Below are positions 1-33,518 of a stretch of 33,518 nucleotides of DNA, one piece after another; the stretch's first letter is position 1, and each line of letters starts with the position of its first letter. Source of the DNA: Gemmatimonadota bacterium (lineage in GTDB: Bacteria; Gemmatimonadota; Gemmatimonadetes; Gemmatimonadales; GWC2-71-9). Below the pieces are notes generated by a model, which had not been told where the DNA came from, searched no databases, and worked only from the letters and a program-made list of their open reading frames with translations. The position numbers were made by a program, and so were the translations under genes. The stretch is taken from positions 1-33,518 of the forward strand of contig SHZT01000018.1 in NCBI GenBank assembly GCA_009692185.1. The letters are read 5' to 3'.

Positions 1-123
1 GTGCTGGCGCAGATTCCGGCCTGGATTGCAGACTACAATGCCGTCGCGCCGCACTCGGCGCTCGGCTATCAGTCACCCCAGCAGTACCGGAGCACCCGGC
101 TCATGGTAGGTCCGAAGTGTTAG
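1..123 (+). CDS. IS3-family transposase, C-terminal end (cut by window start)
   Basis: The frame is open from base 1 and ends at TAG 121-123. Its 40 residues match the end of the DDE integrase core of IS3-family OrfB transposases: the pattern WIADYNAVAPHSALGYQSP is the characteristic stretch after the catalytic Glu (WI..YN..RPHSALGY.SP). The catalytic residues lie upstream of the window. The outer end of the insertion sequence should fall shortly after the stop, probably within about 124-157, but I cannot define the inverted repeat without the left end. The next bases are a truncated gene copy, so this IS border coincides with rearranged DNA. Confidence 0.85.
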   Translation: MLAQIPAWIADYNAVAPHSALGYQSPQQYRSTRLMVGPKC

Positions 124-166
124 CCCAAACTGCCTCACGAAATGGGGTATAGAGCAGAGGGCAACG

Positions 167-268
167 ATGGCGAAGGTCACCGGAATCGGCGGCGTCTTCT
201 TCAAGAGCACCGGTGATAACGCCGCACTGTCTCGCCGTACTGGCGCGCGGCAGGTGCCCGGCGAGTAG
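167..268 (+). pseudogene. Truncated duplicate of the VOC-family gene start
   Basis: From about base 158 to 231 the DNA nearly repeats the beginning of the intact VOC gene at 2689, including the GAGGGCAACG leader before the ATG. The first 21 codons give MAKVTGIGGVFFKSTGDNAA plus L, against D-H-A-A-L in the intact copy. After CTG at 229 the similarity stops abruptly, and the frame runs through 12 unrelated codons to TAG at 266. Only about one sixth of the gene remains, so no VOC fold can form. The differences from the intact copy are few and mostly silent, which suggests a fairly recent duplication or a break by the neighbouring insertion sequence. Confidence 0.85.
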
Positions 269-276
269 ACTTCAAC

Positions 277-714
277 ATGTCCTGCAGCCATACCAGATTG
301 CCGCACGAAAACCGCTTGAAGCGGGTCGCGCTGGTCCTTCTTCTTATCACTCCCCTCGCCTGCCTTGGCTCACCCAGCCGGATCCGGACGCCGCCGCGGG
401 ACTACATGACCGATCTGCCGCCGAGCCGCATCTGGGCGACATTCTCGGACGGATCGGAGCAGGAACTCCGCGAGGCGTCACTCGTTGGAGACACGCTGGT
501 CGCAACGTCTGTCGGCGGGCGAGTGGTCACCGTGCCCATGGACCGCGTGACCCAGGTCCGCGTGCGCCGGGTGTCTGTGGTGCGAAGCGCGATCCTGGTC
601 GGGATCATTGGCACCGCAGGGGCGCTTTTCTCCGTCCGCATCGATCCAAGCAGGCCGAACACGATCGACAGCACTCAGTACTATATCTGTCGAATAATGC
701 CGGCGGATTGCTAG
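277..714 (+). CDS. Small secreted or lipoprotein-like protein with glycine-rich membrane segment
   Basis: 145 residues, family not named. The N-terminus has a basic stretch and a hydrophobic core ending ITPLAC, which could be a signal peptide or weak lipobox (Pro at -3 is unusual). The middle (about residues 50-95) is predicted beta-rich, with a SLVGDTLVATSVGG...VPMDRVTQV pattern, followed by a hydrophobic Gly/Ala segment (about 102-118, AILVGIIGTAGALF). The same architecture and several of the same motifs occur in the protein at 31109-31669, so the two are probably paralogues. The ATG start lies nine bases after the truncated VOC frame and has no clear Shine-Dalgarno; a TTG at 316 is an alternative that would give a more usual signal peptide. 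Confidence 0.6.
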   Translation: MSCSHTRLPHENRLKRVALVLLLITPLACLGSPSRIRTPPRDYMTDLPPSRIWATFSDGSEQELREASLVGDTLVATSVGGRVVTVPMDRVTQVRVRRVSVVRSAILVGIIGTAGALFSVRIDPSRPNTIDSTQYYICRIMPADC

Positions 715-803
715 GAATGGCGGGCCTCCAATACGGATCACGCCAGCCCGAGGGCTTGACCCGTCGCGGGCCACGCTAACCACCAGGCACGCGATCCGTC
801 AGC

Positions 804-1200
804 ATGACCCGACCCCTTCGATATTCCATCAACGTCACACTGGACGGGTGCTGCGACCATCGTGTCATAGTCGCGGACGAGGACGTGCATCGTCACGCGG
901 TCGAGAACCTCAACCAGGCCGATGCCCTCCTCTTCGGCCGCGTGATCTACGAAATGATGGAGGCAGCGTGGCGGCACCCGGCGCCGGCGGGCGCGCGGCC
1001 TGACTGGACGGAACCATTCGCCCGGACGATCGACGCGGCAAAGAAGTACGTCGTGTCGAGCACCCTTACCCAAGTCGATTGGAACGCGGAGCTCGTGCGC
1101 GGCGACCTGGGGAAGGCCGTTCAGCAGCTCAAGCAGGAATCGGGAAGCTCGTGAGCCGGCTGGAGTTCACGTCGGGGGCGGTGGCGCTGCGGTATGAAAC
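804..1200 (+). pseudogene. RibD C-terminal / dihydrofolate reductase-like protein, broken by internal deletion
   Basis: The ATG at 804 opens a typical member of this family (MTRPLRYSINVTLDGCCDH, then ADALLFGRVIYEMMEA and KYVVSSTL). The frame stops at TGA 1152-1154 after only 116 residues, where relatives have roughly 180-200. Just after the point reading KQESG, another frame encodes SRLEFTSGAVALRYET (1152-1200), which is the usual C-terminal end of this family. The segment between (normally the GG.TL...L...GL.DEY region, about 60 residues) is missing, and the deletion also shifts the frame. The product would lack the second half of the nucleotide-binding fold, so I treat the gene as inactivated. 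Confidence 0.8.
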
Positions 1201-1263
1201 CGAGATGACGCGAAACGAACCGGAGGCTAGGCCCCCGGCTCGCCTGCGCACACTGCCCCGATG

Positions 1264-2526
1264 CTAGAGGACCTTCGGCGGCTGGATCTCGACCAGGCCG
1301 AACCGGTTCGAGCTGCTCTGGTGGATGATCAGCTTGCCGTCCCGCGTCTTGGACATGTTGCGGATAATCCCCACGCCCGACGGGACCGGGAAGCTCTGGA
1401 ACCCCTCGGTCTTCGGGTCGAAGCGGACGAGCACGTCCGGCCGCCGCGAGGACTCGTTGAACCAGATCACGTCGTCCAGTATCTCGATCGCGTACGGGTG
1501 CGACGTGGGACCACTCGGCGTGGGCCACTCCTTGACCACGCCGGTCTTCGGGTCGAGACGGCCGAGCCGGCCCTGCGAAGAGTTCACGAACCAGACGATG
1601 TCGTGGCTGTCGATCGCGAGCCGCCGCGCCTGCGTCGCCGGATCCGGCAGGGGATAGACGCGGAACGCCATCGTCACCGGGTCCACGCTCGCGATCATCG
1701 CGCCCTGCACCGGCTGCCCGCCCGGGCGATCCAGCGCCGGCCCGTTGAACGCGATCCACATCGTGCCCTTCGAGTCGATGCGCAGCCCGTAGGGGTTCGC
1801 GCTCGGCGTCGGCACCTCAGTGAGTTCGCCCGTCTTCGGGTTCAACCGGCCGAACATGCGCGCGCCCTGCGCGGTGAAATAGAGGTTGCCGTTCGGGTGA
1901 ATTAGCGGCGTATGCGGGTCGCGCGCCTTGGTCTTGTAGACCTTGACGTCGCCGTTGCGCGGATCGACGCGGCCGACAGTCCCGTTGCCGTTCCCCGTGA
2001 ACCAGATGTTACCGGCCGTATCCTCGGCGATCCCGTGCGGGCGCGACCCCTCTGGCAACTTGAACTCCCTCATCACGCTGGTCACGGGGTCTCGCCGGCC
2101 GACCAGGCTCGCAAACATCCCGGTCCACCAGATCGCGCCGTCCCTGGCCTCGAGCGGATCGCGCACGCGCTGGCCGAGGGTGGGAGCGATCCACTCCGTG
2201 AACTTCACCTTCCAGTTGCCCTGGGCGAGCGTGGCGCGCCGGGCGGGGACGGGCGGGAAGTTCCTGGCGAGATAAGCGGCCAGCACCCCCCCCTGGGTGT
2301 CCGGCAGCGCGATCATCGAGCCGAAGACGTCGCGCCATCCGGCTTCGTCGTAGCCGGCAGAGCCGAAAATGCTGTTGATCCCGTGGCAGGACGCGCAGAC
2401 GGACTGGACGATGACCTTGCCCTCTCCGTCGGGAAGCGTGCGCTGCTGCTGGGCGCCCTGGGCCGACGCCGGGAGGGCTGCGAGGAGCGCCGCACCCGCG
2501 ATCACGAACGACCGAAGCGTTGACAT
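1264..2526 (-). CDS. Secreted haem c domain fused to virginiamycin B lyase-like propeller
   Basis: 420 residues. A signal peptide (residues 1-22, cleavage after ASA) precedes a short c-type haem domain with C44-A-S-C47-H48. From about residue 125 the protein is a seven-bladed propeller of the Vgb (streptogramin lyase-like) type, seen in repeated IWFTG, LYFTA, MWIAF, VWFVN and IWFNE strands alternating with GR.DP..G turns. Classical Vgb opens streptogramin B antibiotics, but chromosomal haem-fused versions have no proven substrate, so antibiotic inactivation should not be assumed. It probably acts in the periplasm. The ATG has a strong Shine-Dalgarno (GGGAGGG) just upstream. It stands alone on the minus strand between degraded plus-strand genes. 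Confidence 0.85.
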   Translation of the reverse strand: MSTLRSFVIAGAALLAALPASAQGAQQQRTLPDGEGKVIVQSVCASCHGINSIFGSAGYDEAGWRDVFGSMIALPDTQGGVLAAYLARNFPPVPARRATLAQGNWKVKFTEWIAPTLGQRVRDPLEARDGAIWWTGMFASLVGRRDPVTSVMREFKLPEGSRPHGIAEDTAGNIWFTGNGNGTVGRVDPRNGDVKVYKTKARDPHTPLIHPNGNLYFTAQGARMFGRLNPKTGELTEVPTPSANPYGLRIDSKGTMWIAFNGPALDRPGGQPVQGAMIASVDPVTMAFRVYPLPDPATQARRLAIDSHDIVWFVNSSQGRLGRLDPKTGVVKEWPTPSGPTSHPYAIEILDDVIWFNESSRRPDVLVRFDPKTEGFQSFPVPSGVGIIRNMSKTRDGKLIIHQSSSNRFGLVEIQPPKVL

Positions 2527-2688
2527 TTTCCCTCCCTGGATGGTGTGCCCGGAGACCCGGTGTTCCGGGCCGCCCTGAACCTACCACGGTGCCCTCCCCG
2601 GTCGGTAACGACCGCCTTGCGCCCCACACCCATTCGCTCGCAGCTTAACCGCGATCCGCTAGGCGGCTGGAAAGGCAGGAGGGCAACG

Positions 2689-3075
2689 ATGGCGAAGGTT
2701 ACCGGAATCGGCGGCGTCTTCTTCAAGAGCACCGGCGACCACGCTGCACTGGCAGCGTGGTATCGGAAGTACCTGGGCATGACCCCGGAAGACTGGGGCG
2801 GCGTCATCCTCAAGTGGCCGGACGACAAGGCCGACGATAGAGGCGTTACGGTGTGGCATGTCGCGGGGAAGGACAGCAAGTGGTTCAGCCCAAGCACATC
2901 CTCCTTCATGATCAACTACCGGGTGGACAACCTCGACGAGATGCTCGCGCAACCGCGGGCGGGGGGGGTGGAGATCGTCAAGGGGCCCGACTCGGACGAC
3001 AACGGCAAGTTTGCGTGGATCATGGACCCGGACGGAAACAAGGTCGAGCTCTGGGAGCCGAAGGGTTCTGGCTAG
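2689..3075 (+). CDS. VOC-family (glyoxalase/bleomycin resistance fold) protein
   Basis: 128 residues, normal for a single-unit VOC protein with two beta-alpha-beta-beta-beta modules. Module one begins GGVFFKSTGDHAALAAWYRK, a typical start of the pairing helix; module two ends WIMDPDGNKVELWEP, the family's signature C-terminal strand carrying the usual Glu metal ligand. The first-module His ligand of glyoxalase I is not evident, so metal use and substrate are unknown. The start is fixed by AGGAGG at 2677-2682, six bases before the ATG, and by conservation of this leader in the truncated copy at 167. The frame stays open upstream but without family similarity. Confidence 0.88.
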   Translation: MAKVTGIGGVFFKSTGDHAALAAWYRKYLGMTPEDWGGVILKWPDDKADDRGVTVWHVAGKDSKWFSPSTSSFMINYRVDNLDEMLAQPRAGGVEIVKGPDSDDNGKFAWIMDPDGNKVELWEPKGSG

Positions 3076-3110
3076 GCCGCGGCGGCCGCCGAATACCAAA
3101 CGAGAACCGC

Positions 3111-3179
3111 ATGCCGCCTTACAACGTTCAACTTGCCGATCTCCAAAGCGTGCCACTGGCGGTCGTGCGTCGCCAGGTA
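3111..3179 (+). pseudogene. GyrI-like domain protein, N-terminal fragment
   Basis: Starting at ATG 3111, the residues MPPYNVQLADLQSVPLAVVR plus R-Q resemble the first strand of GyrI-like/effector-binding proteins, which typically begin M.Y.V.....P..LAVVR. Similarity ends at about 3179, and the following sequence in this frame looks unrelated. The remaining roughly 130 residues of such a protein are absent. It lies between the VOC gene and a DUF1801 fragment, suggesting that one deletion joined the start of one gene to the end of another. The match is short, so this is tentative. Confidence 0.5.
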
Positions 3180-3249
3180 CACGGTAATCGGTTTCGGGTG
3201 TTCTACGACTTGGGAGCCCAGCATACCAGTGCCACTCACACCGCGCCAA

Positions 3250-3408
3250 ATGACCGCGGCCATTCGGCGGGCGCACGCCACCGCGCTCAGGGGATTCAAG
3301 ACCTCGACCGGGACTACCCAGTTTCCATTCGCCAAGCCCGAGCCCGTGTCGCTCGTGAAGCACCTGGTCAAGGCTCGCATCGCGGCATTGCGTCAGGATG
3401 CCCTCTAA
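3250..3408 (+). pseudogene. DUF1801 (YdhG-like) protein, C-terminal fragment
   Basis: The frame from 3250 to TAA 3406-3408 reads ...GFKTSTGTTQFPFAKPEPVS then LVKHLVKARIAALRQ. This fits the C-terminal end of DUF1801 proteins (G.FKTSKGTIQFP..KPLP..LVK.IVKARI). The upstream two thirds of the domain are missing, and the bases before 3250 give no family-like sequence in any frame. In an intact ancestor this gene would have overlapped the GNAT gene by 11 bases, so the two were probably once cotranscribed. The remnant may still be translated from ATG 3250 or 3133, but it is too short to fold as the domain. Confidence 0.6.
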
Positions 3409-3886
3409 CACCACGCAGACCACGATCCGCGTCGTCCCCTACGTGCCTGGCGACCCGACCCACCGCAGTGCCTTTCGCGCGCTCAACATGGCCTGGATCG
3501 AGGAGTATTTCGCCGTCGAGGGCCGCGATCGCATCGAACTGGATGACCCCGAGCGCCACATTCTCGCCACCGGGGGCCATATCTTCGTCGCTGAGGATGG
3601 CACCACGGTGCTCGGCGTCGTTGCGCTGATCCCTGAGCACGACGGCGCCTGGGAACTCGTAAAAATGGCGGTCGCCCGCGAGGCACGCGGCCGTGGTGTG
3701 GGACGCGCGTTGGGGGAAGCCATGATCGCGAAAGCCCGCTCGCTCGGCGCGTCGCGGGTCGAGCTGCTCTCGAACACCGTGCTCACACCGGCCATCTCGC
3801 TCTATCGCGCGCTCGGCTTCGTTCAAGTACCGTTACCCGCCACAGACTACGCGCGAGCGAACATCAAGATGGTGTTGACACTTTGA
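3398..3886 (+). CDS. GNAT-family N-acetyltransferase
   Basis: 162 residues, a full single GNAT domain that should transfer an acetyl group from acetyl-CoA to an amine. Motif A is clear: a beta-4 strand (ELVKMAV) followed by the CoA pyrophosphate-binding loop ARGRGVGRAL. The last motif has the family's usual ...SLYRALGFVQVPL pattern. The substrate cannot be told from sequence. The start ATG overlaps the end of the DUF1801 remnant, and the stop overlaps the next gene by four bases (TTGA), so the GNAT and TPR genes are probably translated from one message. Confidence 0.9.
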   Translation: MPSNTTQTTIRVVPYVPGDPTHRSAFRALNMAWIEEYFAVEGRDRIELDDPERHILATGGHIFVAEDGTTVLGVVALIPEHDGAWELVKMAVAREARGRGVGRALGEAMIAKARSLGASRVELLSNTVLTPAISLYRALGFVQVPLPATDYARANIKMVLTL

Positions 3887-4602
3887 GAACAAACCTGGCC
3901 GTCATTGCGCTGGCGTTTCTGGTCGCGCCCGTCCACGCCATGCAGGCCCCGGCCTCCCCTCCGGACGATCCGATTGTCTCGTTCTTCACGGGCTGGCACG
4001 TCATCTACGCCCACCTGCAGCCGGCATTGGGGACGGGAGACTCGGTGTCACCGGGCGGTGCCATCGGGACCATCGAAGAACCGCCTGCCCAGCAGTCGGC
4101 CCAGTATCAGGGCCTGCTCACCATTGCCCGCCAGCTCTACGCCCAGGGTCAGTTCACCGACGCGCTCGATGTTCTCGAGCCGGCCGTGGCCGGGGAGCCT
4201 GACAACCCGTTTATCCTGAACGAGTACGCGAGAGGGCTGTTCCAGGTGGATTCATTGCGGTCGGGGAGCCGGCAGTACTACGAACAGCTCGATGTCGTGC
4301 TGACCCGTCTCCAGAACCCGGGCTCCCGGGACATCGTCCTGGACATGTGGTTCGCCGAAGCCTACTGGAAGCTCGGCCTCCTCTACCTCGACGCGAAAGA
4401 CTATCCGAGGGCGTACTTGCAGTTCGCCAGGGTGGCGCTGTCGAACCTCGGAGAACCCGAGCTCCGGGAACAGATGTACGGGTACCTGGCCGAGGCTGCG
4501 TTCAGTCTCAAGCAGCAACCCAGTGCGGATTGGTTCATTCGAAAGACTCTGGAACTCAACCCGGACAACCAGTACGTGCTCAAGTTTCGCACTTCAAAGT
4601 AG
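3883..4602 (+). CDS. Secreted tetratricopeptide-repeat protein
   Basis: 239 residues. The TTG start at 3883 overlaps the GNAT stop and gives a good signal peptide (MRTNLAVIALAFLVAPVHA, cleavage after VHA); the next ATG at 3939 would remove it, so TTG is preferred. After a linker of about 45 residues, degenerate TPR helices run from about residue 75 to the end: LLTIARQLYAQGQFTDALDV, then AEAYWKLGLLYLDAKDYPRA, then EAAFSLKQQPSADWFIRKTL. TPR proteins are scaffolds for protein contacts, and nothing here suggests an enzyme. It is probably periplasmic. Confidence 0.75.
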   Translation: MRTNLAVIALAFLVAPVHAMQAPASPPDDPIVSFFTGWHVIYAHLQPALGTGDSVSPGGAIGTIEEPPAQQSAQYQGLLTIARQLYAQGQFTDALDVLEPAVAGEPDNPFILNEYARGLFQVDSLRSGSRQYYEQLDVVLTRLQNPGSRDIVLDMWFAEAYWKLGLLYLDAKDYPRAYLQFARVALSNLGEPELREQMYGYLAEAAFSLKQQPSADWFIRKTLELNPDNQYVLKFRTSK

Positions 4603-4730
4603 GTGGTTTGGGGCCCGCAACAATTGGCTACTGCCTGCAATGATCTGAGACCAATCACCCAGGATTGCCATCCCATCTTGCATCATGCGGCGGCTCTTCA
4701 ACTATCCCCAATCGCGTTCCAGGATTGTCT

Positions 4731-4749
4731 TGTGTAGATTGGTGTGTAG
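4731..4749 (+). promoter_or_regulatory. Direct repeat TGTGTAG-N5-TGTGTAG upstream of vapB
   Basis: Two identical heptamers (4731-4737 and 4743-4749) lie on the same helix face, 12 bases apart, ending at the Shine-Dalgarno AGGAGG (4748-4753) of the antitoxin gene. VapB-type antitoxins usually repress their own operon with VapC by binding repeats at the promoter, so this is a plausible operator. Binding is inferred from position only. Confidence 0.4.
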
Positions 4750-4759
4750 GAGGTCACAC

Positions 4760-4960
4760 ATGGCAACCAACCTGGCACTCGACCCGAAGCTCATCGACCG
4801 AGCCCTCGCCGTGAGTGGCGAAAAGACCAAGAAGGACGCGGTGACCAAGGCGCTGAAGGAATTCATCGCCCGCCGCGAACAGGGGCGTCTGCTCGACCTG
4901 TTCGGCAAGGTAGACTGGGACCCGGACTATGACTACAAGAAGGAACGGTCCCGGCCGTGA
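4760..4960 (+). CDS. vapB: VapB-family antitoxin
   Basis: 66 residues. The N-terminal MATNLALDPKLIDRALAVSG plus EKTKKDAVTKAL resembles the short DNA-binding antitoxins of the VapB type, in which a beta strand and two helices form a dimeric DNA-binding domain. The acidic/aromatic tail (LLDLFGKVDWDPDYDYKKER) is the part expected to wrap over the toxin active site. The ATG at 4760 has a perfect AGGAGG six bases upstream, so the longer open frame before it is not needed. The stop overlaps the GTG start of vapC (GTGA), the standard coupling in this system. Confidence 0.88.
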   Translation: MATNLALDPKLIDRALAVSGEKTKKDAVTKALKEFIARREQGRLLDLFGKVDWDPDYDYKKERSRP

Positions 4961-5364
4961 ACCTGCTCGTTGATACCAGCGTCTGGTCCCTGGTCCTTCG
5001 GCGTGACGTCCCGGCCGAGGTTCCGGAGGCCGTGTACCTGCGGACGGCGATCGGACGGGGCGACTCGATCGTCACGACCGGTATCGTCCTGCAAGAGATT
5101 CTCCAGGGCGTCACCAGCGCCAAAATGCGGACGACGATTCAGGATCGTTTCACCGCACTTCCCTTCCTCGTGCCTGATCGGACCGACCACGTCCACGCAG
5201 CCGATCTTCATGGCGCCGCAAGACAAAAGGGAATCCAGGTCGGCACGGTGGACGCACTCCTCGCGGCCCTATGCCTGAAACACCATCTCACGATGCTCTC
5301 GACAGATGCCGACTTCAAGAACCTGCGAAAAGTCGCGCCGCTGGCGATCTGGGAAGAGAAGTAG
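4957..5364 (+). CDS. vapC: VapC-family PIN-domain ribonuclease toxin
   Basis: 135 residues, the usual length. PIN-domain toxins are Mg2+-dependent ribonucleases that cut tRNA or rRNA and arrest growth unless held by VapB. All expected acidic residues are present: D6 in LVDTSVWS, E47 in QEILQG, D99 in GTVDALLAA and D117 in STDADF. The protein therefore looks active. The start is GTG 4957, overlapping the vapB stop by four bases. The RNA target cannot be read from sequence. The pair sits between a secreted TPR gene and a convergent membrane TPR gene. Confidence 0.92.
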   Translation: MNLLVDTSVWSLVLRRDVPAEVPEAVYLRTAIGRGDSIVTTGIVLQEILQGVTSAKMRTTIQDRFTALPFLVPDRTDHVHAADLHGAARQKGIQVGTVDALLAALCLKHHLTMLSTDADFKNLRKVAPLAIWEEK

Positions 5365-5385
5365 CGCCCGTGCGGGTCGTGGGTC

Positions 5386-6243
5386 CTAGCCGTCGTTGAT
5401 CCCCAACGCATGCATTCGGGCCGCGAGATCATAGGGCGACAACCCCAGCTCGTTCGCGGCCATCGCCCGATCGCCACCCACCTTGGTGAGCACCGACCGG
5501 ATCCCCTCGATCTCCAGCGTCCGCCTGACCTCCCCTGCCGCCTCGGATGCTGACTTCTTCCCGATGCTCTCCAGGAACTGCGCCGTGAACGGCGCCAACC
5601 CATCCCGCTCCCGATTCAGCATTTCCCGCATCTGACCGAGCTGTTTCGCCGCGGCCTCGGCCCCGGGCGTCCCCGGAAACCGCTCGCACATCTGCACCAG
5701 TTCGGGAATCGCCTTTCGCGGGGTCTTGAGCCGGTTGACGTAGAGATCCACGATTTCCTGGATCACGAGCATCCGCTGTCCCGCCGAGAGCTTTGCCTCC
5801 GCCCGCGCCCGCTGGAACCAGCTCAGCGCATCGTCATAGCGCTGGAGATTGTCCCGATGGAGCCACGCGAGCCGGAGATATAGCTCGGGATCCTCCGGGT
5901 TCTCGATGCACTGAAGTTCATAGGCCGCCGCCGCGTCATCGTACCGGCCGCGCGCCACGAGGGATGCCGCGAACGAGAAATCGGTCTTGTAGGGCGTCGA
6001 GTCGCCGGAGGGGGCATAGATCAACTGCGCCGCCGCTCCGGACCCCGCCGTCAGCGTCATCGAGCTGTAGTAAACCGTGAGCCCGATGATCAGCATCCTG
6101 CCGGGGACCGCCAGGAACGGATTGAACCCGTAGTGATCTGCCATGAACCAGCCCACGAACCCGCCCATGAGGAGCCCCACCCCCACGGACCATGACAGGG
6201 CCCCGAGCTTGTTGACCCGCTCGGACGCATCAAGGTTTTTCAA
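5386..6243 (-). CDS. Membrane-anchored TPR protein with Fis-like helix-turn-helix C-terminus
   Basis: 285 residues. Two hydrophobic segments (about 15-35 and 43-62) are followed by TPR-like helices (about 88-150, including AASLVARGRYDDAAAAYELQ and LRLAWLHRDNLQRYDDALSW) and a helical region. The last 40 residues (EGIRSVLTKVGGDRAMAANE then LGLSPYDLAARMHALGI) match the pattern of the Fis/NtrC-type DNA-binding helix-turn-helix. A membrane protein with this ending is unusual; the C-terminal domain may bind DNA at the membrane or serve another contact. The start is TTG 6243, since an in-frame stop lies 39 bases upstream and no ATG intervenes. It converges on vapC with 21 bases between. Confidence 0.7.
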   Translation of the reverse strand: MKNLDASERVNKLGALSWSVGVGLLMGGFVGWFMADHYGFNPFLAVPGRMLIIGLTVYYSSMTLTAGSGAAAQLIYAPSGDSTPYKTDFSFAASLVARGRYDDAAAAYELQCIENPEDPELYLRLAWLHRDNLQRYDDALSWFQRARAEAKLSAGQRMLVIQEIVDLYVNRLKTPRKAIPELVQMCERFPGTPGAEAAAKQLGQMREMLNRERDGLAPFTAQFLESIGKKSASEAAGEVRRTLEIEGIRSVLTKVGGDRAMAANELGLSPYDLAARMHALGINDG

Positions 6244-6315
6244 CCGCTTGGCCGTAGGTCCACCTCGTTGGCGACGCGCTCAAATACCACCACGGCGACG
6301 CCGCGGCAAGTCGCC

Positions 6316-6339
6316 GTTCCCAGCCTGAAGGCTGGGAAC
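6316..6339 (+). repeat. Perfect 10-bp stem-loop in the aconitase leader
   Basis: GTTCCCAGCC (6316-6325), loop TGAA, then GGCTGGGAAC (6330-6339). There is no U-run after it on either strand, so it is a poor intrinsic terminator. It ends 31 bases before the acnA ATG and could be a REP-like element, an mRNA-stabilising hairpin or a regulator site. Function is not shown by sequence. Confidence 0.7.
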
Positions 6340-6370
6340 AAACAGACCCCCACTGGATTATTATTCCCCC

Positions 6371-9145
6371 ATGGCCCCAACCAATCCGTTCGGCTCCCTC
6401 GACACGCTCGCCCTCCCAGGCGGCAAGACCTCGATCTACCGGCTGAGCGCCCTGGCCAAACAGGGCCTCACCGACATTGACCGTCTGCCGTTCTCCATTC
6501 GCATCCTGCTCGAGAACGTGCTGCGACACGTCGGCAACGGCGTCGTAACCGAACGCCATGCCGCCGCCATCGCCGGCTGGAAGGCAAAACCGGACACGAG
6601 TGTCGAAGTCCCGTTCATGCCGGGCCGCGTCGTGCTCCAGGACTTCACCGGCGTTCCGTGCGTGGTGGACCTCGCGGCCATGCGGGACGCCATGGTGCAC
6701 CTGAAGGGCGACCCGGACCGCATCAACCCACTGGTTCAGACCGACCTGGTGATCGATCACTCGGTGCAGGTGGATTTCTTCGGGACATCCGCGGCCTTCG
6801 GCCTCAATGTTGCCCGCGAAATGGAACGGAACGGCGAGCGCTATGCCCTGCTCCGCTGGGCCCAGACAGCGTTCCGCAACTTCCGCGTCGTTCCGCCCGG
6901 CACCGGCATCGTGCACCAGGTGAACCTGGAGTACCTCGCCAGCGTCGTGCAGCTCGCCAAGACCGACGCCGGTCTCGTGGCGTTCCCCGACACGCTGGTC
7001 GGCACTGACTCGCACACGACCATGATCAACGGGCTGGGCGTCGTCGGCTGGGGCGTGGGCGGGATCGAAGCCGAGGCCGTGATGCTCGGCCAGCCCTACT
7101 TCATGCAGCTGCCCGAAGTGATCGGCATGAAGCTCACGGGTCGTTTGCCGGCAGGAGCGACCGCCACGGACCTCGTCCTCACCGTCACACAAATGCTCCG
7201 GAAGCGTGGCGTGGTGGACAAGTTCGTCGAGTTCTACGGGCCCGGCCTTTCGGCACTCGGGCTCGCCGACCGCGCCACCATCGGCAACATGGCGCCCGAA
7301 TATGGCGCCACTATCGGGTTCTTCCCGGTGGACGCCGAGACGGTCGCCTACCTCGAGCGCACCGGCCGGCCGCAGGAGGTCGTGAGCCGGGTAGAGCGCT
7401 ACTGCAAGGAACAACAGCTCTTCCGGACCGACGACACGCCGGACCCTACGTTCACCGACACGCTGCACCTGGACCTGGCCACCGTCGTCCCGTCGCTCGC
7501 GGGCCCGCGTCGCCCGCAGGACCGCGTAGCGGTGACCGACATGAAGGCGTCGTTCAGGCAGGTCCTCCCCAATCTCGTGCCCTCGGGTGCCCGGCGGGTA
7601 ATCCCGGAAAAAGACGGCGAGCGCTGGGCGGCGGAAGGCGGCCGTTCGCCAGGCACGGCGGTGGCGCTCGCGCCCCATGAGGTTGACGGGCACCACGTGG
7701 AATACGAGGGAACCCGGTTCACGCTCTCCGACGGCTCGGTGGTGATCGCCGCGATCACCAGCTGCACCAACACGTCGAACCCGTCGGTGATGGTCGGCGC
7801 CGGACTCCTGGCGCGAAACGCGGTCAAGCGTGGCCTTACCCGGAAACCGTGGGTCAAGACCAGCATGGCGCCCGGGTCCAAGGTCGTCACGAGCTATTTG
7901 AAGGAAGCTGGCCTCATGGGCGATCTCGAGGCGCTGGGCTTCAACGTGGTCGGCTACGGATGCACGACATGCATCGGCAACAGCGGCCCCCTGGCGGACC
8001 CGATTGCCCAGTGCATTTCCGAACACGAGCTCGTGACTGTCGCCGTGCTGTCGGGCAACCGGAACTTCGAGGCGCGCATCCACCCGGCAGTACGTGCCAA
8101 CTACTTGGCCTCACCCATGCTGGTCGTGGCCTACGCGCTGACCGGCCGGATTGACGTGGACCTCATCACCGAGCCGCTCGGCACCGACCAGTCGGGGAAG
8201 CCCGTGTTCCTGAAGGACATCTGGCCGGGGCAGGACGAGATCGTCACGACGATGCGGGCAGCGCTCAAGCCCGAGATGTTCCGCAAGGAGTACGGCGCGG
8301 TGTTCGAGGGCGACGATTCCTGGAAGAAACTCCCGGTGCCCGAGGGCAAGCGCTTCGCCTGGGACGCCGCATCCACCTACGTCGCGAATCCTCCGTTCTT
8401 CACCGACCTCGCGCCCGAACCGGCCCCGATAACCGACATCGCGGGCGCCCGCGTCCTCGCCTGGCTCGGCGACTCGGTCACGACGGACCACATTTCGCCC
8501 GCGGGCGCTATCCCGAAGGACGGCCCCGCCGGGAGGTGGCTCATCGAGCACGGCGTGAAACCGGTGGACTTCAACACGTTCGGGTCCCGGCGCGGCCACC
8601 ACGAGGTCATGATGCGCGGCACGTTCGGCAACATCCGCATCAAGAACCGCCTGCTGGAGAACAGGGAAGGCAACTGGACGCAGCATTTCCCGACCGGCGA
8701 TATCGTGAGCATCTACGACGCCGCCATGCGCTACGCCAAGGACCCCACCCCACTCATTGTCCTGGCCGGCAAGGAATACGGCTCCGGCTCATCGCGCGAC
8801 TGGGCGGCCAAGGGCCCCGCCCTGCTGGGCATTCGCGCCGCTATCGCCCAGAGCTACGAACGCATCCATCGCAGTAACCTGGTCGGCATGGGCGTCCTGC
8901 CGCTGCAGTTCCTCCCGGACGAAACCCCGGAGAAGTACGGGCTCACCGGCAAGGAAACGTTCGCCATCTCCGGCATCAAGTCGGGATTGGCGCCGAAAGG
9001 CCGGGCCCGGGTCACAGCGAAGGGAGAAAACGGAAAGACCGTCGAGTTCGAAGCGATCGTGCGGCTGGATACGCCGATCGAGGTGGAGTACTACCGGCAC
9101 GGCGGGATACTGCCGTACGTGCTGAGGCAGCTTGCGCAGAAATGA
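6371..9145 (+). CDS. acnA: Aconitate hydratase A
   Basis: 924 residues, slightly longer than the usual 890-910. The enzyme isomerises citrate to isocitrate through cis-aconitate in the TCA cycle, in the cytoplasm. The three cysteines that bind the [4Fe-4S] cluster are C465 (SCTNTSNPSVM) and C531/C534 (YGCTTCIGNSG), with the 66- and 3-residue spacing of the AcnA/IRP1 branch. Substrate-binding motifs include GTDSHTTMINGLGVVGWGVG and the swivel-domain SSRDWAAKGP with its catalytic Ser and Arg. The ATG is preceded by ATTATTCCCCC with no Shine-Dalgarno, which is odd for a housekeeping gene. Its stop directly abuts the convergent gene's stop at 9146. Confidence 0.97.
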   Translation: MAPTNPFGSLDTLALPGGKTSIYRLSALAKQGLTDIDRLPFSIRILLENVLRHVGNGVVTERHAAAIAGWKAKPDTSVEVPFMPGRVVLQDFTGVPCVVDLAAMRDAMVHLKGDPDRINPLVQTDLVIDHSVQVDFFGTSAAFGLNVAREMERNGERYALLRWAQTAFRNFRVVPPGTGIVHQVNLEYLASVVQLAKTDAGLVAFPDTLVGTDSHTTMINGLGVVGWGVGGIEAEAVMLGQPYFMQLPEVIGMKLTGRLPAGATATDLVLTVTQMLRKRGVVDKFVEFYGPGLSALGLADRATIGNMAPEYGATIGFFPVDAETVAYLERTGRPQEVVSRVERYCKEQQLFRTDDTPDPTFTDTLHLDLATVVPSLAGPRRPQDRVAVTDMKASFRQVLPNLVPSGARRVIPEKDGERWAAEGGRSPGTAVALAPHEVDGHHVEYEGTRFTLSDGSVVIAAITSCTNTSNPSVMVGAGLLARNAVKRGLTRKPWVKTSMAPGSKVVTSYLKEAGLMGDLEALGFNVVGYGCTTCIGNSGPLADPIAQCISEHELVTVAVLSGNRNFEARIHPAVRANYLASPMLVVAYALTGRIDVDLITEPLGTDQSGKPVFLKDIWPGQDEIVTTMRAALKPEMFRKEYGAVFEGDDSWKKLPVPEGKRFAWDAASTYVANPPFFTDLAPEPAPITDIAGARVLAWLGDSVTTDHISPAGAIPKDGPAGRWLIEHGVKPVDFNTFGSRRGHHEVMMRGTFGNIRIKNRLLENREGNWTQHFPTGDIVSIYDAAMRYAKDPTPLIVLAGKEYGSGSSRDWAAKGPALLGIRAAIAQSYERIHRSNLVGMGVLPLQFLPDETPEKYGLTGKETFAISGIKSGLAPKGRARVTAKGENGKTVEFEAIVRLDTPIEVEYYRHGGILPYVLRQLAQK

Positions 9146-10498
9146 TCAGTAGGCGTACCCGAAAATGATCCCCATCTCGTCTTCGCTGGTCAGCCCGAAC
9201 GTGATCGCCAAGCCGGTCGTGTTGTTGTAGGTCACCACCGAGGTCAGCCCCTGCCCCACGTCGAGAGTGAGGGGCTGGTCGAGCGTCAGCATGGCCGGGT
9301 GGGCCCAGTCGCGGCTTTCGTAGACCACCTCGCCGTTCCTGGGGCCGCCCGCGATCTGGATCACGAACTTCTCCCCGTGATAGTGCATGTGGGACGTGAG
9401 CATGAACACCGTCGTACGGGTGTTCATGGTGAACGTCCGCGTCACCGTGGTCCGCTGCCTGGGCGGCAGCGTGATACTGGTGTTGGCGAGGTTGAGCGTT
9501 CGCGCCACGCGTTGCACCTGCGCGCTGTCAACCGTGTAGAAATTGGCATACGCCTCGCCGGGGAACTCAGTCACCGTCTGGTTTACGTAGTGCGGGTTGA
9601 GATCCAGCGCCGTGTTCGGCGGGACCCGCAGCGCGACACCGGCGGGGAACTGGTAATCCGAGCTTTGCGCCATGGCCCCGCCGAGGAACACGTGATAGGC
9701 CATGGGCGCCATGTTGACCAGGTTGAGCGAACCGTCACGGTTCCGGATGTCCCGCACGACGTCGAACCCCGGAATGACGGGCGCGGGGGCGCCGGCCAAC
9801 GTATAGATGGCGAAGTGGTGGCTGCCCGGCCGCATGCGGGCGACGATCCGCGAAACGAAGAGCGACCGCGGGTTCCCGAGGGCGCGATACACGAAGAACT
9901 CCCGCTCGAACTGGGCGCCGACCGCGAAGGAATCGATCTTGAGCTGGAACCCCTGCCCCGCCGGGGGCGGCGCGAGCGGCGCAAAAGGCTCCAGCGCCGG
10001 CGGGGTGGCATCGCCCAAAAGCGTCGTATCGATATCATCGGCCGACCGCGAAGCCCCTCCCGCGATCCACCGCCGGATGAACTCGATCTGCCCGACCGAC
10101 AGCGACTTCCCGCCCAGGGGCATGAGATTTCCATAGTCGCGCACGTGATACTGGGCTTCCCAGCGCAGCTTGTAGTAGAGCAGGCTGCTGTCCGCCCGGA
10201 ACGGCTTGACACGTAGCAGGCCGTCCGCCCGCGCGGTCGCACTGGTCGGCGCCACCGACACCAGGTTCTGGTACGCACCGGCTGGATCGAGCTGGAGTCC
10301 TGACTGCGTGGCAAAGGCGTTCCCGGCCGTATGGCAGGTGATACAGGTCGGTGCCAGGATCTGGGCCTGAATACGACCGAAGCTCGTCGAAAGTCCGCTG
10401 GGGGCCATTGCGTCGCCGCCGCAGGCCCCGAGGACCGCGAGGCAAACCAGAGCCAGGCCCGGAACCCGGAACACGGAGCTGGAATTGGCGAGTGTCAT
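9146..10498 (-). CDS. Lipoprotein with haem c domain and copper type II monooxygenase-like domain
   Basis: 450 residues from ATG 10498 (a TTG three codons earlier is possible). A lipobox (VLGAC, C26) anchors it to a membrane. A short cytochrome domain follows, with C52-ITC-H56 and a likely axial Met126 in NLMPLGGKSL. The rest resembles the two jelly rolls of peptidylglycine monooxygenase / dopamine beta-monooxygenase. By pattern, the CuH ligands are H227-H228 (PGSHHFAIY) and H303 (LNPHYVN); the CuM ligands are H370 and H372 (SHMHYHGEKF) and M442 (SEDEMGIIF). All six ligands of the known enzymes thus have counterparts. Substrate is unknown; the haem could deliver electrons to copper. It follows the patatin gene by 15 bases. 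Confidence 0.8.
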   Translation of the reverse strand: MTLANSSSVFRVPGLALVCLAVLGACGGDAMAPSGLSTSFGRIQAQILAPTCITCHTAGNAFATQSGLQLDPAGAYQNLVSVAPTSATARADGLLRVKPFRADSSLLYYKLRWEAQYHVRDYGNLMPLGGKSLSVGQIEFIRRWIAGGASRSADDIDTTLLGDATPPALEPFAPLAPPPAGQGFQLKIDSFAVGAQFEREFFVYRALGNPRSLFVSRIVARMRPGSHHFAIYTLAGAPAPVIPGFDVVRDIRNRDGSLNLVNMAPMAYHVFLGGAMAQSSDYQFPAGVALRVPPNTALDLNPHYVNQTVTEFPGEAYANFYTVDSAQVQRVARTLNLANTSITLPPRQRTTVTRTFTMNTRTTVFMLTSHMHYHGEKFVIQIAGGPRNGEVVYESRDWAHPAMLTLDQPLTLDVGQGLTSVVTYNNTTGLAITFGLTSEDEMGIIFGYAY

Positions 10499-10513
10499 GC
10501 CTACCAATATGTG

Positions 10514-11647
10514 CTATTCCAGCAGGAACCGCTCGATCGTCTCCCACTGCGCCAGCGCATCTTCGTACCCCAGTTCCATGAGCAGGCCCGTGTACTCCGG
10601 CTCGAATAGCAGGTAGCTCAGGAACTCCTGCGCGCCCGCGGCTTCCGCCCCCATTCCGCGCACCACACGGTCAATCACGTTCGGCAGGCGCGGCCGGAGC
10701 CCCTCGGTCAGCTCTCCCACGTTCCGCGAAGGACGCAGCATCAACAGCCTGACCCCCCGGTGTATCTGCGCGGACACCGGCTGGACCGTCTCGAGCACAC
10801 GGTTGAGCCCTTCCAGCCGCTCGGCGTCGGAATCCAGCGAATCCACGAACACCGCGTTGAACAACAGGGCCACCACCTGCGCCGTCGTGGGATACTCGGC
10901 GTCGATGGCCGTGATCTTCGCCGTCCGGTTCATCACGGCGCGATTGCTGATCGCCAGGATCTTCCTGGCTCCCAGGTGAATCGCGGGCGCGAGCGGCGCC
11001 GTCTGGCGGACGGACCCGTCGCCGTAGAACGAGCCGCCGAGCTTGACCGCCGGGAAGATGAGCGGAATGGCCGATGACGCCATGACGTGAGACAGTGTGA
11101 TGCGCGCCTCGACCGCGACCCGGTGGGCACGCTCCCAGAGCTGAACGTCTCCCCCGCTCTGCACGAACGTGACGGTCTGGTCGGTGGCATAGGAGGTGGC
11201 GGTGAGCGCCACGGCCTTGAGGCGCCCCGCCGCGATGTTGTTGTCTATGCCGGCAAAATCAATAATCGAGGCCAGGAAGCGGGACAGCGGCCGCATGTCC
11301 AGCACGCCCCGCACCGTGCCCATACCATGCATGCGCCCCAGCAGGAACTGCGTCACGAGGCGGAGCACCCAGCGGGCCGTGCGCACGCTCGGGATGTGAT
11401 AGACCCGGTCGGAGGTGATTCTCAGCCACTCGCCCTGCAGTTGGGCCGTCGCCTTGGAAAACGGGCCGGGGTGCCCCGCGAGGAACGCCGCGTTGATGGC
11501 CCCGGCCGAGACGCCCGTCAGGATGGGGACCGAGAGCGTCGGCATCTTCTCGGCGGTGGCCGCCAGGATGCCCACCTGGTAGGACGCGCGCGCGCCGCCG
11601 CCAGACAGCACTAATGCCAGGTCGCTCGTGCCGCCTGAGGGATTCAT
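10514..11647 (-). CDS. Patatin-like phospholipase
   Basis: 377 residues from ATG 11647 (a TTG three codons upstream is possible). Patatins are lipid acyl hydrolases with a Ser-Asp dyad. The oxyanion-hole motif is GGGARA (16-21), the nucleophile elbow GVSAG contains Ser47, and the partner Asp210 is in FYGDGS. The C-terminal third (about 225-377) looks like the extension seen in bacterial patatins and has no recognisable second domain. There is no signal peptide, so it is cytoplasmic or secreted by another route. It probably shares a transcript with the downstream haem-copper lipoprotein. Confidence 0.9.
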   Translation of the reverse strand: MNPSGGTSDLALVLSGGGARASYQVGILAATAEKMPTLSVPILTGVSAGAINAAFLAGHPGPFSKATAQLQGEWLRITSDRVYHIPSVRTARWVLRLVTQFLLGRMHGMGTVRGVLDMRPLSRFLASIIDFAGIDNNIAAGRLKAVALTATSYATDQTVTFVQSGGDVQLWERAHRVAVEARITLSHVMASSAIPLIFPAVKLGGSFYGDGSVRQTAPLAPAIHLGARKILAISNRAVMNRTAKITAIDAEYPTTAQVVALLFNAVFVDSLDSDAERLEGLNRVLETVQPVSAQIHRGVRLLMLRPSRNVGELTEGLRPRLPNVIDRVVRGMGAEAAGAQEFLSYLLFEPEYTGLLMELGYEDALAQWETIERFLLE

Positions 11648-11713
11648 GAGCCCCAAACCTCACTCCCCACCCCGCCGGAACGCCAGTCTCGGTATATCTT
11701 CGAGCCCACCACC

Positions 11714-12118
11714 ATGTTCACTATCCCTGACACCGAGCTCGAGTTCCGCGTCAGCCGCGCGGGCGGGCCGGGCGGCCAGCACGTGAACAAGACATCCACT
11801 CGCGTCGAGGCGTTGTGGGACGTCGCGGGAACCACGCGCCTCTCGGAACCGGAACGCCACCGGGTCTTCCAGAAGCTCGCCAACCGGATCGGGGCCGACG
11901 GGGTCCTGCGGGTCGTGTCCGAGGATCGCCGGAGCCAGCTGCAAAACCGCATGGCCGCTGTCGAGCGACTCATCGAACTGGTCGACGCGGCCCGCCGGGC
12001 GCCCAAGCCCCGAAAAGCCACGAAGCCCTCGCGCGCCGCAAAAGCCAAACGCCTGAATGCCAAGCGCCAGCGCGGCGACCGGAAACGCGACCGGTCCCGC
12101 CCCGGCTGGGAGGATTGA
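11714..12118 (+). CDS. arfB: Alternative ribosome-rescue peptidyl-tRNA hydrolase ArfB
   Basis: 134 residues, the size of ArfB (YaeJ). The protein enters ribosomes stalled on truncated mRNA and hydrolyses the peptidyl-tRNA. The release-factor catalytic motif GGPGGQHVNKTST contains the GGQ at 20-22. The C-terminal tail (about 93-134), rich in Lys and Arg (KPRKATKPSRAAKAKRLNAK), is the part that lies in the empty mRNA channel. The absence of release-factor anticodon domains distinguishes it from RF1/RF2. It is divergent from the patatin gene, and its last 60 bases overlap the longest form of the next gene. Confidence 0.93.
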   Translation: MFTIPDTELEFRVSRAGGPGGQHVNKTSTRVEALWDVAGTTRLSEPERHRVFQKLANRIGADGVLRVVSEDRRSQLQNRMAAVERLIELVDAARRAPKPRKATKPSRAAKAKRLNAKRQRGDRKRDRSRPGWED

Positions 12119-12587
12119 CATCAAGATCTCGAGCCCCGCGTTCGCCGACGGCGGGCCCATTCCCCGCGCCCACACGTGCGACGGCGCCGACCTCTCGCCG
12201 CCGCTGACGTGGAGCGGCCTTCCCGAGGGAACCCGGGAGCTCGCGCTCATCTGCGACGACCCGGACGCGCCCGGCAAGACCTGGGTGCACTGGGTGCTGT
12301 ACGGCGTCGCCCCGGCGGTCCTAGGGCTAGCCACCGGCCTCCCGAGCGAACGGGAACTCCGGCGCCCCATCGTCGCCCGCCAGGGCACGACGGACTTCCG
12401 CCGGGTCGGCTACGGCGGCCCATGCCCGCCCCCGGGCGCACCGCACCGGTACGTGTTCACGCTCTACGCGCTGAGTGATGTGCTGAAGCTGCCGGCGGGG
12501 GCGACGAAGGGGTTGCTGCTCGAAGCGATGAAGAACATCACGCTGGAGCAGGCGGTGCTGGTGGGAAAGTACGGAAGGGGCGCCTAG
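12057..12587 (+). CDS. YbhB/YbcL-family (PEBP-like) protein
   Basis: 176 residues if started at ATG 12057, but the family similarity begins near IDIKISSPAFADGGPIP (about residue 20). Phosphatidylethanolamine-binding-like signatures are LICDDPDAPGKTWVHWVLYG, with the ligand-pocket D-P-D-A-P and the H-W-V, and GYGGPCPPPGAPHRYVF. Bacterial members bind small anions or lipids; no enzyme activity is assured. The early residues are encoded within arfB in another frame, and GGGAGG (12108-12113) sits just before codons ATT 12114 and ATC 12120, so a shorter product with a rare start is possible. Its stop overlaps the convergent pntA stop. Confidence 0.87.
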   Translation: MPSASAATGNATGPAPAGRIDIKISSPAFADGGPIPRAHTCDGADLSPPLTWSGLPEGTRELALICDDPDAPGKTWVHWVLYGVAPAVLGLATGLPSERELRRPIVARQGTTDFRRVGYGGPCPPPGAPHRYVFTLYALSDVLKLPAGATKGLLLEAMKNITLEQAVLVGKYGRGA

Positions 12588-13696
12588 CGCTTCATCACCA
12601 TCTGGCCGTCGTGCGTCACGCACGTGGCCTTGGTGATCTCGTCGGCGAAATCCAGCGCCAGCTTGCCGTCCTTCACGAGGTGCAGCAGGAACGCCGACAG
12701 GTTCCGGGCGTACATCTGGCTCGAATGACCTGGTAGCGTTGCGGGGAGGTTGAGCGGCCCCATGATGGTCACGCCATTGTGCTTCACGTCTTCGCCCGCC
12801 TTGGTCAGGACGCAGTTCCCGCCGGCTTCGGCCGCGAGATCGACGATGACCGCCCCGGTCTTCATGTCGTTGACCATGGCCTTGGTGATCAGCTCGGGGG
12901 CCGGCTTGCCGGGAATGAGCGCCGTGGAAATGACGATGTCCACGTCGCGAATGTGCTGGTGAATGAGCTCGAGTTCCTTCTTGTGCTGGTCTTCCGACAA
13001 TTGCTTCGCGTAGCCCCCCGCACCCTCCCCCTCGGTACTCACCGCTTCCGGCGCAATGAACGACGCGCCCAGGCTCTCTACCTGCTCCCGTGCCGCCGGC
13101 CGCACGTCGAAGGCCTGCACCACCGCGCCCAGCCGCCGCGCCGTGGCGATCGCCTGCAGGCCCGCAACGCCGGCGCCCAGGATCAATACCTTGGCCGGAG
13201 CAAGCGTCCCGGCCGCCGTCACCAGCATGGGGAAGAACCGCGGAGACGCGGCCGCCGCGATCAGCACGGCCTTGTATCCCGCCACGGTGCTCATCGCCGA
13301 CAGCACGTCCATGCCCTGCGCCCGGGTGATGCGCGGCAGGAGGTCGAGGCTGAAGCTCGTCACCCGCCGCTGGGCCAGCATGCCGGCGAGCTCGGGGTTG
13401 GCCAGCGGATAGAACATGCCGATCAGCGTGGAACCGGAACGCAACAGGTCCGATTCATTGGCCTGGGGCTTCTGCACCTTGAGGATAACGTCGGATTCCC
13501 GCCACACCCGTGCCGGTTCGGGAACCACGTTCGCTCCCGCGGCGCGATAGGCCTCGTCGGCGAAGGCGGCTCCCTGCCCCGCGCCGGCTTCCACCATCAC
13601 GTCGAGCCCCGCCTTCTTCATGCGGGACACCGTGTCGGGCACGATCGCGACGCGGCGTTCGCCCGCGGCTATTTCCTTGAGGACTCCAACAATCAC
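12584..13696 (-). CDS. pntA: NAD(P)+ transhydrogenase alpha subunit (PntAA-type)
   Basis: 370 residues from GTG 13696, which has GGAG five bases upstream and gives the usual start VIVGVLKEIAAGERRVA. The longer open frame before it is in the collagen-like gene. This is the NAD(H)-binding domain I of proton-translocating transhydrogenase, which transfers hydride between NAD(H) and NADP(H). Evidence: the AlaDH/PNT N-terminal domain, PRITRAQGMDVLSAMSTVAG, Rossmann loop GAGVAGLQ (174-181) and the end LPATLPGHSSQMYARNLSAF, which separate it from alanine dehydrogenase. The membrane subunit genes (pntAB, pntB) are not next to it, so the complex must be completed elsewhere or this copy has another role. 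Confidence 0.9.
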   Translation of the reverse strand: MIVGVLKEIAAGERRVAIVPDTVSRMKKAGLDVMVEAGAGQGAAFADEAYRAAGANVVPEPARVWRESDVILKVQKPQANESDLLRSGSTLIGMFYPLANPELAGMLAQRRVTSFSLDLLPRITRAQGMDVLSAMSTVAGYKAVLIAAAASPRFFPMLVTAAGTLAPAKVLILGAGVAGLQAIATARRLGAVVQAFDVRPAAREQVESLGASFIAPEAVSTEGEGAGGYAKQLSEDQHKKELELIHQHIRDVDIVISTALIPGKPAPELITKAMVNDMKTGAVIVDLAAEAGGNCVLTKAGEDVKHNGVTIMGPLNLPATLPGHSSQMYARNLSAFLLHLVKDGKLALDFADEITKATCVTHDGQMVMKR

Positions 13697-13715
13697 TGTG
13701 TCTCCAACTCTGCGC

Positions 13716-14784
13716 TTAGCGCCGTCCGTTCGTGTAGTCGATGAGCTGTCGCAATTGGGGCGATATCTGCGAACCGTAGACTTCGGCCCGCGACACCGTG
13801 AGTATTTGCGCCCGCGGTCCGTAGGGGCCGTCCGAGCCGCCAGAACCCTTTTGTCCAACGACGCCGTCCGCGCCCGCCTTCCCGGCCGCGCAGGTCTGTC
13901 CGGGCGTCGCCTGCATCACACCGCCCTTGCCGCCAACGCCGCCTTTGCCGCCGTTCCCGCCGTCGCCGCCCACCGATGCTCCGCGTTTCCACCAGGCCCG
14001 CCAGCAGGGGCTCATCCGAGGGAACGATCACCGTCAGCCGACCACCCGGTCCGCCGGGACCACCCGGACCTCCCGGCCCGCCCGGTGCACCAGCACCACC
14101 CTGCCCGCCCTGACACCCGGCCGCGACCCCCGCGCCCGCCGCGCGACTCCACGACGAGCCAGTCGGCCGGCGGCACGGTGTTGTAGTCCCCCCCTACGTA
14201 CACAGCGGGAGCCATAGCGACCTCGATGGCCGCGACGATCAGTTTGGCATAGAACGGTGACCGGAGGACGTTCAAACGCACGGTGACGTCCGGCCCGCCA
14301 TAGCCCGACTGGCCTTCATCGCCGCCCTCGAACCCGAACGCGTGCGGCACGCAGCTGTACTCGGGCTCCAGCGTCTTCGAACCGTTCACCGCGGGATTCA
14401 GCTTGAGAAAGGCGTTGAGGCGGAACCCGGTCATGACCGTCTGCAAGGGATCGGGGTCCGCCACCCAGTCTCCACCCTCGGTCGAGACGGCGTCCGGGCT
14501 CGTCCGGTTGAGGAACACGACGTGCAGCTTCGGGGGGGTTCTTCTTGTTGTAGACGCGCGATACGGGATAGTGCAGGCCGCTCTCGTGCACCGCCTCGTA
14601 GTCCGTGGGAATCACCCCCCCGGGGCAGGCGGCATCCACCCGCGTGAGAATGTTGATGGACCGGAGCTTGCCCGCCAGGATCGGATCCGGCGCGAAGTTC
14701 TCGGGAGGCTTGTGCGAACAGGCTACCGCCGACACCGCCAGGATCGCGGCGAAGACGGATAGGCGGATAGGCGGATGGCGTCAT
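13716..14784 (-). pseudogene. Collagen-like (Gly-X-Y) lipoprotein gene broken by about four +1 frameshifts
   Basis: ATG 14784 lies one base after the moaA stop and is preceded by GGAGG. Reading on requires four frame changes, each equal to one extra base: in the signal peptide (about 14755-14780, near an octamer CGCCTATC repeated twice); in a run of seven C at about 14531; at about 14130-14145; and at a GGG at about 13970. The restored product would have about 354 residues: a lipobox ending AVAC, a conserved middle (DPILAGKLRSINILTRVDAA; GFRLNAFLKLNPAVNGSKTL), a collagen-like part (GGAGAPGGPGGPGGPGG, a short spacer, then GGDGGNGGKGGVGGKGG), and a tail ending QLRQLIDYTNGRR. It could be decayed, phase-variable, or hit by sequencing errors. 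Confidence 0.7.
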
Positions 14785-14785
14785 C

Positions 14786-15835
14786 TCAACCTCCACGTGT
14801 GTGCATTTCCCGGTGTGGATCGGTCCGCAAGCTCCCGATCTGGTACAGGGCCGCCCGGTCCGGGGCTTCGAGCCTTCGCTCCGCGCCTCGGTCATCGCGC
14901 GCCGTCCAGCCCTCCCGAATGATCCCGGCGAGTTCATCGTCGGACGCGCCGCTCCGGAGGGGTTCCCGGAGATCCGTCCCGGCCTGTGCGTACAGGCAGC
15001 GGAACCACATGCCGTCAGCGGTGACTCGACTGCGATCGCAGGTGCGGCAGAACGGTGCGGTGGTGGACGCGATGATACCGAAGGGCGTTCCGTCGGGCAA
15101 GACGAATTCTTCAGCCGGCCGGGCGGCGCCCAAGGTGCTCACCCGTGCCCGCGCGGCGCCGAAGTGTGCCGACAGGCGGTCGAGAATCTCGTCGCGGGAC
15201 ACCACCTGCTCCAGGGACCACTGCGTGGCGCCGCCGACGTCCATGTACTCGATGAACCGCACTTCGGCGGGAACGGAGCGGGCAAACGTCACCAGGTCTG
15301 CCAGCTCGTCGTCGTTGTAACCCCGGAGGACCACGGCGTTGATCTTGAGCGGCGCGAAGCCCGCGAGGGCCGCCGCCCCGATTCCCGAAAGCACGTCGGC
15401 GTGGTGGGCACTCCGCGTCAGCGTCTTGAACCGGTCGGCCCTGAGGGTGTCCAGGCTGACGGTTACCCGCTTGAGGCCCGCGCGGTGCAGGGCCTCCGCG
15501 TGCCGCTCGAGCAGGAGTCCGTTCGTGGTCAGCGAGATGTCCCGAACCGCCGGGATGGCCGCGAGGCGCGCCACCAGCTGGTCCAGGTCCTGCCTGAGGA
15601 GCGGTTCCCCGCCGGTGAGGCGCACATTCACCGCGCCGAGCCGCGCGAACGCGGTCGCCAGGCGGGCGATTTCCTCGAATGACAGGATGGATTCCCGGGG
15701 GAGCCACACGTACTCGTCTTCGGGCATGCAGTACTGACAGCGCAGGTTACAGCGGTCAGTGACGGAAAAGCGGACGCTGCCGAGGGGGCGGCCGAGGGTG
15801 TCTAGAACTGGAGAGGAAATAGCGGGAGCCCGCAT
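14786..15835 (-). CDS. moaA: GTP 3',8-cyclase MoaA (molybdenum cofactor biosynthesis)
   Basis: 349 residues from ATG 15835. MoaA is a radical-SAM enzyme that rearranges GTP in the first step of molybdenum cofactor synthesis. The N-terminal SAM cluster motif is C29-NLR-C33-QY-C36. The SAM-binding GGEP is in RLTGGEPLLR. The C-terminal cluster that binds GTP is CRTC...FRCLY. The protein ends in the functionally important double glycine (MHTRGG). No other moa genes lie nearby. There is no clear Shine-Dalgarno before the ATG. The downstream collagen-like gene starts one base after its stop, and pntA follows, so all three look like one operon. Confidence 0.95.
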   Translation of the reverse strand: MRAPAISSPVLDTLGRPLGSVRFSVTDRCNLRCQYCMPEDEYVWLPRESILSFEEIARLATAFARLGAVNVRLTGGEPLLRQDLDQLVARLAAIPAVRDISLTTNGLLLERHAEALHRAGLKRVTVSLDTLRADRFKTLTRSAHHADVLSGIGAAALAGFAPLKINAVVLRGYNDDELADLVTFARSVPAEVRFIEYMDVGGATQWSLEQVVSRDEILDRLSAHFGAARARVSTLGAARPAEEFVLPDGTPFGIIASTTAPFCRTCDRSRVTADGMWFRCLYAQAGTDLREPLRSGASDDELAGIIREGWTARDDRGAERRLEAPDRAALYQIGSLRTDPHREMHTRGG

Positions 15836-16209
15836 GGTAGAAATGAAAAAAGCGCCTTTAGTCCGGGGCTGTAACGCGGTCGGGCAAGTAGCACTTGGTA
15901 AATCCACCGCGGGGCTCGCGCCCTATGCTTCGATAATCTGCGAGTAAGACTACCCGGGCCTGGCTGGAAACGCAAGGGGTGAGCCGCGCAAGGCGCACCG
16001 TAACCCCATGTGGGCAAAAGGTATGGGCTGGCATGCCCTGGCCCCGGGGCACGGTGCGCCGTGCGCCGTGCGCCGTGCGCCGTGCGCCGTGCGCGCTCCA
16101 ACGGTGTCCTGCGTCACCAGGGAAACATGCGGACCAAACTAGCGGTACTATTAGGCAGCGAGTAGACTTGCATAACGCACTCGAAACGTGCCGGGGAGAC
16201 GGAGCAACC
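15836..16209. other. Intergenic region between divergent moaA and the 16210 gene
   Basis: About 370 bases without a gene I can support. Short frames exist on both strands but none has family-like sequence. The stretch from about 15950 to 16040 can form several GC-rich stems (for example GGGGT at about 15977 with ACCCC at about 16005). I do not recognise a known riboswitch, including the molybdenum cofactor motif expected for a moaA leader. A heptamer repeat lies at 16054-16095. Confidence 0.5.
16054..16095 (+). repeat. Tandem heptamer repeat GTGCGCC
   Basis: Five perfect copies of GTGCGCC run from 16054 to 16088, followed by one copy ending in G instead of C (16089-16095). A 7-bp unit in an intergenic region between divergent genes is prone to slippage and could alter promoter spacing. 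Nothing shows that it is transcribed. Confidence 0.9.
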
Positions 16210-16692
16210 ATGAATGCGCTGACCAACCCACGGGCCGCCCAGATCGCCGCGGAGCTGGAATCCGACATCGGCGTTTTGGTGCCCGCGCTGGACGACCTGG
16301 TGTCGCGCGTGAGTGGCGGCGAGGCGACGGTGGCGGAGTTCGACCGCACCAGCATCCGGCTCACGGCCCTCCTGCCCTTCCCCGACGGTATCGGCCATGG
16401 CGAGGTCGGTGCGCACCTGCACCGCTACCGGGACGAAGTCCGTCTCGACATCGGCATCGTTCATGACCGCATGTTCGCCCGGCCGGACGGTACGCCATCC
16501 GAGCGCGTCTGCTACCTCAACGATTTCGTGGCATCGATCACGGTGGTTCAGGGAGCCCTGGAGCTGCCCGCCGAATTCGTCCGGCACGTGGTGGCGGGAG
16601 TGGCGGCGGCGAGAGACGGCGTCCGGCGGCACAATCGCCGGCAGCACGCGCCCTGGAACGAAGTGACGGTGGCGGCCAAAGCGGAGACCTGA
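16210..16692 (+). CDS. Hypothetical cytoplasmic protein
   Basis: 160 residues from ATG 16210, with GGAG five bases upstream; the longer open frame before it crosses the heptamer repeat and is unlikely to be coding. I do not recognise the family. It has no signal peptide or membrane segment. The N-terminus is helical (AAQIAAELESDIGVLVPALD), the middle looks beta-rich (IRLTALLPFPDG, HLHRYRDEVRLDIGIVHDR), and a helix follows (ELPAEFVRHVVAGVAAARDG). The short gap and convergent stop with the antiporter gene give no functional hint. Confidence 0.65.
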   Translation: MNALTNPRAAQIAAELESDIGVLVPALDDLVSRVSGGEATVAEFDRTSIRLTALLPFPDGIGHGEVGAHLHRYRDEVRLDIGIVHDRMFARPDGTPSERVCYLNDFVASITVVQGALELPAEFVRHVVAGVAAARDGVRRHNRRQHAPWNEVTVAAKAET

Positions 16693-16702
16693 TCCGCCCT
16701 GC

Positions 16703-17797
16703 CTACCCCGGCAGGAAGTAGAAGGCCATTCCGAGAATGGCATAGACGGCGAGCAGCTGGACTCCCTCCATCCAGTTTGTCTCGCCGTCTTGCGATATCT
16801 GGGCCATCGCGCTGACCGACACCGCCACCGCCACCACTTCCAGCGTCGTGAACCGCAGGTCCATGGGGGCCGGTCCCACCGCGTAGGACAGGAACACCAG
16901 CAAGGGCGCGACGAACAGCGCCACCTGGATAGATGACCCCACGGCGATGTTCAGGGCCAGGTCCATCTTGTTCTTCCGCGCCACCAGCACCGCCGTCGAA
17001 TGCTCGGCGGCGTTGCCGATCAGGGCCACCAGGATCACCCCGACAAACACCTCGTTCATGCCGAGCCGCTGGGCCGCCTCATCAATCGCGCCAACCAGGA
17101 ACTCGCTCATGATGGCCACGAGCGCCGTCGCCCCGACCAGAACCACCACCGACTTCTGCCGTGACCATCCCTCGGCCCCGTGCCCGACCTCTTCCCCTTC
17201 GGCCTGGGCCGCGCCGCCATACAGGTGCCGGTGGGTCTTGAGCGTGAACACCAGGCTCAGCACATACGTGATCATCAGCACGACCGCGATTTCGACCGAC
17301 AGCTTCCGCTCGCCCACCGCGGCGGTCTCCCCGACCACCAGGTGGAAAATCGCCGGGATTACCAGGGCGATCGCGGACAACATGAGCAGCGTGGACCCGA
17401 GGTTCGCGGCCACCACGTTGAACTTCTGGGAGTGCCGCCGGGCGCCCCCGACGACCGCGGACAGGCCGAACACCAGCAGGATGTTGCCGACGATCGAGCC
17501 GGTGATGGACGCCTTGACCACGTCGTGGAGCCCGGCCTTGAGCGCCAGGACCGCGATGATCAGCTCGGCCGCGTTGCCAAACGTGGCGTTGAGCAGGCCG
17601 CCGATCCCGGCACCCAGCGTGCTCGCGAGGTGCTCCGTCGCCTTGCCCATGAGCCCGGCCAGCGGGATGATCGCGAGCGATGCGGCGACGAAGATCCAGA
17701 CGCCGGGCGCGTGGGTGAACTCCAGCACCGCCGCGACGGGGACGAACACGAGCAGCAGCGACAGGATGTTTTCGACGGCGAACAGGCGTTTCAGCAT
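16703..17797 (-). CDS. cax: Calcium/proton antiporter, CaxA family
   Basis: 364 residues with about ten to eleven hydrophobic segments. The cation exchanger signature occurs twice, as expected for two inverted halves: [16 protein letters not shown] (c-1, about residues 74-89) and [16 protein letters not shown] (c-2, about 261-276), with the conserved Glu residues that bind Ca2+ and H+. A hydrophilic, His-rich loop (about 187-207, [20 protein letters not shown]) separates the halves. It exports Ca2+ across the inner membrane in exchange for protons. It lies downstream of osmC and DUF971 on the same strand, separated by 54 bases that carry a perfect 16-bp direct repeat. Confidence 0.93.
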
Positions 17798-17814
17798 GGC
17801 GACGAATCTATGCG

Positions 17815-17848
17815 GGCGGGCAGGACGGGCTAGGCGGGCAGGACGGGC
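17815..17848 (-). repeat. 16-bp GC-rich direct repeat between DUF971 and cax
   Basis: GGCGGGCAGGACGGGC occurs perfectly at 17815-17830 and 17833-17848. Complementary GCCCGCC tracts lie at 17860-17888, inside the last codons of the DUF971 gene, so the transcript can fold into strong stems here. The Gly/Ala-rich tail of the DUF971 protein seems to derive from this repetitive sequence. It may attenuate transcription into cax, though there is no U-run. Confidence 0.75.
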
Positions 17849-17851
17849 AGG

Positions 17852-18193
17852 CTAACTCGCGCCCGCCTTGCCCGCCCCGCCCGCCCTGCACACCTCGCAG
17901 GGACAGATCTCCTTCAAGTACTCGTAGGTGTAGATCCCGGTATGATGCCCGTCGCTCCAGTCGAACCGGACGGCATACGTCCCGACCAGCTCGACCTTCT
18001 TTGCGGTGATATCAACGGGCACGGCGCCCGGCTCGAGCAGCAGCCGGCCGGTGAACTCGTCCCGGCACTGGGCGCAGTGGCACGCGATTCGGAGGTCCCG
18101 CGTCGAGAAGACGGACCGGTGGTCCTCCGCCCACGTGACCGTGATGTCCCGCTCGCCACGGTGAATGGCAAGCGGAATGGGGATATCGGGCAC
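17852..18193 (-). CDS. DUF971 / GBBH-like N-terminal domain protein
   Basis: 113 residues from GTG 18193. The domain also forms the N-terminus of gamma-butyrobetaine hydroxylase and is found next to or fused with Mrp/ApbC iron-sulphur carriers. Typical patterns are LRIACHCAQCRDEFTGR and VRFDWSDGHHTGIYTYEYL. Cys38, Cys40, Cys43 and Cys97, Cys99, Cys102 form two Cys clusters that could hold zinc or an Fe-S cluster. The exact role is unknown. The start overlaps the osmC stop by one base (TAGTG), so the two are translationally coupled. Confidence 0.88.
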   Translation of the reverse strand: MPDIPIPLAIHRGERDITVTWAEDHRSVFSTRDLRIACHCAQCRDEFTGRLLLEPGAVPVDITAKKVELVGTYAVRFDWSDGHHTGIYTYEYLKEICPCEVCRAGGAGKAGAS

Positions 18194-18621
18194 TACTCCA
18201 GCAGGGCGTCCAGCTCGAACGCGACGTTGTTCATGAGGGCCCGGGACACCGGGCAGTTGGCCTTGGCGCCTTCGGCCGCCTTCTGGAACGCGGCCTGGTC
18301 CATGCCCGGGACCTTTCCGCGCACTTCGAGTCGCATCGTGCTCACCGTCTGCTTGCCGCCCACCGGCTCGACAACGCAGGACGCCTTGGTGGCAATCCGC
18401 GTGGGCGGGGTGCCCGCCTTTTCAAGGTCGGCGGAAAGCGCCATGGCGAGGCACGAGGCATGCGCCGCGGCCATCAGTTCCTCGGGCGTCGTGCCCACGG
18501 CTCCCTCAAAACGTGTGGCAAACGTGTAGGCGCCCTGGAACGCGTTCGAGCCGGCGTTGAATCGTCCCTTGCCGGTCCTGAGGCCGCCTTCCCACACGGC
18601 CGATGCAGTACTGACGGTCAT
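18193..18621 (-). CDS. osmC: OsmC/Ohr-family peroxide reductase
   Basis: 142 residues from ATG 18621, with CCGGAG six bases upstream. OsmC proteins reduce organic hydroperoxides with two cysteines. Here Cys57 (AAAHASCLAMAL) and Cys123 (AKANCPVSRAL) are in the usual places, with the conserved Glu in TTPEELMAAA. The start MTVSTASAVWEGGLRTGKG is typical of the OsmC rather than the Ohr branch. A TATGAT promoter element lies about 32-37 bases upstream of the start, within the dyad at 18642-18661. It heads an osmC-DUF971 pair. Confidence 0.92.
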   Translation of the reverse strand: MTVSTASAVWEGGLRTGKGRFNAGSNAFQGAYTFATRFEGAVGTTPEELMAAAHASCLAMALSADLEKAGTPPTRIATKASCVVEPVGGKQTVSTMRLEVRGKVPGMDQAAFQKAAEGAKANCPVSRALMNNVAFELDALLE

Positions 18622-18641
18622 TGGAGACTCCGGTTGGTGTG

Positions 18642-18661
18642 TGTCTAATGTATCATAGACA
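18642..18661. promoter_or_regulatory. Dyad TGTCTA-N8-TAGACA between osmC and the AI-2E permease gene
   Basis: A perfect 6-bp dyad lies in the 41-bp space between divergent genes. On the minus strand it contains TATGAT (18658-18653), a good -10 for osmC. On the plus strand TATCAT (18651-18656) ends six bases before the permease ATG, which would make that mRNA nearly leaderless. A dyad overlapping both promoters is a plausible repressor site; MarR/OhrR-type control of organic peroxide genes is a known precedent, but this is not their consensus sequence. Confidence 0.4.
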
Positions 18662-18662
18662 T

Positions 18663-19661
18663 ATGCCATTCCTCGATTCCACCCGCCAGCGCGCGGCCTC
18701 TACCGTCATTTTGCTGGGGTTGGGCCTTGTCATCGCGCTCTCTCCCTACGTGACCGGCCTCATCGGGGCGGTCGTCCTGTATGTCACGTTTGCGCCGATC
18801 AACCAATGGCTCCGCGCCCGGGTAAGGCCGTCCGTGGCTGCCGGGCTCATCGTGATCGCGGCCCTGTTGATCGTGGTCGGGACCGGCATTCCGCTGGCCA
18901 CCGCCATCGTCAACCAGGCGCAGGACATGGCCAAGAACGCCATGCAGAGCCCGATCCTGGAGCGGCTGTCCACGCTTCGTATCGGGACATTCGACGTGGG
19001 CGCGCAGGTCACGGCCCTCGGGGAAATGGTCGTGAAGTGGCTGGGCACCAGCGCGTTCAGCCTCGTGGGAACCGCGGCACGGTTTGCCCTCAACCTCTCA
19101 CTCGCCTTGTTCGGCCTCTATTTCCTGTGTCTCCGCCCGGCCGAGACATGGGATTCGGTCCGGCCCTACATCCCCTTCTCGCCCGAAAATGCGGAGAAAC
19201 TCGGCAAGCGCTTTCGGGATGTCACCACGTCCACCCTCATTGGAACGGGGCTGACGTCCATCGCGCAGGGGTTCCTGGTCGCGCTGGGGTTCTGGGCCGC
19301 GGGCCTTCCCAACGCCGCGTTCTGGGGCGTCATGACCGCCGTGTTCGCCATCCTCCCCGTGGTCGGCAGCGGGCTCGTATGGGCGCCGGGAGCGCTGGCG
19401 CTCGGGCTGTCGGGACACTGGGGGTGGGCACTCGGGATGGGTCTCTGGGGCGGGCTCGTGGTCGCCAACGTAGACAACGTCATCCGCCCCATGGTCTTTC
19501 GACGCTGGGCCCAGATTCACCCCTTTGTCACCCTCGTGGGCGCCCTGGCGGGCGTCCAGTACTTCGGGATCCTGGGCCTCCTTATCGGCCCGCTCGCGGT
19601 TTCCTACTTTTTCGAGTTGATTCGGATGTATCGGGAGGAATACCTGGTAGAACAGGCATAG
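18663..19661 (+). CDS. AI-2E family transporter (PerM/TqsA-like permease)
   Basis: 332 residues from ATG 18663. There are seven to eight hydrophobic segments: a pair at 12-45, one at 57-77, then a soluble stretch and the C-terminal cluster. Family signatures are ATSFALLPVVGS-like AVFAILPVVGSGLVWAPGAL and the DNVIRPMVF and IHPFVTLVGALAGVQYFGIL motifs near the end. Members include the AI-2 exporter TqsA, Na+(Li+)/H+ antiporters and many of unknown substrate, so quorum sensing should not be inferred. A GCGGCA-TCA-TGCCGC hairpin directly follows the stop codon (19661-19675). Confidence 0.9.
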   Translation: MPFLDSTRQRAASTVILLGLGLVIALSPYVTGLIGAVVLYVTFAPINQWLRARVRPSVAAGLIVIAALLIVVGTGIPLATAIVNQAQDMAKNAMQSPILERLSTLRIGTFDVGAQVTALGEMVVKWLGTSAFSLVGTAARFALNLSLALFGLYFLCLRPAETWDSVRPYIPFSPENAEKLGKRFRDVTTSTLIGTGLTSIAQGFLVALGFWAAGLPNAAFWGVMTAVFAILPVVGSGLVWAPGALALGLSGHWGWALGMGLWGGLVVANVDNVIRPMVFRRWAQIHPFVTLVGALAGVQYFGILGLLIGPLAVSYFFELIRMYREEYLVEQA

Positions 19662-19767
19662 CGGCATCATGCCGCCATGGCGCCGTCCCGCTATCCAGTT
19701 TCATTAACGGAACCCAGCCTGCAACCGTATCTTCCAATAGGGGTATGACGACCCTGAGCGTGTCAAA

Positions 19768-19795
19768 TTGATGGAGCTTTCCGACGGTCCATCAA
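19768..19795. promoter_or_regulatory. Inverted repeat TTGATGGA-N12-TCCATCAA in the leader of the 19822 gene
   Basis: A perfect 8-bp inverted repeat (19768-19775 and 19788-19795) ends 26 bases before the ATG. It may be an operator, or a hairpin in the 5' leader just ahead of the Shine-Dalgarno. No promoter can be assigned with confidence. Confidence 0.45.
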
Positions 19796-19821
19796 AGTAC
19801 CGAGGAAGGGAAGGTGTTCCG

Positions 19822-22800
19822 ATGCGTGCCAAGACCATAAACACACTCCGCGCCACCTTGCTGGCGTTGGCGGCCCTCGCGTTCGCCGCGCCGGTGGCGC
19901 GTGCGCAGTACTTCGGACGCAACAAAGTCCAATACGAAGGCTTCAAGTTCGAGGTGCTCAAGACGGAGCACTTTGACATCATGTATTACCCCGAGGCCAA
20001 GGGGGCCGCGGAAATCGCCTCCCGCCTCGCCGAGCGCTGGTATACCCGCCTGTCGAAGACGCTAGACCACCAGTTGTCCAAGCGCCAGGTCGTCATCTTC
20101 TACGCCAGCCACCCGGACTTCGAGCAGACCAACGCGATTCCCGGCGAGCTGGACGAGGGTACGGGCGGTGTAACCGAGGCACTCAAGCGCCGTATCGTGC
20201 TCCCCTTTGCCGGCCCGCTGGCCGAAACCGATCACGTGCTGGGCCACGAGTTGGTCCACGCGTTCCAGTATGACATCAGCGGCCAGGGCCGTTCCGTCGC
20301 CAACCCGGCGGGCGCCGCGCTCGAGCGGATGCCCTTGTGGTTCGTGGAAGGCATGGCCGAGTACCTCTCGCTTGGGCCGGTGGATCCCAATACGGCCATG
20401 TGGATGCGGGATGCGCTTGATTCCCTGCCCGAGATCCGGAAGCTCGACAACCCCAAGTATTTCCCCTACCGCTGGGGCCAGGCGTTCTGGTCCTACGTGG
20501 GTGGGCGCTGGGGCGACGACGTCGTGGGACGGCTCCTCAAGCGGGCCGCCGCGGTCGGCAGCATTCAGCAGGCCTTCATTCGCACGCTGGGCATTCCCGA
20601 CAGCACCCTCTCGTCCGACTGGCACGAGGCCATCAAGGCGGCCTATGAGCCGGTCGCCACGCTGACCAAGGGCCCCAGCGAGTACGCGGACCCGGTCTTC
20701 GTGCGAACCGAGGGCGCCAAGGGGGGCTACTACAACATCGCGCCGGCGCTCTCGCCCGACGGCAAGAGCCTCATGTTCATCTCCGAGCGGGACCAGTTCT
20801 CGATCGAGATGTTCCTGGCCGACGTGGGCACGCGCACCGTCACCCGCAAGATCACGAAGACCGCGGTTGACCCGCACTTTGAGAGTCTCCAGTTCATCAA
20901 TTCCGCCGGGGCGTGGTCATCCGACGGCGAGCAGTTCGTCTTCAGCGGTGTGCGCCAGGGACGGCCCGTGCTGTCCATCCTCAACGCCAAGAACGGGAAC
21001 ATCGACCGGGAAATACCGCTGAACGACCTGGGCGAGGTGTTCAACCCGAGCTGGTCACCCGACGGGCGCTACATCGCATTCAGCGCGCTGGCCGGCGGGG
21101 TGATGGACCTGTTCATCTACGACCTGCAGGAAAGCGTCCTGAAGCGGATGACCAACGACGCGTACGCCGAACTGCAGCCGGCCTGGTCACCCGACGGGAA
21201 GTCCATCGCGTTCGTCACGGACCGGTTCACCAGCGACCTCGCCCGGCTCCGCATGGGCAACTACCGCCTCGCGGCGATGGACCCGGCCTCCGGCGCGATC
21301 CGGGCCCTGCCCTCGTTCGGCGACTCGAAGAACATCAATCCGCAGTGGGCGCCCGACGGCAGCAGCGTCTACTTCGTGTCGGATCACAACGGGATCTCGA
21401 ACATCTTCCGGATCGAACTGGCGAGCGGGACTATTTCGCAGGTCACCGACCTGTACACCGGCGTCAGCGGCATCACCGACCTGTCGCCGACCCTGTCGGT
21501 GTCGCTCAAGTCCAACGTGATCGCGTTCAGCGTCTTCCGGAAGGGCGCCTACGGCATCTACACGATGAACTCCGCCGAGGTCATGGCGGGCAAGGAACCC
21601 CGCGTTTCGTTCCCCCAGGGAAACCCGGGGGTCCTGCCCCCGGCCAACCGTGATCCCGCCGGAGTGGTCGCCATGCTCGACGACGCCGGGACCGGGCTGC
21701 CGGCCACCGGCATGGGGACCGATACCCCGTATCACACCAGCATGTCGCTGGACTACATCGGCCAGCCGCACCTGGCGGCCGGCGTTGACTCCTGGGGCAC
21801 ATTCATCGGCGGTGGCGCCTCCGCGTTCTGGAGCGACATGCTGGGGAATCACAACCTGGCTACGGTCCTCGAGGTCCAGGGGACGTACAAGGACATCACC
21901 GCGGCCGTCGCGTACACCAATCTCACGCGCCGGATGAACTGGGGCATCATCGCCCAGCAATCGCCGTACGTCACCGGAGGATTCGCGACCGGCATTGGCC
22001 AATTCAACGGCCAGCCCGTGTACGTGGAGCAGTTGGTAAGGTCGCGGCAGACGGGTCGTGATTTCTCGCTCCTCGCCGCCTACCCGTTCAACCGCGTGCG
22101 GCGCATCGAATTCCAGGGGGGCGTCTCCAACATCACGTTCAGCCAGGAGGTCCGTCAGAAGTCCTACCAGCTGATCGGGGCGGGCTTCATCGGCCAGCAG
22201 GTGGACGACACGACGTACAACCTGCCGACCCCGGCCAACCTCACCATGGCCACCGGCAGCGCCGCCCTGGTCTATGACAATTCGCTGTTCGGCGCCACGG
22301 GCCCGATCATGGGCCAGCGCTATCGGATGGAAGTGGCGCCGATGGTCGGCTCGCTCAAACTGGCGGAACTCTCGGCCGACTACCGGAAATACATCATGTT
22401 CGCGCGGCCGTTCACGTGGGCGACGCGCGTCATGCATCGCGGCCGCTACGGCCCGGATGCGGAGAGCACCCGGCTCTTTCCCCTCTACATCGGCTACCAG
22501 GCGCTCGTCCGCGGGTATCCGCAGAGTTCCTTCCAGAACCAGTACTGCGCGTTTGCGGACCCGTCCTGCCTGACGTTCAACTTCGACCAGCTGCTCGGTA
22601 GCAAGGTCCTGGTGGCGAACACGGAGCTCCGGTTCCCGCTGTTCGGGGTCCTCGGACTCGGCAGCGGCTACTACGGCGGCGTGCCGATCGACATGGTCCT
22701 TTTCGGCGACGCCGGCATGGCCTGGTCTGTGGCGGACAAGGCGTGGTTCCTGGGCGGCACCCGGAAACCGGTGTACAGCGTCGGAGCCGCACTTCGGCTC

Positions 22801-22920
22801 AACCTGCTCGGGTTCGCGATTCTCGAGCTGGACGCCACGCGGCCGTTGTCCCGGGCTGAGCTCACCGGGAGCTTCTGGAGCAAGATCGTCTGGCAGGTGG
22901 GGCTGACCCAGGGCTTCTGA
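19822..22920 (+). CDS. Secreted gluzincin peptidase - PD40 propeller - outer-membrane barrel fusion
   Basis: 1032 residues from ATG 19822, chosen for its AAGGTG leader and the signal peptide that follows (residues 1-28, cleavage after ARA). Three parts are visible. Residues about 35-290 are a zinc peptidase: H142-E143-L-V-H146 and the downstream Glu in WFVEGMAEYL (E176), the gluzincin arrangement. Residues about 300-600 hold five TolB-like PD40 repeats (LSPDGKSLMF, WSSDGEQFVF, WSPDGRYIAF, WSPDGKSIAF, WAPDGSSVYF). The last 390 residues resemble the surface-antigen/Omp85 barrel, ending in Phe as expected of BAM substrates. The protein could display a peptidase on the cell surface. Confidence 0.85.
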   Translation: MRAKTINTLRATLLALAALAFAAPVARAQYFGRNKVQYEGFKFEVLKTEHFDIMYYPEAKGAAEIASRLAERWYTRLSKTLDHQLSKRQVVIFYASHPDFEQTNAIPGELDEGTGGVTEALKRRIVLPFAGPLAETDHVLGHELVHAFQYDISGQGRSVANPAGAALERMPLWFVEGMAEYLSLGPVDPNTAMWMRDALDSLPEIRKLDNPKYFPYRWGQAFWSYVGGRWGDDVVGRLLKRAAAVGSIQQAFIRTLGIPDSTLSSDWHEAIKAAYEPVATLTKGPSEYADPVFVRTEGAKGGYYNIAPALSPDGKSLMFISERDQFSIEMFLADVGTRTVTRKITKTAVDPHFESLQFINSAGAWSSDGEQFVFSGVRQGRPVLSILNAKNGNIDREIPLNDLGEVFNPSWSPDGRYIAFSALAGGVMDLFIYDLQESVLKRMTNDAYAELQPAWSPDGKSIAFVTDRFTSDLARLRMGNYRLAAMDPASGAIRALPSFGDSKNINPQWAPDGSSVYFVSDHNGISNIFRIELASGTISQVTDLYTGVSGITDLSPTLSVSLKSNVIAFSVFRKGAYGIYTMNSAEVMAGKEPRVSFPQGNPGVLPPANRDPAGVVAMLDDAGTGLPATGMGTDTPYHTSMSLDYIGQPHLAAGVDSWGTFIGGGASAFWSDMLGNHNLATVLEVQGTYKDITAAVAYTNLTRRMNWGIIAQQSPYVTGGFATGIGQFNGQPVYVEQLVRSRQTGRDFSLLAAYPFNRVRRIEFQGGVSNITFSQEVRQKSYQLIGAGFIGQQVDDTTYNLPTPANLTMATGSAALVYDNSLFGATGPIMGQRYRMEVAPMVGSLKLAELSADYRKYIMFARPFTWATRVMHRGRYGPDAESTRLFPLYIGYQALVRGYPQSSFQNQYCAFADPSCLTFNFDQLLGSKVLVANTELRFPLFGVLGLGSGYYGGVPIDMVLFGDAGMAWSVADKAWFLGGTRKPVYSVGAALRLNLLGFAILELDATRPLSRAELTGSFWSKIVWQVGLTQGF

Positions 22921-22924
22921 CAAG

Positions 22925-22983
22925 CGGGAAAACAGGAAGAGGGAAAAGTAGGGCCTTGGTTGCCTTACCTTTCCCTTTTCCCG
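22925..22983 (+). terminator. Possible terminator stem after the peptidase/barrel gene
   Basis: CGGGAAAA (22925-22932) pairs perfectly with TTTTCCCG (22976-22983), and inside it GGGAAAAG (22941-22948) can pair with CTTTTCCC (22975-22982). A polypyrimidine tract of TTTCCC units follows up to the next ATG. There is no pure U-run, so terminator activity is uncertain; the tract also replaces any Shine-Dalgarno for the next gene. Confidence 0.35.
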
Positions 22984-23003
22984 TTTCCCGTTTCCCTTTC
23001 CTG

Positions 23004-24716
23004 ATGCGCCTCGGTCTCGTTCTCGCCACAATAGGACTCACTCAACCCGGATCCCTTCAGGCCCAGGAGCCAAAAGACTCAGTCGAAATCCACCGCGCGG
23101 CCCAGGCCGCCCAGGTCCGGTTCGAACGGCGCCGGCGCGACTATCTCCCCATCCGTGATGGCGCCCCGCCCGATGCCTGCGACGAGGTGATCGGACGTTT
23201 CTGCTTCACCTACGGCGACCGGGACAGCATCGAGGTACCGCCAGCCGATTCGGCACCGGTGACTCGCGCGCGGGACCAGCTGGTCACCGAGTTGGCCAAC
23301 GCATCCCGCGCGCTTCCGGGGGACCACTGGATCGCCGGACAGCGGGTGCGCTACCTGGCCGAGGATCGGCGAGGGGCCGAGGCCGCGACGGCTGCGTTGG
23401 CCTGCCGACCGGCCGCGGACTGGTGGTGCCTGGCCTTGCTCGGATACGCGTACCATGCGGGTGGGGCCTATGCGGCGGCCGAGTCCGCGTATGACAGGGC
23501 GCTCGCAGCCATGCCCCGGGACGAGCGATGCCGCTGGACCGACCTCACGATGCTCTTGGATGAACCGGTCGAAGGGTATCAACGCGCCACTTGTGGCGCG
23601 CAGGACTCCATGGCGCGCCGCTTCTGGTGGCTCGCCGACCCGCTGGTGATCGTGCCCGGCAACGATCGCCTCACCGAACACTACTCGCGCTGGGTCATGA
23701 ACCGCCTGCAAGCCGACGCGGTGTCTCCGTGGGGCTACGGGTGGACCCCCGACCTCAGGCAGATCCTGATTCGCTTTGGCTGGCCGGCGGGCTGGGCCCG
23801 CTCGCGACAATCGGGGGTGGATGACGGATGGGCGGTGTCGGCCAGTTTCCAGGAGCCCGAGCGGGCCTACGAGCCGCGGGCCCGGTTTGTCACCCACCCG
23901 GAGACGATCGCCCCGGGCACATGGACCCTCATCCCCGACCGGCCCACGGGCGGCTTCGTTCCCGAGTACGTTCTCCGGCTCGACACACTGCCCTCCCAGG
24001 TGGCCCTCTTTCGCCGCGACGAGGCATTCGTGGTGGTCGCCGGGTACGACCTGTCGCAGGACAGCGTCGCACCGGACGTGGCCATCCACGCGGGGCTGTC
24101 GCTCTCGGGCGGGCCGGACGGCCCGGTGCGCGTTGCGCCCGAGCGCGCGAAGGCCCGCGCGCGGGGGGTCCTGACGCTGGAGACGCCGCCCGTCCCCGGC
24201 CTCCTCAGCCTCGAAGCGTTGGCGCCGGACGCCCGCCGGGCCGGGCGCCAGCGATACTGGCTGCCCCTGGCTCCCCTCACGGCCGGCCGGCTCGCGGTGT
24301 CGGATCTCCTCCTCCTCACCCGGGGTGATTCCCTGCCACGCACGCTGGAGACGGCCATTCCGCTTGCGCGGCCCACCACCGCCCTGTCCCCCCAGGTGGC
24401 GGGACTCTACTGGGAGGTCTACGGGCTTGGCCCGGGGACAACGCCCTTTTCCGTGGGCCTGACCGTGGTGCGGGAATCCGTGGGGTTCTTCCGGCGCGCC
24501 GCGCGCGCCCTCGGGCTGGGCGGTGAACGGCCGCAGGTTCGCCTGGCCTGGGACGACGTCTATCGCCCCGGCACGGCGACCAGCGGCGCGTCCCTCGCCC
24601 TCGACCTGTCCGGTGCAAATCCTGGCCGGTACACGATTCGATTGGCCATCACGGCAGCGGGCGACTCGGCTGTCACCCAACGGCAAATCACGATCACCGA
24701 TGGAGGCACGCCATGA
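23004..24716 (+). CDS. Secreted protein with TPR-like helices and GWxTD-like motif
   Basis: 570 residues from ATG 23004 (a TTG at 22956 in frame is possible). The signal peptide is MRLGLVLATIGLTQPGSLQA. Residues about 80-180 hold TPR-like helices (WCLALLGYAYHAGGAYAAAE). Around 230-245 the sequence WGYGWTPDLRQILIRFGWPA looks like a divergent GWxTD motif (GW.TDRGR.YI.YG.PDE), seen in secreted proteins of several deep bacterial phyla. The C-terminal 300 residues are predicted beta-rich. It lies 83 bases after the barrel protein and overlaps the DinB gene by four bases (ATGA). I do not know its function. Confidence 0.7.
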   Translation: MRLGLVLATIGLTQPGSLQAQEPKDSVEIHRAAQAAQVRFERRRRDYLPIRDGAPPDACDEVIGRFCFTYGDRDSIEVPPADSAPVTRARDQLVTELANASRALPGDHWIAGQRVRYLAEDRRGAEAATAALACRPAADWWCLALLGYAYHAGGAYAAAESAYDRALAAMPRDERCRWTDLTMLLDEPVEGYQRATCGAQDSMARRFWWLADPLVIVPGNDRLTEHYSRWVMNRLQADAVSPWGYGWTPDLRQILIRFGWPAGWARSRQSGVDDGWAVSASFQEPERAYEPRARFVTHPETIAPGTWTLIPDRPTGGFVPEYVLRLDTLPSQVALFRRDEAFVVVAGYDLSQDSVAPDVAIHAGLSLSGGPDGPVRVAPERAKARARGVLTLETPPVPGLLSLEALAPDARRAGRQRYWLPLAPLTAGRLAVSDLLLLTRGDSLPRTLETAIPLARPTTALSPQVAGLYWEVYGLGPGTTPFSVGLTVVRESVGFFRRAARALGLGGERPQVRLAWDDVYRPGTATSGASLALDLSGANPGRYTIRLAITAAGDSAVTQRQITITDGGTP

Positions 24717-25183
24717 GCTCTCCTGCGACCCGCACTCTGCTGGCCAACCTCGAGCAGGCGTTCGACGCGCGGGCCTGGCACGGAACACCGCTCGCGCGCG
24801 CCCTGCGGGGCGTGCGCGCGAAGCAGGCGGCGTGGCGGCCCGGCCCCGGGCGGAACAGTATCTGGGACCTGGTGCTGCACACGGCCTACTGGAAGTACAT
24901 CGTCCGGTGTCGCCTGACCGGTGACCCCGGCGGCGCGTTTCCCCGCCCCGGCGCGAACTTCCCGGCGGTCCCCGCCCTCGCGGACGACCGAGCGTTCGCG
25001 AAGGACGTCAAACTGCTGCGGAAGCAACACAACCTCCTCGTGGCAACGGTCTCCCGGTTTCCGGCGGCGCGACTCAATCGCCGCGGCACGCGCTGGAGCC
25101 CGATGGAGGAGATCCTCGGCATCGCCGCGCACGATCTGTATCACTGCGGGCAGATACAGCTCCTGAAGGTCCTCCAGGGCTGA
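24713..25183 (+). CDS. DinB-superfamily metal-binding protein
   Basis: 156 residues forming one four-helix DinB/YfiT domain. The three His metal ligands fit: His56 (WDLVLHTAYWK) and His140/His144 (AAHDLYHCGQIQLLK). Members include thiol-dependent transferases (mycothiol or bacillithiol), but most, like this one, have no known substrate. The name does not imply a DNA polymerase. The ATG overlaps the preceding stop (ATGA), so it is coupled to the secreted GWxTD-like protein, an odd partner for a cytoplasmic enzyme. Confidence 0.88.
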   Translation: MSSPATRTLLANLEQAFDARAWHGTPLARALRGVRAKQAAWRPGPGRNSIWDLVLHTAYWKYIVRCRLTGDPGGAFPRPGANFPAVPALADDRAFAKDVKLLRKQHNLLVATVSRFPAARLNRRGTRWSPMEEILGIAAHDLYHCGQIQLLKVLQG

Positions 25184-25240
25184 GGGTTTGCCGCAAGAAT
25201 CAGATAGACGCCCGTTTCCACCCGTGGTAGCGTTGCTCCC

Positions 25241-26269
25241 ATGAGTCCTGAGTTGCAGTGGCAAGCGGTGATGGCGAGGGATCGCCGGTTCGACGGGGCG
25301 TTCGTCTACGCCGTGCGTACGACCGGGATCTACTGTCGGCCGTCGTGCGCGTCCCGGAAGCCGCGTCGCGAACGCGTGGCCTTCTTTGTCAAGCCGTCGG
25401 ACGCGGAGCACGCCTGGTTCCGCTCGTGCCGTCGGTGCCGGCCACGCGACGTGACGCTGGTGGACCCCGACGTCGGGGTGGTCGTCCGCGTGTGCCGGGC
25501 GATCGAGTCCGCCACGAACGGACGGCCCACGCTCAGCGTGCTGGGACGGCTGGCCGGCAAGTCTCCATTCAGCCTGCAGCGCACGTTCAGCCGCATTGTC
25601 GGCGTATCCCCACAGAAATACGCGGAGGCGTTTCGCATGAGCCGGATGAAAGCGTTACTGAGAAAGGGTGAGACCATCACGGGCGCGCTGTACGGAGCGG
25701 GATTCTGCTCACCCAGTCGGGTGTATGGCCGCCCGGCGGGCATGACGCCGGGCGAATACCGTAGCCGGGGAGCGGCGGTCACCATCAGCTTCACGACAGT
25801 CGGCACCTCACTCGGGTGGCTGCTCGTGGCCGCGACCGATCGCGGCGTGTGCGCGGTGCGGCTGGGAGACTCCGATACCGGCCTCATCGCCGAGCTGCGC
25901 TCCGAGTTTGACGCCGCCGATATCCGCCCCGATGGCAAGCGACTGGAGGGTTATGCCGAGGCCCTGCGCCGGCACCTGGACGAGCACCGCCCCGCTCCGG
26001 ACCTGCCGCTCGACGTTCGCACCACTGCGTTCCAGGCGCGGGTGTGGCAGGTATTGCGGAAGATTCCCTACGGCGAGACGCGATCGTACTCGGAAATCGC
26101 CCAGGCGCTCGGTGCGCCGCGGTCGGTCCGCGCCGTGGCCCGCGCGTGCGCCACCAACCCCGCGGCACTGCTCATTCCCTGTCACCGCGTGGTCGCGGCC
26201 GATGGCAAGCTGAGCGGCTACCGGTGGGGCCTGGATCGGAAGCGGAAACTGCTGGAAGGTGAACAATGA
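25241..26269 (+). CDS. ada: Ada-type regulator / O6-methylguanine-DNA methyltransferase
   Basis: 342 residues with all three Ada parts. The N-terminal zinc domain has Cys32, Cys36, Cys63 and Cys66 (GIYCRPSCASRK and SCRRCRP); the methylphosphotriester acceptor should be one of these (Cys32 by position). An AraC-like helix-turn-helix region follows (about 85-175, LAGKSPFSLQRTFSRIVGVS). The C-terminal domain has the methyl acceptor Cys314 in IPCHRVV and YRWGLDRKRKLL. The protein repairs alkylated DNA and, once methylated, activates the adaptive response. The AraC part looks somewhat divergent in its second helix-turn-helix (ALYGAGFCSPSRVYGR). Confidence 0.94.
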   Translation: MSPELQWQAVMARDRRFDGAFVYAVRTTGIYCRPSCASRKPRRERVAFFVKPSDAEHAWFRSCRRCRPRDVTLVDPDVGVVVRVCRAIESATNGRPTLSVLGRLAGKSPFSLQRTFSRIVGVSPQKYAEAFRMSRMKALLRKGETITGALYGAGFCSPSRVYGRPAGMTPGEYRSRGAAVTISFTTVGTSLGWLLVAATDRGVCAVRLGDSDTGLIAELRSEFDAADIRPDGKRLEGYAEALRRHLDEHRPAPDLPLDVRTTAFQARVWQVLRKIPYGETRSYSEIAQALGAPRSVRAVARACATNPAALLIPCHRVVAADGKLSGYRWGLDRKRKLLEGEQ

Positions 26270-26478
26270 GATGGCGTTTCACGGTGAACGCCGGTCCGTT
26301 GCAACTATTCCGGCGGCGGGAGCGTCATAGCTAGCGGGTGGGTTGCGTGAGACTCCCACCCTGACAGGCCATTCCCATCTTCCGGGGGAGCGGGCCGCCC
26401 AGCGACCGATGCGAAGTACTTGGGCACCGCTCCCCTTCCCTCCTTCCGGCCACCTGATCCCACGACACTCTACCGCCG

Positions 26479-27390
26479 CTAGTGGCGGTGGTGCCCTCCC
26501 GCTGACTGGGCGAATTGCGCGTCGAGCCGGTTTCGCACTTCAGGCGTAGGGGCGATCCGGTCGTACAGCGCATGGAGGAAATCCCCGTGCGCCCGAATCC
26601 CGGACCGCAGGGAGGCAGACGCCGCTTCGTCCTTCCTCGCGTCCGCCGCGCGGAGGTCGATCGCGAGCCGGCGAATGGCCTCGCGATGCACCGCGACGGA
26701 ATCCTGGAGCGGCGACCTGGCCTCGGTGATATCCAGCCTCTTCACGAACGGCAGGCGGAACCCGTAGCTGTCGGCCAGGGCCACCGCGAGCGCACGCCAT
26801 TCCATTCCCCGCTCGTGGTCTTCCATGTCCGCGGCCGACGGCGGCGCGAGCCCCAGCGCTACGAACGGCAGGGCGACGTTGTCGTGGCTGAACGGCCCCT
26901 CGGGACTCGGCAGGCCCGCCCACACGTGCACCATCGCCGTCTGTCGCGGCCCGGGAATGCCGCCCAGTTCGCGGCAGTCGTCCACGCCGTCGGCCAGGGT
27001 GAACCCGATACCCGGGATGGCGAAGCACGCCTGGTGCAGGTGCCATTCCGCGGGTGCGGCACCGATACCGGCCGGCGCCTCGTCTTCGTGGCCGATCCGC
27101 TCCCCGTACGCGGCGCCCACCAGGCGCAGGTCGTTTCCCACCGGCGCATAGAGCAGAAAGGTCGGTTCCGACAACCCGGTACTGCCCTGCCGGAGCCGTC
27201 TCAGGTGGATCCAGTGAATGCCCTGGAAGGGAGTCCCGTCCTGGAACCGTCCGATGGCGAGGGGAACGAAACCGGCGGCCCGGGCGGCGGATGTATCGGC
27301 GAACGGGCGTAGTACGGCCTGCACCGCCCGCACGACCGAGTCCGGGGGTGCGGCGACCTGGATAGCCAACAGAACTGTGGCGATTAGCAT
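26479..27390 (-). CDS. Secreted protein of unknown function
   Basis: 303 residues from ATG 27390. The N-terminal MLIATVLLAIQVAAPPDSV looks like a short signal peptide. I do not recognise the family. Distinctive patterns that look conserved are PFQGIHWIHLRRL, EPTFLLYAPVGNDLRLVGAA, AEWHLHQACFAIPGIGFTLA, GVDDCRELGGIPGPRQ and FSHDNVALPFVALGL. Closely spaced His residues (WHLHQ; later GHHRH at the extreme C-terminus), two Cys and Asp residues could bind a metal, but this is inference. The stop codon lies in a small hairpin (ACCGCC-GCTAGT-GGCGGT, 26472-26489). About 200 bases separate it from the convergent ada gene; I see nothing in them. Confidence 0.7.
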   Translation of the reverse strand: MLIATVLLAIQVAAPPDSVVRAVQAVLRPFADTSAARAAGFVPLAIGRFQDGTPFQGIHWIHLRRLRQGSTGLSEPTFLLYAPVGNDLRLVGAAYGERIGHEDEAPAGIGAAPAEWHLHQACFAIPGIGFTLADGVDDCRELGGIPGPRQTAMVHVWAGLPSPEGPFSHDNVALPFVALGLAPPSAADMEDHERGMEWRALAVALADSYGFRLPFVKRLDITEARSPLQDSVAVHREAIRRLAIDLRAADARKDEAASASLRSGIRAHGDFLHALYDRIAPTPEVRNRLDAQFAQSAGGHHRH

Positions 27391-27469
27391 CGTGTCGATC
27401 TCTCGACGGGGCTATTGAACCAGGCGACTAGCCACGAACTCTGTTAACCCTGCACCGTCCACCCTACAC

Positions 27470-30100
27470 CTAGAGTCCGATCCAGTACGACACCTTGAGT
27501 GCCAGTACGTGCCTGCCGGTGGCGGTGAAACTGTCGCCCAGATCATGGAGCATGCGCAGGTTGCTGCCATACACGTCGTCCGCGCGGTTCTGGTTCCACA
27601 CGAGGAAGAGCGAGGAACCAGGGCGGAATTCCCACCGAATCACGAGGTTCGTTCGGAGCGACACGAGGCGCCGGTCGGGCTCGCTGACGGTGAAGTCCGG
27701 GGTCCCGTCGCGGGCCAGGTCCACCGAGAGGGCGGAGCCGTCTCCCGGCCGGGTGAGCCGGTCCGGGCCCAGAAAGTCGAATTGCGGGGTGTACTCCCCC
27801 ACCCGCGGATTGGCGACCAGCCGGAACCGATCGAACCGGCGTGCCGACGCAAACGGCTGACCGTACACTTGGACCGACAGGCGTGGAGTGAGCGCGATGT
27901 CCGAACGAAACGTGACGTTCACTTCGCGGCGCCGCACCCGTCCCATCACGTAGTGCGTGGAGGTCCCAAGGATTCGCGTCGCAAGGTACTGTCGGTCATC
28001 CATGCCCCACTGCCGCCGCGCCGAGAGGCTCACCGACACGGGGCCGGGCGGCCGGAAGTTGAGCCCGGTGTTGACCGTAAGCTCTCGCCGCCCGCTCTCG
28101 TCTTCGACGGTATTCTGCCAGCTCAGCGTCCAGGTAAGCCGCCGCCGGGGATCAGAGCTGAGGCCACCATTGAAGTGGAAGTGCGCCGGGACGTCGATGG
28201 CGGGGCCACCACGCAGCACCCGCGTGTCCACGTGCCGGGGCTCCCATTCGGCGTTCTGATTGAACGTCCAGTAGTTCCTGAAGGTCGCGTCGATCCGGGT
28301 TTGCGACGTGGTGCTCCCCATCTCCCACCCGTAGGTCGATTGCAGATCCTGTTGGAGGCGCCACTCGAACCGGCGGAACACGCGCCCGGGCCGTAGCCAC
28401 CGGAAGCTCAGTTGCGACTCGACCTGGTGCTGGTCCGAGCGACGAAGAAACCCGATGTCGTTGGGCTCGATGCCGGGGCTCCGGGTGGTGTACCGGAGCA
28501 GCCACGTCGTGAACCCCGTCACCCGGGCCACCCTGAGGTTGCCGGCGAAGCCCATCAGAGAGGTACGGGCGGAGTCAACCGTGAAGTAGGTCTGGTCGGG
28601 CCGTTGAAACACGTGTGACGTGGCGAGCTGAGTGCGCAGGATGGCCCCGGTCGAACCGGAGACCCTGGTCCCCATCACCTTCGCCTCGTACTCGTACCGG
28701 TCTTTGTGGAATCGGCCACGCACATCCAACCCGCCGCCAAACGCGCTCCGGTGCAGAACGTCGAATGCAGCATCGTCGAGGCTGCGCACCGCGCCGGTCG
28801 CGATGGCCCCATAGGTGAGCCGGCCGGCCTGCATGGTCCGCTGAACGCGAACCACGCTGTAGCTGGTGAGCGGCTCGACGCCCAGGCTGCCGGTCTGCAC
28901 GCCGGCGGGGGTCGTGACAGGGGCGAGCTCCTTGGATGTCAGGGCCTGAGCCGCGCCGAGGGACCATCCACCGCCTAACTGGCCGCTGACCTTGGCCGCG
29001 CCGAGAATGGAGGTTGCTGTCGGGATTTCCACGACGCTACCGCTCACGCTGGGCGACAGCTGCGGGCTGCGGCCGATCCGCCGGGTGTACATCAATCCCT
29101 CGTCCCCGCCGAAACCGGACGAGAAAGTAAAACGCAGCAAGTCGGTGCCTTCCACGAAAAACGGACGCTTTTCAGGGAAGAAACTCTCGAACCCCGTCAG
29201 ATTCACCACGGCCGCATCCGCCTCAACCTGGCCGAAGTCCGGATTGAATGTCGCGTCCAGCGTGAGCCCGCTGGTGAGTCCCACCTTCAGTTCCCCGCCG
29301 GCCCGCACGAGCGACCGGCTGCCCAGGGCACTCCCGCCGACGGCGGGCTCGATCTGACGGCTCCCCGACGTGTACGGAAGGGCTTCGAGGCGGCGGGGCG
29401 AAGGAACGTTGTTCAGGCCGACCAACTCACCGTAGTGCGACACCTCGCCGGCTTGGTCCCGCGGCACGAACGGCCAATTGGCCTCTTCGTTGCGCCGGTT
29501 GATGACCCGAACCACGCGAAGCCCAAATGTCAACGCGTCGGCTCGCGGAAACCGGAGCTGGGAGAACGGAATCCGTAACTCGGCCGACCAGCCCTCCCCG
29601 TCCCTTGTGGCCGCCCAGTCGTAGACCGGGTCCCACGAATTGTCGCTCCGCGCCCCGTCGTCGTAGATGAACTCGTCACTGCGAGAGCCCGCCGGATTGA
29701 CCGTGAACTCGAACGCCGTCCGGCGGTCGTGGTACGAGTCGATCTTGACGGCGACGTAGTCGGTCGGGATATCGCCCGGGTCGCGCCGCACCAGCGGCCC
29801 CACGATTCCGTCCGGTTCCCGATCAAATGCCCGGATCCCCACGTAGAGGTCGCTGTCGGTGAAGAGAAACCGGACCTCGGTTCGCTCGCTGGCCGGTTGC
29901 CCTTCCGTGGGGTTCTTCTGCACGAACTCGGTGATGGGCAATGCGGCGCGCCAGGCTGAATCGTCGAGGCGACCGTCGATCGCCGGGGTTGCGCCCTCAA
30001 GACGTACGGCCCGGGCCTGCTGTTGGGCGGTGAGCGGCGAGGCAAGCGTGACGGCACAGATGGAAAACGCGACCAGGCGGCGCATATGTCGACGAGACAT
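27470..30100 (-). CDS. DUF5916 outer-membrane protein with CBM9-like domain
   Basis: 876 residues from ATG 30100 (ATG 30085 is an alternative; both keep the signal peptide, cleavage after LTA). Residues about 25-205 form a carbohydrate-binding family 9-like domain (GRLDDSAWRAALPITEFVQK, then FLFTDSDLYVGIRAFD). The remainder is DUF5916, a large beta-barrel-like region (VEADAAVVNLTGFESFFPEK then RPFFVEG is a family hallmark) ending VLALKVSYWIGL. Such proteins are frequent in Bacteroidota and Gemmatimonadota outer membranes; the role is unknown, perhaps glycan uptake or binding. It is divergent from the HAD gene over 47 bases, which contain a TAATAT element. Confidence 0.88.
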   Translation of the reverse strand: MSRRHMRRLVAFSICAVTLASPLTAQQQARAVRLEGATPAIDGRLDDSAWRAALPITEFVQKNPTEGQPASERTEVRFLFTDSDLYVGIRAFDREPDGIVGPLVRRDPGDIPTDYVAVKIDSYHDRRTAFEFTVNPAGSRSDEFIYDDGARSDNSWDPVYDWAATRDGEGWSAELRIPFSQLRFPRADALTFGLRVVRVINRRNEEANWPFVPRDQAGEVSHYGELVGLNNVPSPRRLEALPYTSGSRQIEPAVGGSALGSRSLVRAGGELKVGLTSGLTLDATFNPDFGQVEADAAVVNLTGFESFFPEKRPFFVEGTDLLRFTFSSGFGGDEGLMYTRRIGRSPQLSPSVSGSVVEIPTATSILGAAKVSGQLGGGWSLGAAQALTSKELAPVTTPAGVQTGSLGVEPLTSYSVVRVQRTMQAGRLTYGAIATGAVRSLDDAAFDVLHRSAFGGGLDVRGRFHKDRYEYEAKVMGTRVSGSTGAILRTQLATSHVFQRPDQTYFTVDSARTSLMGFAGNLRVARVTGFTTWLLRYTTRSPGIEPNDIGFLRRSDQHQVESQLSFRWLRPGRVFRRFEWRLQQDLQSTYGWEMGSTTSQTRIDATFRNYWTFNQNAEWEPRHVDTRVLRGGPAIDVPAHFHFNGGLSSDPRRRLTWTLSWQNTVEDESGRRELTVNTGLNFRPPGPVSVSLSARRQWGMDDRQYLATRILGTSTHYVMGRVRRREVNVTFRSDIALTPRLSVQVYGQPFASARRFDRFRLVANPRVGEYTPQFDFLGPDRLTRPGDGSALSVDLARDGTPDFTVSEPDRRLVSLRTNLVIRWEFRPGSSLFLVWNQNRADDVYGSNLRMLHDLGDSFTATGRHVLALKVSYWIGL

Positions 30101-30147
30101 CCTGGGAAAGGGGGGCTCAGATGGGAGGCTAATATACATTACGCGCC

Positions 30148-30807
30148 ATGCAGAAACCCACCCTTGCGACATTCCTGTTCGATCTTGACGGAACCCTCAT
30201 CAATTCGGTGGAGCTCATCCGCCGCACGTTTCGCCACACGCTGGAAGTCCACCGCGGGACGCACCCCGGCGAGGAACTCTGGCTCAAGGGCCTGGGACAG
30301 CCCCTGTGGGACCAGTTCCAGGCCTATACCACGGACCGGGCCGAGATTGACGCGATGATCGCAACGTACCGTGCCTACAACACGGTACATCACGACGCAT
30401 TGGTCCGGCCGTACGAAGGCGTTTCGGAGGCAGTTCGGTCCTTGAAGGATCGAGGAATGCTTTTGGGTGTGGTCACCAGCAAGATGCAGAGAGGCACACA
30501 GCAAGGGCTGGCACTCTGCGGACTCGGCGGGTTGTTCGACACCATTGTCGCGGCCGACGACACCACCCGCCACAAACCGCATCCGGAGCCGGTGTACCTC
30601 GCCCTCGAACGCCTGGGCGCGGACGCAGCAACGACGGTTTTCGTCGGGGATTCAACCCATGACCTGGCGGCGGGACGGGCGGCGGGAGTCAGGACAGGTG
30701 CGGCAATGTGGGGGCCGTTTTCGCGCGCCCAACTGGAGCCGCTGGCGCCCGACTACTGGCTGGGGACGCCGGGCGACCTCGCGACACTAGCGGATGGGCG
30801 TCAATAG
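30148..30807 (+). CDS. HAD-superfamily phosphatase (Gph/PpaX-like)
   Basis: 219 residues, a haloacid dehalogenase fold with a small cap of helices (about 20-85). The catalytic motifs are complete: D12 and D14 in FDLDGTLINS, T110/S111 in VVTSK, Lys143 in RHKPHPEP, and D168/D172 in GDSTHDLAAG. This subgroup includes phosphoglycolate phosphatase and pyrophosphatase PpaX; sequence alone does not decide between them. GGGAGG upstream is followed by TAATATACATTACG before the ATG. It is the last clearly chromosomal gene before mobile-element-like DNA begins. Confidence 0.9.
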   Translation: MQKPTLATFLFDLDGTLINSVELIRRTFRHTLEVHRGTHPGEELWLKGLGQPLWDQFQAYTTDRAEIDAMIATYRAYNTVHHDALVRPYEGVSEAVRSLKDRGMLLGVVTSKMQRGTQQGLALCGLGGLFDTIVAADDTTRHKPHPEPVYLALERLGADAATTVFVGDSTHDLAAGRAAGVRTGAAMWGPFSRAQLEPLAPDYWLGTPGDLATLADGRQ

Positions 30808-30809
30808 GG

Positions 30810-30947
30810 AAAACAGCGGCGAAAACACCGTCGGGGGCCTCCCTGCCAGTGCTGGTGCCCTCTGGCCGCCGGAAAGGGGGGACGCTGTACTCGGGTGGAG
30901 TCCCTGGCAACGCTGGACGGACTGGTTCCGTTCGTGATGGCCGAGCC
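30810..30947 (+). pseudogene. N-terminal fragment of the phage-type gene found at 31971
   Basis: The frame reads KTAAKTPSGASLPVLVPSGR then GGTLYSGGVPGNAGRTGS, closely matching the first part of the product at 31971 (ALVPSDRGGMLYTGGVPGNA). Similarity ends near 30947. The fragment overlaps no gene and follows directly on the HAD stop. It has diverged at both DNA and protein level, so it probably comes from an older or related insertion, not a recent copy. The rest of 30808-31108 has no other gene, only the repeat at 30971. Confidence 0.7.
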
Positions 30948-30970
30948 GGTGCGGTTCTGCACGGGCGACC

Positions 30971-31003
30971 GTGCTTCACGCTGACGCTGGGGAACGACCG
31001 CTC
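30971..31003 (+). repeat. Imperfect repeat, copy 1 (partner at 31685)
   Basis: GTGCTTCACGCT followed by (G)ACGCTGGGGAACGACCGCTC resembles 31685-31718 with one indel and a handful of mismatches. The two copies flank the glycine-zipper gene at 31109. They may mark a duplication that accompanied insertion of the element. Confidence 0.55.
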
Positions 31004-31108
31004 AAGCTTCCGGAGGACATGGACGGTCAGAGGCACGAGCCAACCGCTGCTTGACGGTCACTTGTCGCCTCCCTGACAGGTTGCGTCCGTCCCTAGCTGA
31101 GGTTTCCT

Positions 31109-31669
31109 ATGCGCCTCGTCATCCTGCTGCCGGCCGCACTCCTGCTCACCCCGGTCGCCAACCTCGTCGGCCAAGGGTCCATTCCGGCCATCGGCGCCCG
31201 CATCCGCATCCATCACGGCTGGGAGCAAAGAATCACCGACGACGGAAGGACACTTTACCAGCCCCTACCCATCAGCACCGCCCTCGTGTCCGTAGGGACG
31301 CTCCGTGCCGTGAGTGGCGACACGTTCATGCTCGCGGCTGTTGGCACCTCGGACGTGCTCCGTATCCCGTTCGCGGCCGTCTCCCGTTTCGAGGTTTCCC
31401 AAGGTCGCCGCGCTCACTCCACCCGGGGTGCGCTAATAGGTCTCCTCGTTGGGGCGGCCGTCGGTGCCGGTGTCGGGCTTGCCACCTACGCACCCTGCCA
31501 GCCCAAGGAATTGTTCAGCTGTTGGCTCGCTCCTACAACCGCAGGGCAGGCTGCGGTGCTATCTGCCGCGTTCGGTGGCGTCTCTGGGTTGCTAATCGGA
31601 GCCGTAGTTGGGACGGTGGGGGTGGAAGGCTGGCACACCATGCCGCTTCCTGGAACCGAGCGGAACTAG
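31109..31669 (+). CDS. Secreted protein with glycine-zipper segments, paralogue of the 277 gene
   Basis: 186 residues. Signal peptide MRLVILLPAALLLTPVANLV (cleavage near VGQG). A beta-rich middle (VSVGTLRAVSGDTFMLAAVG, IPFAAVSRFEVSQGRR) is followed by two Gly/Ala-rich hydrophobic stretches (about 110-130, GALIGLLVGAAVGAGVGLAT, and 155-175, LSAAFGGVSGLLIGAVVG), typical glycine zippers that insert in or pack at membranes. The same order, with SLVGDT/TVPMDRVTQV in place of these motifs, is seen in the protein at 277. GAGG lies seven bases before the ATG. It is flanked by the imperfect repeats at 30971 and 31685. Confidence 0.75.
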   Translation: MRLVILLPAALLLTPVANLVGQGSIPAIGARIRIHHGWEQRITDDGRTLYQPLPISTALVSVGTLRAVSGDTFMLAAVGTSDVLRIPFAAVSRFEVSQGRRAHSTRGALIGLLVGAAVGAGVGLATYAPCQPKELFSCWLAPTTAGQAAVLSAAFGGVSGLLIGAVVGTVGVEGWHTMPLPGTERN

Positions 31670-31684
31670 TGGTGGATGGCACCG

Positions 31685-31718
31685 GTGCTTCACGCTCAGT
31701 CTCGGGGAGCGTCCGCTC
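31685..31718 (+). repeat. Imperfect repeat, copy 2 (partner at 30971)
   Basis: GTGCTTCACGCTCAGTCTCG followed by GGGAGCGTCCGCTC matches the copy at 30971-31003 except for one indel and a few substitutions. The surrounding 31670-31970 holds no gene, but contains the inverted repeat at 31806 and the tRNA-like segment at 31871. Confidence 0.55.
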
Positions 31719-31805
31719 GACAGTCCGGTGAGAACCCTTGCGTGGCCGCCGCCTTCGGGTACGAGCCATCAGAGGTGGTGGGTCTGGATGAACGAGGGAC
31801 CGAAC

Positions 31806-31863
31806 GAACGAGCGAACGACGGACGGTCGCACCGTCGTTCCCGTTCCTTCGTTTCGCTCGTTC
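31806..31863. repeat. Long inverted repeat next to the tRNA-like segment
   Basis: GAACGAGCGAA (31806-31816) and TTCGCTCGTTC (31853-31863) are perfect 11-bp arms. Inside them ACGACGG (31816-31822) pairs with CCGTCGT (31832-31838). The left side is built from GAAC/GACG tetramers. It could be a terminator, a recombinase-binding site or a transcript hairpin; its place between the chromosome and the tRNA-like segment favours a site linked to integration. Confidence 0.75.
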
Positions 31864-31870
31864 CTCGCTA

Positions 31871-31895
31871 CTGGGGCGGGTGGATTCGAACCACC
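31871..31895 (-). other. tRNA 3'-end-like fragment (T-arm and acceptor), possible attachment site
   Basis: On the minus strand, GGTGG-TTCGAAT-CCACC (31895-31879) is a perfect 5-bp T-stem with a canonical seven-base T-loop. It is followed by CGCCCCA (31878-31872) and G, as an acceptor strand and discriminator would be; CCA is not encoded. No matching 5' acceptor TGGGGCG or D-arm lies upstream, so it is only a fragment. Integrases that target tRNA 3' ends leave just such a piece at one border. The full tRNA would then lie at the far end of the element, beyond 33518. Confidence 0.45.
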
Positions 31896-31970
31896 AACCT
31901 TCCGCACTGACCGTCCCTCCGAATCCGACAAAACGATACAGAATGACGAGTTGAGGAAGCGGGGCTCGGC

Positions 31971-32426
31971 GTGAAACGTCGGACCCCTACCCCCGAAACC
32001 GTCAGCCAACCGTCAGTCCGCAAAACAGCGGAGAAAACAGCGGTCCAACCCCGCCAAACAGCGGTGGGGGCATCCGTGCCCGCCTTGGTGCCTTCCGATC
32101 GCGGCGGGATGCTCTACACCGGCGGGGTTCCGGGCAATGCCGGCGGCACGGGCAGACCGGCCTCGGCCCTTCGGGAACAGCTCCGGGGGTCTTTCGAGCA
32201 GCGAATCCCTGTCCTCGAGGCCATCGCGGACGACCAGGAGCAGAGTGCGGGCGACCGTATCCGCGCACTCGATACCCTGGCGAAGTACGGCCTCGGACCC
32301 CTCCAAGGCGTGTCAGCCGACCAGGTCCGCGAACGACTGCGGGCAACCCTGCAGATCATCTACGAGGAGCTGGACGAGCCACAAGCACAACGAGTCATCA
32401 ACCGTCTACGGGGGGCATGGGCATGA
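31971..32426 (+). CDS. Phage-type protein, possibly terminase small subunit-like
   Basis: 151 residues from GTG 31971. After a basic Thr/Gln-rich start there is a GGMLYTGGVPGNAGGTGRPA motif; similar GG..Y.GG.PGN.GG.GRP stretches begin many phage-encoded proteins that precede terminase genes. A helical region follows (ALREQLRGSFEQRIPVLEAI, RIRALDTLAKYGLG, LRATLQIIYEELDEPQAQRV). The assignment to a terminase small subunit is by analogy and weak. Its stop overlaps the next ATG (ATGA), placing it first in a four-gene chain. A degraded copy of its start lies at 30810. Confidence 0.6.
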   Translation: MKRRTPTPETVSQPSVRKTAEKTAVQPRQTAVGASVPALVPSDRGGMLYTGGVPGNAGGTGRPASALREQLRGSFEQRIPVLEAIADDQEQSAGDRIRALDTLAKYGLGPLQGVSADQVRERLRATLQIIYEELDEPQAQRVINRLRGAWA

Positions 32427-32632
32427 CCAATTTCTGGCCGCCTGACAGCGGACCGCCGATCGACTTGGGAGATGTCTTCGACACAGCAGCTGCTGGAGCT
32501 GTCAGGCGCAAAGGCGTGTTTGTGCTAGCCGTGCGGGAGCCGATATGCGACGAGGAGTTCGAGAAGTTGGTGGAACATAAGCGCCCGAAGGATGGCCGGA
32601 CCTACCTCGTCGTCCGTGCTGTGCGCGAATGA
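32423..32632 (+). CDS. Micro-protein 1 of a tandem coupled set
   Basis: 69 residues from ATG 32423, which overlaps the preceding stop (ATGA); ATG 32417 in frame is less likely because the two following genes start the same way. The N-terminal MTNFWPPDSGPPIDLGDVF matches MTSDLWPNGEPLWPCFGDLF and MTGRLWPDAAGDWLGFDDVF of the next two products. The rest is a beta strand (GVFVLAVRE), a charged helix and another strand (RTYLVVRAVRE). No signal peptide or known domain. The function is unknown. Confidence 0.65.
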   Translation: MTNFWPPDSGPPIDLGDVFDTAAAGAVRRKGVFVLAVREPICDEEFEKLVEHKRPKDGRTYLVVRAVRE

Positions 32633-32865
32633 CTTCTGACCTTTGGCCGAACGGCGAACCCCTGTGGCCCTGCTTCGGGGACCTGTTCAACAACAAAACG
32701 CTGCCCAGAAGCCGCGGAGAGAAACGGTTCGTCGTGCTAAAGCCGCCCGAAGACCTTCAGGCACGGGGTGTCTGGAAGGCCCTACGTCGAGCCTGGGTTA
32801 ACGCGAACGCACCGGCCGAAGCCGACACTGTAATCATTCTCGTAAATGACGAAAATGACTGGTAG
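32629..32865 (+). CDS. Micro-protein 2 of a tandem coupled set
   Basis: 78 residues. ATG 32629 overlaps the stop of micro-protein 1 (ATGA). It begins MTSDLWPNGEPLWPCFGDLF, the same WP...(F/L)GD(L/V)F head as its neighbours. The remainder is KRFVVLKPPEDL, a helix with several Trp/Arg (GVWKALRRAWVNANAPAEAD) and the strand TVIILVNDENDW. It has the same strand-helix-strand outline as micro-protein 1, although the bodies differ. No known domain. Confidence 0.65.
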   Translation: MTSDLWPNGEPLWPCFGDLFNNKTLPRSRGEKRFVVLKPPEDLQARGVWKALRRAWVNANAPAEADTVIILVNDENDW

Positions 32866-33046
32866 GCTCTGGCCCGATGCTGCTGGAGATTGGCTGGGAT
32901 TCGATGACGTATTCCGGCAGGCGTCCCCGCTTGCGCCCGAGGTTCCGCATTGTGAATTCGTCATGGCGGACGCGGACACCCCAGTGGAAGCAGGAGTCTA
33001 CAGGTTCACCCTACAAATAGGTGAGCTCTCGAAGGAACCCGGGTGA
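32855..33046 (+). CDS. Micro-protein 3 of a tandem coupled set
   Basis: 63 residues from ATG 32855, overlapping the end of micro-protein 2 by 11 bases. This start is preferred over ATG 32846 because it gives MTGRLWPDAAGDWLGFDDVF, in register with the heads of the two proteins before it. The body is HCEFVMADADTPVEAGVYRF then TLQIGEL, again strand-rich but shorter. It ends the plus-strand chain; a hairpin at 33103-33124 follows. Confidence 0.6.
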   Translation: MTGRLWPDAAGDWLGFDDVFRQASPLAPEVPHCEFVMADADTPVEAGVYRFTLQIGELSKEPG

Positions 33047-33102
33047 CCGTGAAATAGGCCTCCAGAATCGGAACGAGCGTCAGGGGCGAGGTCAGACTGA
33101 CG

Positions 33103-33124
33103 CCTGTCGACGACTTCCGACAGG
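33103..33124. terminator. Stem-loop between convergent genes
   Basis: CCTGTCG (33103-33109), an eight-base loop, then CGACAGG (33118-33124). A second, overlapping stem CAGGG/CCCTG (33121-33137) includes the lipoprotein stop codon. It lies where the micro-protein chain and the minus-strand lipoprotein gene converge. There is no U-run, so its action as a terminator is uncertain. Confidence 0.4.
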
Positions 33125-33125
33125 G

Positions 33126-33323
33126 CTAACAACCCTGCTGAACCTTCTTTTTTAGGAGCGCTGCCCAATCTTCGTCCGATGTAAGCATAAGGCAGATCTC
33201 TCCGGTAGCAGTGTCGAACCGCCACGTGCGGGACCCTTCCTTGTGAACCTGGAAGCGGCCCGCTTCTTGGCAGCCCGATAGCACAAGTGCGCTCAATGCA
33301 AAGAGCGGTTTGGCGACGGTCAT
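33126..33323 (-). CDS. Small lipoprotein
   Basis: 65 residues from ATG 33323. The upstream sequence GAGGAGAGCACTAGA provides a Shine-Dalgarno. The N-terminal MTVAKPLFALSALVLSGC is a lipoprotein signal with the lipobox LSGC (Cys18 lipidated). The mature part is short: GSRTWRFDTATGEICLMLTS, DEDWAALLKKKVQQGC. The W(R/Y)FDT.TG..C pattern recurs in small cargo lipoproteins of phages and integrative elements, from memory of such proteins. Two further Cys may form a disulphide. It lies 27 bases downstream of the partial gene at 33351. Confidence 0.75.
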   Translation of the reverse strand: MTVAKPLFALSALVLSGCQEAGRFQVHKEGSRTWRFDTATGEICLMLTSDEDWAALLKKKVQQGC

Positions 33324-33350
33324 TCTAGTGCTCTCCTCTCACTTGGTGAT

Positions 33351-33518
33351 TTACTGAACCGGTTCAGTTGGTAGCCCTCGAGCGATCAAACAACCACGTA
33401 TTAACGTCGCCTCCCCGACTGACTCGGGTGGTGGCACCTGCCAGTCGAGGTCTGTAGATCCGGGCATGACGCCGGGAATCCGCTTCACGAACTCGCCGAG
33501 CCAATAGAGGTTCAATTC
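33351..33518 (-). CDS. C-terminal end of an unidentified gene (cut by window end)
   Basis: On the minus strand the frame is open from 33518 to TAA (33353-33351), 55 residues. It includes LGEFVKRIPGVMPGSTDLDW and EATLIRGCLIARGLPTEPVQ. No start lies in the window. Codon use resembles its neighbours, and the frame position relative to the small lipoprotein (27-base gap, same strand) fits an operon. I do not recognise the family. A perfect palindrome covers its last codons. Confidence 0.55.
   Translation of the reverse strand, partial: ELNLYWLGEFVKRIPGVMPGSTDLDWQVPPPESVGEATLIRGCLIARGLPTEPVQ
33353..33368. promoter_or_regulatory. Perfect 16-bp palindrome ACTGAACCGGTTCAGT
   Basis: All 16 bases are self-complementary, centred at 33360/33361. 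It lies 30 bases upstream of the lipoprotein ATG and covers the last codons of the partial gene. A palindrome of this size is typical of a repressor or recombinase dimer site, but no regulator gene is visible. Alternatively it forms a small mRNA hairpin. Confidence 0.5.

Follow-up and report, generated by a model that had tools for sequence, protein, structure and literature searches.

Three short genes at the end of contig SHZT01000018.1 (Gemmatimonadota bacterium, assembly GCA_009692185.1) form a set of tandem paralogues that follows a terminase small subunit (TerS) gene just inside the border of an element integrated at tRNA-Asn. The window, meaning the whole stretch of DNA that was analysed, covers positions 1–33,518 of this contig on the forward strand, and the features discussed here are listed in Table 1. 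In our main reading, which we hold tentatively with a probability of roughly 0.4, the micro-genes are duplicated and diverged paralogues in the TerS operon of this element, which would most likely be a phage satellite (an island that a helper phage mobilises, as with PICIs) and not a complete prophage.

Table 1. Features of the TerS operon and its surroundings, in window coordinates
Feature	Position	Strand	Description and evidence
att copy	31871-31904	-	tRNA-Asn(GTT) 3' end, 34 bp; 100% identity; element border
TerS-like gene	31971-32426	+	151 aa, first of operon; synteny of profile relatives
Micro-gene 1	32423-32632	+	69 aa, starts MTNFWPPDSGPPIDLGDVF; ORF, ATGA overlap, head motif, codon-position GC
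Head core WP-x9-GDVF, copy 1	32435-32479	+	Pattern match, 0 in 100 shuffles
Micro-gene 2	32629-32865	+	78 aa, starts MTSDLWPNGEPLWPCFGDLF; ORF, ATGA overlap, head motif, codon-position GC
Head core WP-x9-GDLF, copy 2	32644-32688	+	Pattern match
Micro-gene 3	32855-33046	+	63 aa, starts MTGRLWPDAAGDWLGFDDVF; ORF, head motif, codon-position GC
Head core WP-x9-DDVF, copy 3	32870-32914	+	Pattern match
Putative lipoprotein gene	33126-33323	-	65 aa, convergent, inside element, 3' of operon; ORF; sub-threshold Pfam LPAM_1 lipobox match

The TerS-like gene and the three micro-genes constitute a chain of four overlapping ORFs. A preliminary description of this DNA had reported three tandem, overlapping genes with products of 69, 78, and 63 amino acids, in which each start overlaps the stop before it, and both observations were reproduced: the overlap takes the form ATGA between the upstream ORF and gene 1 and again between genes 1 and 2, and it spans 11 nt between genes 2 and 3. 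Alternative in-frame ATG codons at positions 32417 and 32846 would add two and three residues, respectively. No terminator was found 3' of the operon, where the scan of the + strand gave no match and the fold was no better than those of shuffled sequences.

From the tryptophan onward, the heads of the three proteins aligned without gaps, consisting of WP, nine residues, and [GD]D[VL]F, so the common head described earlier is present in all three genes at a fixed spacing. The DNA form of this pattern matched three times in the 33.5-kb window, each time within a micro-gene, and not once in 100 dinucleotide shuffles. When the heads were compared pairwise against a background of 3,276 N-termini from other ORFs, a score at least as high as that of genes 1 and 2 (22) occurred in 2.2% of random pairs, and the other two scores, 35 and 42, were equalled or exceeded in 0.04% and 0.007%, respectively; the minimum head score was attained by 7 of 100,000 random triples. 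The likeness between the heads of genes 1 and 2 is thus unremarkable by itself, and on these scores the gene 1 head is the most divergent of the three. Across the three pairwise comparisons, with the start codon left out, 9 of the 21 identical residues were encoded by different codons, pointing to conservation of the protein and not to recent copying of the DNA. The GC contents at the three codon positions of all three micro-genes resembled those of neighbouring genes (0.67/0.44/0.69 in gene 1), and the second position was low in GC in each of them, as it is in the neighbours. From the different codons at identical residues and this coding-like composition, we conclude that the micro-genes are real, anciently duplicated, and divergent tandem paralogues, which arose neither by chance nor from the breakage of one gene. 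Fragmentation of a single frameshifted gene, which the preliminary description had named as the outcome that would overturn it, is ruled out, since each of the three ORFs begins at a start codon of its own and encodes a whole head.

The same description held that the heads agree while the bodies diverge. This is correct for the heads and mostly correct for the bodies, among which there was a weak likeness; MAFFT aligned an F-V pair after each head, and the bodies may therefore not be entirely unrelated. AlphaFold predictions from the three-row alignment had mean pLDDT values of 53.5 and 45.9 and were too poor for use. Within the head, the [FL]-[GD]-D-[VL]-F segment was considered as a beta-clamp-binding motif of the Q-L-[SD]-L-F type and rejected for want of a Gln at the first position, which is occupied by Leu, Phe, and Phe in the three heads.

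Relatives of the micro-proteins were sought widely. Searches of 395 Gemmatimonadota genomes with the single sequences and a three-row profile yielded no relatives, only weak matches that contained stops or lay in other contexts and were taken as chance. There were likewise none among 121 near relatives or, by tblastn, in phage genomes, and none was confirmed in IMG/VR by protein and profile searches. A degenerate DNA pattern for the head with the correct spacing matched 11 times in IMG/VR, and in none of these matches did the WP codons share a reading frame with the ATG; a second form of the pattern matched nowhere in that database. The micro-proteins also had no match in Pfam, PHROGs, NCBIfam, or PADLOC and nothing significant in PDB. 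A lack of other proteins with the same head, the second outcome that the preliminary description had named as overturning it, is what the searches of the Gemmatimonadota, IMG/VR, and phage genomes gave, and this absence does not undo the paralogy within the locus. Of its proposal that a fixed tag is joined to variable payloads, what stands is a paralogous set with a common head; a wider family in support of it did not emerge.

The first gene of the operon encodes a 151-aa protein that had no match above chance in Pfam, PHROGs, or NCBIfam, and its identity was established through synteny. Profile relatives of this protein occurred in 13 of the 395 Gemmatimonadota genomes, with the source genome counted, and in 12 IMG/VR contigs. 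At ten loci (in the genomes G079, G272, and G200 and in seven IMG/VR contigs), a PHROG-recognised TerL was encoded directly downstream of the relative, with a portal protein after TerL at one of these loci. At a further locus, in the genome G178, the N-terminal module of the relative recurs in the ORF that follows it, joined there to Pfam Terminase_2. These positions directly upstream of TerL, together with the Terminase_2 neighbour, show that the first gene encodes TerS, which gives a definite identity to the phage-type gene noted earlier at this place.

The position of the operon at the edge of an element, as the preliminary description had also suspected, was shown by the att border. The 34 bp of the att copy are identical to the 3' end of a tRNA-Asn(GTT) gene near the end of another contig of the same genome (G000:C17:117563-117636), and the inner 17-mer of this copy occurs at only two places in the genome. 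ARAGORN located the tRNA-Asn in C17, with none detected in the window, and the two att copies lie on two different contigs. The usual geometry of tRNA integration places the element to the right of position 31904 and the chromosome to the left, and the GC content is lower to the right of the border. As the copy of the tRNA 3' end marks this border, the TerS operon comes first within one end of an element integrated at tRNA-Asn. About 0.5 kb beyond the operon the contig stops, which leaves 1.6 kb of element sequence visible, so that most of the element is out of view and its integrase, replication genes, and other att are not joined to the operon. On C17, an ORF beside the tRNA-Asn is cut by the end of the contig, and at its 3' end it extends across the antisense tRNA, a common feature of integrase genes; this fragment resembles the C-terminus of a tyrosine recombinase by eye only, and it had no library or PDB match. 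Two short contigs inspected for the interior of the element proved to be ordinary chromosomal sequence, and none of the contig stretches compared contained 25-mers taken from the contig ends. At positions 30819–30929, on the chromosome side of att and just behind a HAD-hydrolase gene, the N-terminal region of TerS was observed as a degraded copy, a trace that an earlier element left at this site.

Related TerS genes were also located in compact islands of other Gemmatimonadota. An 8.1-kb island at tRNA-Pro (G113:C28, JACQBG010000018.1, L025:1169-9299) is bounded by 54-bp att repeats, with a third att copy 2.2 kb further on, and encodes an integrase, an HTH_17 protein, an AAA ATPase, TerS, and a 614-aa protein that is HD/dGTPase-like by eye only. 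A second island, of 6.9 kb (G356:C3, L081:5558-12503), lies between 59-bp att repeats at tRNA-Asn(GTT), the same tRNA that hosts the window element. It contains an integrase gene, a gene for a DUF3631 protein, a TerS-like gene, and several small genes, two of which are in tandem and have an AAKL[VI]W.Y[VM]APMLD stretch in common; we regard this island as a candidate phage satellite of Gemmatimonadota. No recognised TerL was found in either island among ORFs that were annotated in part. In the genome G291, genes for an integrase, an HTH_17 protein, Prim-Pol/AAA, and TerS occur consecutively. All three arrangements are in keeping with the published description of PICIs (phage-inducible chromosomal islands), which in some cases encode a TerS that directs island packaging (PMC6092414).

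The source genome, which is listed as 99.9% complete, contained no TerL of phrog_2 or phrog_38, the two TerL families that accompany this TerS elsewhere. It also contained no Prim-Pol, a point against a satellite. The lack of TerL in the genome and the presence of related TerS genes in compact att-flanked islands without a recognised TerL favour a satellite-like element, and we infer that the window element is probably one. It resembles PICIs in lacking both TerL families in its genome and in having TerS relatives in islands of 6.9–8.1 kb that encode an integrase and replication genes, and it shares with the PICIs and SaPIs that carry terS a tRNA-type att border, a TerS of its own, and small uncharacterised co-transcribed genes. 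Unlike in classical PICIs, however, the TerS gene stands directly at att and reads inward. PICIs comprise an integrase, an AlpA/Stl regulator, a primase, and an ori, none of which is seen in the one visible end of the window element, and the micro-proteins do not resemble any PICI protein known to act in morphogenesis or interference. The arrangement also departs from phage TerS–TerL modules (with a TerL of PHROG 2 or PHROG 38): the 151-aa gene is homologous to the gene directly upstream of TerL at the ten loci, but here the three micro-genes stand in the place of TerL. Satellites encode small proteins for packaging or capsid redirection near their packaging genes, such as Ppi and CpmAB of SaPIs and Sid/Psu of P4. 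The position of these proteins is analogous to that of the micro-genes, but no similarity between the two was detected in Pfam, PHROGs, or NCBIfam, and to our knowledge, none of the small satellite proteins of this kind occurs as three tandem copies sharing a head.

In our main reading, the set originated when one small gene was duplicated and the copies then diverged, and the micro-genes are translated in series with the TerS gene. If the element is a satellite, its own TerS would direct the TerL of a helper phage onto satellite DNA, and the co-translated micro-proteins would act in the same late step, either in packaging or in the redirection of helper particles; a step shared with TerS is the simplest guess given the co-translation. 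The micro-proteins would then function in helper-phage interaction or as packaging accessories. As for their parts, it is our conjecture that the WP-x9-[GD]D[VL]F head, which all three have in common, would dock them to a single partner, which might be TerS, TerL, or a capsid or portal protein of the helper, and that through their diverging bodies the copies would differ in target or form a mixed complex. The most specific version of this scheme, an as yet undescribed packaging or interference module of a Gemmatimonadota satellite in which TerS is translationally coupled to three paralogous adaptors that act on the helper packaging machinery through one docking head and different bodies, strikes us as unlikely.

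The main rival to a satellite is a prophage or its remnant, in which TerS would be a leftover or part of a full prophage whose other parts are unassembled and the micro-genes would be cargo encoding accessory proteins for anti-defence, exclusion, or host takeover, unrelated to packaging. This origin is possible, if on the doubtful side. It is consistent with the phage genomes in which TerL follows this TerS family and with the degraded TerS copy just outside the element, which indicates that such elements decay here, and small, fast-evolving orphan genes are typical cargo. However, the gene after TerS is not TerL, neither TerL family was found in the genome, an intact TerS gene is coupled tightly to the micro-genes, and related TerS genes lie in compact islands with no recognised TerL.

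A non-functional origin, with look-alike overlapping short ORFs arising in DNA of 65% GC or with duplicates in decay, appears quite improbable. The exact spacing of the motif in three of three genes and in none of the shuffles, the synonymous codon changes at conserved head residues, the coding-type GC content by codon position, and the consistent start/stop overlaps all argue against it, although short ORFs are abundant (62 ORFs of at least 40 aa in 5.5 kb), the micro-proteins lacked a homologue in every search, and a head likeness such as that of genes 1 and 2 is not rare among random pairs. Precursors of RiPPs or bacteriocin-like peptides, with the head as a conserved leader and the bodies as variable core peptides, would fit the outline of tandem small genes whose conserved N-terminus is followed by a diverging remainder. 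We consider such precursors very improbable nonetheless: the bodies, with 43–58 residues, many of them charged, and almost no Cys, are unlike cores, the visible 1.6 kb of the element contains no gene for modification or export, the operon begins with TerS, and the micro-proteins had no library match.

Should the satellite reading be true, paralogous adaptor-like proteins linked to TerS would represent a further way for satellites to interact with helper phages, and the locus would point to the existence of phage satellites in Gemmatimonadota, on which a limited literature search found no paper. If it is wrong, the micro-genes would be ordinary orphan cargo genes of a phage-related element. With its three orphan copies following TerS at the border of an element, the gene set is in our view a variant of modest interest among satellite or phage accessory modules, and the complete att-flanked TerS islands of 6.9 and 8.1 kb at tRNA-Asn and tRNA-Pro in Gemmatimonadota are useful on their own.

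Two further observations concern TerS genes outside this operon. In G178:C28 (L082:810-2270), a Lys/Thr/Ala- and Gly-rich N-terminal module, KTAxKTA...GNTGG..GRSGRP, is common to two adjacent genes, the second of which bears the Terminase_2 domain; it has the look of an exchangeable part at the N-terminus of TerS proteins. The source genome also has a second, different TerS-carrying element at the end of another contig (G000:C14, L024:5852-6574), where a rolling-circle replication initiator (Pfam REP_ORF2-G2P, 8e-10) is directly followed by the start of a TerS-like gene that the contig end truncates.
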